From Actinomycetota bacterium (GTDB lineage Bacteria > Actinomycetota > CADDZG01 > JAHWKV01 > JAOPZY01), in assembly GCA_025963875.1 (NCBI GenBank), contig JAOPZY010000162.1, positions 1-43,988 of the forward strand: a DNA stretch of 43,988 nt. Direction: 5' to 3'. The position numbers and the translations under genes are program-made. A model generated the notes under the pieces. That model did not search any database. It was not told where the DNA came from and saw only the letters and a list, made by a program, of their open reading frames with translations. Below are positions 1 through 43,988 of the stretch, in pieces; within the stretch, counting starts at the first letter, position 1, and each line of letters begins with the position of its first letter.

Positions 1-25
1 GTCATGGCGGAGGCCGGCCGGCACC

Positions 26-31
26 TACAAT
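26..31 (+). promoter_or_regulatory. Candidate -10 box for tRNA-Thr
   Basis: TACAAT lies 18 nt before the tRNA, a suitable distance for a short 5' leader. No convincing -35 box can be read because the window starts 25 nt upstream. Confidence 0.4.
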
Positions 32-49
32 GAGGATCGCTGGGAGCTC

Positions 50-123
50 GCTGGTGTGGCGCAACTCGGTAGCGCAACCGACTTGTAATCGGTAGGTTCC
101 CGGTTCGAATCCGGGCACCAGCT
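50..123 (+). tRNA. tRNA-Thr (anticodon TGT)
   Basis: A complete 74-nt cloverleaf. The acceptor arms GCTGGTG and CACCAGC pair fully. The anticodon stem ACCGA/TCGGT holds the 7-nt loop CTTGTAA, which gives anticodon TGT reading the Thr codon ACA. The T arm has the invariant GGTTCGAATCC core. The 3' CCA is not encoded. The discriminator base is T. Confidence 0.97.
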
Positions 124-170
124 CAACTATGTATGGGCGGTTGCGGGCCGCTGCATTCTTTACTTGTCCT

Positions 171-187
171 ACCGCGCTATGCGCGGT
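171..187 (+). terminator. Hairpin downstream of tRNA-Thr
   Basis: ACCGCGC-tat-GCGCGGT forms a perfect 7-bp stem with a 3-nt loop, 48 nt after the tRNA. There is no T tract, so it may terminate or protect the tRNA transcript. The role is inferred from position only. Confidence 0.45.
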
Positions 188-239
188 CAGAGAAGCAGAG
201 AATCCTTGGACCCACCACTGCACCTCCACAACGAGCGCC

Positions 240-257
240 ACTACGCGGCCGCGTAGT
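240..257. promoter_or_regulatory. 18-bp perfect palindrome upstream of the aldehyde dehydrogenase
   Basis: ACTACGCGGCCGCGTAGT is identical to its reverse complement and lies 78 nt before the aldehyde dehydrogenase start. A second short inverted repeat (CCCTCT, cgaatc loop, AGAGGG) lies at 265-282. Either could be an operator. The rest of 124-334 shows no gene. The binding factor is unknown. Confidence 0.4.
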
Positions 258-334
258 CGTACTGCCCTCTCGAATCAGAGGGGCACCTCCGGGTAGCACA
301 ATGGGAGAGCCCACACTCCACCCGGGAGGTCCTC

Positions 335-1717
335 ATGCCCATCGCAACCATCGACCCCACCACGGGCGAGACGGTCAAGGTCTACGACGCGCTATCGGAC
401 TCGGAGCTTGAAGCCCGGGTCGCCCTTGCCGCCAAGGCGTTTCCACAGTTTCGGGCCACCACGTTCGCCGAACGGGCAGAGATCCTCAACTCGGTGGCCA
501 AGATCCTCGACAGCGAGATCGAGGACTCGGCCCAGATCATCACCCTGGAGATGGGCAAGCTGCTGAAGGCCGCCCGGGCGGAAGTGGCCAAGTGCGCCCA
601 CACGTTCCGCTACTACGCCCGCCACGGCGAGGCGTTCCTGGCGGACGAGCCGGCCGACGCAAAAGCCGTGCAGGCCCAGCAGGCGTACGTCCGCTACGAG
701 CCGCTCGGCCCCGTCCTGGCGGTCATGCCGTGGAACTTCCCCCTCTTTCAGGTCACCCGCTTCCTGGCCCCCGGCCTCATGGCCGGCAACGTGGCGCTGC
801 TGAAGCACGCGTCCAACGTGCCCCAGACCGCCCTGTACCTCGAGGACGTCTTCGAGCGGGCCGGCGCCCCCCGGGGCGTCTTCCAGACGCTGCTCATCGG
901 TTCGGATGCTGTGGAGCGCGTGCTGCGCGACAAGCGCATCCGGGCGGCCACCCTCACCGGTAGCTCCCCCGCCGGCTCCGCGGTGGCGAAGGTAGCCGGC
1001 GAGGAGGTCAAGAAGACGGTGCTGGAGCTGGGAGGCAGCGACCCGTTCGTCGTGCTGCCGTCTGCAGACCTGGAAGCCGCGGTCAAGGTCGGCGTCGCCG
1101 CTCGGTGCCAGAACAACGGCCAGAGCTGCATCGCCGCCAAGCGCTTCATCATCCACGAGGACATCGCAGATGAGTACGAGCGGCGCTTCATCGAGACGAT
1201 GTCGTCGCTCAAGGTGGGGGACCCGGTCGACCCCTCGACCGACATCGGCCCGCTCGCCACCGAGCAGGGCCGCCAGCTCGTCCAGGAACAGGTGGGCGAC
1301 GCCATCAGCAAGGGCGCGGTCCTGCATTGCGGCGGCCAACCGTTGGAGGGTCCGGGCTGGTTCTATCCGCCGACCGTCCTCAGCGGCATCACCCCGGACA
1401 TGCGGTTGTTCCAGGAAGAGGTGTTCGGTCCGGTGGCCCAGCTCTACCGGGTGGGCAGCGTCGGGGAAGCCCTCGACCTGGCCAACATCACCGACTACGG
1501 GCTGGGCTCCAACGTGTGGACCACCGATCCCGGCGAGCAGCAGCAGTTCATCGAGGGGTTCGAGGCCGGCCTGGTGTTCGTCAACGGCGCCACCACGTCC
1601 TATCCGGAGCTTCCCTTCGGCGGGATCAAGGCGTCCGGCTACGGTCGGGAGCTCGCTGACCACGGCATCAAGGAGTTCTGCAACGTCAAGACCGTGTGGG
1701 TCGGCGAACGGAGATGA
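335..1717 (+). CDS. NAD(P)-dependent aldehyde dehydrogenase, succinate-semialdehyde dehydrogenase-like
   Basis: A 460-residue aldehyde dehydrogenase superfamily protein, full length for the class. The cofactor-binding region includes MPWNFPLF near residue 131. The general-base glutamate lies in LELGGSDPF. The catalytic cysteine is in NNGQSCIAAKR. The C-terminal PFGGIKASGYGRE motif is present. The closest functional class I recognise is the GabD/SSADH group, which oxidises succinate semialdehyde to succinate, but the substrate is not fixed by these motifs. The ATG start follows a strong GGGAGG ribosome site. The next gene starts 1 nt after the stop, so the two are probably co-transcribed. The enzyme is cytoplasmic. 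Confidence 0.93.
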   Translation: MPIATIDPTTGETVKVYDALSDSELEARVALAAKAFPQFRATTFAERAEILNSVAKILDSEIEDSAQIITLEMGKLLKAARAEVAKCAHTFRYYARHGEAFLADEPADAKAVQAQQAYVRYEPLGPVLAVMPWNFPLFQVTRFLAPGLMAGNVALLKHASNVPQTALYLEDVFERAGAPRGVFQTLLIGSDAVERVLRDKRIRAATLTGSSPAGSAVAKVAGEEVKKTVLELGGSDPFVVLPSADLEAAVKVGVAARCQNNGQSCIAAKRFIIHEDIADEYERRFIETMSSLKVGDPVDPSTDIGPLATEQGRQLVQEQVGDAISKGAVLHCGGQPLEGPGWFYPPTVLSGITPDMRLFQEEVFGPVAQLYRVGSVGEALDLANITDYGLGSNVWTTDPGEQQQFIEGFEAGLVFVNGATTSYPELPFGGIKASGYGRELADHGIKEFCNVKTVWVGERR

Positions 1718-1718
1718 G

Positions 1719-2234
1719 ATGACCGACGACGCTACCCCCCAGGTCAAGCTGCTCCACATCTACCTGAACGACCACCTCGCCGGCTCGGCCGCGGGCTCGG
1801 AGCTCGCCCGACGGTGCCGGGACAACAACCGGGGCACGCCCCTCGCCGAGTTCCTCGACGGGCTGCTCAGGCAGATCGAGGAGGACCAGCTGGCTCTGGA
1901 GGGAATCATGGACGTCCTTGGAGCCCCCAGGAACCCGGCGAAGCTGGCCGCTGCATGGCTGGCCGAGAAGGTTGGCCGCCTCAAGCTGAACGGCCAGCTG
2001 CTCCAGTACTCCGACCTGAGCCGGTTGCTGGAGCTGGAGGGCCTCGGCCTCGGCATCCACGGCAAGATGGATCTGTGGCGGGCGTTGATCGCAGTCCGCG
2101 AGGCGTATCCGCCGCTTGCAGATGCCCCGCTTGAGGCACTCGAGCGTCGGGCCGTCGACCAGCTTGCGGGCGTCGAGGAGCAGCAGGCACGGGCGGCGGA
2201 GGTAGCGTTCAAGCCCAGCCGGGTGCCTGCCTGA
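1719..2234 (+). CDS. Conserved-looking helical protein of unknown function
   Basis: 171 residues, starting at an ATG 1 nt after the aldehyde dehydrogenase stop, so translational coupling is likely. The sequence is almost entirely amphipathic helix. It opens with LLHIYLNDHLAGS and has acidic helices such as GLLRQIEEDQLALEGIMD, suggesting a four-helix-bundle (ferritin-like) fold. I see no signal peptide, membrane segment or metal-ligand pattern strong enough to assign a function. It could be a stress-related helical protein. I do not recognise a named family. Confidence 0.8.
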   Translation: MTDDATPQVKLLHIYLNDHLAGSAAGSELARRCRDNNRGTPLAEFLDGLLRQIEEDQLALEGIMDVLGAPRNPAKLAAAWLAEKVGRLKLNGQLLQYSDLSRLLELEGLGLGIHGKMDLWRALIAVREAYPPLADAPLEALERRAVDQLAGVEEQQARAAEVAFKPSRVPA

Positions 2235-2294
2235 TCCTAAGAGGCGGTCGCCTGCCACACCGTCTGCCCGACCGGCGGATGGCACCATGGCACG

Positions 2295-2840
2295 GTGCGA
2301 CGTGTGTCGGTGGTGGGGAACTCCGGATCGGGTAAGTCGACGTTGGCAGCCCGGCTTGCCGCACAGCTCGGTGTCCCTCACGTCGAGCTCGACGCCCTCT
2401 TCCATCAGCCCGGCTGGACCGAGCTTTCTGGCCCCGAGTTCCGTCGCCACGTCGCCGCGGCCACCGACGGCGAGGGCTGGGTGATCGACGGCAACTACTC
2501 GGCGGTGCGCCCGCTGGTGTGGCAGCGCGCCGACACCGTCGTGTGGCTGGACCTGCCGAGGGCAGTCGTTCTGCGCCGGATCGTCGGGCGGACCCTCGCC
2601 AGAGCCATCCTGCGAACGACGCTGTGGAACGGCAACCGGGAGCGGTGGCGCAACCTGACGACCCTCGACCCCGAGCAGTCGGTCATCGCCTGGTCCTGGA
2701 CGCACCACGCCACGTACCGGGAACGGTATGGCGGCGCCATGGAAGACCCGGCCTGGGCTCATTGCCGCTTCGTCCGTCTCCGGTCCGCGCGCGAGGTCGA
2801 CGCGTTCCTGGCGGGGGTGGGGGCCGCCCGTAGAACCTAG
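2295..2840 (+). CDS. P-loop NTPase, adenylate-kinase-like (FlaR/topology-modulation type)
   Basis: 181 residues. A Walker A motif GNSGSGKST lies at residues 8-16. ELDALFHQPGW follows at about 31-41 and VIDGNYSAV at about 63. Lid-like basic helices come after residue 90 (PRAVVLRRIVGRT). This layout matches small kinase-like ATPases often annotated as DNA topology modulation protein FlaR or adenylate kinase. Their substrate is unclear. The start is GTG. No good ribosome site precedes it, and a nearby ATG at 2287 is in another frame. It stands alone between the helical protein and the TetR gene. Confidence 0.85.
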   Translation: MRRVSVVGNSGSGKSTLAARLAAQLGVPHVELDALFHQPGWTELSGPEFRRHVAAATDGEGWVIDGNYSAVRPLVWQRADTVVWLDLPRAVVLRRIVGRTLARAILRTTLWNGNRERWRNLTTLDPEQSVIAWSWTHHATYRERYGGAMEDPAWAHCRFVRLRSAREVDAFLAGVGAARRT

Positions 2841-2921
2841 TCCGTGGCCGCGCGTCTATGCGCGATTTCGTACTAACTAACGTCGGTCCGGGCTGCTTCA
2901 GGTTCTTGGCGGGAAGCCATC

Positions 2922-2950
2922 TTGGCAATGCCTATTTGCCTGCGTACAAT
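2922..2950 (+). promoter_or_regulatory. Promoter of the TetR gene, predicted leaderless
   Basis: TTGGCA (2922-2927) and TACAAT (2945-2950) are separated by exactly 17 nt. Only 6 nt separate the -10 box from the GTG at 2957, so transcription should begin at or next to the start codon. There is no Shine-Dalgarno site for that GTG, which fits a leaderless mRNA. Confidence 0.75.
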
Positions 2951-2956
2951 GCAGCC

Positions 2957-3571
2957 GTGGCGACATCGGAGAACGGCAGGCCCTACCACCACGGCGACCT
3001 TCGGCGTGTCCTGCTGGAGGAGGCGGTCGCCTCGCTCCGCGAGTCGGGCCCCGCAGCGTTGAGCCTCCGCGACCTCGCCCGCCAGGCCGGTGTGTCGCAT
3101 GCCGCCCCGGCCCACCATTTCGGGGACAAGCGGGGTCTGCTGACCGCGGTCGCCGCGGAGGGGTTCCGCCGCCTTTCCGCCTCGTTGGGAGCCACCTACG
3201 AGGCGACCCGGGACTTCGCCGAGGTGGGGGTCGCCTACGTCACGTTCGCGGTCGAGGAGCGTCCCTACTTCGACGTCATGTTCCGTCCCGACCTCTACGA
3301 TCCGCATGACCCCGAGCTCGTGGCTGCCCGCTCGGCCTCGGGCGCAGCACTCTACGGACCGGCCGCCGCGCTGCCGGAGACCCCGCTGGAGGCCGGCATC
3401 GCCGCCTGGTCGCTGGTCCACGGGCTGGCGACGCTGGGGCTGGCCGGCAACCTGCCGCCCGAGGTCGGAGGCGACCTGCCCGCAGCGGCACGGCAGGTGA
3501 CGGGCTACCTGTTCCAGGCACGGGAGGCCCCGGAGCGGCCGGCGAAAGCGAAGAAGAAAAAGAAGAAGTGA
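2957..3571 (+). CDS. TetR/AcrR-family transcriptional regulator
   Basis: 204 residues from the GTG at 2957. The reading frame opens further upstream at 2858, but the promoter lies inside that extension, so the shorter start is preferred. The N-terminal helix-turn-helix reads LSLRDLARQAGVSHAAPAHHF at about residues 38-58, with HFGDKRGLL closing the DNA-binding domain. The C-terminal ligand domain resembles the WHG-type TetR C domain. The protein ends in a lysine-rich tail (AKAKKKKKK) encoded by an A/G-rich run, which is unusual and may add non-specific DNA affinity. The regulated genes and ligand are unknown. Autoregulation is likely but unproven. Confidence 0.92.
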   Translation: MATSENGRPYHHGDLRRVLLEEAVASLRESGPAALSLRDLARQAGVSHAAPAHHFGDKRGLLTAVAAEGFRRLSASLGATYEATRDFAEVGVAYVTFAVEERPYFDVMFRPDLYDPHDPELVAARSASGAALYGPAAALPETPLEAGIAAWSLVHGLATLGLAGNLPPEVGGDLPAAARQVTGYLFQAREAPERPAKAKKKKKK

Positions 3572-3579
3572 GACCCCGA

Positions 3580-3597
3580 GGCGCCCTTCAAGGCGCC
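3580..3597. terminator. Hairpin between convergent TetR and SET-domain genes
   Basis: GGCGCC-cttcaa-GGCGCC, a 6-bp GC stem 8 nt after the TetR stop and 10 nt before the end of the opposite-strand gene. It is suited to a bidirectional terminator, though it has no T tract. Confidence 0.5.
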
Positions 3598-3607
3598 GGA
3601 TAAATCG

Positions 3608-3979
3608 TCAGCCCGCCGGGTCGAACCAGAGTCGTTTGCGGCTGCGCGGGTTGCCGTTGTAGTTGATCGTGATCTCGCTGCCGGGGCTGATCCGCCGGAT
3701 GGCGCTGATGATCAGGACCGGCCCCTGCCCCGCCTGGTCGTAGCGGGCCGTCGGCTTGTAGGAGTGGTTGTAGAGGCTTCCGAAGCCGAGGGCGAGGGCA
3801 CCCTCCCCCTGCCCCCACTCGTAGTAGTAGCCGCTGAAGACCGTCCGGTCGATCAACTCGCGCTGGGGGGAGGGGATCACCAGCACCGGGCACTCCTCGA
3901 TGGGATCACCCGAGGAGAACGGCTCGTCGGTGAAGACCCCGAACCCGTGCAGCGGGGACGGGGCGACGTACAGGCTCAC
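3608..3979 (-). CDS. Small SET-domain protein (putative protein-lysine methyltransferase)
   Basis: 123 residues from a GTG start 11 nt after the L,D-transpeptidase stop. The N-terminal LHGFGVFTDEPF matches the SET entry motif. NHSYKPTARY near the middle matches the NHS/SAM-binding motif. GSEITINYNGN corresponds to the ELTYDY motif. These are the three SET hallmarks, compressed into a minimal domain without pre- or post-SET cysteines. SET enzymes transfer methyl from S-adenosylmethionine to lysine. The substrate here is unknown. A longer open frame extends upstream across the transpeptidase and is rejected as a shadow. The function is assigned by motif and has not been tested. Confidence 0.82.
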   Translation of the reverse strand: MSLYVAPSPLHGFGVFTDEPFSSGDPIEECPVLVIPSPQRELIDRTVFSGYYYEWGQGEGALALGFGSLYNHSYKPTARYDQAGQGPVLIISAIRRISPGSEITINYNGNPRSRKRLWFDPAG

Positions 3980-3990
3980 GTTTACTTCGG

Positions 3991-4929
3991 TCAGGGGGTG
4001 ATTTCGACGGGGGTGCCGAGGGGGATGGTGTGCATGAGCTTGGCGAAGTCGCCAGGCCCCATCCGGACGCAGCCGTGCGAGGCCGGGGTGCCGAGGATGC
4101 TCGTGTCCTGCCAACCGTGGATGCCGGTCCGACCCCCGCCCGGCCAGTTGTCGAGCACGGGTGAGAAGCCCGAGAGGGCGAAGATGCCGACCGCATACGG
4201 AGCAGAGTTCCAGTCCTGGGTGGCCCAGACGAAGAAGTTGCCGTTCGGCGTCGGGGTCGACGGGGCGCCGACCGCCACCGTGAAGGACTGCTGCACGGCG
4301 CCGTTGTTGTAGAGGTCCAGCTTGAACTGCGACTGGTGGACGCGGATGAAGTACGTCACCGTCCGGGTGGTCACGCTCGAGGCCTGAACCCAGCCGGTGG
4401 AGCCGTTTGGCTTGACCGGGAGCTCGACCTGGTACCAACCCGGCACCGAGGCGTCGGTCACCAGGAGCGCCTCGCGCTGGCCCAGGACGTTGGAGCCGGC
4501 GATGTGGTTGACGACGGGGCCGCCGGTGGGGTTCGCGTAGACCGGCACCGAGGAATCCAGCACATCGGCCACGAGCGACGTGCCGGGGGCCTCTGGCGGC
4601 GGCGCCGGCGGTGGGGCTGGGGGCGCCGGTGGGGCAGGCGGGGGGAACAGGGCATCGAGCAGAGCCTGGAGGCCGTTCTGATCGGCGCTGGTGGCGGCGG
4701 TCGTCGCGGCGCTGGCGACGGCCGCCGACTGGGCGGCGCTGCCGGCCTGGGCCGAGGACGAGAGACCGACAGCCCCCACCACCGCGGAGGCGACCAGCGT
4801 GATCCCCGCGCCGATGGCGAGGGGGAGCCGCAGCCTCGGCGGCACGCTCCAACCCATCCCGTGACGCTGCGGCTCGGCCGGGACGCTGCTCTGCGGTCGC
4901 CAACCGGTTGGTTCGGTGTTCCTCGCCAT
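3991..4929 (-). CDS. L,D-transpeptidase (YkuD domain), membrane-anchored
   Basis: 312 residues. A cytoplasmic N-terminus is followed by one hydrophobic segment (about residues 36-60), an Ala-rich stretch, a proline-rich linker (about 95-113) and an SH3-like region. The C-terminal YkuD domain holds the catalytic signature HGW and SHGCVRM, with Cys as nucleophile and His as base. Such enzymes form 3-3 crosslinks or attach proteins to peptidoglycan outside the membrane. The ATG is preceded by a strong AGGAGG site. The SET gene follows in the same direction. Confidence 0.93.
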   Translation of the reverse strand: MARNTEPTGWRPQSSVPAEPQRHGMGWSVPPRLRLPLAIGAGITLVASAVVGAVGLSSSAQAGSAAQSAAVASAATTAATSADQNGLQALLDALFPPPAPPAPPAPPPAPPPEAPGTSLVADVLDSSVPVYANPTGGPVVNHIAGSNVLGQREALLVTDASVPGWYQVELPVKPNGSTGWVQASSVTTRTVTYFIRVHQSQFKLDLYNNGAVQQSFTVAVGAPSTPTPNGNFFVWATQDWNSAPYAVGIFALSGFSPVLDNWPGGGRTGIHGWQDTSILGTPASHGCVRMGPGDFAKLMHTIPLGTPVEITP

Positions 4930-4948
4930 GGCCTACCTCCTGACGGAA

Positions 4949-4977
4949 ATCTGACCTACGTCGCCCTGTGCTGTCAA
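4949..4977 (-). promoter_or_regulatory. Promoter of the L,D-transpeptidase gene
   Basis: On the minus strand, TTGACA (4972-4977) is followed after 17 nt by TCAGAT (4949-4954), about 20 nt before the ATG at 4929. A perfect -35 with a weaker -10. Confidence 0.55.
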
Positions 4978-5031
4978 AGCCGAGTTCTACCCGTTCTGGC
5001 GCCGTCACCTTTCCCGGTTCGAATCGGCCGC

Positions 5032-5062
5032 TTGACTCTCCAGTAACTGGAGGCTCCACAGT
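5032..5062 (+). promoter_or_regulatory. MerR-type promoter with operator, predicted leaderless
   Basis: TTGACT (5032-5037) and CACAGT (5057-5062) are 19 nt apart, the long spacer typical of MerR-activated promoters. The perfect inverted repeat CTCCAG-taa-CTGGAG fills 5038-5052 inside the spacer and is the likely binding site of the protein encoded next. Only 6 nt separate the -10 box from the ATG, so the transcript is probably leaderless. Confidence 0.78.
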
Positions 5063-5068
5063 GTTCCC

Positions 5069-6028
5069 ATGAACGCAGCAACCACCCGCTTCCCGATCGG
5101 AGAGCTCGCCCGCCTGACGGGGCTTTCCGTCCGGACGATCCGGTTCTACTCGGAGAGCGGGCTGGTGCCCGAAGCCGGCCGGACGCCGGCCGGGTACCGC
5201 ATCTATGACAGGGATGCCGTGGAGCGCCTGGGCCTCGTCCGGACCCTCCGCGACCTCGGCATCGACCTGCCGACCATCCGCAAGGTGCTGGAGCGGGAGG
5301 TGTCGGTGGCCAGCGTGGCCGCGGCCCACGCCGCCGCTCTCGACGTCCAGATCCGGGGACTCAGGCTGCGCCGGGCGGTGTTGCGGGCCGTGGCGGAGCG
5401 AGGTGCAACCAACCCACAGGAGGTGGAGCTGATGAACAAGTTGGCACAGTTGTCCGACGCCGAGCGCCGGCGGATGATCGAGGACTTCCTCGACGACGTC
5501 TTCCGCGGCGTCGATCTCGACCCGAAGTTCGAGCAGGGGATGCGGACCGCAATGCCCGACCTCCCCGAGGAGCCAACGACCGTCCAGGTCGAGGCATGGG
5601 TCGAGCTTGCAGAGCTGGTCGCCCAACCGGATTTCCGCCGGAGGCTCCGCGAGATGGCGGAGCGGGCAGCCACCGAACGGACGGAAGGGCGAGGTCGGGA
5701 GGAAACCTCCGAGACCGCCATCGCCACCGCCAAGATGGTCGCCTCGAGGGCAGGCGAGGCGAAGGCGGCCGGGATCGATCCCGGATCGCCACAGGCCGCC
5801 CCGATCGTCGCCGAGATGATCAGGGACTACGCGGACTCCCTCGGCAAACCTGACAGCCCCGAGTTTCGCCGGTGGCTCATCGGAATGGTCGACACCTTCA
5901 CCGATGCCCGGGCAGAGCGGTACTGGCAGCTGCTGGCGACGATCAACGGCTGGCCAGCCATTCCGAGCGTCGTCCCCGCGTGGGAGTGGTTCGTAGCGGG
6001 GGTCCGGGCCTCGCTCACTGGGAACTAA
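5069..6028 (+). CDS. MerR-family transcriptional regulator with long helical C-terminus
   Basis: 319 residues. The N-terminal winged helix-turn-helix reads FPIGELARLTGLSVRTIRFY, then SESGLVPEAGRTPAGYRIYD, the standard MerR motif (about residues 8-48). A dimerisation coiled coil follows to about 115. The remaining 200 residues are helical and acidic or basic without an obvious cysteine metal site, so a small-molecule or stress signal is more likely than a metal. The palindrome in its own promoter suggests autoregulation. It may also act on the divergent L,D-transpeptidase, whose promoter lies 80 nt away. Confidence 0.92.
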   Translation: MNAATTRFPIGELARLTGLSVRTIRFYSESGLVPEAGRTPAGYRIYDRDAVERLGLVRTLRDLGIDLPTIRKVLEREVSVASVAAAHAAALDVQIRGLRLRRAVLRAVAERGATNPQEVELMNKLAQLSDAERRRMIEDFLDDVFRGVDLDPKFEQGMRTAMPDLPEEPTTVQVEAWVELAELVAQPDFRRRLREMAERAATERTEGRGREETSETAIATAKMVASRAGEAKAAGIDPGSPQAAPIVAEMIRDYADSLGKPDSPEFRRWLIGMVDTFTDARAERYWQLLATINGWPAIPSVVPAWEWFVAGVRASLTGN

Positions 6029-6063
6029 GGAGCACATCGCGCACGGACGCGCGACAGGCTCCT
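6028..6063. terminator. Bidirectional hairpin between MerR and comA genes
   Basis: AGGAGC (6028-6033) pairs with GCTCCT (6058-6063), and inside it TCGCGC (6037-6042) pairs with GCGCGA (6049-6054). The two stacked stems lie between convergent genes and start at the last base of the MerR stop codon. Confidence 0.65.
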
Positions 6064-6072
6064 AAGCTCGCA

Positions 6073-6930
6073 TTAGAAGTCCGGGGCCGCGGCCAGGTGC
6101 CGTCCGTTGCCGATGGCGCGGGCGGCCCGGGCCGCGGACCTCCGGGGCACCGCCGGCGGCAGTGCGGCGGTCAGGGTGTCGGACCGGAGGCCGAGCCGGA
6201 GGGTCTCGACCCCGATCACGTCGCCGGGGGCCACGTTGCCGAGGTTCACGTTCGGGCCGATCCGGCGGATGAACGCGGCCTGGAGGTCCTTCGTGGGGGC
6301 TTCGAACAGCAGCCGGTCGACGTCGATGCCGGACCCGAGGATCGCGTCGAGCACGTCCGAGCGGAGCTTCCCGTCGGGGTGGCAGATCCCGCTGCGGCCG
6401 CTCTCCCGGGCCTCGGCGATGACCAGGCAGGCGCCGGCGTCGAGGTCCTGGCGGATGTACTCGACCCAGTCCCAGGCCTCCATCCGCTCCGAGCGGGCCG
6501 TGTCCTTCAGCCCCACCTCGGAGAAGACGGTGAACTCGCCGGCGAGCTTGGTCACATAGCTCGCCTTCTCTTCGTTGCTGAGGGCGACGGTGCCATTCGA
6601 GACCTCCACCACCCGGCAGCCCCACGCCCGGCAGAACGCCTGGTACTCGTCGAAGCGGTCCTGCAGCACGTGCTTCTCGAAGAGGGTGCCGCCGAAGAAG
6701 AAGTCGATGCCGTGCTCTTCGAGGGCCGCGATCTTGGCGCCGATATCCGGCGTCGCCACGACGGTGCCCCATCCGAACTTGACGACATCGATCAGCCCGG
6801 CAGTGCTGGCGACGTAGTCCCGGAACGCGCCGGTTGGCAGGCCGTTGTCGATGACCATCGTGATACCAAGAGCTCGAGGCTTGGCCGGCCGGAACGGCAG
6901 GTCCAGGGCGGAGCGGACCAACGGGGTCAT
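6073..6930 (-). CDS. comA: Phosphosulfolactate synthase (ComA family)
   Basis: 285 residues, a typical length for the ComA TIM-barrel family. Family features visible are the N-terminal PRALGITMVIDNGLP, DVVKFGWGT near residue 50, a GGTLFE segment near 80, VEVSNGTVALS near 108, SEVGLKD near 137 and LIAEARESG near 170. The family condenses sulfite with phosphoenolpyruvate to give phosphosulfolactate, the first step of coenzyme M synthesis in methanogens and of sulfolactate formation in some bacteria. It has a strong AGGAGG site and lies 66 nt downstream of a persulfide dioxygenase-rhodanese on the same strand. No comB or comC is in the window, so the end product is open. Confidence 0.9.
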   Translation of the reverse strand: MTPLVRSALDLPFRPAKPRALGITMVIDNGLPTGAFRDYVASTAGLIDVVKFGWGTVVATPDIGAKIAALEEHGIDFFFGGTLFEKHVLQDRFDEYQAFCRAWGCRVVEVSNGTVALSNEEKASYVTKLAGEFTVFSEVGLKDTARSERMEAWDWVEYIRQDLDAGACLVIAEARESGRSGICHPDGKLRSDVLDAILGSGIDVDRLLFEAPTKDLQAAFIRRIGPNVNLGNVAPGDVIGVETLRLGLRSDTLTAALPPAVPRRSAARAARAIGNGRHLAAAPDF

Positions 6931-6996
6931 CGGGCACCTCCTGGGGCGCTGGTCGATGGATCGGGTAGACGGGGCATGCGGCTCGGGGGGTCGAGG

Positions 6997-8388
6997 TCAG
7001 GCGACGATCGGATAGCCGGAGGTGGTCCACGCACTCATGCCGCCGGCAACGCTCAGCACCCGCCCCGGCCGCAGCGGGGCGAGAAGGCTGGCGGCTACCG
7101 TTGACCGGTAGCCGGTCGAGCAGATGAAGGCCACGGGGTTGTGGTTGGGCACCTGGTCGAGCCGGGCGGGAAGCTCGGCCCCCGTGATGAAGGTGGCTCC
7201 CTCGATGTGGCCGCCCGCCCACTCGGCGGGCTGGCGGACGTCGACCACGTTGACCGCGCGGGCCTCGATCCGGCTACGCAGCTCGTGCACGTCGAGCAGC
7301 GGGAGCATGTCCATCTCCCCGGCGCTCGCCCGCCAGGCGGCCATGCCGCCCGACAGCCAGCCCTCGGGGAGGTCGTAGCCCACGCGCAGCAGCTGCCACG
7401 CGGCTTCCCAGAGCTGCGCCGGTCCGTCGAGCACGAGCAGGACCCGGGCGCCCTCCGGAAGGACCGTGCCGGCCCAGGTCGAGAACGACGGGCCGAGCCC
7501 CACGTTGAGCGCACCGGGGATGTGCCCGCCGGCGAACGCCTCCGGGGACCGGGTGTCGACCACGATCGCCCCGGCGTCGCGATGGCGGCGGAATTCCGAG
7601 GGAACGAGCGCGGGCGGCTCCCAGAGGTCGATCCCCGGCGGTCCGCCCAGGTTCATGCCGCGCATCCGTCGCCAGTAGGGCGGTACGGCCGGGAGGTGGT
7701 CGAGCCGGAGGCACTCCTCGACGAACTCCTCCGAGGAGCTGATCCGGGACAGGACCGGGTTCGTCCGCCGCTCGTACCCGACGGTTGTGGACAGCCGGCT
7801 GCCGATGGTGCCGCCGCAGAGCGACCCCCGGACGTGGGTGGGATAGACCGCCACGTGGTCGCCGAGGCGCCACAGGAGCTGCTGGATGGTGTGGCAGGAA
7901 TCCTGGGCAGCGGAGCGGACGGTGTCGGGGCTCCCCAGCAGGTCGGGCCTGCCCACGTCGCCGACGAGCAGCGCCCCCCCGGAAAGAAGCAGCACCGGGT
8001 CCTCGCCGCGGGAGCGGTCGTAGACCAGCAGGCTCACGTGCTCGGGGGTGTGGCCGGGGGAGTGGATCACTTCGAAGGCGACGTCGCCCATCTCGATGAC
8101 CTCGCCGTCGGTGACGCTGCGGTTGTCGTAGCCGAGGTCGGCACCGGCGAAGCCCAGCACCTCGATGTCCTGGCGGAGGCGCAGCTCCGACAGGCCGCTC
8201 AGGTAGTCGTTGTGCCCGTGGGTGTCGATGGCGTAGGCGATCCGCAGCCCGTGCATCCGGGCGGACTCGAGGTAGACCTCCACGTCCCGGCGGGGATCGA
8301 GCACGAGCGCCCGGCCCGTCCTCTCGTCACCGACGAGATAGGACGCATGGCCCAAACTCTCCAGATAGAACTGCTCGAAGATCATCAT
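6997..8388 (-). CDS. Persulfide dioxygenase-like metallo-beta-lactamase protein fused to two rhodanese domains
   Basis: 463 residues. Residues 1-250 form an ETHE1-like metallo-beta-lactamase domain with the THGHNDYLSG metal motif, SPGHTPEH and GDVGRPDLLG. Two rhodanese domains follow. The first (about 270-360) has no catalytic Cys in its loop. The second (about 370-460) has the active-site loop FICSTGYRST. Such fusions oxidise glutathione-type persulfides to sulfite and move sulfane sulfur. The start ATG is preceded by GGGGG. A second ATG directly follows it. The ComA gene downstream could use the sulfite product. The protein is cytoplasmic, with no signal peptide. Confidence 0.92.
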   Translation of the reverse strand: MMIFEQFYLESLGHASYLVGDERTGRALVLDPRRDVEVYLESARMHGLRIAYAIDTHGHNDYLSGLSELRLRQDIEVLGFAGADLGYDNRSVTDGEVIEMGDVAFEVIHSPGHTPEHVSLLVYDRSRGEDPVLLLSGGALLVGDVGRPDLLGSPDTVRSAAQDSCHTIQQLLWRLGDHVAVYPTHVRGSLCGGTIGSRLSTTVGYERRTNPVLSRISSSEEFVEECLRLDHLPAVPPYWRRMRGMNLGGPPGIDLWEPPALVPSEFRRHRDAGAIVVDTRSPEAFAGGHIPGALNVGLGPSFSTWAGTVLPEGARVLLVLDGPAQLWEAAWQLLRVGYDLPEGWLSGGMAAWRASAGEMDMLPLLDVHELRSRIEARAVNVVDVRQPAEWAGGHIEGATFITGAELPARLDQVPNHNPVAFICSTGYRSTVAASLLAPLRPGRVLSVAGGMSAWTTSGYPIVA

Positions 8389-8462
8389 GGACCCCCATTT
8401 TTACCCGGGCCGCTCCCTACATCTGACAGTCTCAGTAGGCCAGGGCTGCCTGGGATATCCGT

Positions 8463-8515
8463 GAGAGCCGCTTGAGGATTGGCTGTGGATTTGCGGCCCT
8501 TCAAAAACGGCTCTC
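8463..8515. repeat. Inverted repeat between the dioxygenase and methyltransferase genes
   Basis: GAGAGCCG (8463-8470) and CGGCTCTC (8508-8515) are perfect inverted copies 37 nt apart. They lie in the divergent intergenic region, just upstream of the candidate -10 box at 8531, and could be operator half-sites or a hairpin. Confidence 0.5.
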
Positions 8516-8530
8516 GCGAGGGCCGCGGGC

Positions 8531-8566
8531 TATGATCCGGCCTGGGGCGCCCAGGACGATTATGAT
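8531..8566 (+). promoter_or_regulatory. Two candidate -10 boxes upstream of the methyltransferase cassette
   Basis: TATGATC occurs at 8531 and again at 8561. Each is a good -10 sequence, but neither has a clear -35 at 17 nt. The 30-bp phasing is notable. The cassette promoter most likely lies here. Confidence 0.35.
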
Positions 8567-8628
8567 CGAACAGACGTTCGAGGTCAGTGGAGCCAAGGGG
8601 CCCTCAAGCCCCGGATGGGAGCAAACAG

Positions 8629-10059
8629 GTGGCGGAACGGCGGGAACCGACCCAGACGTCGCGCTTCGGCGTCTCCCGCCGGGAGAACCACGACGCCAGC
8701 GCCTTCTATGCGCGGTTCACGCCCCCCAAGCTCAGCGCGGACAACGCAGTCCACCCAGACAAGGCCATCGACGAGATCTTCACCGGCGACGCCCGCGAGA
8801 TGAAGCATGTCCCCGATGCGTCGGTGGCGCTTGTGGTGACGTCGCCGCCCTACTTCGCCGGCAAGGAGTACGAGGAGGCCCTCGGGGAGGGCCACATCCC
8901 GGCCACCTACCTCGAGTACCTGCAGATGCTGGAGGACGTCTTCGCCGAGTGCGTGCGCAAGCTGGAGCCGGGCGGGCGCATCGCGGTCAACGTCGCCAAC
9001 CTCGGCCGGCGGCCGTACCGGTCGCTGTCCTCGGACGTCATCGGCATCCTCCAGGACAAGCTCCGCCTCCTGCTGCGCGGCGAGGTGATCTGGCAGAAGG
9101 CCCGGGGCTCCTCCGGCTCCTGTGCCTGGGGATCCTTCCAGCGGCCGGCCAACGCCGTCCTGCGTGACCTGACCGAGCGGGTGGTCATCGCCAGCAAGGG
9201 CCGGTTCGACCGTGCCCTGACCGCCCGTCAGCGGCACCGTGAGGGCCTGCCGTCGTCGGCCTCCCTCTGGCGCGACGAGTTCATGGAGGCCACCACCGAT
9301 GTCTGGGAGATGCCGCCGGAATCGGCCACGCGGGTCGGCCACGCCGCCCCCTTCCCGGTCGCCTTGCCGAGGCGGCTCATCCACCTGTACACCTACTACG
9401 ACGACCTCGTCCTCGACCCCTTCATGGGCTCGGGGACCACCGCGGTGGCAGCAATCGGGACGCGGCGCCATTTCGCCGGCTACGACATCGACGCCGCCTA
9501 TGTCCAGAAGGCCCGTGCCCGTGTCGCCCATGCACTCCAGCAGCGCGCCGGCCTTGACGAGGAGACGCTTTCGGTCGAACTCCCGGCCATCCCGGCGAAG
9601 GCCCATCCCGACGAGGACTTCCAGGCCCGGGCGGTCCGGGAGGGCCGGGCGGCCCGGGACGTGGCGGAGGCACTCCTGCACCAGTGCGGTTTCGAGGGAG
9701 TCCAGCGCAAGGTGCGCCTCCCGGTGGGGGTCGAGGTCAACTTCCGCGCCTACGACCGGGACGGCGGCGAGTGGTTCTTCGACGTGTCCGGCGGCTTCAC
9801 CTCCACTCGCCCGGGGCTCATGCGCACGGACACGCTCTGGAAGGCAGTGGGGAAGGCGGCGGTTCTCCACGAGGCGTACCCCAGGATCCCGCTGGTCCTG
9901 CTCACCACGGACTCGCCGAAAGGCGGGGCGGGCGGGGCGGCGCTTCGGGTGGTGCGTGGCCCCGACAAGCCCATCTTCGACGTCCTGCAGATGACGTCCT
10001 CGACCGATCAACGCAAGCTCCATGCCTACGCGCACGGGGTCCGGCCGGAGGGGACCTGA
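8629..10059 (+). CDS. Beta-class DNA methyltransferase fused to a degenerate nuclease-like domain
   Basis: 476 residues from GTG 8629, chosen because GGGAG lies 7 nt upstream. An upstream GTG at 8587 is possible. Motif IV TSPPY (about residues 70-74) precedes motif I DPFMGSGTT (about 263-271), the order of beta-class N4-cytosine or N6-adenine methyltransferases. The region between should bind the target. After about residue 335 comes a 140-residue extension that aligns without gaps over its core with the stand-alone protein at 10423-10842, sharing RPGL, RTDTL and a PD-(D/E)XK-like layout. In this fused copy the expected D and K positions are N and S (segment FFDVSGG), so it should not cut DNA. 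It is the first gene of a tight three-gene unit. Confidence 0.9.
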   Translation: MAERREPTQTSRFGVSRRENHDASAFYARFTPPKLSADNAVHPDKAIDEIFTGDAREMKHVPDASVALVVTSPPYFAGKEYEEALGEGHIPATYLEYLQMLEDVFAECVRKLEPGGRIAVNVANLGRRPYRSLSSDVIGILQDKLRLLLRGEVIWQKARGSSGSCAWGSFQRPANAVLRDLTERVVIASKGRFDRALTARQRHREGLPSSASLWRDEFMEATTDVWEMPPESATRVGHAAPFPVALPRRLIHLYTYYDDLVLDPFMGSGTTAVAAIGTRRHFAGYDIDAAYVQKARARVAHALQQRAGLDEETLSVELPAIPAKAHPDEDFQARAVREGRAARDVAEALLHQCGFEGVQRKVRLPVGVEVNFRAYDRDGGEWFFDVSGGFTSTRPGLMRTDTLWKAVGKAAVLHEAYPRIPLVLLTTDSPKGGAGGAALRVVRGPDKPIFDVLQMTSSTDQRKLHAYAHGVRPEGT

Positions 10060-10066
10060 GGCCCCG

Positions 10067-10426
10067 TTGGGTGCATCCGGCGGGACCCTGGGTTGGCCCG
10101 GCAGGGTCGCCGTCGGCGTCCTCCACGGCGACACGCCCGAGGTGTTCCTTGCGGAGTCCGATGCCGTGCTGGGCCGGCTCCTCGCCCTCCGGCTCGTGGG
10201 GCCCTCCCGCCCGGAGGACTTCGGGCCGGGGATCCTGGAGGAGATCCGGTCCGCCCTCCTCGAGCAGCGCTGGGCGGACGCCGTGACCGCGTGGATGCTG
10301 GCATCCGGGGAGGTCCTCGACGGCTACCCCGACGAGGAGGTCGTCACCGAGGAGATGCTGGACGACGAGCGGGCCTCGATGGAGATCCGGCTCTCGCCGA
10401 TCTTCGGCGGCCAGGCCGGCCCGTGA
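10067..10426 (+). CDS. Small acidic helical protein of the methyltransferase cassette
   Basis: About 119 residues from TTG 10067, where GAGG lies 5 nt upstream. The same frame opens at ATG 10022, which would overlap the methyltransferase by 38 nt and give 134 residues. A short strand-rich start (VAVGVLHGD) is followed by acidic helices such as DAVLGRLLALRLVGP, GILEEIRSALLEQRW and EEVVTEEMLDDER. I do not recognise it. Its stop codon overlaps the GTG start of the next gene. That coupling suggests it works with the nuclease, for example as a subunit, an inhibitor or a controller protein. Confidence 0.75.
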   Translation: MGASGGTLGWPGRVAVGVLHGDTPEVFLAESDAVLGRLLALRLVGPSRPEDFGPGILEEIRSALLEQRWADAVTAWMLASGEVLDGYPDEEVVTEEMLDDERASMEIRLSPIFGGQAGP

Positions 10427-10842
10427 GCCTCTTCCAGTCGGCCGCTTCCCTGCAGGGGCGCCAGTTCGCCGACCAGTGCGACCTCCTGCTCCGCAACTCA
10501 GGCTACGAGGTGGGCTCCCGGGTGCTGGTCACCACGATCGGCATCGAGATCGACCGAGAGGCGGTCAGTCCCACCGGGCGCATCATCTGGTTCGAGTACA
10601 AGGGCAGTGTCCAGGGGTCCCGGCCGGGGCTGCTTCGTACCGACACCCTCAAGAAGGCCATCGCCAACGGGGCACTCCTCAAGGCCATGGGGGACCGGCC
10701 CCCCTTCGTCGTGCTGACGTCCCATCTGCCCGAGGCGGGGGCCGGGCTCGCCATGCTCGAGACCGCCGTCGCGCTCGGCTACCTCGACGACGTCATCTGC
10801 GTCTACAAGCCCGCCGACACCGTCCGCCTCAAGCGCCTCTAG
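10423..10842 (+). CDS. Putative PD-(D/E)XK restriction endonuclease, paralogous to the methyltransferase C-terminus
   Basis: 139 residues from a GTG overlapping the previous stop (GTGA). An N-terminal helix (QFADQCDLLLRNSGYE) leads into GIEIDREAV with Asp44, then WFEYKGS with Glu58 and Lys60. This is the D...ExK arrangement of PD-(D/E)XK nucleases. SRPGLLRTDTL follows, nearly identical to the methyltransferase C-terminal segment, then FVVLTSHLPEAG. At 139 residues it is a bare nuclease core with no visible DNA-recognition domain, so specificity may come from the fused methyltransferase. No database search was possible. The nuclease assignment rests on motif and context. Confidence 0.78.
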   Translation: MSLFQSAASLQGRQFADQCDLLLRNSGYEVGSRVLVTTIGIEIDREAVSPTGRIIWFEYKGSVQGSRPGLLRTDTLKKAIANGALLKAMGDRPPFVVLTSHLPEAGAGLAMLETAVALGYLDDVICVYKPADTVRLKRL

Positions 10843-10857
10843 AGCCTTCGCCATGAT

Positions 10858-10906
10858 CTTCTTTGGGTGAATAACGCTGATATACGTTGTTCATCACCCA
10901 AAGAAG
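10858..10906. terminator. 49-bp imperfect palindrome between convergent genes
   Basis: CTTCTTTGGGTGA (10858-10870) pairs perfectly over 13 bp with TCACCCAAAGAAG (10894-10906). An inner AACG/CGTT stem surrounds an AT-rich loop. It lies 15 nt after the cassette stop and 7 nt before the end of the opposite gene, so a bidirectional terminator is the simplest reading. It is noticeably more AT-rich than its surroundings. Confidence 0.65.
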
Positions 10907-10913
10907 GTCCGCC

Positions 10914-11930
10914 TCAGAAGTTCTGCTTGGCGCCCGGCCCCTTGGTCTTCCAGCCGTAGACCCGTTGCGGGCCGCAGCTCCCCGTCCGGGGCGGCAGCTC
11001 GATGACCTCGGGCACGGGGTGGCGGAAGGAGGCTTCGAGCAGCGGGGCGGGATCCTCCCCGGCGCTCATGGCCAGGCAGGGCGCCACGAAGGCGCACGGG
11101 CCGCAGTGTTCCGGGGCCGGATCGGGGTAGATGGGCACCGCCGGGTCGCACATCTCCAGCGCAGCCGCTGCGAACTGACGCCGGAGTCGCCGGATCTCCT
11201 TGGGCGCCTTGCGAATCCGGGCCCTCCGGAACCACCCGTCGGGGTCCCCGACGACGGTGACGCCCCGGCGCCTCGGTCCCGCCGTGAACGCCATGGACGG
11301 CGCCGGCGGTCCCGGCGCCAGGCGGAGCTCGTTGATCATCACCCCGGCCACCGGCGCGTCGTACTGGGACTCGAGCGCCCAGCACAGGCAGGCGCTGCGG
11401 TGATCGAGCACGAGGGTGTCGAGGTCGGCCCACTCGCCGTCGACGATGCGGTGCTCCACGAGCCACAGGCGGTGGTGCTCGTCGACGACCACCAGCTCGA
11501 AACGGCCCCGGAACCGCACGGCTCTCCCGTCGGCGGCCACGAGCCCGGCCCCCGCCTGCGCGGGGTGGGGGACGACGACGTTGAACTCGGTGGTGACCCG
11601 CACGGCCGAGAAGTCGTCCACGCCGGGGGCCCAGTCGAAGTACCGAGAAAGCGCCAGGGCGCCGCGCTCGGTCGCGGACGCGTCGGCGTGCTGGGCACGC
11701 ATCGACTTGTGGAACGCCTCCATGGCGATGGGACGCACGAGGGAGCGGTCCCAGCCGCGCATGGCCGGGAAGTACCAGGCAGCGAGACCGTCGCGGACGG
11801 CCCGCCCCACGTCGACGGGCCGGAGCGGCTCGACGGGCTCCAGGTTCTGCCGTGCCGCGGCGCCGAAGTCCCATGCCCGGCGGCACCGTTGGAACGTCTC
11901 TGCATCCGTCAGGTCGATGACGTGGTCCAT
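10914..11930 (-). CDS. RecB/Cas4-like PD-(D/E)XK-fold protein with four-cysteine cluster, degenerate active site
   Basis: 338 residues. The layout matches Cas4/AddB/phage-type nucleases. There is one Cys near the N-terminus (FQRCRRAW, about residue 15) and a C-terminal Cys group ending HCGPCAFVAPC (about 280-290), which would bind an iron-sulfur cluster. The nuclease core RFRGRFELVVVD then LWLVEHRI carries Glu where motif II usually has Asp, and Arg where motif III (ExK) has Lys. The helix with LVLDHRSACLCWAL occupies the QxxxY region. Cleavage activity is therefore doubtful. It might bind DNA ends or be a variant nuclease. The ATG at 11930 is the best start. The long frame upstream is antisense shadow. 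Confidence 0.82.
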   Translation of the reverse strand: MDHVIDLTDAETFQRCRRAWDFGAAARQNLEPVEPLRPVDVGRAVRDGLAAWYFPAMRGWDRSLVRPIAMEAFHKSMRAQHADASATERGALALSRYFDWAPGVDDFSAVRVTTEFNVVVPHPAQAGAGLVAADGRAVRFRGRFELVVVDEHHRLWLVEHRIVDGEWADLDTLVLDHRSACLCWALESQYDAPVAGVMINELRLAPGPPAPSMAFTAGPRRRGVTVVGDPDGWFRRARIRKAPKEIRRLRRQFAAAALEMCDPAVPIYPDPAPEHCGPCAFVAPCLAMSAGEDPAPLLEASFRHPVPEVIELPPRTGSCGPQRVYGWKTKGPGAKQNF

Positions 11931-11980
11931 GCCAACGGAATGGTACCCGCCGGGCTCGCCTCTGCCGCCGCCCGAAGAGG

Positions 11981-13555
11981 TCAATGTGTGGGGTCCACGT
12001 CCGGCGGGAACAGGTGGGCAACCACCGGTGGGCCCTCTGCAAGCGCCAGCGCCGCCTTCTGGAACTCGCGGTCCGTCCCGGTCATCCGCCCGGTGTGCTG
12101 GCGGAGATGCTCCTCCCAGGACCGCACGAGGTACAGCTCCACGAACCGCCGGGGTTCCTCGCCGTCGCGGTAGAGCTCCCAGCGGACGGCGCCGGTCCGG
12201 CGACGGGAGCGCCGCACCCTGTCCATGGCCTGGAGGAAGGCCGCCGCGTTCTCCGGAGCCACCGTGTACGTCAAAGAAACGAGGACCGGTTCGTCCGCCG
12301 CCGGCTCCAGCACCATGTGCGGCTCCGGCCAGTAGACGGCGGGACTGCGATCGAGGCCGCCGACGTCGGCGAGCGGCCAGCGCACCAGCGCCAGGGCGCT
12401 CAGTCCCAGCAGCCCGCCGGCGATGCGCAGGGCCCAGGCCACGCTGGACTGCTCGGCGACGAGTCCCCACCCGGCGGAGGCGACGGCCATGCCGCCGAGC
12501 AGCACGATCTGGTAGATGGAGAGGCCACGTGCCCGCACCCAGCCGGGGAGAAAGAGCTGCATCTCGGCGTTGAGGGTGGCGAGGACGGCGATCCAGGCGA
12601 GGCCCGCCGGCACCAGGAGCAGCGCCACGATGGGCGTCGATCGTGTGGAGGCAAGGGCCGCCATCACGGCGGCGTAGGTGCAGAAGGCCAGGAGCAGCAT
12701 CCGGGCGTCGCTCAGTCCCGCCCGCAGCCGGGGCAGGGCGATGGCGCCACCGACCGCGCCCACGCCGAGGGCGGCGAGGAGCACGCCGTAGCCCCCGGCG
12801 CCGAGACCGAGCCGGTGGCTCGCGACCACCGGGAGGAGGGCCCAGATGGCGCTCCCCGGGATCGAGAACAGGGCGGCGGTGAGCAGGATGCGCCGGACCA
12901 CCGGGGAATAGCGGATGTAGCGGGTGCCGGCGAGCAGGGCAGCCCCGAGGCGCTCCCGGCCCTCCCGGACCGCGCGAGGAGGGTGCCAGGCCGCCAGCAC
13001 GATGGCGAAGGCCACGAAGGACACAGCGTTGAGGCCGAAGACGGCGCTGGCCCCGAGCCTCGCCACCGCGGCTCCGGCCAGCGCCGGCCCGACGGCCCGG
13101 GCAAGGTTCTGGTTCATGCCACCGAGCGCCGACGCGGACGCGAGGTCGGCCCGGGGGACCAGGTCCGGAATGATCGCCTGCTGGGCAGGCAGGCTGAAGA
13201 TGGCCCCGCAGCCCAGCAGGAACGTCAGCCCGAGCAGGAGGGCAGGGTGCAGATTGCCCCTGGCCGAGAGCACGGCCATCACCCCTGCCACCACCGTCTG
13301 GAAGACCTGGCTCCCGATGAGCAGGCGCCGCCGGTCGACGATGTCGGCGAGCACCCCTGCGGGAAGGGCGAAGAGCACCACCGGGAGGGTCGTGGCCGTC
13401 TGGACCAGGGCGACGAGGGCCGCAGCATTGGGCTGGTGGACCAGCAGCCACTGGGCACCCACGGTCTGCATCCAGGTCCCGATGTTGCTGACGAGGGTGG
13501 CGATCCAGATCCAGCGGAACATCGTCAGGCGGAGCGGCTTCCAGGCCGAGTCCAC
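11981..13555 (-). CDS. MFS exporter with C-terminal monooxygenase-like domain (EntS/MFS_3 type)
   Basis: 524 residues from GTG 13555, chosen because the next residues (DSAWKPLR) match the usual start of this family and a G-rich site precedes it. About twelve hydrophobic segments span residues 15-410, with the MFS loop motif LADIVDRRRLL near 70. The last 100 residues form a soluble ferredoxin-like antibiotic-biosynthesis-monooxygenase-type domain (LVSLTYTV, RWELYRDGE, HLRQHTG), a fusion typical of this MFS group. The substrate is unknown. The gene starts 41 nt after birA and reads in the same direction. Confidence 0.9.
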   Translation of the reverse strand: MDSAWKPLRLTMFRWIWIATLVSNIGTWMQTVGAQWLLVHQPNAAALVALVQTATTLPVVLFALPAGVLADIVDRRRLLIGSQVFQTVVAGVMAVLSARGNLHPALLLGLTFLLGCGAIFSLPAQQAIIPDLVPRADLASASALGGMNQNLARAVGPALAGAAVARLGASAVFGLNAVSFVAFAIVLAAWHPPRAVREGRERLGAALLAGTRYIRYSPVVRRILLTAALFSIPGSAIWALLPVVASHRLGLGAGGYGVLLAALGVGAVGGAIALPRLRAGLSDARMLLLAFCTYAAVMAALASTRSTPIVALLLVPAGLAWIAVLATLNAEMQLFLPGWVRARGLSIYQIVLLGGMAVASAGWGLVAEQSSVAWALRIAGGLLGLSALALVRWPLADVGGLDRSPAVYWPEPHMVLEPAADEPVLVSLTYTVAPENAAAFLQAMDRVRRSRRRTGAVRWELYRDGEEPRRFVELYLVRSWEEHLRQHTGRMTGTDREFQKAALALAEGPPVVAHLFPPDVDPTH

Positions 13556-13596
13556 CCCCAGCCCGCCGGCGGCGTCGACGGGACGCTGGTTGCGGT

Positions 13597-14379
13597 TCAG
13601 TCGAGGTAGGTGACGTCTCCCGCGGGAATGACGTCGCCCGTGTCGAGCACGAGGCCCCCGTACTCGTCGACGTCGACAGCGGTGGCCTTGATGACCTTGC
13701 CGTCGATCCTCACGGAGATCGCCTTGCCGATCGTGTCGCACATCTGCCGGTACTGGTTGAGGATCGGGCCGATCCTGCCAGCCGCGATGTCCTTGAGGGC
13801 CGAGTCGAGGTGGATGAGGATCCCGGCCAGCACCTCGGACCGGTCGTAGCTGCGGCCCGTTTCCACGACGCAGCTTGTCGCCGTCGCCTGGAGTTCCTTG
13901 GGGAACTGGTCCCGGGTGATCCGCATGTTGACGCCAACCCCGCAGACGACGAAGTTGACCTTCCCGTCCTGGATCTCCGTCTCGGAGAGCATGCCGCCGA
14001 GCTTGCGGCCCCGGGTGACGATGTCGTTGGGCCACTTGAGCTTGTTGGCCTGCCGGCGTTCCGCCAGCGCAAGGGAGGTCGAGATGCCCATCGCCATGGT
14101 GACGATGCTGACCTGGTCCGGGGGCAGCTTTGGCCGGAGGATGACGGAGAACAGCAGGGAGCCGAGGTTCGGCTGGCTGAACCAGGTGCGGTCGCCACGG
14201 CCACGTCCCTCGGTCTGGTGATCGGCGACCACGAGGGACCCTGACTTGGCCCCCGCCCGCGCCCACTCGACGGCCCGGTCGTTGGTGGAGTCGGTTACCT
14301 CGTAGAACTTGACCGGCTTCGCCCACCGCCACGTGGCCATCTCGATGGCGTCTTGGGAGATGTCGTACACGGTCGTCAT
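13597..14379 (-). CDS. birA: Biotin--[acetyl-CoA-carboxylase] ligase
   Basis: 260 residues. The biotin-binding signature GRGRGDRTWFSQP lies near residue 57, KLKWPNDIV near 102, and the small C-terminal SH3-like domain carries VRIDGKVIKATAVDVDEYG. There is no N-terminal helix-turn-helix, so this is a class I BirA without repressor function. It makes biotinyl-AMP and biotinylates acyl-CoA carboxylase carrier domains in the cytoplasm. The start is MTTVYD at 14379. Codons upstream are read through the divergent rlmN promoter and are discarded. No clear ribosome site is visible. Confidence 0.96.
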   Translation of the reverse strand: MTTVYDISQDAIEMATWRWAKPVKFYEVTDSTNDRAVEWARAGAKSGSLVVADHQTEGRGRGDRTWFSQPNLGSLLFSVILRPKLPPDQVSIVTMAMGISTSLALAERRQANKLKWPNDIVTRGRKLGGMLSETEIQDGKVNFVVCGVGVNMRITRDQFPKELQATATSCVVETGRSYDRSEVLAGILIHLDSALKDIAAGRIGPILNQYRQMCDTIGKAISVRIDGKVIKATAVDVDEYGGLVLDTGDVIPAGDVTYLD

Positions 14380-14416
14380 AGCGCAGTCAAGAATAGGGTA
14401 GCCGTACCATGGCTGC

Positions 14417-15484
14417 ATGGCCGCCTCTTCTTCACCCGGCGCCTCGGGCCAGACGCCGGTGCGCTACGACGTCGCTCGCTCGGATCTCGAACGTCTTCTC
14501 GACGGAGAGCCGCGCTACCGGGCCGATCAGGTGTGGCGCGGGCTCCACCAGCGAGGTCTCGACCCGGAGGAGATGACCGATCTCCCGAAGGCCCTGCGGG
14601 CGCGCCTCGGGGAGGTGCTGCGCCCGGCGTTGGCGCTGGTGGCCGAGTCCGAGAGCGACGCCGGGGACACCGTCAAGTCCCTCTGGTCCCTCGCCGGCGG
14701 CCGGCGCATCGAGACCGTGCTGATGCAGTACCACGACCGCGTCACGGTGTGCATCTCCAGCCAGGCCGGGTGCGGCATGGGCTGCGTGTTCTGTGCGACT
14801 GGCCAGGCCGGCCTCAGCGGCCAGCTGACGATGGGCGAGATCGTGGAACAGGTCATCCGGGCCCGCCGCCGGGCCGAACCGCGGCGCCTCGGCAACGTCG
14901 TCTTCATGGGGATGGGCGAGCCGCTCGCGAACTACGCAGCGGTCTGGGCGGCCATCGAACGCCTGCACGACGACGTCGGCATCTCCGCCCGCCGCATCAC
15001 GGTGTCGACGGTCGGTCTGGTCCCGGGCATCCGCCGCCTGGCCGGCGAGCGCCTCCCCGTCAATCTCGCAGTCTCGCTCCACGCCGCCAACGACACGCTG
15101 CGCGACCGCCTGGTCCCCGTCAACCGCCGCTACCCCCTGGCCGTGCTGGCCGCCGCCTGCCGGGAGTACACCGAGGCCACCGGGCGACGCCTCTCGTTCG
15201 AGTGGGCCATGATCGCCGGCGTCAACGACCAGCCCTCCGATGCCACGGAGCTGGCCGCCATCGCACGGCCCCTCCACGCCCACGTCAACCTCATCCCGCT
15301 CAACCCGACACCGGGGTATGCGACCCGGGGGACCCCGGCTGCGGGCGTGCAGGCGTTCAGGGACCGGCTGGAGAAACTCGGTGTCAACGCCACCGTGCGG
15401 GACAACCGGGGGACCGACATCGACGCCGCCTGCGGCCAGCTTGCCGCGTCGGCCATTGCAGCGCCGGCGAATCTGACGCCGTAA
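14417..15484 (+). CDS. rlmN: 23S rRNA (adenine-C2)-methyltransferase RlmN
   Basis: 355 residues. The radical-SAM cluster motif CGMGCVFCATG lies near residue 118. VFMGMGEPLANY at about 168 and LAVSLHAAND at about 213 are RlmN hallmarks, and the methyl-carrying Cys lies near the C-terminus in IDAACGQL. The family methylates C2 of A2503 in 23S rRNA and A37 of some tRNAs. It is divergent from birA with only 37 nt between start codons. A TAGGGT box at 14394-14399 is a candidate -10. Full length, no anomaly. Confidence 0.96.
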   Translation: MAASSSPGASGQTPVRYDVARSDLERLLDGEPRYRADQVWRGLHQRGLDPEEMTDLPKALRARLGEVLRPALALVAESESDAGDTVKSLWSLAGGRRIETVLMQYHDRVTVCISSQAGCGMGCVFCATGQAGLSGQLTMGEIVEQVIRARRRAEPRRLGNVVFMGMGEPLANYAAVWAAIERLHDDVGISARRITVSTVGLVPGIRRLAGERLPVNLAVSLHAANDTLRDRLVPVNRRYPLAVLAAACREYTEATGRRLSFEWAMIAGVNDQPSDATELAAIARPLHAHVNLIPLNPTPGYATRGTPAAGVQAFRDRLEKLGVNATVRDNRGTDIDAACGQLAASAIAAPANLTP

Positions 15485-15494
15485 CCATCTCAGG

Positions 15495-15513
15495 GGGATG
15501 CTCCCTTTTCTTT
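15495..15513 (+). terminator. Weak intrinsic terminator after rlmN
   Basis: A GGGA-tgc-TCCC stem followed by TTTTCTTT, 10 nt after the rlmN stop. The stem is short (4 bp), so termination may be partial. Confidence 0.4.
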
Positions 15514-15578
15514 GCGTGCCAAGCCGCGACCCCCTTGAGCATCTGTTTGGACGGGGGTAACCCGGGAATCTCCCTACC

Positions 15579-17180
15579 ATGGGCACCGACACCGTGAACG
15601 ACACGGTCCTGGACGCCGCATCGCCGCTCCCACTCGACGCCCATGTCTCGACGGAATCGGAGGACAAGCTCGAAGCGGCCGCCGATTTCGAGATCCCAGA
15701 CCTGACCGGCGTCGCACCTGGCGTGGAGGTGACGGTCCTTCCTGAGGCCCTCCTGGACGCGGCGTACTTCGACACCCCCGACCTCAGGCTCGCCCGGAAC
15801 GGCATCACGCTGCGCTACCGCCGTGACCGCTCCCTTGGCAGCACCGACGAGGGGACCTGGACACTGAAACTTCCCGAGGATGCTGCCGGTGTGGGGCTGG
15901 TGCGCCAGGAGCTGACCTGGGCCGGCTCCCCCGACACCGTGCCGCCCCAGGCTGCCGCCCTGGTCCGGGCCACGACCCGGGGCGCTCCCCTGCAGCGCGT
16001 GGCCAGGCTCACCACTCAGCGGCGCCGCCTGCAGCTCCGCGACCGCGGGGGCCACCCTCTGGCAGAGATCGACGACGATCTCGTCAACATCGCGGAGCCC
16101 CACGAGGAGCGGTTCCGGGAGGTCGAGGTGGAATGGACGGAGGAGGCCAAACCCAAGCTCCGGAAAGCCGTGCTGGATCGCCTCGTCCGAGCCGGTGCCA
16201 GGTCGGGCTCGGCAACGCCGAAGGTCTTCCGTGCGCTGGGCCTGGCGGAGGGGGCGAAGCCCGACATCGAGATCCCCCAGCTCGACCGGCACTCCACGAT
16301 GCGTGACGTCGTGGCGGCATCCATCGGAGGGGCGGCGAAGACCATGATCGAACACGATCCGGGCGTGCGCCTGGGCGACGACATCGAGCATGTCCACAAG
16401 GCAAGGGTCGCGACGCGCCGCCTTCGCTCGGACCTCCGGACCTTCCGGCCGCTGCTGGACCCGGCCTGGGGCCGCCAGGTGGGCAATGACCTCCGATCGG
16501 TGGCGAACGCCCTGGGAGAGGTAAGGGACGCCGATGTCCTCATGGAGGAGTTGAGGGGCCAGATCGAGTCGCTCGAAGGGCCGGATGCCGATGCCGCAGG
16601 AGCGCTGCTCGCATATCTCGGCAGTGAGCGCGAACGGGTCAACGCAGACCTGCTCGTGGTGCTCGACAGCGAGCCCTACGCAGTGCTGCTCGACCGGCTG
16701 GTCGCGGCGGCCGCCAACCCGCCGATGGCGGACCTCGCCGCGGGCGGTCTGCCGGCGTTGTGCACCTTGCCGGGGCTCGTCGCCAAGCCGTGGAAGCGGT
16801 TGCGGCGCTGGGTCGCCGGCCTCGGCGACAACCCTGCTGACGACGCCCTGCACGAGGTCCGCAAGCGTGCGAAGCAGCTCCGCTACGCCTCCGAGGCCGC
16901 GGCACCGGTGAGGGGACGACCGGCGGTGAAGCTGGCACGGGCGGCGGAGAACCTCCAGGAGGTGCTCGGGGAGTTCCACGACGCAGTTGTCGCGGCGGGC
17001 TGGCTCCGGGAGCACGGCGGCAACGCCGGCGGTTCGACGGCGCTCGTTGCAGGGAGGCTCGTCGAGCGGGAGGAGCTCCGGAGGGCCATGCAGCGTTCGG
17101 CCTGGCCGAAGGCCTGGAAGCGGCTGAAGAGCAAGAAGCGCCGCCGTTGGCTGAAGACCTCCACGACGGCGGCGACCTGA
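15579..17180 (+). CDS. CYTH-CHAD domain protein
   Basis: 533 residues. The N-terminal CYTH domain (about residues 25-210) begins with ESEDKLEAAADF in place of the usual ExExK. It has YFDTPDLRLARNGITLRYR and WTLKLPEDA, which line the triphosphate tunnel. The C-terminal CHAD domain (about 240-520) has the histidine repeats VHKARVATRRLRSDLRTF and LHEVRKRAKQLRY, which bind inorganic polyphosphate. The basic tail KRLKSKKRRR would help. Proteins of this type associate with polyphosphate granules. Catalytic triphosphatase activity is possible but not proven. No Shine-Dalgarno precedes the ATG. GAATCT lies 7 nt upstream and may be a -10 box. Confidence 0.93.
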   Translation: MGTDTVNDTVLDAASPLPLDAHVSTESEDKLEAAADFEIPDLTGVAPGVEVTVLPEALLDAAYFDTPDLRLARNGITLRYRRDRSLGSTDEGTWTLKLPEDAAGVGLVRQELTWAGSPDTVPPQAAALVRATTRGAPLQRVARLTTQRRRLQLRDRGGHPLAEIDDDLVNIAEPHEERFREVEVEWTEEAKPKLRKAVLDRLVRAGARSGSATPKVFRALGLAEGAKPDIEIPQLDRHSTMRDVVAASIGGAAKTMIEHDPGVRLGDDIEHVHKARVATRRLRSDLRTFRPLLDPAWGRQVGNDLRSVANALGEVRDADVLMEELRGQIESLEGPDADAAGALLAYLGSERERVNADLLVVLDSEPYAVLLDRLVAAAANPPMADLAAGGLPALCTLPGLVAKPWKRLRRWVAGLGDNPADDALHEVRKRAKQLRYASEAAAPVRGRPAVKLARAAENLQEVLGEFHDAVVAAGWLREHGGNAGGSTALVAGRLVEREELRRAMQRSAWPKAWKRLKSKKRRRWLKTSTTAAT

Positions 17181-17209
17181 GAGACGGCAAAACGGCAGAG
17201 GCCATCTAG

Positions 17210-17245
17210 TCGGGTAGGTGAATCTACTTCGGTACCTCCACCCGA
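17210..17245. repeat. Hairpin between CYTH-CHAD and PAC2 genes
   Basis: TCGGGT (17210-17215) pairs with ACCCGA (17240-17245), with an inner GGT/ACC. The 5-bp G run that follows is not a terminator tail. It could be a weak terminator or an operator. Confidence 0.35.
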
Positions 17246-17269
17246 GGGGGGGCGGTTGAGGCGGTCGCG

Positions 17270-18160
17270 ATGTGCGAAGCTCCTTCGATGAGCATCTATC
17301 GCGTCCTCAAAGAGCCCGAACTCGAGTCCCCAGCTCTGGTGGCCGCGCTGAACGGCTGGGTCGACGCCGGTGCCGCCGGGACCACCGCAGCCTCGTACCT
17401 CGCCAGCGACGGGGAGATCGTCGTGGAGTTCGATACCGATGCTCTGGTGGACTACCGGGCTCGCAGGCCCACCCTCGACATCCATGACGGCATCCTGACC
17501 CGGATGGGATGGCACGAGCTCAACATCCGCTCCGTCCGGGCCGACACCCGTGACCTCCTGGTGCTGACCGGCCCCGAGCCCGACTACCGGTGGCGGGAGT
17601 TCGAGGAGGCCATCGTCGAGGTCGCCCTCCGTCTCGGCGTGACGGAGAGCATCTGCCTCGGGGCCATCGGTGCGATGGTGCCCCACACCCGGGCGACCCC
17701 GCTCCTCGTGACCGGCAGGGAGCGAGGAACGCTGGAGAGCGACATGCCGTTGCCAGCCGATCACATGCAGGTCCCGGCATCCGCCCTCAACATCATCGAG
17801 ATCGCCCTGGCGGAGAAGGGGATGCGCAGCGTGGGGATCTGGGCCCAGGTCCCCCACTACGTGCACGGCACCTACTTCCCCGGCGCCCTGGCCCTGGTCG
17901 AGCGGACGCTCGGGCACCTCGGCGTGCGCCTTCCGCTCGACTCGCTGGTCGATCTCGCGAAAGAGGAGCGCGCCCGCCTCGACACGGTGGTGGCGTCCAG
18001 GCCGGAGGCTTCCGCCTACCTCGACCAGCTCGAGGCCACCGGCCCGCTTCCGCCCGTCCCACCCGGCGAGGACATCGCCGAGGAGCTGGAGCGCTTCCTT
18101 CGGGAGGCGACGGGCGACAACCGCAACCCCTTCGAGGACCCGGGCCAAGACTCCTTGTAA
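17270..18160 (+). CDS. PAC2-family protein (proteasome assembly chaperone-like)
   Basis: 296 residues. Family features are an N-terminal LVAALNGWVDAGAAGTTAASYL, LLVLTGPEPDYRWREF at about 87, CLGAIGAMVPHTR at about 125, and VPHYVHGTYFPGAL near 200. These match the actinobacterial PAC2 (carboxylate-amine-ligase-associated) family. The exact role is unknown in bacteria. Two starts are plausible, 17270 with a GAGG site, or MSIYRV at 17288. It precedes the YbdK-type ligase in the same direction with a 47-nt gap. That pairing is recurrent in my knowledge of actinobacteria, but I could not check it here. Confidence 0.9.
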   Translation: MCEAPSMSIYRVLKEPELESPALVAALNGWVDAGAAGTTAASYLASDGEIVVEFDTDALVDYRARRPTLDIHDGILTRMGWHELNIRSVRADTRDLLVLTGPEPDYRWREFEEAIVEVALRLGVTESICLGAIGAMVPHTRATPLLVTGRERGTLESDMPLPADHMQVPASALNIIEIALAEKGMRSVGIWAQVPHYVHGTYFPGALALVERTLGHLGVRLPLDSLVDLAKEERARLDTVVASRPEASAYLDQLEATGPLPPVPPGEDIAEELERFLREATGDNRNPFEDPGQDSL

Positions 18161-18207
18161 CGCCGCTTCGTAACTCGATTGCAACTTTCGGGTGATAGAA
18201 CCGCGGA

Positions 18208-19314
18208 ATGGCAGTCAAAACCACCTTCGACATCGGCGTCGAGGAGGAGTACTTCCTCATCGATCCCGTGACGCGTGCGCTGTCGCCCGCTGTCGATCGG
18301 GTGCTTCCCCGGGCAAGGGACCTCGCCGGAGACTCGGTAGCGACGGAGATGCAGCAGGTGCAGATCGAGATCGGCACCGACGTCTGCGGGACCCTCCGTG
18401 AGGTGCGAGCGGAGCTGGTCCGGCTCCGGGCCGCCGTGGTGAGCGCCGCGGAGTCTGCGGGCACGGTGATCGCCGCCTCGGGCACGCATCCGTTCTCGGA
18501 CTGGCGGGCCAGCGACCTCACGCAGAAGGAGTCCTACCTCCGCCTCGGCCGCGACTACGGCCAGATCGCCCGGGAACAGCTCGTGTGTGGCTGCCACGTC
18601 CACGTCGGCATGCCCGGGCGGGATGAAACCATCGAGATCCTGAACCGGGCCAAGCCGTGGCTCTCGCCGATCCGGGCCCTTGCCGTCAACTCGCCGTTCT
18701 GGGCCGGTTCCGATACAGGGTACGCCAGCTACCGCAGCGCGGTGTGGCTGCGGTGGCCGATGGCCGGCACGCCGGATGCGTTTGCCTCCTGGGAGGACTA
18801 CGAGGACCTCGTGCGGACCCTCGAGGACACCGGGAGCATCGACGAGCCGGCCCGCATCTACTGGGACATCCGGCCCTCTGCGAAGTTCCAGACGCTGGAA
18901 TTCCGGGTGACCGACGTCTGCATGACGGTGGACGAAACCGTCATGGTGGCCGGGCTCATCCGTGCCCTTGCCCGAGCCTGTCACCTCGATGCCCTCAGGG
19001 GCACGCCGCCGCCGTCCGTCAGGCCGGAGCTGATGCAGGCTGCCACCTGGCGTGCCTCCCGCTACGGCCTCGACGGCGATCTCGTCGACGTCATCGAGCG
19101 GCGGTCCATGCCGGCAGGGAAGATGGTCGCCGCCCTCCTGGACTTCGTCGGCCCGGCCCTCGACGAGTTCGGCGAGCGGGACGAGGTGGCCAGCCTGGTC
19201 GAGGCAACGCTGCGTGACGGCACGGGGGCCGCCCGTCAGCGAAGGTCGTTCGCCCGGGCCGGGCGCCCGGAGGACGTCGTCGACTACCTGGTGGCGCAGA
19301 CCGCCGGCGCGTAG
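18208..19314 (+). CDS. Glutamate--cysteine ligase-like carboxylate-amine ligase (YbdK/GCS2), copy 1
   Basis: 368 residues, standard length. It opens with TTFDIGVEEEYFLID, the GVEEE Mg/ATP motif. It carries QVQIEIGTDVC at about 50, SGTHPFSDW at about 91, CGCHVHVGMP at about 130, and SPFWAGSDTGYASYRS at about 168. YbdK-type enzymes have weak glutamate-cysteine ligase activity, and the physiological product is unclear in actinobacteria that use mycothiol. The gene reads towards, and converges with, the GGDEF-EAL gene. Its paralogue at 22295-23452 lies on the other side of that gene. Confidence 0.93.
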   Translation: MAVKTTFDIGVEEEYFLIDPVTRALSPAVDRVLPRARDLAGDSVATEMQQVQIEIGTDVCGTLREVRAELVRLRAAVVSAAESAGTVIAASGTHPFSDWRASDLTQKESYLRLGRDYGQIAREQLVCGCHVHVGMPGRDETIEILNRAKPWLSPIRALAVNSPFWAGSDTGYASYRSAVWLRWPMAGTPDAFASWEDYEDLVRTLEDTGSIDEPARIYWDIRPSAKFQTLEFRVTDVCMTVDETVMVAGLIRALARACHLDALRGTPPPSVRPELMQAATWRASRYGLDGDLVDVIERRSMPAGKMVAALLDFVGPALDEFGERDEVASLVEATLRDGTGAARQRRSFARAGRPEDVVDYLVAQTAGA

Positions 19315-19321
19315 ACGTGTG

Positions 19322-19368
19322 AGGTTAGGTAAAAAACTGCTGCTATAGCTGACAAATTTACCTGACCT
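19322..19368. terminator. Bidirectional inverted repeat between convergent genes
   Basis: AGGTTAGGTAAA (19322-19333) pairs with TTTACCTGACCT (19357-19368) over 12 bp with one mismatch. The loop is A/T-rich with an internal GCTATAGC. It lies 7 nt after the first ligase and 4 nt before the end of the GGDEF-EAL gene. Confidence 0.6.
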
Positions 19369-19372
19369 TGCG

Positions 19373-21769
19373 TCACCCAGCCCCCGAGGACTCCAGCACC
19401 AGCACCTCCAATTCCGCGGCCGGAACGGGACGCCCCACGAAGTAGCCCTGCGCCCGGTCGCAGCCGTTGGCACGGAGGAAGGAGAGCTGCTCCACGTTCT
19501 CCACTCCCTCGGCGACCACCTGCAGGTTCAGGCTGTGCGCCATCGCGATGATCGCGAGCACCATGGGGGCCTCGGGCGAGGCGCCGCCGATCGGATCGAT
19601 GAAGGACTTGTCGATCTTCAGCACGTCGATGGGGAAGGTGCCGAGGCGCGCCAGGGTGGAGTGGCCGGTCCCGAAGTCGTCGATGGCCACGCAGACCCCG
19701 TGGTCGCGGAGCTCCTGCAGGACGAGGCGGGTCGCCGGTCCGTCCTGGACCGCCACGCTCTCCGTCACCTCCAGCTCGAGCTGCGAGGCGGGGACCTCGT
19801 GCGCGTCGATCGTCGCGAGGATGCTGGCGGCCAGCCCGTGGGCGCCGAGCTCGGCGCCGGAGAGGTTGATGGCGATGCGCAGGGCCGGGAAGCCGGCGCT
19901 CCGCCAGGCCTGGGCCTTTTCACACGCCGTGCGCAGCACCCACCGGTCGATGAGCCGGATGAGCCCGAGGTCCTCGGCAAGGGGGATGAACCGGCCGGGG
20001 GTCAGGAGCCCCTGCGTGGGGTGCTGCCACCGCACGAGCGCCTCGGCACCGACCACCACCCCCGTGGTCAGGTCGATCTGCGGTTGGTACATCAGCCGGA
20101 ACTCGTCCCCCTCGAGCGCGGCCCGCAGGTCCGCCTCCAGGCTCACCCTTGCATCGGTGAGGGCGCTCATGCTCGTGGTGTAGAGGCGCCAGGTCCCGCG
20201 GCCGCGGATCTTCGCCTCGTAGAGGGCCAGGTCGCTCTTCTGGAGCAGGCTGCCGTACTGCGTTGCGTGGTCCGGGTACAGGGCGATGCCCACGCTGGCG
20301 GTGCAGAACACCCGCTGGCCGGCCACGTGGAAGGGTTCGCGGAAGGCATCGACGAGCTTCTGGCCCACCCCGGCCGCGTCGTCCGGCGAACGGACGGTCG
20401 GCAGGAGGAGCACGAACTCGTCGCCGCTCATGCGGGCGACGGTGTCGCTGGCCCGGGTCGCTTGACTGAGGCGCAGGGCGGCGGCCTTGAGTACCTCGTT
20501 GCCGGCGGCGTGGCCCAGGCTGTCGTTGATGCGCTTGAACGTGTCGAGGTCCAGGTAGGCGATGGCTGCCCGCGAGCCGATGCGCCCCGCCTGGGAGATG
20601 GTATGCGTCACCCGGTCCTCGAAGAGGACCTGGTTGGGGAGCCCGGTCAGCGCGTCGAACAGGGTCTGGCGCTTGATCTCCTCGAACAGGCGGACCTTCT
20701 CGACGGTGGTCGCCGCCACCTCGGCGAGGGTCCCCGCCAGCTGGCGGTCCCGGTCCGTCCAAGCACGCTGGCCGCGCGCCCGGACGACGTCGAGGACGAC
20801 GTCCGGGCCGACGCTGGTGCGCAGAGCGCCGCCGGCGGCGACGGTCGTCGGATGGCCGAGGGCTGCGGTCTGGGCCTCGAGGAGGTGGACCGAGGCGCTC
20901 CGGAACCGCTCGAGGATGTCGGCGACGTCGTTGCCCGACCGCACGGAGGTCGAGGCCGCGAACAGATCCTCGGCCCGGCGCCGTTCCCGCCGCTGACCCG
21001 AGGCACTGGAGTACCCGGCCTGCAGGGCGACGATCGGCGCCACGGTGATGAGCACCGCCCACGCCGAGCGCGTGACGGCCAGGAACACCATGATCCCGAA
21101 GGAGATCGAGCCTCCCCACGTCGCCGCCCGGAGCCCCGCCCCCCTGAAGAGGGCGAGCCGCAGCGGTTGCCGCCGGACCAGGGCGATGATGCCGGCGACG
21201 GCGAGCGACGAGGCGACCGCATAAGCGAGCCCGCCGGCCGCGGCTGCGGCGATGGTCCGCGGCGATCCGCCGGGCGCGCCGGCGCGCACCGCTTGGAACA
21301 CCACCAGGCCCACCGCGGCGGACACCAGGGCCTGGCCAACGTTGAACACGGCCTTGAGCGGCGGTGACCGCTTGAACACCTGGCCCGCGGCGATGCTGAC
21401 CCCGAGCGCCAGGATGGTCTCGAAGGGGGTGAGCAGCATGGCCATCGGAACGAAGAAGGCCTCGTCGAGGGCCAGGTCCTCGCCCTCGTCGTCGTGCGCG
21501 AGCCGGACCGGGATGATCTGCAGAATCGCCAGCTCCACGCAGAAGAACGCGAAAAGCTCGACTCGGTGCCAGAGCCCGGAGCGGGCGAGGGCGGCGCTGG
21601 CGCCGAGCGCGAGGGCACCCGCAGTCGCGGCCGTCAGGCATCCGAGGGTGACGCGTTCGCGCCACCAGGGGGCGGGGCGTTGGGGGCGACCGGGGCCGTG
21701 CCGGGTCGCATGCCCGTCGATTCGCTGCCCGCCGCTTTGTCTGTTGCCGTTTCGCCCGTTGCGGCTCAT
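19373..21769 (-). CDS. Membrane GGDEF-EAL protein (bifunctional c-di-GMP turnover)
   Basis: 798 residues. A polar N-terminus of about 35 residues is followed by a multi-pass membrane sensor of about seven hydrophobic segments (residues 40-255). A GAF-like linker follows to about 355, then GGDEF (about 360-520) and EAL (about 530-790). The cyclase site reads SGDEF and keeps the inhibitory RxxD (RASD) five residues before it. The EAL domain carries EALVRW, NLSGAEL, ELEVTES, AIDDFGTGHS, KIDKSFI and AEGVEN, so phosphodiesterase residues look intact. It would make or degrade c-di-GMP at the membrane. Upstream on its strand lie a small peptide gene and a c-di-GMP riboswitch, suggesting feedback. 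A GGGAG site precedes the ATG. Confidence 0.95.
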   Translation of the reverse strand: MSRNGRNGNRQSGGQRIDGHATRHGPGRPQRPAPWWRERVTLGCLTAATAGALALGASAALARSGLWHRVELFAFFCVELAILQIIPVRLAHDDEGEDLALDEAFFVPMAMLLTPFETILALGVSIAAGQVFKRSPPLKAVFNVGQALVSAAVGLVVFQAVRAGAPGGSPRTIAAAAAGGLAYAVASSLAVAGIIALVRRQPLRLALFRGAGLRAATWGGSISFGIMVFLAVTRSAWAVLITVAPIVALQAGYSSASGQRRERRRAEDLFAASTSVRSGNDVADILERFRSASVHLLEAQTAALGHPTTVAAGGALRTSVGPDVVLDVVRARGQRAWTDRDRQLAGTLAEVAATTVEKVRLFEEIKRQTLFDALTGLPNQVLFEDRVTHTISQAGRIGSRAAIAYLDLDTFKRINDSLGHAAGNEVLKAAALRLSQATRASDTVARMSGDEFVLLLPTVRSPDDAAGVGQKLVDAFREPFHVAGQRVFCTASVGIALYPDHATQYGSLLQKSDLALYEAKIRGRGTWRLYTTSMSALTDARVSLEADLRAALEGDEFRLMYQPQIDLTTGVVVGAEALVRWQHPTQGLLTPGRFIPLAEDLGLIRLIDRWVLRTACEKAQAWRSAGFPALRIAINLSGAELGAHGLAASILATIDAHEVPASQLELEVTESVAVQDGPATRLVLQELRDHGVCVAIDDFGTGHSTLARLGTFPIDVLKIDKSFIDPIGGASPEAPMVLAIIAMAHSLNLQVVAEGVENVEQLSFLRANGCDRAQGYFVGRPVPAAELEVLVLESSGAG

Positions 21770-21860
21770 GCTCCCGTCCCTGCTTCAGGGTCGGCTTCCA
21801 GCCGTGGGAGCTGGGGTTCGATGGGGCTCCGCCGCCTCGGTTACCGCAGCCGGCGGGCTG

Positions 21861-22001
21861 CTAGCGCCATGTGCTCCCCAGCGGCCGAGCGGTCGTGGCT
21901 CCGACGCCCTGCGATGCAAACTTCGCAACCCCTCCAGCCATCGTAAACGCAAAAACGCTGACAACGGTTATTCCCAGCGCCAACCGGCGGAACAGTGCCA
22001 T
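21861..22001 (-). CDS. Small membrane or exported peptide, 46 residues, under the riboswitch
   Basis: An ATG at 22001 with GAGAGG about 9 nt upstream opens a 46-codon frame ending in TAG. The product starts MALFRR, followed by about 20 hydrophobic residues (LALGITVVSVF...AGG), then a small polar tail rich in Gly, Thr and Arg. This fits a single-pass membrane peptide or a cleaved signal peptide. It is the first frame after the c-di-GMP-I aptamer and precedes the GGDEF-EAL gene by 91 nt with no strong terminator between them. I recognise no family. Coding status is inferred from the ribosome site, hydrophobic pattern and position. Confidence 0.6.
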   Translation of the reverse strand: MALFRRLALGITVVSVFAFTMAGGVAKFASQGVGATTARPLGSTWR

Positions 22002-22045
22002 ACGAATCACCCTCTCGTGTCGGGCGTCTCGCAGGCGAGGTATTT

Positions 22046-22136
22046 GCCGATTCGGTAGCTGGCTGCCCGGGATCGCTCCTTGGGGCCCTCTAGCGTTGCG
22101 TCACCGGGTTTCCCCGGTTTTGCCTTTGTCGTCGGC
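22046..22136 (-). ncRNA. Cyclic di-GMP-I riboswitch (GEMM-I aptamer)
   Basis: Read on the minus strand, the aptamer shows the class I elements in order: closing stem GCCGA/TCGGC, GGCAAAACC, a stem ACCGGG-GAAA-CCCGGT with a GNRA tetraloop, the conserved GACGCAACGC joint, a second arm with GGGCCCC, and GGGCAGCCAGCTACCGAA, which matches the tetraloop-receptor side. The invariant bases that bind c-di-GMP fall in these segments. The expression platform probably lies in 22002-22045: CTCG at about 22032-22038 can pair with the adjacent GCGAG or with the CGAGAGG of the ribosome site, which suggests translational control. The first regulated frame is the 46-residue peptide. Confidence 0.85.
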
Positions 22137-22294
22137 GAAACGCTTTGTGTGGCTGCTCAATAGATCGACCCCCCAGGGGTAGAAGTTGAGGCAAAGCATC
22201 CGTTTGCATGTGGCTCCCCATGTGTCCCCTTATGTATCCCCCGGAACGGCCACCATCCAAGCCCGGCGCGTACCCGCTGGGTATCGTTGCGGGA

Positions 22295-23452
22295 GTGAAC
22301 ATCGATTTCCACGCATCCGAGCGATCCAGCCTGGGGATCGAGATGGAGTTGGAGATCATCGACCGCGCGAGCCGCCAGCTGACCAGTGCCGCCTCCGAGA
22401 TCCTCGCCGCCATGGCCGACAGCCGCGGGGGCGAGGACCCTCGCAAGGCCAAACACGAGCTGATGGAGAACACGATCGAAATCAACACCGATGTCTGCGC
22501 GACGGTGGCAGAGGCAAGGGCGGACCTCCAGGCGAGTATTGCTGACATCACCACGCACACCGAGCCGCGCGGCCTCGCGCTCATGTGCTCGGGCACCCAT
22601 CCGTTCTCCCACTGGGTGCACCAGAAGATCACCCCCAACCCACGCTACGAGCGGCTCGTCGAGCAGATGCAGTGGCCGGCCCGCCAGCTCCTGATCTTCG
22701 GTATCCACGTGCACGTGGGAGTGCGTTCCGCTGAGAAAGCCATCGCCATCTCCAATGCCCTGACCGCATACATCCCGCACTTCCTCGCTCTGTCCGCCTC
22801 AAGCCCGTTCTGGCTGGGTCAGGACACGGGCCTTGCATCGAGCCGCTCGAAGATCTTCGAGCATCTCCCGACCGCCGGGATCCCCTACCAGCTCAGCGGC
22901 TGGAGCGAGTTCGAGGAGTTCATGACCACCCTGGTGGCGGCCCGCTCCATCGAGACCATCCGCGAGGTGTGGTGGGATGTGCGGCCCCACCCGGACTTCG
23001 GTACCGTGGAGCTGCGGATCTGCGACGGCTTGCCGACGCTGAGCGAGGTGGCTGCCATCGGGGCACTCAGCCAGTGCCTCGTCGAGTGGATGGACAACCT
23101 GTGCGACCGCGGCTTCGCCCTTCCCCACCCCCGGCAGTGGATCATCCGCGAGAACAAATGGCGCGCCGCGCGCTACGGCGTCGACGCGCAGATCATCGTG
23201 GACGAGGGCGGCGGGCTCGTGCCCGTCCGGCGGGCCGTCGAGGACCTTGTCGAGGAGCTCGGTCCGATCGCCTCGCGGCTGGCGTGCGTGGACGAGCTGC
23301 ACTTCGTCCTGGACATCCTCAAGACCGGGCCCTCGTACGTGCGGCAGCGGGCGATGGCGAACGAAACCGGCAACCTGCAGGGCGTCGTGGACGCCCTCGT
23401 CACGGAACTCGAGACCGACACCCCGCTCCTCGGCGGCGGGCTCGATCCCTGA
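22295..23452 (+). CDS. Glutamate--cysteine ligase-like carboxylate-amine ligase (YbdK/GCS2), copy 2
   Basis: 385 residues from the GTG at 22295. The frame opens upstream at 22208, but the added proline-rich stretch has no family resemblance. TATCGT lies 7 nt before the GTG, so a leaderless start is possible. Motifs are SSLGIEMELEIID (Glu triad variant), MENTIEINTDVC at about 58, CSGTHPFSHW at about 92, FGIHVHVGVR at about 133 and SPFWLGQDTGLASSRS. It is a diverged paralogue of the gene at 18208-19314. The conserved sites suggest activity, but the substrate difference is unknown. It is transcribed divergently from the riboswitch-controlled unit. Confidence 0.92.
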   Translation: MNIDFHASERSSLGIEMELEIIDRASRQLTSAASEILAAMADSRGGEDPRKAKHELMENTIEINTDVCATVAEARADLQASIADITTHTEPRGLALMCSGTHPFSHWVHQKITPNPRYERLVEQMQWPARQLLIFGIHVHVGVRSAEKAIAISNALTAYIPHFLALSASSPFWLGQDTGLASSRSKIFEHLPTAGIPYQLSGWSEFEEFMTTLVAARSIETIREVWWDVRPHPDFGTVELRICDGLPTLSEVAAIGALSQCLVEWMDNLCDRGFALPHPRQWIIRENKWRAARYGVDAQIIVDEGGGLVPVRRAVEDLVEELGPIASRLACVDELHFVLDILKTGPSYVRQRAMANETGNLQGVVDALVTELETDTPLLGGGLDP

Positions 23453-23500
23453 GCCCGTTTTTGCTCATTCCCATCATTTCCGACAGGAACCTACGTGTCT

Positions 23501-23536
23501 GCGGGATGCCAGGGGCAAACCGACCCGCGACCCTGG
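23501..23536 (+). repeat. Possible H-type RNA pseudoknot upstream of the MscS gene
   Basis: GCGGG (23501-23505) can pair with CCCGC (23524-23528) while CCAGGG (23509-23514) pairs with CCCTGG (23531-23536). The interleaved order defines a pseudoknot. It lies about 40 nt before the MscS start. It could also be simply one of two competing hairpins. Confidence 0.3.
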
Positions 23537-23577
23537 TCAGACGAGCCTTTCGATGAGGCCCCTACCAGGACGTGCCA

Positions 23578-24330
23578 GTGGCGAAGTCGAATCCGACCGA
23601 CGTGCCGGCCATGGCAGCCAAGGCCGCCAAGGCCAAACATGAGATCCGCAAGGCCCGGGCAGCGGCGCATGCCGCAGCGCGGGACCTCCGGCGCGCGGTC
23701 GTCTCCGGCATCGGCGCCCTTGCCTCGATTGCCGTGGGCTCGGCCTTCGGCGACATTCACGGCCACGGGCTCCGCCCCAGGCTCATGGCGCTCGGGGCGG
23801 CCGCCGTCTTCCTGCTCCTGGCGCAGTTCTCCATCCGCTACGCCGCCAGCGGGCTCGGCAAGGTCGTGGCCGCGACCGGCGGCAAGGCGGCGGGCGTGGC
23901 GCTGCGCCTCGTCACGCTGGTGGTCGGGTACCTCTTCATCGCGCTGATCCTGCTCGGGATGCTGGATGTCCCCGTCGGGCACCTGTTGTTGGGGGGCGCC
24001 GTGACCGGCGTCATCGTCGGGATCGCCGCGCAGCAGAGCCTGGGCAACGTGTTCGCCGGGATGGTGCTCCTCATGACGCGGGTCTTCCGGGTGGGCGACC
24101 GTGTGCGGATGCGTTCCGGCCCCCTGAGCGGCGAGATCAACGGCGTCATCACGGGCATGGGGCTCTCGTACGTCGTGGTGGAAACCGAGGATGGAAGGCT
24201 GCATGTGCCCAACAGCACGGTCCTCTCGGCTGCGGTCGGACCGCAACTGGCGCCCAAACGGGAGCCCAGCCCCTCCGAGCAGCACCACGCGAGCACGACC
24301 CAAACCTCTGCTGCGGTGAAAAATCCTTAA
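23578..24330 (+). CDS. Small-conductance mechanosensitive channel (MscS family)
   Basis: 250 residues from GTG 23578 (AGGA about 8 nt upstream). GTG 23572 is an alternative. A basic, Ala-rich N-terminal helix precedes three hydrophobic segments at about 45-60, 70-90 and 110-130. The pore helix reads GGAVTGVIVGIAAQQSLGNVFAG, rich in Gly/Ala as in MscS TM3. A short beta domain follows (FRVGDRVRM, VVVETEDGRLHVPNS). The carboxy-terminal cytoplasmic vestibule is much shorter than in E. coli MscS. The family releases solutes on hypoosmotic shock. Confidence 0.9.
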   Translation: MAKSNPTDVPAMAAKAAKAKHEIRKARAAAHAAARDLRRAVVSGIGALASIAVGSAFGDIHGHGLRPRLMALGAAAVFLLLAQFSIRYAASGLGKVVAATGGKAAGVALRLVTLVVGYLFIALILLGMLDVPVGHLLLGGAVTGVIVGIAAQQSLGNVFAGMVLLMTRVFRVGDRVRMRSGPLSGEINGVITGMGLSYVVVETEDGRLHVPNSTVLSAAVGPQLAPKREPSPSEQHHASTTQTSAAVKNP

Positions 24331-24332
24331 GG
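24325..24332. repeat. AT-flanked palindrome at the MscS stop
   Basis: CCTTAAGG sits between an A5T run and a T4 run around the TAA stop of the MscS gene. As RNA it could form a short stem with a U tail, giving weak termination before the next gene. Confidence 0.3.
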
Positions 24333-24393
24333 TTTTCCTACCCGTGTCCGGTGGAATCCCTCCTGTAGTGCGGAACCGGGAAAGGAGTCGGCA

Positions 24394-24624
24394 ATGGGCC
24401 TCGGTACGAGCCTTGTCCTGATAGCAATTGGGGCCATCCTGGAATTTGCCATCAGGGTGAGCACGCCGGGATTCAACATCCATACGGTCGGCATCGTCCT
24501 CATGGTCGTGGGTGTCCTCGGGCTGCTGGTGTCCCTGGTGTTCTGGAACACCTGGGGCGGATTCGGCAACGGCGCCGCCAGAACTGGTACCCGGCGGCGG
24601 GTGGTGGAGGAAGACCTCCCCTAG
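24394..24624 (+). CDS. Small two-helix membrane protein, DUF6458-like
   Basis: 76 residues. The first hydrophobic helix is LGTSLVLIAIGAILEFAI (about 3-20), then VSTPGFNIHTVG, and a second helix HTVGIVLMVVGVLGLLVSLVF (about 30-50). A polar C-terminus ends TRRRVVEEDLP. This matches the short actinobacterial DUF6458 proteins, whose function is unknown. A strong AAAGGAG ribosome site precedes the ATG. It probably has its own transcript because 63 nt separate it from the MscS gene. Confidence 0.85.
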   Translation: MGLGTSLVLIAIGAILEFAIRVSTPGFNIHTVGIVLMVVGVLGLLVSLVFWNTWGGFGNGAARTGTRRRVVEEDLP

Positions 24625-24646
24625 GGAGCCCGGCCCCTGGTCCGAA

Positions 24647-24688
24647 GTTGGGAGCGAATTGCGCGTATGCGCGCTCTAGGCTCCCAAC
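24647..24688. terminator. Strong bidirectional hairpin
   Basis: GTTGGGAGC (24647-24655) pairs perfectly with GCTCCCAAC (24680-24688), with an inner GCGC/GCGC stem. It lies 22 nt after the DUF6458-like gene, in the 157-nt gap before the end of the opposite-strand surface protein. No gene is seen in that gap. Confidence 0.7.
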
Positions 24689-24781
24689 CTCCTCCTCCGC
24701 CCCCGGGTGGCGCGGGGCTCCCGAGAAGCCATACCCCCGGCTCGCCATTTGCGACGGCCTCCGATGAGCGCGAAGAACTCC

Positions 24782-25810
24782 TCACTTCTGGGCGAGCCGG
24801 CGCCTCCCCCGGATCATCCATCCCGCGGCAGCGCCGGCGAGCAGGATCGCCACTGCGGCGAGGCCGAGCGCGGCGGCGGTGCCGAGGGGACGGGCGCGCT
24901 GCACATCCACAAGGGTGCTGAGCGTCGCCCCACACTGCGCCACGACGGGGTACCTCCCGGCACGCAGCGACGAGGGCACGTGGAAGCTCAACTGGAATGC
25001 CCCGTCGGACCCCGCGGTCGTGGTGCCGGTGACGGATCCCGGCAGGGCAACCGTGGCCGCGGCGTCGGGTGTGCAGCCGGTGCCCGAGACCCGCAGCGTC
25101 TGGCCCGCCTTGAGGACGGGATGGTCGAGCACGAGGCCGGGGGCCACACCTCCGGCGGCCACCGCCGGCGAAGGGGCGGAAAGGCTCGGGGTGGGCGTCG
25201 CCGGCTGGGTGCCGGACGGGCTCGTTGCGGTCGGGACCGCCGTCCGGAGCGCGCTGCGTGACGGGGTGGGGGCCACCCGCGGCGCCTGTGACGTGGGGGC
25301 CGGGGCGGTCGGCATCGGGGAGGTGAAGGGTACGGTCTCGACCGGGACCGGGCCCCCGGTCACGACGACGGTCCAGCTCTTGGTCTCGATGGGTTGGGCA
25401 TTGCGGATGTCCGGCCCCATCGAGCAGCCGGGGGTTGGGCAGATCTGGAACACGATCGTGTACGTGCCGGCGGGTGTCGCCGGGATGGTCCGGACGGTCA
25501 TGGAGGACGACCACCCTGTCTGGGCACCGCAGGGGACGGAGAAGGAGACGGAGAGGTAGATCGATGTGCCGCTGGCTGCCTCCACGCAGCCCAGATCGCC
25601 GGCGGGGACCGGCAGGTTGCTGAGGGTGCCCGTCGCCAAGTCACCGGCCTGGATGGTGAGTGAGGCCGGGGAGACATCGAAGGCAGGGAGGGCCCCGGGA
25701 GCGGCGGGCGAAAGGCCGGCGGCGAGGCCACAGAACAGGGCCGACGTGAGCAGAACCAGCGCCGCTCCGCGGCGTGCCACCCTGTTCAGCCGAGCCCTCC
25801 CAAGCTGCAT
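24782..25810 (-). CDS. Cell-surface protein with C-terminal membrane anchor
   Basis: 342 residues. A Sec signal peptide (basic start, hydrophobic 15-35, AAP region) is followed by a first beta-rich domain to about 155 with paired Cys (CVEAAS, VPCGA, ICPTPGC). A Pro/Thr/Ser-rich linker spans about 160-222. A second Ig-like domain (GQTLRVSGTGCTPDA, PSSLRAGRYPVVAQC) runs to about 305. A C-terminal membrane helix follows, then the basic stop-transfer RGRRRLAQK. This is a wall- or membrane-attached extracellular protein. I do not recognise a named family. No Shine-Dalgarno precedes the start. The promoter places the transcript start near the ATG. Confidence 0.85.
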   Translation of the reverse strand: MQLGRARLNRVARRGAALVLLTSALFCGLAAGLSPAAPGALPAFDVSPASLTIQAGDLATGTLSNLPVPAGDLGCVEAASGTSIYLSVSFSVPCGAQTGWSSSMTVRTIPATPAGTYTIVFQICPTPGCSMGPDIRNAQPIETKSWTVVVTGGPVPVETVPFTSPMPTAPAPTSQAPRVAPTPSRSALRTAVPTATSPSGTQPATPTPSLSAPSPAVAAGGVAPGLVLDHPVLKAGQTLRVSGTGCTPDAAATVALPGSVTGTTTAGSDGAFQLSFHVPSSLRAGRYPVVAQCGATLSTLVDVQRARPLGTAAALGLAAVAILLAGAAAGWMIRGRRRLAQK

Positions 25811-25818
25811 CCGGCGTA

Positions 25819-25848
25819 ACTATGGGCCGTTGGAACGGCGGTTTACAA
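25819..25848 (-). promoter_or_regulatory. Promoter with embedded palindrome for the surface protein
   Basis: On the minus strand TTGTAA (25843-25848) and CATAGT (25819-25824) are 18 nt apart, and only 8 nt separate the -10 from the ATG, so the mRNA should be nearly leaderless. A perfect inverted repeat GCCGTT-gg-AACGGC (plus-strand 25826-25839) fills the spacer and looks like an operator. Confidence 0.6.
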
Positions 25849-26169
25849 GGGGCCGGCAGCTGTGGGCTTTGCCAAGGGGCTGGACGGACAGACCCTGCTA
25901 ACTAGTCAAAACCTCCTACTCCTGATAGCCTGACCCCGGCTGTGACCCAGCGGTGGTACACACGGTTCTCTGCCCGGAAGAACCAAGTGAGCCTTGTGGG
26001 TGAAATGTCCAATTAGGGATTCTCAACATTATTACGCTTCGTAGATGCCGAACATGACTCGCCATAATTAAGATTCCTTTAGAAAGGGTCATTTTGGTCA
26101 TCGGGAGGGTAGTTCTAATTAGTATGGTGGTTGGCCTACGTAACACGAACTAGAGGGGGGACCGTAGAG
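25849..26169. promoter_or_regulatory. AT-rich intergenic region upstream of the Gly-rich secreted protein
   Basis: No gene is seen. From about 25990 to 26130 the base composition is far more AT-rich than the rest of the window (runs such as ATAATTAAGATT and CTAATTAG). TTGGTC (26094) followed by TAATTA (26116) after 16 nt is a candidate promoter, with CCTTTAGAAAGG just upstream. Confidence 0.4.
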
Positions 26170-26544
26170 ATGAATGTACGTACCTGGGCCGTCGGCGCAC
26201 TCGTTGGCGGCATGCTCATTGTTGTGCCCGGAGCGGCCTTTGCGAACAGTGCCAACGGCGGCGTCGGCCTCGGCGGCATTCTCGGCGGCGACGGCAAGGG
26301 CGCCCTGCTCGGCAACGGCTGCAACGACGGTGAGCTCGTGAGCGTCGCCGGTGGCGCCGGCCTCATTGGGATCAACCTGGGCGGCCTTGACGGCCTGAGC
26401 CTGAGCCCCACCCTCGGCCACGACGACGGCCAACTGCTCGGTATCGGCGGACAGAACGGGGATGACGCAGGCAACGCCCTGATCACCACGGGTGAGGCCG
26501 ACCTGGGCAATGGCCTCATCGGGATTGCGCTCTCCAACTGCTAG
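26170..26544 (+). CDS. Small secreted glycine-rich protein
   Basis: 124 residues from ATG 26170, with a GAGGGGGG ribosome site. The signal peptide MNVRTWAVGALVGGMLIVV ends in PGAAFA, a good signal-peptidase I site. The mature part is about 30% Gly, with alternating Gly-hydrophobic pairs (GVGLGGILGG, GLIGINLGGLDGL) and two Cys, one near residue 56 and one as the last residue. It recalls surface-active proteins such as chaplins in style, but no chaplin motif is present. The function is unknown. Strong expression is suggested by its AT-rich promoter region. Confidence 0.8.
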   Translation: MNVRTWAVGALVGGMLIVVPGAAFANSANGGVGLGGILGGDGKGALLGNGCNDGELVSVAGGAGLIGINLGGLDGLSLSPTLGHDDGQLLGIGGQNGDDAGNALITTGEADLGNGLIGIALSNC

Positions 26545-26609
26545 AACCGGGGCAGCCTGAGAAGTAATCAAACAGGCGTTCCGCTTCATAGATCCGCAGA
26601 CTTGCACCG

Positions 26610-26647
26610 GCCTCAGCCCGGGAATGAGTGAATTCCCGGGCCGAGGC
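26610..26647. terminator. 16-bp hairpin after the Gly-rich protein gene
   Basis: The left arm 26610-26625 and right arm 26632-26647 pair over 16 positions with one mismatch around GCCCGGGAAT, with the 6-nt loop gagtga. It lies 65 nt after the stop and 47 nt before the lipoprotein start. It could terminate or attenuate read-through. Confidence 0.6.
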
Positions 26648-26694
26648 GGTGACTCGCCGCGGCGCAACCGCACACCGTCGGGGGGTGGACGAGG

Positions 26695-27483
26695 ATGAGG
26701 CAGACGACGTGGGTCACGGCCTTGCTCCTCGTTCTCGCCCTCTCCCTCAGCGCCTGCAGCGCAACCCCCCAAAAGGAAGGTGCCGCCGCCAGTTCCGGCT
26801 CACCAGGGACCGCCGGGTCCCCAGGGGCCCCGGCCGCGGGGACCGGCACCGGACCAGCGGCGGCCGCTGCAACGAAGGCCCCGGGATCCTCCGGCACCTC
26901 GGGAGCCAAGCCGGCTGCCCACCCGGGCACCACCACCACGACCGCCGGCAGCGAGGCCGCTCGACCCGGATCGGCGCCCGGGCCCGCCTCCACGTCCGGG
27001 AGCGTCACCGGGGCCCCGGATCCCTCGACCGATACCGGTTCGTCCGATGGTTCGGATCCCTCTGTCACGATCGGAGGCTTCACCTCGAATTCCGGGGGTG
27101 CGACGCCGACGCCGGCTCCGACGTGCGATCCAACGGTTCAGCCCGTGCAGCAGGTCGGGATCACGGACGTGCAGATGGCCAGGGTGGATTCCTCTGGGAC
27201 AATCCACCTCACGAACAGCTTCTCATCGGCCACCGACCGCAAGATCATGGCCATTCTGGCGCTGAACGACAAGGTGGCGGTAGCGGGGACGCTCATCACC
27301 TTCGTTCGCATCCTCGGATGCACGTACACCCCCTCCCAGACCTACACGCTGACGAAACCCCTCACGCACTTCGAGGTGCAGTTCGACGCGACGGCGGGCA
27401 AACCGTTCGCCCTCGGTCACTACCGGCTCCGGTTCTACGTGAATAAGCAGGCCGGCTGGGACATCGCGTACGACGTCCACTGA
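26695..27483 (+). CDS. Putative lipoprotein
   Basis: 262 residues. The N-terminus MRQTTWVTALLLVLALSLSAC carries a clear lipobox (LSAC), so Cys21 should be lipidated and the protein anchored outside the membrane. A long low-complexity linker rich in Ala, Gly, Ser, Thr and Pro spans about 25-140. The C-terminal domain (about 145-262) is beta-rich with two Cys (CDPTVQ, GCTYTP) and ends in FYVNKQAGWDIAYDVH. No family is recognised. It has a GGGGGTGGACGAGG ribosome region and follows the Gly-rich secreted gene in the same direction. Confidence 0.85.
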   Translation: MRQTTWVTALLLVLALSLSACSATPQKEGAAASSGSPGTAGSPGAPAAGTGTGPAAAAATKAPGSSGTSGAKPAAHPGTTTTTAGSEAARPGSAPGPASTSGSVTGAPDPSTDTGSSDGSDPSVTIGGFTSNSGGATPTPAPTCDPTVQPVQQVGITDVQMARVDSSGTIHLTNSFSSATDRKIMAILALNDKVAVAGTLITFVRILGCTYTPSQTYTLTKPLTHFEVQFDATAGKPFALGHYRLRFYVNKQAGWDIAYDVH

Positions 27484-27552
27484 ACTGCCGGAACTCCTCC
27501 CCGGTGGCGACCAGCGGAAAGCAGCGGGAATGATTGAGACGCGGTGATAAGT

Positions 27553-27570
27553 TGTACGGGCGTTCGTTCA
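27553..27570 (+). promoter_or_regulatory. GntR operator, site 1 (upstream of the GntR gene)
   Basis: TGTACGG-gcgt-TCGTTCA shares the left half TGTACGG with two sites in the next promoter (28404 and 28436). Position and similarity suggest autoregulation. Confidence 0.55.
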
Positions 27571-27595
27571 CCGGTTGGCACGAGGGGGAGGCGGG

Positions 27596-28366
27596 TTGCC
27601 CGAAGCTCTGGATCGCAAGGGCGACCGCGCGCTCTACCTCCAAATTGCTGACCAACTGCGTGAGCAGGTTGTGACCGGGAAGCTGGCCCCAGGCAGCAGG
27701 CTGCCGAGCGAGCATTCGTTGATGGCGGCATACGACGCCAGCCGGGACACGGTCCGCAAGGCCATCGGTGTCCTCAAGGCCGAGGGACGCCTGGACTCCG
27801 AGCGGGGCCGAGGGGTCACGGTCCGGACAGCGCCACCGGTCGAGCGACTCGGAAGTGACCGCCTTGCCCGGAAGCACCGCAAGGCCGGCAAGGGGGCGTA
27901 CCTCGCGGACCTGGAGGCCTCCGGGAGAACGGCCGAAATCGCGGTCACGGTCTCCACGGAGAAGGCTTCCCGCGAGGTCGCTGCCCGGCTCGGCCTCAAG
28001 GCCGGCGAGCGGGTGCTGGTCCGAAGCCGGCGGATGCTCGCCGACGGGCAGCCGCTGCAGCTGGCGGTGAGCTACCTCCCCCTCGAGCTGGTGAAAGGGA
28101 CGCAGATCGAACAGCACGACACCGGCCCGGGAGGCACGTACGCCCGGCTTGAGGAGATGGGCCACCGTCTCGACCGATTCGAGGAACGGGTCACGGCACG
28201 GATGCCGTCGCCGGATGAAGCGAAGTCCCTGGACCTCGGGCCGGGTACGCCGGTGATCCTGGTCGCTCGAACCGCCTATGCGGTGGGGAACCGGCCGGTG
28301 GAGCTCTGCGACACGACCATGGCCGCTGACCGCTACGAACTGCTGTACGAAATTTCTGCACAGTAG
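27596..28366 (+). CDS. GntR-family regulator, HutC/UTRA type
   Basis: 256 residues from TTG 27596, which has a GAGGCGG ribosome site. TTG 27575 is an alternative. The N-terminal winged helix-turn-helix reads LYLQIADQLREQVVTGKLAPG then LPSEHSLMAAYDASRDTVRKA (about residues 14-60), ending GRGVTV. A UTRA effector domain follows (about 95-250), with RSRRMLADGQPLQLAVSYLPL and a terminal ADRYELLYEI. UTRA domains bind small molecules, often sugars or amines. Matching operator sites occur in its own promoter and twice in the next gene's promoter, so it probably represses both. Confidence 0.92.
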   Translation: MPEALDRKGDRALYLQIADQLREQVVTGKLAPGSRLPSEHSLMAAYDASRDTVRKAIGVLKAEGRLDSERGRGVTVRTAPPVERLGSDRLARKHRKAGKGAYLADLEASGRTAEIAVTVSTEKASREVAARLGLKAGERVLVRSRRMLADGQPLQLAVSYLPLELVKGTQIEQHDTGPGGTYARLEEMGHRLDRFEERVTARMPSPDEAKSLDLGPGTPVILVARTAYAVGNRPVELCDTTMAADRYELLYEISAQ

Positions 28367-28393
28367 TTGTCGCTCAGGTAGGGCCCGGCGTAC

Positions 28394-28453
28394 TTGACAC
28401 AGTTGTACGGACATACGTATCGTCTCGCGCGAGGTTATACGGACAACCGTACA
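28394..28453 (+). promoter_or_regulatory. Promoter of the small Cys-rich gene with two GntR operators
   Basis: TTGACA (28394-28399) and TATCGT (28418-28423) are 18 nt apart. Operator 2 (TGTACGG-acat-ACGTATC, 28404-28421) fills the spacer. Operator 3 (TATACGG-acaa-CCGTACA, 28436-28453) is an almost perfect palindrome just downstream of the predicted transcript start. The layout is typical of repression. Confidence 0.7.
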
Positions 28454-28482
28454 GGCTGCGACGAGGGGAGGGACACGTACCG

Positions 28483-28779
28483 ATGCCGATGGACAGGTCG
28501 AACATGTGGACCGCTGGCAACCGATCCCACCGGGCCTCGGCTGCCAAACCGACTGGGTCGAGCCCGATGAAGCCCCAATCGCACTTCCTCACCATTTGCT
28601 GGGACGGCACGGCGGAGGACGGAACGCCGATCACGTTGCAGGCCACGCTCTGCAAGGCGCATCGCCAGGTGATCGCGCTCCGGTCCGCCAGCGCCCGAGG
28701 CGTTCGCCGGCAGTTCGGCGAATCATGTGACCTGTGCGACGGCCGGGAACCAAGGACCCTGGCCGCAGAAGCAGAATAG
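28483..28779 (+). CDS. Small cysteine-rich protein controlled by the GntR regulator
   Basis: 98 residues if ATG 28483 is used. Internal ATGs at 28489, 28504 and 28567 are possible. The conserved-looking part is the second half: an ICWDGT strand, LCKAHRQ and a final CDLCDG. The CxxC plus upstream Cys and His could bind zinc as a small ribbon. No family is recognised. It is the only gene between the two GntR operators and a strong terminator, so it is likely the main target of the regulator. The ribosome site GAGGGGAGGG lies somewhat far (about 11 nt) from the first ATG. Confidence 0.65.
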   Translation: MPMDRSNMWTAGNRSHRASAAKPTGSSPMKPQSHFLTICWDGTAEDGTPITLQATLCKAHRQVIALRSASARGVRRQFGESCDLCDGREPRTLAAEAE

Positions 28780-28782
28780 GGA

Positions 28783-28814
28783 GGGCGGCGGTCCGCCGTC
28801 GCAGACCGCCGCCC
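28783..28814. terminator. Strong bidirectional terminator hairpin
   Basis: GGGCGGCGGTC (28783-28793) and GACCGCCGCCC (28804-28814) form a perfect 11-bp GC stem, 4 nt after the small gene's stop. It lies 22 nt before the end of the opposite-strand ice-binding gene. Confidence 0.75.
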
Positions 28815-28835
28815 CCCAAGAGCCGGAGCGTGGAG

Positions 28836-30173
28836 TTACGGCCTGGTGACGGTGTTGGAGTCCATCGTCACTGCGGCGTTGCGGGCAAGCGCCCGGCCGT
28901 CCACGGTCACGCCCGTCGTCAGGGTGATCGAGGCCAGCGCAAGGATGCTGCCCGAGAGCTGGGAGTAGGTTCCCAGGGTGGCGGAGCTGCCGACCTGCCA
29001 GAAGACGTTGGACGCCTGAGCGCCGCCTGTCAGCACCACGTGACTTGCGGAAGCGGTGATGAGCGTCGAGCCCATCTGGAAGATGAAGGCGGCGTTGGGG
29101 TCGCCCTTGGCGTCCAGGGTGAGGGTCCCGGTGATCCCGAGGGACGAGGCGGAGCTGTAGACCCCCGGCGTGAACGTCTGCCCTCCGAGGTCGCCGGCGA
29201 GGACGGCATCCGGCGACCGCCCGGCTGCGTCGTTGTAGGCGGTGACCAGGTCGGCCTGCGCCTGGGCTGCGACGGCGTCGGCCGCGTGGATCGTGCCGTA
29301 CGGCGTGAGCGACCCTTGACCGGTGATTGCGGTGCCCGGGCTCAGGCCGATGTCGCCGGTGATCGTCGTCGGGCCCGTGTTGGTGATGGTGGCGGCGGCC
29401 ATGACGGCAAAGTCCTTCGCGGACCCGAGAGCGACGGCGCCCCCGGTGGCGGGCGGGGTGACGACCGGCGTCCCCTGCTTGCCGACGGTGTTGGAGTCCA
29501 TCGTCACTGCAGCGGTGCGGGCAAGCGCACGGCCGTCCACGGTCACGCCCGTCGTGAGGGTGATCGAGGCCAGCGCCATGATGCTGCCCGACAGCTGGGA
29601 GTAGGTCCCCAGGGTGGCGGAGCTGCCGACCTGCCAGAAGACGTTGGACGACTGGGCGCCGCCCGTCAGCACCACGTGACTGCTTGAAGCCGTGATGAGC
29701 GTGGAGCCCATCTGGAAGATGAAGACGGCGTTGGGGTCACCCTTGGCGTCCAGGGTGAGGGTCCCGGTGATCCCGAGGGACGAGGCGGAGCTGTAGACGC
29801 CGGGGGTGAAGGTCTGGCCGCCGATGTCGCCGGCGATGACGGCGTCCGGTGTCCGGCCGGCTGCGTCGTTGTAGGCGGTGACCAGGTCGGCCTGCGCCTG
29901 CGCTGCGGCGACGTCGGCGGCGTGGATCGTGCCGTGCAACGTGAGCGACCCCTGGCCGGTGATTGCGGTGCCCGGGCTCAGGCCGACATCGCCGGTGATC
30001 GTCGTGGGCCCGGTGTTGGTGATCGTGGCGGCGGCCATGACGGCAAAGCTGTCCGCGGTCCCGAGGGCGACGGAGCCGGTGGCTGCCTTCGCTGCACCGG
30101 CCAGGGATGAACCGACGACAAGCAGCGCAACCGAAAGCGATCCCACTTGTGCGCAAAGTCTTTGTAGCTTCAT
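28836..30173 (-). CDS. Secreted ice-binding protein with two DUF3494 domains
   Basis: 445 residues. A signal peptide (MKLQRLCAQVGSLSVALLVV, cleaved near AGAAKA) is followed by two DUF3494 ice-binding domains of about 200 residues each, joined by a short Thr/Pro linker (QGTPVVTPPATGG). Both copies contain FAVMAAATITNTGPTTITGD, GLSPGTAITG, AYNDAAGR, FTPGVYSSASSLGITG and FIFQMGSTLITAS, differing at only a few positions. Family members form a beta-solenoid that binds ice or inhibits recrystallisation outside the cell. Most are single-domain. The ATG follows AGGGAG. The start 142 residues upstream in the same frame is a shadow. Confidence 0.93.
   Translation of the reverse strand: MKLQRLCAQVGSLSVALLVVGSSLAGAAKAATGSVALGTADSFAVMAAATITNTGPTTITGDVGLSPGTAITGQGSLTLHGTIHAADVAAAQAQADLVTAYNDAAGRTPDAVIAGDIGGQTFTPGVYSSASSLGITGTLTLDAKGDPNAVFIFQMGSTLITASSSHVVLTGGAQSSNVFWQVGSSATLGTYSQLSGSIMALASITLTTGVTVDGRALARTAAVTMDSNTVGKQGTPVVTPPATGGAVALGSAKDFAVMAAATITNTGPTTITGDIGLSPGTAITGQGSLTPYGTIHAADAVAAQAQADLVTAYNDAAGRSPDAVLAGDLGGQTFTPGVYSSASSLGITGTLTLDAKGDPNAAFIFQMGSTLITASASHVVLTGGAQASNVFWQVGSSATLGTYSQLSGSILALASITLTTGVTVDGRALARNAAVTMDSNTVTRP
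28855..30080. repeat. Tandem duplication inside the ice-binding gene (636-bp period)
   Basis: The stretch beginning TTGGAGTCCATCGTCACTGC at 28855 recurs at 29491, and near-identity continues across about 580 bp per copy. The period of 636 bp equals 212 codons, so the frame is kept. Differences are scattered single bases. Confidence 0.9.
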
Positions 30174-30576
30174 AGAGAATCTCCCTAAGGGACTAGGTGT
30201 TTGGCGCCGTAAATGCTGGCGATTTCGATTCAGACTAAGTAGTGCTCCCGTCTCACTCTCAATAGTGTTTAGCGCGATTGAATCAGTCTCGTAATGTATC
30301 GGCATTGAGCCAACATAGCCATGTGGCAAATGCACCATCATTGGGATAGATGGGGTACTCGCGGCCCAACTTTCGTCGGGACTATCCCATCGCGGCGTTT
30401 CGGTCCCGATCGAGCTCGCCCGCAACGCCGGGTGGTTGGGGCTCTTGAAACTTGCTACGCTTGCCGCAGGTGTCCCTAAAGGGTCGCCGTCTGGCTCCGG
30501 CCCCTGGCCAGTCGATGTGAGGCGCACTCGGGTCCGAGTGATGATTCGAGTTCGATGACCTATCGGAGGTGCGCCC
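30174..30576. promoter_or_regulatory. Divergent intergenic region between ice-binding and phosphoketolase genes
   Basis: 403 nt without a gene. The half next to the ice-binding gene is AT-richer and holds its promoter. On the minus strand GATTCA and TGAATC lie about 55 nt apart. A perfect palindrome CACTCGG-gt-CCGAGTG at 30525-30540, 36 nt before the phosphoketolase ATG, is a likely operator or leader hairpin. No riboswitch is recognised. Confidence 0.5.
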
Positions 30577-32988
30577 ATGCGGGCTGGGCATCCGGCCACC
30601 CATCACGCCATCGAGGACCACAGCCTCCGGCCGGCACCGGCCGGCCCCCTGGGCGATGGCGAGCTGCAAGCCATCGACGCCTGGTGGCGAGCCGCCAACT
30701 ACCTCTCCGTCGGCCAGATCTACCTGCTGGACAACCCGCTGCTGCGTGAGCCCCTGTGTCCCGAGCACGTCAAGCCACGCCTCCTCGGGCACTGGGGGAC
30801 CACGCCCGGACTCAACTTCGTCTACGTCCACATGAACCGGGCGATCCAACGGCGGGACATCAGCGCCATCTATGTGGCAGGGCCGGGCCACGGAGGGCCG
30901 GGGCTCCTCGCCAACGTGTACCTCGAGGGCACCTACAGCGAGGTCTACCCGACGGTCACGCAGGACGAGGCAGGTATGCGGCGGCTCTTCCGGCAGTTCT
31001 CCTTCCCCGGCGGCGTGCCGAGCCACGTCGCCGCCGAGACGCCGGGTTCCATCCACGAAGGCGGCGAGCTGGGCTACGCCCTCGCTCATGCCTACGGAGC
31101 GGTCTTCGACAACCCGGACCTGGTCGCCTGCTGCGTCGTCGGCGACGGCGAGGCGGAGACGGGTCCGCTGGCGACGAGCTGGCATGCCAACAAGTTCCTG
31201 AACCCCGTCCACGACGGCGCCGTGCTCCCGATCCTGCACCTGAACGGCTACAAGATCGCCAACCCCACGGTCCTGGCCAGGATCCCCGATACCGAGCTTC
31301 TGTCGCTGTTGGAGGGCTACGGCTACCGTCCCCTGGTCGTCGACGGGCGGGACCCGGGACCCGCCCACCAGCGGATGGCTGCCGTCCTCGACGAAGCGCT
31401 CGACGAGATCGCCGGCATCCAACGCGCGGCCCGGAGCGGGGGCTTCGCGCAGCGGCCCCGGTGGCCCATGATCGTCCTCCGCACGCCGAAGGGGTGGACC
31501 GGGCCGAAGGAGGTGGACGGCCAGCCGGTCGAGGGCACCTTTCGGGCTCACCAGGTGCCGCTCAACGAGGTGCGGACCAACCCGGGCCATCTGGCCCTCC
31601 TCGAGACGTGGATGCGGAGTTATCGCCCTGGGGAGCTGTTCGACGACGAGGGCGCCCCGGTGGCGAGCCTCAGGGAGCTCGCCCCGGCCGGCGAGCGGCG
31701 GATGGGGGCCAATCCCCACGCCAACGGGGGTTTGCTCCTCCGGCCCCTGTCGATGCCCAACTTCCGCGACTACGCCATCAAAGTGCTCAACCCCGGGACG
31801 GCCCTCAGCGAGCCGACCCGGGTGCTGGGTGCGTTCCTGCGCGACATCGTGGCGGCCAACCCCCGCACCTTCCGTATCTTCGGACCGGACGAGACGGCCT
31901 CCAACCGCCTGGGCGCGGTCTTCGAGGTAACCGACCGCGTCTTCGTCGGTGCCACGCTGCCCACCGACGACCACCTGTCCCCCGACGGGCGGGTCATGGA
32001 GGTGCTGTCCGAGCATCTGTGCCAGGGGTGGCTGGAGGGCTACCTCCTCACCGGCCGCCACGGGCTGTTCAACTCGTACGAGGCCTTCATCCACATCATC
32101 GACTCGATGTTCAACCAGCACGCCAAGTGGCTGAAGGTTTCCAAGTCGATCCCCTGGCGGCGGCCGATCGCGTCCCTCAACTACCTGCTCAGCTCGCACG
32201 TTTGGCGCCAGGACAACAACGGCTTCTCCCACCAGGATCCCGGGTTCATCGACCACGTCGTCAACAAGAAGGCGGAGATCATCCGCGTCTACCTGCCGCC
32301 CGACACCAACTGCCTGCTGTCGGTGGCCAACCACTGCCTGCGCAGCCAGGACTACGTGAACGTCATCGTGGCCGGCAAGCAACCATCCCACGACTGGCTC
32401 TCGATGGAGGCGGCGGTCCTGCACTGCACGCGCGGGGCCGGCATCTGGGACTGGGCGAGCAACGACGAGGGGGAGCCGGACGTGGTGATAGCCGCCTGCG
32501 GCGACGTCCCAACCCTGGAGAGCCTCGCCGCGATCGACCTGCTGCGTCGCCATGTGCCGGAGCTCAAGATAAGGATGGTCAACATCGTGGACCTGATGCG
32601 CCTGCAGTCGGCGGACGAGCACCCGCATGGCATGTCTGACGCGGAGTTCGACTCGCTCTTCACCACCGACCGGCCCGTCGTCTTCGCCTACCACGGCTAT
32701 CCCTGGCTCATCCACCGGCTGACCTACCGCCGAACCAACCACGGCAACCTCCACGTCAGGGGCTACAAGGAAGAGGGGACGACCACGACCCCTTTCGATA
32801 TGGTCATGCTGAATGACCTCGACCGTTTCCACCTGGTTATGGATGTGATCGACCGGGTTCCCGGCCTGGGCTCCAGGGCGGGCCACGTGCGCCAGCTCAT
32901 GGTCGACCGCCGTCTGCAGGCACGGGCCTATACCCGGCAGGTCGGTGAGGACTCCCCGGACGTCAGCTCCTGGACCTGGCCGCACTGA
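30577..32988 (+). CDS. xfp: Phosphoketolase (xylulose-5-phosphate/fructose-6-phosphate)
   Basis: 803 residues, full length. Thiamine-diphosphate enzyme motifs are [11 protein letters not shown] at about 71, GPGHGGPG at about 103, the signature [14 protein letters not shown] at about 161, [17 protein letters not shown] at about 186, and [13 protein letters not shown] at about 549. The enzyme splits xylulose 5-phosphate or fructose 6-phosphate with phosphate into acetyl phosphate and a shorter sugar phosphate. The ATG has a CGGAGG site. Acetate kinase follows 20 nt later, completing the route from acetyl phosphate to acetate with ATP gain. Confidence 0.97.
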
Positions 32989-33008
32989 GCTCCGCGCCTC
33001 GGTGTCCC

Positions 33009-34118
33009 ATGCGGGTCCTCGTCGTCAACGCCGGCTCCAGCAGCCTGAAGCTGCGCCTGCTCGATGCCGGCGATGCCGTCGTCGGCACCCGCAACCTGGG
33101 TCCCGGGCCGCCTGACCGTGGGAACCTGGGGGCCTGGATCGGCTCCCTGGGCGGCATCGACGCGGTAGGCCACCGCATCGTCCACGGGGGGACCGACTTC
33201 TCCGAGCCCGTGCTCATCGATGCCGTGGTGGAGGAGCGCCTCCACGCACTGGCGGACCTCGCGCCTCTGCACCAGGCGAAGGCCCTCGATGCCCTGCACG
33301 CGGTCTGCGCCGTCCTTCCTGGCGTTCCTGCAGTTGCCTGCTTCGATACAGCCTTTCACGCCGGGCTCCCGGCCCCGGCGGCTACGTATGCCCTGCCGGC
33401 CGAATGGCGCAGCCGCTGGAGACTGCGGCGCTACGGCTTCCACGGCATCTCGCATGCCTACGCCACCCGCCGCACCGCCGAGCTGCTGGGCCGCCCCGCC
33501 GCCGAGCTGCGGATCGTGACCTGCCACCTGGGGGCGGGCGCCTCGCTGGCCGCCGTCTCGGGCGGCCGCTGCGTGGACACGACGATGGGCTTCACGCCGC
33601 TGGAAGGCCTCGTCATGGCGACCCGCTCGGGAAGTGTTGACCCCGGGCTCGTCCTGTGGCTTCAGACCCACGCCGGCCTCTCACCCGGCGAGCTGGCCGA
33701 GGCCTTGGAGTACCGCTCCGGCCTGACGGGACTCGCGGGGACCGGCGACATGGCCGTGCTGCTGGCCCGGGCGGAGGCGGGCGATGGCGACGCTCGCCTC
33801 GCGGTCGAGGTCTACCTGCACCGGCTGCGCGCACTGATGGCCGCGATGGTCGCCGCCATGTGCGGCGTCGATGCCGTCTCCTTCACCGGCGGTGTGGGCG
33901 AGAATGCCCCGGCCATCCGTGCCGGGGCTGCGGCGGGGTTGGGGTTCCTCGGCATCGACCTCGACGCTACCCGCAACGAGCAGAGGGCGGACGGCGGGCA
34001 GGTCGATCGTGAAATCGGCCAAGCGGGCGCCCGGGTGCGCTGCGTGGTCGTCGCCGCACGCGAGGATCTCGAGATCGCCCGCGAGGTGCGGGGACTGCTG
34101 GGGGCGACGCGCTCATGA
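33009..34118 (+). CDS. ackA: Acetate kinase
   Basis: 369 residues, slightly shorter than the usual 395-400. It opens with VLVVNAGSSSLKL, the acetate kinase signature. GHRIVHGG at about 58, CFDTAFH at about 115, RRYGFHGISHAYA at about 140, CHLGAGASLAA at about 174, and DTTMGFTPLEGLVMATRSGSVDP follow. FTGGVGENAP is near the end. It interconverts acetyl phosphate plus ADP with acetate plus ATP. Its stop overlaps the start of the next gene (ATGA), so the three genes from 30577 to 34921 look like one operon. Confidence 0.97.
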   Translation: MRVLVVNAGSSSLKLRLLDAGDAVVGTRNLGPGPPDRGNLGAWIGSLGGIDAVGHRIVHGGTDFSEPVLIDAVVEERLHALADLAPLHQAKALDALHAVCAVLPGVPAVACFDTAFHAGLPAPAATYALPAEWRSRWRLRRYGFHGISHAYATRRTAELLGRPAAELRIVTCHLGAGASLAAVSGGRCVDTTMGFTPLEGLVMATRSGSVDPGLVLWLQTHAGLSPGELAEALEYRSGLTGLAGTGDMAVLLARAEAGDGDARLAVEVYLHRLRALMAAMVAAMCGVDAVSFTGGVGENAPAIRAGAAAGLGFLGIDLDATRNEQRADGGQVDREIGQAGARVRCVVVAAREDLEIAREVRGLLGATRS

Positions 34119-34921
34119 TTGGCTTCAAACGGCACAACGAGCGGCCTCCTCCCGTGCGGATGGCCGGGAGCGTTGCAGCGGGCGCCGTGACGACATGGGA
34201 GCACTTGGCGCGTCCAACCCACAGCCCGGCCCGGTTCTATCCTTCGCTTGTCGCTGAGTTCCCGGAATCGGCCCGGCGCTGGCTCACCCATGCCGTGGCT
34301 CCGGGTGCGCCACTTGCCCGGGGAGTGATCCTGCAGATGGAAGGACGGATCCGAGTACGGCGTTGGCTGCCATTTGAAGCCACCCAGATCATTGTCCCGC
34401 CGGAAGGCTATGTGTGGGCGGCGAGAGCCCGCTTCGGGCCGTTTTCGATCCGGGGCTACGACCGTTACTCCGACGGCATCGGGGCGATGAGGTGGCGTCT
34501 TGCCGGCAAGATCCCACTCGTGACCGTGGACGGCCCCGACGTTGACCGAAGCGCTGCGGGTCGTCTGGCGGCCGAGGCCGTGTGGGTCCCGACTATGCTT
34601 CTCGGACCAGACGTCAAGCTCCGCGCCGGGCCCGACGCCGACACCACGACTGCCGGGTGGAGCATCGGACCGCACACGCTCACTACCGACATCCATCTGG
34701 ACCCGGTCGGCGCGCCTCGGAGCGTGAACATGATGAGGTGGGGCAACCCTCTCGGGGAGCCATTCGGCGAGTACCGTTTCGGAGCCGACCTGGACGACGA
34801 AGCCACCTTCGACGGGATCACGATTCCGACGCGAATCCGCGCCGGCTACTTCCACGGAACGCAGCGCTGGTCAGAGGGAGAGTTCTTCCGCGCCCAGATC
34901 ACAGAAGCTCGCTTTATCTGA
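34115..34921 (+). CDS. DUF6544-family protein
   Basis: 268 residues, starting within the ackA stop (ATGA). Recognisable blocks are FPESARRWLTHAVAPGAPLA, LQMEGRIRVRRWLPFEATQI, WAARARFGPFSIRGYDRYSDG, and AAEAVWVPTMLL, matching DUF6544 proteins of unknown function. No signal peptide or clear membrane segment is visible. The C-terminus reads GYFHGTQRWSEGEFFRAQI. Coupling to a phosphoketolase-acetate kinase pair is not something I know to be common. A metabolic link is possible but unsupported by motif. Confidence 0.82.
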   Translation: MIGFKRHNERPPPVRMAGSVAAGAVTTWEHLARPTHSPARFYPSLVAEFPESARRWLTHAVAPGAPLARGVILQMEGRIRVRRWLPFEATQIIVPPEGYVWAARARFGPFSIRGYDRYSDGIGAMRWRLAGKIPLVTVDGPDVDRSAAGRLAAEAVWVPTMLLGPDVKLRAGPDADTTTAGWSIGPHTLTTDIHLDPVGAPRSVNMMRWGNPLGEPFGEYRFGADLDDEATFDGITIPTRIRAGYFHGTQRWSEGEFFRAQITEARFI

Positions 34922-34934
34922 ACCCCTGGGCCAG

Positions 34935-34985
34935 CGAAGTGAGGAGTTTTTTGCGCGTCATACGCACAATTTCCTCCTCGCTTCG
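34935..34985. repeat. Long inverted repeat between the DUF6544 and universal stress genes
   Basis: CGAAGTGAGGAG (34935-34946) pairs with CTCCTCGCTTCG (34974-34985) with one G-T wobble. Between them are T6 and a small TGCG/CGCA stem. It probably ends the phosphoketolase operon. Confidence 0.55.
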
Positions 34986-35021
34986 GAGGTCGGTGCCTTT
35001 GGAACACGAGAGGAGGAAGCC

Positions 35022-35495
35022 ATGGAGGAAGCAGCAGGCTCACAGCCGGCCACCCTCGGGGAGCGGCCGCTGTCCGTGGTGCTCGCTACGGACGGGTCCG
35101 AGCACAGCGTCAAGGCGGCACGCGTTCTGGTGGAAGTCCTCGGCGGCCGCTCGGCCGAGGTCCGCCTGGTGACCGTGCTCAGCATGGAGATGAAGCCAAC
35201 GACCTACATGGGGGACCTGAGCGATGCGGACGAACGCCGTGCCCATATTGCGGAGGAGACGGAGAAAGCCGTGGGTGATGTACGGCGCATCCTGGAGGAG
35301 GCCGGTCTCTCCGTATCGGTCCACCACCGATTGGGTAACCCGCCCGACGAGGTGCTGGCGGAGGTCGACGAAGTGGTTCCTGATCTGGTCGTGGTAGGCC
35401 GGCGCGGGCTCGGCCGGGCCGCGAGCCTCGTGTTGGGGAGCGTGTCGTCATCCCTGCTGCGCCATTCGGCGGTCCCCGTCCTGACCGTTCCCTGA
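35022..35495 (+). CDS. Universal stress protein (UspA family)
   Basis: 157 residues, one Usp domain. The N-terminal strand SVVLATDGSEHSVKAARVL carries the ATP-binding Asp. The C-terminal GRRGLGRAASLVLGSVSSSLLRHS is the G-2x-G-9x-G(S/T) nucleotide loop. It is likely an ATP-binding stress regulator in the cytoplasm. Actinobacterial Usp proteins are often hypoxia- or dormancy-associated, which would fit the neighbouring fermentative operon (inference). A strong GAGGAGG site precedes the ATG. Confidence 0.93.
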   Translation: MEEAAGSQPATLGERPLSVVLATDGSEHSVKAARVLVEVLGGRSAEVRLVTVLSMEMKPTTYMGDLSDADERRAHIAEETEKAVGDVRRILEEAGLSVSVHHRLGNPPDEVLAEVDEVVPDLVVVGRRGLGRAASLVLGSVSSSLLRHSAVPVLTVP

Positions 35496-35502
35496 CGCGA
35501 CG

Positions 35503-35901
35503 TCAACTGTCGGGGACCCGGCTGCCGGAGATGTCTTCGATCGTGATCCGGATCCAGTGCTCGGCCTCCGTGGTCCCCCAGGGCTTGAGCGGGCCGCGCC
35601 GCAGCATCTCGACCTCATCGGGGTCGACCACCTCCTGGGCAGTGCCCTGCACGATCACGCTCCAGCCGGCGTTGTAGAGCGGCCGGATAGCGTCCACCTC
35701 GAAGGCGACGGGTGCGACCTCCCGCAGGGCGCTGACGTTTTCGCCGGGGATCGTGCAGAACACGACTGTCTTGTCGTCGGCCAGGTAATTCACCGGGAGA
35801 ATCACCGGGCGCCCGTCGGAGACGAACGCCACCCGGCCGACGTACGACTCGTGCTGGAGAAGTTCCAGGCACTCCTCTTTCGAAAGCTCCTCGATGCTCA
35901 T
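35503..35901 (-). CDS. Pyridoxamine 5'-phosphate oxidase-family flavin/F420-binding protein
   Basis: 132 residues with a split-barrel fold pattern: LSKEECLELLQHESYVGRVAF, then GRPVILPVNYLADDKTVVF, FEVDAIRP and GWSVIVQGTAQEV. These small actinobacterial proteins bind FMN, F420 or heme, and the cofactor cannot be told from sequence alone. It has a GGGAGG ribosome site. It converges on the universal stress gene with only 7 nt between the stops. Confidence 0.9.
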   Translation of the reverse strand: MSIEELSKEECLELLQHESYVGRVAFVSDGRPVILPVNYLADDKTVVFCTIPGENVSALREVAPVAFEVDAIRPLYNAGWSVIVQGTAQEVVDPDEVEMLRRGPLKPWGTTEAEHWIRITIEDISGSRVPDS

Positions 35902-35946
35902 CCGCTTGCCCTCCCATCACGGCAGTGTGAGGTTCACGGATTGACC

Positions 35947-36888
35947 TTACGGGAGTGGCTGAGGGGAGGTCGCCGCCACCAGGCGATTGCGTCCGGCCTC
36001 CTTCGCCTGGTACAGGGCGGCATCGGCACTGCGGACCAGCTCTGTCGGAGGCTTTGTACCCGCAGCGCAACCGCCGCTCACGGTGATGTCGACCTGGTGG
36101 CTGCCCACGGCAAAGGTGGCTCCGGCGATGGCCGAGCGGACACGCTCGCCGACCACGTAGGCGCCTTCGATGCCGGTTTGCGGCAGCACGAGAAGAAACT
36201 CCTCCCCGCCCCAGCGACCGACGACGGAGTCACCCCATCGACCAAGGATGTCGTCGGCGCGGACCACCGTCAGGACTCGGCGAGTGAACTCCCTCAGCAC
36301 CGCGTCGCCAGCTTCGTGGCCGTAGGTGTCATTGATCCGCTTGAAGTGGTCGATGTCGAACATGACGACGGCGACAGTGTCTGCGTGCCGGCCGGCGAGA
36401 CGCACGAACCGGCCCAGCTCTTCGTCGAGGTGGCGGCGGTTGAACGCACCGGTGAGCGCGTCGGTCCTGCTCATTCGGTCGAGCTCGGCGCTTCGCTCTC
36501 GCAGCGCGTCCTGCAGCCTCTTCGTCCGGACGGCGGCGCCGACGCGGGCAATCAGCTCGGCGGGCTCGAAAGGCTTCTTGAGGTAGTCCTGGGCGCCCGC
36601 CCGGAGGCCGGCAACGATCTGCTCGCTGCCCGTCTGGCCCGTGAGGAAGACCACCGGCGTGCCCTCGAGTTCCTCGTCGGCTTTCACTCGGCGCAGCACC
36701 TCGTGCCCGTTCAGGCCCGGCATCTCGATGTCCAGCAGCACCATGTCCGGCCGGTGGTGGCGCATCATCTCGATGGCGTCGGGTCCGTTGACGGCCTCCA
36801 CCACCTGGTAACCCTCCTCTTCGAGGTGGTGGCGCAGCACGGCGCGGATCACCATCGAGTCGTCGGCGATCAGGACCGTTGCACCCAC
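35947..36888 (-). CDS. Response regulator-diguanylate cyclase (WspR-like output)
   Basis: 313 residues. The receiver (1-120) has Asp9/Asp10, phospho-acceptor Asp53 in LLDIEMPG, a Thr in FLTGQ and Lys in LKKPF, so it should be phosphorylated. The GGDEF domain (about 140-305) has DALTGAFNRRHLDEE, DIDHFKRINDTYGH and an intact GGEEF. The I-site RADD is present, but an 8-residue insertion containing a second GRWG lies between it and GGEEF. Phosphorylation by the hybrid CheA upstream would activate c-di-GMP synthesis. It starts 2 nt after the CheW stop and is the last gene of the operon. Confidence 0.95.
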   Translation of the reverse strand: MGATVLIADDSMVIRAVLRHHLEEEGYQVVEAVNGPDAIEMMRHHRPDMVLLDIEMPGLNGHEVLRRVKADEELEGTPVVFLTGQTGSEQIVAGLRAGAQDYLKKPFEPAELIARVGAAVRTKRLQDALRERSAELDRMSRTDALTGAFNRRHLDEELGRFVRLAGRHADTVAVVMFDIDHFKRINDTYGHEAGDAVLREFTRRVLTVVRADDILGRWGDSVVGRWGGEEFLLVLPQTGIEGAYVVGERVRSAIAGATFAVGSHQVDITVSGGCAAGTKPPTELVRSADAALYQAKEAGRNRLVAATSPQPLP

Positions 36889-36890
36889 CC

Positions 36891-37271
36891 TCAGAGCCGC
36901 TTCGCCAGGGCGGCCGGATCCGCCAGGAACTCCAGACCCTGCTCGCGGCCGATGACCCCGCAGATCAACGCCTCGTGCTGTCCCTCCGGGGGGCTTCCGA
37001 TCTCCGCCTCATCGATGCTGCTCAGCCCCGTCACCTCTTCGACGAGGAGGCCGAAGGTGGACCCCACGGCTGCGATCACCAGGATGCGGTCCCCGCCCGA
37101 TCCGAGCACCGACAGCACGGTCAGCGGCGGATCGGCCGGGAGGACCCCGATCACGCCGGGGCGAGGGACGGGCAGCGGCACAAGACCGGCAGCGGTGCGG
37201 ACGCCGACCGTGGCCTCAACCGGGACGCAGTACCGGCCATCTCCCGTCAGGAAGTGAACCAGGGTCCTCAT
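36891..37271 (-). CDS. cheW: CheW-like coupling protein (second copy)
   Basis: 126 residues. Its start overlaps the CheR stop (ATGA). CheW fold segments are LVHFLTGDGRYCVPVEATVGV, PLPVPRPGVIGVLP, LVIAAVGSTFGLLVEEVTGL and ICGVIGREQGLEFL. It is shorter and more diverged than the CheW at 41501-41938. In Wsp systems two CheW proteins (WspB and WspD) link receptor and kinase, and this is the WspD-like position. A longer upstream frame exists but overlaps cheR. Confidence 0.88.
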   Translation of the reverse strand: MRTLVHFLTGDGRYCVPVEATVGVRTAAGLVPLPVPRPGVIGVLPADPPLTVLSVLGSGGDRILVIAAVGSTFGLLVEEVTGLSSIDEAEIGSPPEGQHEALICGVIGREQGLEFLADPAALAKRL

Positions 37272-38458
37272 GGAGGCCCGCCGTCCTGTTTGCCGTCGAG
37301 CAGCCGGATCAGCTCCTCCACCCGGTAGCCGCCGAGGGCCGACTGGACGGATGAAGCGTCGCAGCGCCCAAGGGCGGAGCGGGCAGCCCGGTAGGCCCGC
37401 TGGGCGGAAGGCCAATCACCAGCAGCCTCCAGAGCGAGCCCGAGTTGCAAGTGGGCAATCGGCTGATCGGGCTCGAGGTAGGCGTGCCTGCGGAAGGCCC
37501 CGATCGCGGCCTGGTGATCCCCGGCGGTGGTGGCCTGGCCCGCTTGCTCGAGAGCCGATGCCCCGGGGGGTCGCCGGACAACCAGAGGAGCCCGGGGGGG
37601 CGGCCGGACCGCCCTGGCTTCAAGGGGGGGTGGCCCGGGGCGGCGGACGGAACTCCTGGGACTGTCCCGCCTGCGGTGGTACTCGAATGCATCGCCGATG
37701 CGGATGGGTTCGAAGAGATCCGTCACCTGCCAGATCGTCTCCGCGTACCCCAGGAACAGGCACGCACCGGGGGGGAGCTTCTGGGCCAGACGGGTCAGAA
37801 ACGCCGTGACGTGTTCCGGCGAGAAGTAGATGAGGACGTTGCGGCAGAACACGGCGTGGCAGCGTTCCACGTGGTCGGGTAGTGGATCGGCGATCAGGTT
37901 GTGGTGTTGCACCTTGACCCGGTCCCGCAGCACCTTGCGGATCTCCCAGTCGTCGCCCGAGTCACCGGTGAGGTACCGGTCCCTGCGGGCGGGAGAGAGC
38001 CCCGTCAGTTCCCGGCTGCGGTACGACCCCTCGGACGTTCGCCCCAGGGCCCGCGTGGATACATCCGTGGCGATCACCGACCCCGGCACCGCCTGCTCGT
38101 CGAGGACCATGGCCAGACTGTAGGGTTCCTGGCCGTTGGAGCAGGCGGCGCTCCAGATGACCGCCGGGCCGTCGATGCCGGGGAGCACCCGTTCTGCGAG
38201 GGCCTGGAATTGGCCGGGGTGGCGGAAGAACGCCGTCTCCTGAACGGTGAGGCGGTCGTAGAGGCTCTGCCGGGCCTCAGGATCCACAGCAAGGCGGCCC
38301 ACGTACCGCTCGAGGCCCTCCCTCCGTGCCGCCGCCTCGTCCCGCAGGCACCGCTGAAGACGGCTGAGCAGCGAAGGGTCGGGCCGCAGCCCCAGCTCGC
38401 GATGCATGAGCTCGGCCGCACGGTCCAGGAGCACGTTGGGGAACGAGGCGAGGTTCAC
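37268..38458 (-). CDS. cheR: CheR-type methyltransferase with C-terminal TPR region (WspC-like)
   Basis: 396 residues. The N-terminal helical CheR domain is followed by the SAM-binding core with AACSNGQEPYSLAM near 105, ATDVS near 130, CRNVLIYF near 204 and LGYAET. A Pro/Arg-rich linker (about 270-300) leads to one or two tetratricopeptide-like repeats (AGDHQAAIGAFRRHAYLEPD, GDWPSAQRAYRAA). It would methylate receptor glutamates. The TPR tail is the feature that marks WspC among CheR proteins. Both ends overlap neighbours by 4 nt. Confidence 0.93.
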   Translation of the reverse strand: MNLASFPNVLLDRAAELMHRELGLRPDPSLLSRLQRCLRDEAAARREGLERYVGRLAVDPEARQSLYDRLTVQETAFFRHPGQFQALAERVLPGIDGPAVIWSAACSNGQEPYSLAMVLDEQAVPGSVIATDVSTRALGRTSEGSYRSRELTGLSPARRDRYLTGDSGDDWEIRKVLRDRVKVQHHNLIADPLPDHVERCHAVFCRNVLIYFSPEHVTAFLTRLAQKLPPGACLFLGYAETIWQVTDLFEPIRIGDAFEYHRRRDSPRSSVRRPGPPPLEARAVRPPPRAPLVVRRPPGASALEQAGQATTAGDHQAAIGAFRRHAYLEPDQPIAHLQLGLALEAAGDWPSAQRAYRAARSALGRCDASSVQSALGGYRVEELIRLLDGKQDGGPP

Positions 38459-39507
38459 GACCGCCGCTCCCGCGCGGCTCGCATCACAGCAGCGGCGATG
38501 TCGCCCAGCGCGAGAAGCTCTCTGACGGCACCGAGCCGCTGCGACGCTTGCGGCATCCCGAAGACGGCCGACGTGGCTTCATCCTGGGCCAACGTCCGGC
38601 CGCCCCGTTGGCGGAGGGCGAGCAGGCCCCTCGCGCCGTCGTCGCCCATACCGGTCAGCACCACCCCGATGCCGGCCGCGCCGGCGTGCTCCGCAACCGA
38701 CCACAGGAGCTCGTCGGCGGAGGGTCGGTGGAGCGTCTCGGGGAGCGACGAGAGCGACAGACGGCGGTGGGCGTCGAGACGCAGGTGCACGCCTCCGCCC
38801 GCGATGTAGACCCGACCGGGCAGCGCATGCTCTCCGTGACGGGCGAGCTGAACGGGGAGGGGGCAGGCTCGGGCCATCCAGGCAACCAGGCCCGGCACGA
38901 AGTCCTGAAGAATGTGCTGGACGACGAGCACGGGGGCACCGAGGCCTCCGAGGCCCGAGAGGACCTCCGCGAGTGCGGGGGGGCCGCCCGTCGAGGCGGC
39001 CAACGCCACAACGGGTGAGGTGGTTGCCGCTGGTGGGACCAGAGCCACCCTGCCGCCGGCAGCGGGTGCCTGCGGCGAACGAACCGGGCCGGCCTTGTGG
39101 AGACCGCGCACACGACGGCGAAGCCGTGCCTCATCGAAGGCCGACCACGACGACGGCCTGGGGAGGACGTCGAGTGCCCCCGCCCCGAGGGCGTCCAGGG
39201 CCGGCACCGAGTGCGGCCCCAGGAGGGCTGGGTAGAGCGCCAGGATGGCGGTCGGGGTGCGGGCCATGATCTGTTCGATCGTGGTCCTGGCCCGGGGGTC
39301 CTGCTCCTGCAGGCCAAGGGCGACGACATCCGGCCGGATCCGGCCGACGAGCTCGATCGCTTCCCCGGCTGTGGTCGCGAGGCCGACCACTTCGATGTCC
39401 CCATCGGCTTGGAGGATCCTGACCAGCCGGGTCCGCTGCGTAGGGGATTCGTCGATCACGAGGGCCCGGATCGACACCCGATCGGCTGCCTTTCCGTTCT
39501 CGTTCAA
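38455..39507 (-). CDS. cheB: CheB-type methylesterase with degenerate receiver (WspF-like)
   Basis: 350 residues. The C-terminal esterase domain has the catalytic triad: Ser in AASTGGPPAL, His in VVQHI and Asp in GMGDDGARG. The N-terminal receiver keeps the acidic pair (VIDES), but the phospho-acceptor position reads VVALGLQEQD where VVxLDIEMP is expected, and the conserved Lys is Arg in VLPRP. It therefore should not be phosphorylated in the normal way. It removes methyl groups from the receptor to reset signalling. Start and stop overlap cheA and cheR by 4 nt. Confidence 0.93.
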   Translation of the reverse strand: MNENGKAADRVSIRALVIDESPTQRTRLVRILQADGDIEVVGLATTAGEAIELVGRIRPDVVALGLQEQDPRARTTIEQIMARTPTAILALYPALLGPHSVPALDALGAGALDVLPRPSSWSAFDEARLRRRVRGLHKAGPVRSPQAPAAGGRVALVPPAATTSPVVALAASTGGPPALAEVLSGLGGLGAPVLVVQHILQDFVPGLVAWMARACPLPVQLARHGEHALPGRVYIAGGGVHLRLDAHRRLSLSSLPETLHRPSADELLWSVAEHAGAAGIGVVLTGMGDDGARGLLALRQRGGRTLAQDEATSAVFGMPQASQRLGAVRELLALGDIAAAVMRAARERRS

Positions 39508-41504
39508 CCCCGGCTCCCGAGCAACTGCTCGACCGCCGTCAGCAACCCACGCTCGTCGAAGGCGCTTTTGATGATGTAGCCGTCCGCACCGGCTTCCATC
39601 CCCCGGACGCGGTCCTCATCGCTCGCACGCGAACTCAGGATCAGCACGGCGGTGTTCGCCAGAGCGGGATGGGATCTGATCGCTTCGGTCAGGCCGAAGC
39701 CGTCCAGCCTGGGCATCTCCACATCGGTGAGGACCAGGTCCACGGGCTCGCCGATCAGCGCGGCAAGCGCCTCGGTGCCGTCGCTCGCCAGGCGGACGCG
39801 ATAGCCCGCCCGCTCCAGAATGCTCCGCTGCAGCTCACGGACCGTCAGGGCGTCGTCCACTACAAGGATCACCCCGCCCGCGGGCGGGGGCTCCCGGACG
39901 GCACCGGTGGGGGGCGAGTCGGCGGGGGCCGCTCCGCTCCGCCACGCACGTTCGATGAGGCCCGAGGCGTCGAGCACGACCAGGACGGCTCCGTCGGGGT
40001 CGACGCCGGCCCCCTGGACGACCCCAAGGCGAGGCAGAAGCTGGCCCAGGTCTTTCACCACCACGTCCCGCTGGCCGACGAGCGCATCCACCTGGAAGCC
40101 GTAGCGGCGGGCCCCGCTCTCGAGGATGACCACGGGACCCGCCGGTGGGGTCGACGGCATCCCGAGGGTACCGACAAGGCTCGAGACGACCACGGGCATC
40201 CCGCCGATCCAGACGGCAGACCTCTCCTCGGCGTGAGCGGTGTCGCCGGCGTGGTCCGCCCGGGCCAGGATCACGCTGTGCATCGGGAGTGCGAAGTGCT
40301 GGTCGCCTGCGGCCACGACAAGGCAGGGCAGGACCGCCAGGCTGATGGGCACGATGAGGCGGAACTCCGTCCCCTTTCCTGCGACACTGCGCACCTCGAT
40401 CCGGCCTCGGGCAGCGCCGACGCTGGCCTCGACAACGTCGAGGCCCACACCCCTGCCGGAAACATCCGAGACGAAGTGCGCTGTCGAAAGGCCCGAGCGG
40501 AACACGAGCTGCAGCGCCTCCTCGTCGCTGAGCCCTGCCGTCTCGATCCCCTGGCGTTCCGCCTGGCTGCGGACACGGCTGACGTCGATCCCCCGGCCGT
40601 CGTCGGTGACGGCGATGACCACCTCGGATCCCAGTTGCATGGCGTGGAGGAGGATGTGCCCCTGTGGCGGCTTGCCGGCGACCACCCGCTCCTCGGGGAT
40701 CTCCACCCCGTGGTCGACCGCGTTGCGGACCAGATGCAGCAACGAGTCTGAGAGTTGGCGCAGCACGCCCCGGTCGAGCTCGGTGTCCCCGCCCCGCACC
40801 TCCCATGCGACCTCCCTGCCGAGCGTCCGGGCCAGGTCTCTCACTGCCCTGTGGAGTTGGTCGGTCATGGTGGCGACCGGCACCATCCGGGTCCGCATCG
40901 TCCGCTCCTGAAGGTCGTTGAGCGTGCGGGAGAGCTCCGAGAACTCGGGGATCCCCGCAGGCTCGAGACCCAGCCGCTCCCAGAGCAGGCGCCCCACGCG
41001 CAGGTGGGCCGCGGCGGATTCGCCCACCAGGCGGATGAGCTCGTCGAGGCGCTCGAGGGGGACCATGACAACGCCGGCGTCGTGGGCTCCGGCAGGTGGA
41101 CGGACCGCCGGAGCCGCCGGCGAGGGGAGCGACACAGTGGGGATGGTGAGCGGCTTCAACCCGACCTCGGCAACCTCTCCTCCCACGGCTTGGGCCGTCA
41201 ACGCACCGAGTTCGTCCAGAGCCTGGAGAAGGGCGTCGACCAGCTCGGATGAGACGGGCGAGGCTCCGGAGCGAAGGGCTTCCAGGCGCTGCTCCAGCCG
41301 GTGGGCGCAGCCACTCACCTCCCCGAACCCGACGACGGCGGCAGACCCCTTCAGCGTGTGGACCTCGCGAAAGATCGCGGCGATGATTCCCTCGTCGTTG
41401 CCGGCAGCCTCCAACTCGAGGGCGAGCTGGCCGAGCGTGGCCAGGCGTCCTTCTGCTTCCTGCGCGAACAGGACACGGAAGCTCTCCACGTCGAGGATGC
41501 TCAT
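39504..41504 (-). CDS. cheA: Hybrid CheA histidine kinase with C-terminal receiver (WspE-like)
   Basis: 666 residues. The Hpt domain has His49 in EVHTLKGSAAVVGF. A Pro-rich linker replaces the P2 domain. Dimerisation and ATPase domains follow with LVRNAVDHGVE, TDDGRGID and GRGVGLDVV. A CheW-like regulatory domain (about 390-530) leads to a receiver (about 540-660) with VVDDALTVRE, LTDVEMPRLDGF and a KSAF lysine region. The absence of P2 and the attached receiver fit the alternative or Wsp class, not flagellar CheA. The kinase should phosphorylate the REC-GGDEF protein at the end of the operon. Confidence 0.95.
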   Translation of the reverse strand: MSILDVESFRVLFAQEAEGRLATLGQLALELEAAGNDEGIIAAIFREVHTLKGSAAVVGFGEVSGCAHRLEQRLEALRSGASPVSSELVDALLQALDELGALTAQAVGGEVAEVGLKPLTIPTVSLPSPAAPAVRPPAGAHDAGVVMVPLERLDELIRLVGESAAAHLRVGRLLWERLGLEPAGIPEFSELSRTLNDLQERTMRTRMVPVATMTDQLHRAVRDLARTLGREVAWEVRGGDTELDRGVLRQLSDSLLHLVRNAVDHGVEIPEERVVAGKPPQGHILLHAMQLGSEVVIAVTDDGRGIDVSRVRSQAERQGIETAGLSDEEALQLVFRSGLSTAHFVSDVSGRGVGLDVVEASVGAARGRIEVRSVAGKGTEFRLIVPISLAVLPCLVVAAGDQHFALPMHSVILARADHAGDTAHAEERSAVWIGGMPVVVSSLVGTLGMPSTPPAGPVVILESGARRYGFQVDALVGQRDVVVKDLGQLLPRLGVVQGAGVDPDGAVLVVLDASGLIERAWRSGAAPADSPPTGAVREPPPAGGVILVVDDALTVRELQRSILERAGYRVRLASDGTEALAALIGEPVDLVLTDVEMPRLDGFGLTEAIRSHPALANTAVLILSSRASDEDRVRGMEAGADGYIIKSAFDERGLLTAVEQLLGSRG

Positions 41505-41938
41505 CCGGTTCCCTGCATCGATGGCCTTGCAAGCAGATGGTTGCCGCGACGGCTCGCGCCCCCGAGCAGTTCTTCGATGTCGAGAAGGACGGCCAGTCGC
41601 CCGCCGACCGCATAGGTCCCGGCCGTCGCCGGTGACTCCGAGGGCCCGACGGGCTCCCCGAGGGCGGCGGGTTCGGGAAAGGCGGTGGCTGCCAGGCCCG
41701 CAAGGCCGAGGGATGACCGCACGACCGCCACGAACGGCCAGTCCGGGATCCGGCTGAGCCCCATGAGGGCCGGAGTGTCGAGGAGCGGGACGATCTCGCC
41801 CCGCAGATTGAACAGACCGAGGACGAGGGCAGGGGCAGTCGGGAGCCTGGTGAGCAGAGGTGCCCGCACGACCTTCCGCACCCCGTCCATCGGCACGGCG
41901 TAGAGGTCCGGGCCCACAGGAACGAGAAGAACCCTCAA
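41501..41938 (-). CDS. cheW: CheW-like coupling protein (first copy)
   Basis: 145 residues. CheW features are VLLVPVGPDLYAVPMDGVRKVVR, LPTAPALVLGLFNLRGEIVPLLD, which is the classic NLRG core, and TYAVGGRLAVLLDIEELLG. Gly/Ala/Pro-rich sequence (about 75-105) interrupts the barrel. It bridges receptor and kinase. It starts 4 nt after the receptor stop, and its end overlaps the cheA start by 4 nt. Confidence 0.93.
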   Translation of the reverse strand: MRVLLVPVGPDLYAVPMDGVRKVVRAPLLTRLPTAPALVLGLFNLRGEIVPLLDTPALMGLSRIPDWPFVAVVRSSLGLAGLAATAFPEPAALGEPVGPSESPATAGTYAVGGRLAVLLDIEELLGGASRRGNHLLARPSMQGTG

Positions 41939-41942
41939 CCCG

Positions 41943-43796
41943 TCACCGATGCCGTCCTTTTGCCCCGTTGGCAGATGCCTCGAGATTGCCGGCGAGGTCC
42001 GAGAGGCTCCCCGCGGCAGAGGCCATCTCCTGAGCCGTCATGGAGACCTGCCGGCTCGCGTCGGAGAGCTGCCCCATGGTCTCGACCACCTCCGCCGTTG
42101 CGCCGCGCTGCTGCTGGGTGGTGATCCGGACCTGCCCGGCGGCATCCGTGACCGCCTCGAGCAGGACGAGGCTCTGCTGCATCCGCTTCGCGCCCTTCTC
42201 CATGGCCATGACCGTTGCGTTGGTCTCGCCTCGGACCGCCTCGACGATGGCGGCGATGTTGGCTGCGGAGGCTTTGGAGCGCTCTGCCAGCCGGCGGACC
42301 TCGTCCGCGACCACGGCGAAGCCCCGCCCGCCTTCGCCGGCGCGGGCGGCCTCGATCGCGGCGTTGAGTGCCAGCAGGTTGGTCTGGTCGGCGATCTCGT
42401 TGATCAGCAGGAGCAGCGCGTCGATGTCCTTGACCCGGCCGGCCAGGGCGAGGGTGCTGTCGCTCGACGTCTGCATCTCGGCCTCGGCCTGCTCGAGGTT
42501 GTCCCTCGTCTCGGCGGTCTGCCGGGCGACGCCGTCGACGGTGTCGGCAATGGCAGCCGACGCCCGCGCCAGCTCCTCCGTCGTGGCCGACGCCTGGGTC
42601 ACCGCAGCGCTCTGCTGGATGGTGGTGGCCGCCAGCTCGTCCGAGGAAGCCGACAGCTCGGCCGCGGCAGAGTTCACCTCGACACCGGCGCTGCGCACCT
42701 GGGCGACCAGGACCTCGCAGGTGCTCAGCATGGCGTTGAAGGACTCGGCCAGGACCACCAGCTCCGTGGGTCCGCTGGGTTGGATCCGTACGTCGAGGTC
42801 TCCCTCTGCCGCCCGGCGGGCGCCGGCGGTGAGCCGCCGGAGGGGTCGGGTCATCCCCCGGCCGAACCAGAGGGAGAACGCGACGGCCAGGACGCCGCCG
42901 ATCGCAACCAGAAGGGTCGCACGGCTTCGCTGGCCAGCGACCGCCGCCAGAGCAACGTTGGTCTTGTCCTGGGCGAAGATGACCCAGCCGAGACCCTCCA
43001 CGTTGTCGAAGCCACCGATGACGGCGTTGCCCTGGAGGTCGGTGAACGCTGCCGTACCCACATCCTGCGTCTGGGCCAGGCGGGTGCCGGCGTTCTCCAC
43101 GACGGTGTGGAGCGTGCCGGCCTTGAGCATGGCGGCGTCGCTCCCGGGGATGCCCAGGGCGCTGTCGTAGAGCAGGAGGTGCTGGTGGTCGACGGCGATG
43201 ACCTCGCTGCCCTGGCCGAGGTCGGGATTGAGCAGACTGGCGAGGACCTCCGCATTGAGGTCGGCAACTGCCACAGCCTGCGGGCGGCCGTCGGGGCCCA
43301 GGATGGGCTCGGCGATCGTCCACCGGATCTGGCCGTCCAGCTCGGCGGGCGAGTTCAGCACGGGCTGGCCCGCCGCGGCGGTGCGGAACCAGTCCTGGCC
43401 CGCGGGGCTGAACGCCATGTCTGGACTGCTGGAGGAAAGCACCTTTCCGGTGAGGTCGGCTACCTCGATGACGGCAAAGTCACCGTGCTCGGCACTTGCG
43501 AACTGTGCCAGGAGGGTCGCGGTGCGTGGGTCGGCGGGCTGGCCCGCGGCCAGGCCTGCTACGACGCTGAGGTTCTCTCGGCGCTCGGTGACCCAGTCCT
43601 CGAGTCGCAATGCCACGGCCCGCGCGACGCTGAGGCCCTTGCGCTCGGTGTCCGTGGTGAGGCTGTCGGACGACCTGGTGGTGAGGAGAATGGCCAGCGC
43701 CGACATGATCGGCAGGGAGACCAGCAACATCCCCGCCACGAGCTGCACCGCGAAACGTCGGCGTCCGGCTTGCCAGGCTGCGCGCAGATCCGGCAT
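41943..43796 (-). CDS. Methyl-accepting chemotaxis protein with Cache-type sensor (WspA-like)
   Basis: 617 residues from ATG 43796, which has GCGAGGA upstream. ATG 43829 in the same frame is less likely. A first membrane helix (about 15-40) is followed by an extracytoplasmic Cache-like domain (about 45-290, with [27 protein letters not shown] and [10 protein letters not shown]). A second membrane helix (about 292-312), a HAMP domain ([22 protein letters not shown]) and the signalling domain follow. The hairpin tip reads [43 protein letters not shown]. There is no C-terminal pentapeptide tether for CheR. It is the first large gene of the chemosensory operon. Confidence 0.95.
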
Positions 43797-43876
43797 CAAT
43801 TCCTCGCCTTGGCGCTGGTTGCAGCGCATCCGATGTTGCCGGCAAAGCCGGCCAGTTGGGGAAGGCTGGCTGCCAT
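43796..43876 (-). CDS. 26-residue upstream ORF coupled to the receptor gene
   Basis: An ATG at 43876 with AGGAGAG about 8 nt upstream opens a 26-codon frame ([16 protein letters not shown]..., ending AKARN). Its TGA shares its A with the ATG of the receptor gene (TGATG). The ribosome site is better than that of the receptor itself, which suggests translational coupling or a leader-peptide role. No homology is claimed. Confidence 0.5.
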
Positions 43877-43952
43877 GATTCCGCTCTCCTGGCTCTCGAA
43901 GGACGCACGTGTCGCAGAGAGCCGGGGTCGCGGGACGCGGCCCTGGACCGCT

Positions 43953-43988
43953 TCATCCAGTGTCGTCCTTCGGCCACGCGAAGACCAT
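43953..43988 (-). CDS. C-terminal end of a gene cut by the window edge (possible)
   Basis: The last 36 nt on the minus strand read MVFAWPKDDTG then TGA. This could be the end of the gene preceding the chemosensory operon, or chance. The 76 nt between it and the small ORF hold the likely operon promoter, but I see no clear boxes. Confidence 0.25.
   Translation of the reverse strand: MVFAWPKDDTG

Follow-up and report, generated by a model that had tools for sequence, protein, structure and literature searches.

The window analysed here, a stretch of 43,988 nucleotides, raises a question at positions 8629-10842, in DNA belonging to a 3.84-Mb draft genome: why does a DNA methyltransferase (MTase) carry a nuclease fold that has lost its catalytic residues, with an apparently active relative of that fold (NUC) encoded in the same unit, behind a small orphan protein (MID; Table 1)? 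Drawing on the observed gene order, homology and fate of the catalytic residues (lost or retained family-wide), and on co-occurrence, mutual exclusivity and swapping on the MTase tree, we favor, with a probability of roughly one half, a restriction-modification (RM) module similar to type II, in which the fossil nuclease of MTase is a DNA-reading or dimerisation domain and the nuclease partner can be exchanged. In such a module MTase would mark the host's own target sites, probably at N4-cytosine, NUC would cut the same sites when unmarked, and MID may be an accessory of MTase.

Table 1. Positions of the genes and sequence elements of the unit in the window.
Feature	Position	Strand	Basis
Beta-class DNA methyltransferase (MTase), 476 aa, GTG start	8629-10059	+	PF01555 N6_N4_Mtase, E = 3e-35
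MTase motif IV, TSPPYF (TSPPY = residues 71-75)	8839-8856	+	Sequence
MTase motif I, DPFMGSGTT, SAM-binding (residues 263-271)	9415-9441	+	Sequence; conserved in relatives
Catalytically dead nuclease-fold C-terminal domain of MTase (residues 331-441)	9619-9951	+	Homology to NUC
FDVSG, degenerate (D/E)XK site in the dead domain (FEYKG in NUC)	9778-9792	+	Alignment, 22 NUC and 38-49 fused domains
MID, small orphan protein, start at TTG 10067 or ATG 10022	10067-10426	+	ORF; no family match
NUC, stand-alone PD-(D/E)XK protein of 139 aa, predicted active endonuclease, GTG start	10423-10842	+	Model, fold matches, invariant D44/E58/K60
NUC active site, D44 ... E58-x-K60 (GIEID ... FEYKGS)	10552-10602	+	Sequence and alignment
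RPGLLRTDT loop of NUC (residues 67-75); RPGLMRTDT in the dead domain (residues 394-402)	10621-10647	+	Alignment
Intergenic hairpin of the convergent genes, likely terminator at the end of the unit	10855-10909	.	-30.7 kcal/mol, z = -6.2

The three genes and their surroundings

A preliminary description of the locus had proposed a three-gene cassette whose last gene starts inside the preceding stop. Indeed, all three ORFs were recovered, co-directional and closely spaced between a divergent and a convergent neighbour, and the GTG of NUC (10423-10425) overlaps the TGA of MID (10424-10426); the alternative ATG of MID would yield a 38-nt overlap with MTase. The flanking ORFs are metallo-hydrolase/rhodanese-like and PDDEXK_1-like, respectively. 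Only three ORFs lie between the two neighbours, none of them an ATP-dependent translocase or helicase, and a type III RM system (Mod/Res) was discarded since its Res helicase ORF is absent from the unit. The convergent neighbour (10914-12173, reverse strand) matches PF12705 (PDDEXK_1) at E 2e-4, just under the cut-off. Its usual DxK site seems to be absent (LVEHRIV), cysteines are present at the C-terminus, and it is possibly another inactive nuclease-fold gene facing the unit.

The placement of MTase in the beta class, already suggested in the preliminary description, stands, as motif IV precedes motif I and the Pfam match is strong. PADLOC assigned the protein to MTase_II (PDLC03350, 4.5e-85, residues 2-306), and its closest solved relatives are TTHA0409, A. 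vaga N4CMT and CcrM (Foldseek matches including 2zie and 6pbd). T71, S72, P73, P74 and Y75 are invariant across 35 relatives. By established motif rules the SPPY form suggests N4-cytosine as the target base of MTase. In the window's class, represented by a small sample of 24 genomes, 20 hold a match to the NUC fold, nearly all of these being the MTase with its dead domain. An MTase so close to universal and passed on vertically resembles a housekeeping mark rather than a mobile gene for defence, which counts against the restriction module.

The AlphaFold2 model of NUC (pLDDT 87.9) adopts an alpha-beta-beta-beta-alpha-beta layout, and a Foldseek comparison with the PDB returned the PD-(D/E)XK proteins EndoMS, BsoBI, EcoO109I, XisH and Hjc, with weak E-values (best 4e-3) and probabilities that were mostly high, near 1. 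Searches for families of NUC and MID in Pfam, PADLOC, NCBIfam and PHROGs returned nothing. The preliminary description had also stressed that NUC lacks a recognition domain of its own, a point that is not decisive: PvuII (157 aa), like other small PD-(D/E)XK restriction enzymes, reads DNA within the nuclease fold. NUC would most simply be a small homodimer of this kind, reading DNA through its own fold.

The fold matches also bear on a role in repair or maintenance, where NUC would nick mismatched or damaged MTase sites in a Vsr-like manner, or degrade DNA in another housekeeping role. Congruent with this, the mismatch nuclease EndoMS is among the best matches, MTase is almost universal and vertically inherited within the window's class, and a cyanophage homologue of NUC belongs to a replication module, where its neighbour is an endonuclease V gene. 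Membership of NUC in the Vsr or EndoMS-NucS family was however rejected, with no match in Pfam or NCBIfam and a likeness to EndoMS at the level of weak fold similarity. Moreover, MTase is a TSPPY enzyme of the beta class, whereas Vsr repair evolved for m5C enzymes, and the swapping among three nuclease families described below fits restriction better, rendering a repair function improbable.

A dead nuclease domain within the methyltransferase

Residues 331-439 of MTase can be aligned with NUC over 109 aa (38% identity, E = 6e-20), well beyond chance, which upholds the homology claimed previously for the two proteins; when NUC was searched against its own genome, the dead domain was the second-best match. 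We then compared 82 domains in one alignment, including 22 stand-alone NUCs, five viral homologues and 49 MTase-fused domains. D44, E58 and K60 are intact in all 22 NUCs and all five viral homologues. Among the 49 fused domains the lysine is never present, the column being occupied by S (35), A (7), T (2), C (2), G (2) or V (1), while D44 is kept in 9 and E58 is replaced by D in 42 and kept as E in 4. The contrast of a dead fused domain and a stand-alone nuclease with an intact site, as read from the single locus in the preliminary description, thus holds across the whole family.

The erosion spares the RxGLxRTDT loop, with R67 retained in 48, G69 in 49, R72 in 47 and D/E74 in 49 of the 49 fused domains, and its survival in dead copies argues that the dead domain retains something besides catalysis. 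Being common to both proteins, the loop is a candidate DNA-reading element. The same conservation can be read as recruitment. NUC, lacking specificity, would then form a heterodimer with the dead domain and cut or nick DNA at unmodified sites engaged by MTase, in analogy to type IIT enzymes with their non-specific small subunit, except that the recognising partner would be MTase. Homology between NUC and the dead domain and a non-catalytic loop conserved in both are in line with such docking, as is the retention of the loop in 34 of 35 MTases with a nuclease partner versus 10 of 14 without. A precedent is furthermore provided by BsrDI, BtsI and BspD6I, the small subunits of which lack sequence specificity (PMC4081073), R.BspD6I2 being one of the weak fold matches of NUC. 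Faster evolution of the dead domain where NUC is missing was also sought, but the ratios of C-domain to MTase distance revealed no clear relaxation (1.67 with NUC, 1.66 with c3, 1.46 with c4, the latter two being the alternative nuclease candidates introduced below, and 1.77 with none).

In a tree of the domains, the fused dead copies form one group (91/99) separate from the live NUCs; the tree has few columns and moderate support, and the fused label needs three changes, owing to L068 and a contig-truncated row. This topology fits a history in which the NUC fold was fused to MTase and inactivated once, long ago. The dead domain would accordingly be an ancient copy of NUC that lost catalysis once and was kept for DNA reading by MTase, for dimerisation, or for both.

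The locus L068 deviates: its dead domain is encoded on its own, next to a domain-less MTase and c3. A frameshift (a TAG followed by a GTG 2 nt later) is disfavored, because the two parts group apart on the trees: the MTase with the domain-less L050 and L051 (98/94), the dead domain within the fused clade. Their placement in different clades favors recombination. A dead fold standing alone beside a domain-less MTase and another nuclease candidate also counts in favor of recruitment.

Linkage and exchange of the nuclease partner

Close homologues of NUC were found in 18 named genomes, mostly Actinomycetota/Acidimicrobiia, all 18 of which also encode a dead-domain MTase. The two genes lie within about 5 kb in 11 of these genomes and 12 to 20 kb apart or on separate contigs in the other 7 (about 14 kb in Aquihabitans sp. 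G128, for example, with MTase at 3,246,815-3,248,236). The order MTase-MID-NUC is present in eight loci, the window and seven others, so that the trio proposed in the preliminary description is indeed conserved. Loci were ascertained through the NUC-fold search, except those of c3, c4 and MID, which come from independent searches. MID occurs in 7 of 397 genomes of the phylum, each time immediately downstream of MTase, and all seven are dead-domain MTase genomes. Where NUC is unlinked from MTase (L036, L037, L038, L040, L041 and L045) it often sits in a conserved neighbourhood, with a penicillin-binding transpeptidase gene common to several, and these conserved surroundings suggest vertical inheritance.

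In the same 397-genome sample, a dead-domain MTase was detected in 32 genomes, of which just G093 and the window's genome encode a live NUC; the remaining 30 lack NUC, although some may be incomplete drafts. Conversely, in G047 and G059 a live NUC adjoins an MTase without the dead domain, and neither genome holds a further NUC-fold match. Thus, NUC is not confined to dead-domain MTases, as recruitment would imply; NUC seems not to need the dead domain, which is in turn kept where NUC is missing. The proposed restriction-modification or defence role gained support from the conserved RM-like unit, the dead fused domain and the conserved live partner, while heterodimer recruitment did not hold as a general rule. 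Active-site-intact NUCs beside domain-less MTases (G047, G059 and the viral contig L125), the persistence of the dead domain despite the absence of NUC in 30 of its 32 genomes, often beside other candidate nucleases, and the lack of linkage in 7 of 18 genomes make recruitment, the main rival of the favored module, on the whole unlikely.

In 13 of the 32 dead-domain MTase genomes none of NUC, c3 and c4 is present, and in some of these 13 purB or a DNA ligase gene follows MTase. This would agree with an orphan epigenetic MTase whose C-terminal domain, as in CcrM, binds DNA non-specifically, the adjacent nucleases being remnants of successive and mostly decaying RM systems. CcrM, which possesses a C-terminal DNA-binding domain (PMC6787082), is a Foldseek match of MTase, and in one clade NUC has decayed beside c4. 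The catalytic residues of NUC are however invariant in 22 of 22 proteins, so that NUC is no remnant where present, and its co-occurrence with MTase is perfect; we therefore hold an orphan enzyme with leftover nucleases to be distinctly improbable. As a separate observation, an ORF resembling, by eye, an ATP-dependent DNA ligase is located directly behind the dead-domain MTase of G147 (L143:5874-7301).

Comparison of the neighbours at NUC-less MTase loci uncovered the two further gene families, c3 and c4, neither of which matches Pfam; PDB sequence searches with NUC, c3 and c4 gave chance matches or none. The first, c3 (about 350 aa), is positioned directly behind MTase or MTase-MID, the place of NUC in the window. 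With a PADLOC model of type II restriction enzymes, five of six members show a weak match (best E 1e-3), and on this slight similarity c3 may be a nuclease. Members include L064:5734-6750, L062:3541-4578 and L055:4140-5240 (alignment A5), with conserved VDHVYLVSCKY and RWSHG-PEAK motifs. In c4 (about 190 aa; L053:7253-7840, L052:3953-4540, L190:1207-2073 and others, alignment A6), an invariant D and (D/E)-x-K of the PD-(D/E)XK type are present.

The searches retrieved c3 from 8 of 397 genomes, once as a fragment, and c4 from 9 of 357; each of the 17 encodes a dead-domain MTase, in G136 with the dead domain as a separate ORF, and none of the 17 a live NUC. Naive hypergeometric probabilities for the co-occurrence of MID, c3 or c4 with the dead-domain MTase range from 1e-8 to 1e-10, ignoring kinship. 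As apparently intact nucleases, NUC, c3 and c4 are mutually exclusive and never occur together, and on the MTase-domain tree their labels require at least 10 changes. With MTase, and presumably its target, fixed, the nuclease gene could be exchanged. The slot would then be filled by NUC in the window and by c4 or c3 in relatives, and be empty in others, leaving an orphan MTase.

The presence of a dead NUC fold in every c3 or c4 genome is at the same time a point for recruitment, and in a wider form MTase would be a fixed self-marking platform, the pseudo-nuclease domain of which docks NUC, c3 and c4 interchangeably, with target choice residing in MTase and the cutter as a plug-in. We regard such a platform as tentative and on the whole unlikely. 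The type II-like module that we favor has its own weak points, namely the lack of NUC-MTase linkage in 7 of 18 genomes, the 13 of 32 genomes without a candidate nuclease, and the weak support for c3 and from Foldseek.

The NUC clade of the window is sister (99/93) on the MTase tree to a clade that combines c4 with a decayed stand-alone NUC, the active site of which is lost (FEYKG to LLARG). These LLARG homologues adjoin c4 in four genomes of the sister order group (L059:4033-4527, L060:4058-4549, L155:1942-2355 and L157:6132-6629). They are a possible intermediate of nuclease replacement.

Described systems and viral homologues

In the papers searched, no RM system was described whose MTase bears a dead homologue of the partner nuclease; the preliminary description likewise knew of none with this layout. 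Pseudo-enzymes are well known in other pathways. Closest are type II (IIP-like) systems such as PvuII, where an MTase is likewise paired with a small PD-(D/E)XK nuclease. Judged from the genes, typical type II features are present here (an MTase encoded with a candidate endonuclease, an intact predicted nuclease site and no helicase), and the MTase-NUC pairs of L050, L051 and the viral L125 resemble plain two-gene type II systems. In the window, however, MTase holds a dead nuclease-fold copy, MID intervenes, and relatives fill the nuclease slot with unrelated families.

Type IIT enzymes (BspD6I, BtsI and BsrDI) share two unequal nuclease folds and a small subunit possibly without specificity of its own (PMC4081073), but have two different active sites and separate MTases, whereas here one fold is dead in 49 of 49 cases and lies within MTase. 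Type IIG/IIB enzymes similarly join MTase and nuclease fold in one chain; in type IIG the fused nuclease is active, unlike the domain described here, which is dead in 49 of 49 and C-terminal on a beta-class MTase, and a single-chain system of type IIG/IIC was rejected on this ground. The Orc/CDC6-HerA neighbourhoods, which combine an inactive REase on the ATPase with an active one belonging to one or the other of two families, offer a parallel for a constant inactive fold with exchangeable active partners, yet the carrier there is an AAA+ ATPase with no modification enzyme, and here it is a DNA methyltransferase (PMC10853773). CcrM and TTHA0409 share the MTase core fold, and CcrM has a C-terminal DNA-binding domain as well; that domain is however not described as a nuclease fold, and TTHA0409, at 297 aa, lacks one altogether. 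DraI, the m4C system of Deinococcus, was rejected as a match, as it consists of an alpha-class MTase and a GIY-YIG nuclease. For its Acidimicrobiia genome, the methylome of Lake Biwa reports neither a motif nor an MTase.

If the dead domain reads DNA, a modification enzyme would have inherited the specificity module of a restriction enzyme, and the matched specificity of the two proteins is directly testable. If it instead docks nucleases, the unit would represent a modular platform for restriction in which cutters can be exchanged. None of NUC, c3, c4 and MID is annotated in Pfam, and three candidate nuclease families tied to one MTase clade can now be tested together.

A search of plasmids for NUC found none, and that of phages one true homologue. 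The viral contig L125 encodes a plain beta-class MTase without the dead domain, directly followed by a live NUC. Cyanophages S-CAM3, S-RIM32 and S-H9-2 share a conserved pair of a 'restriction enzyme' and a beta-class MTase (L129:3492-4762, L130:2489-3759 and L131:2489-3759); the proteins of S-CAM3 and S-RIM32, annotated as type II restriction enzymes, were compared with NUC and dismissed as homologues. The true phage homologue, from Synechococcus phage Sf-FR1 (PV340855.1; L124:5986-6384), has an intact active site and is annotated as a NO VEIN C-terminal domain; its gene cluster, devoted to replication, also contains a Dam-like MTase, adjacent to the nuclease gene as is that of endonuclease V.
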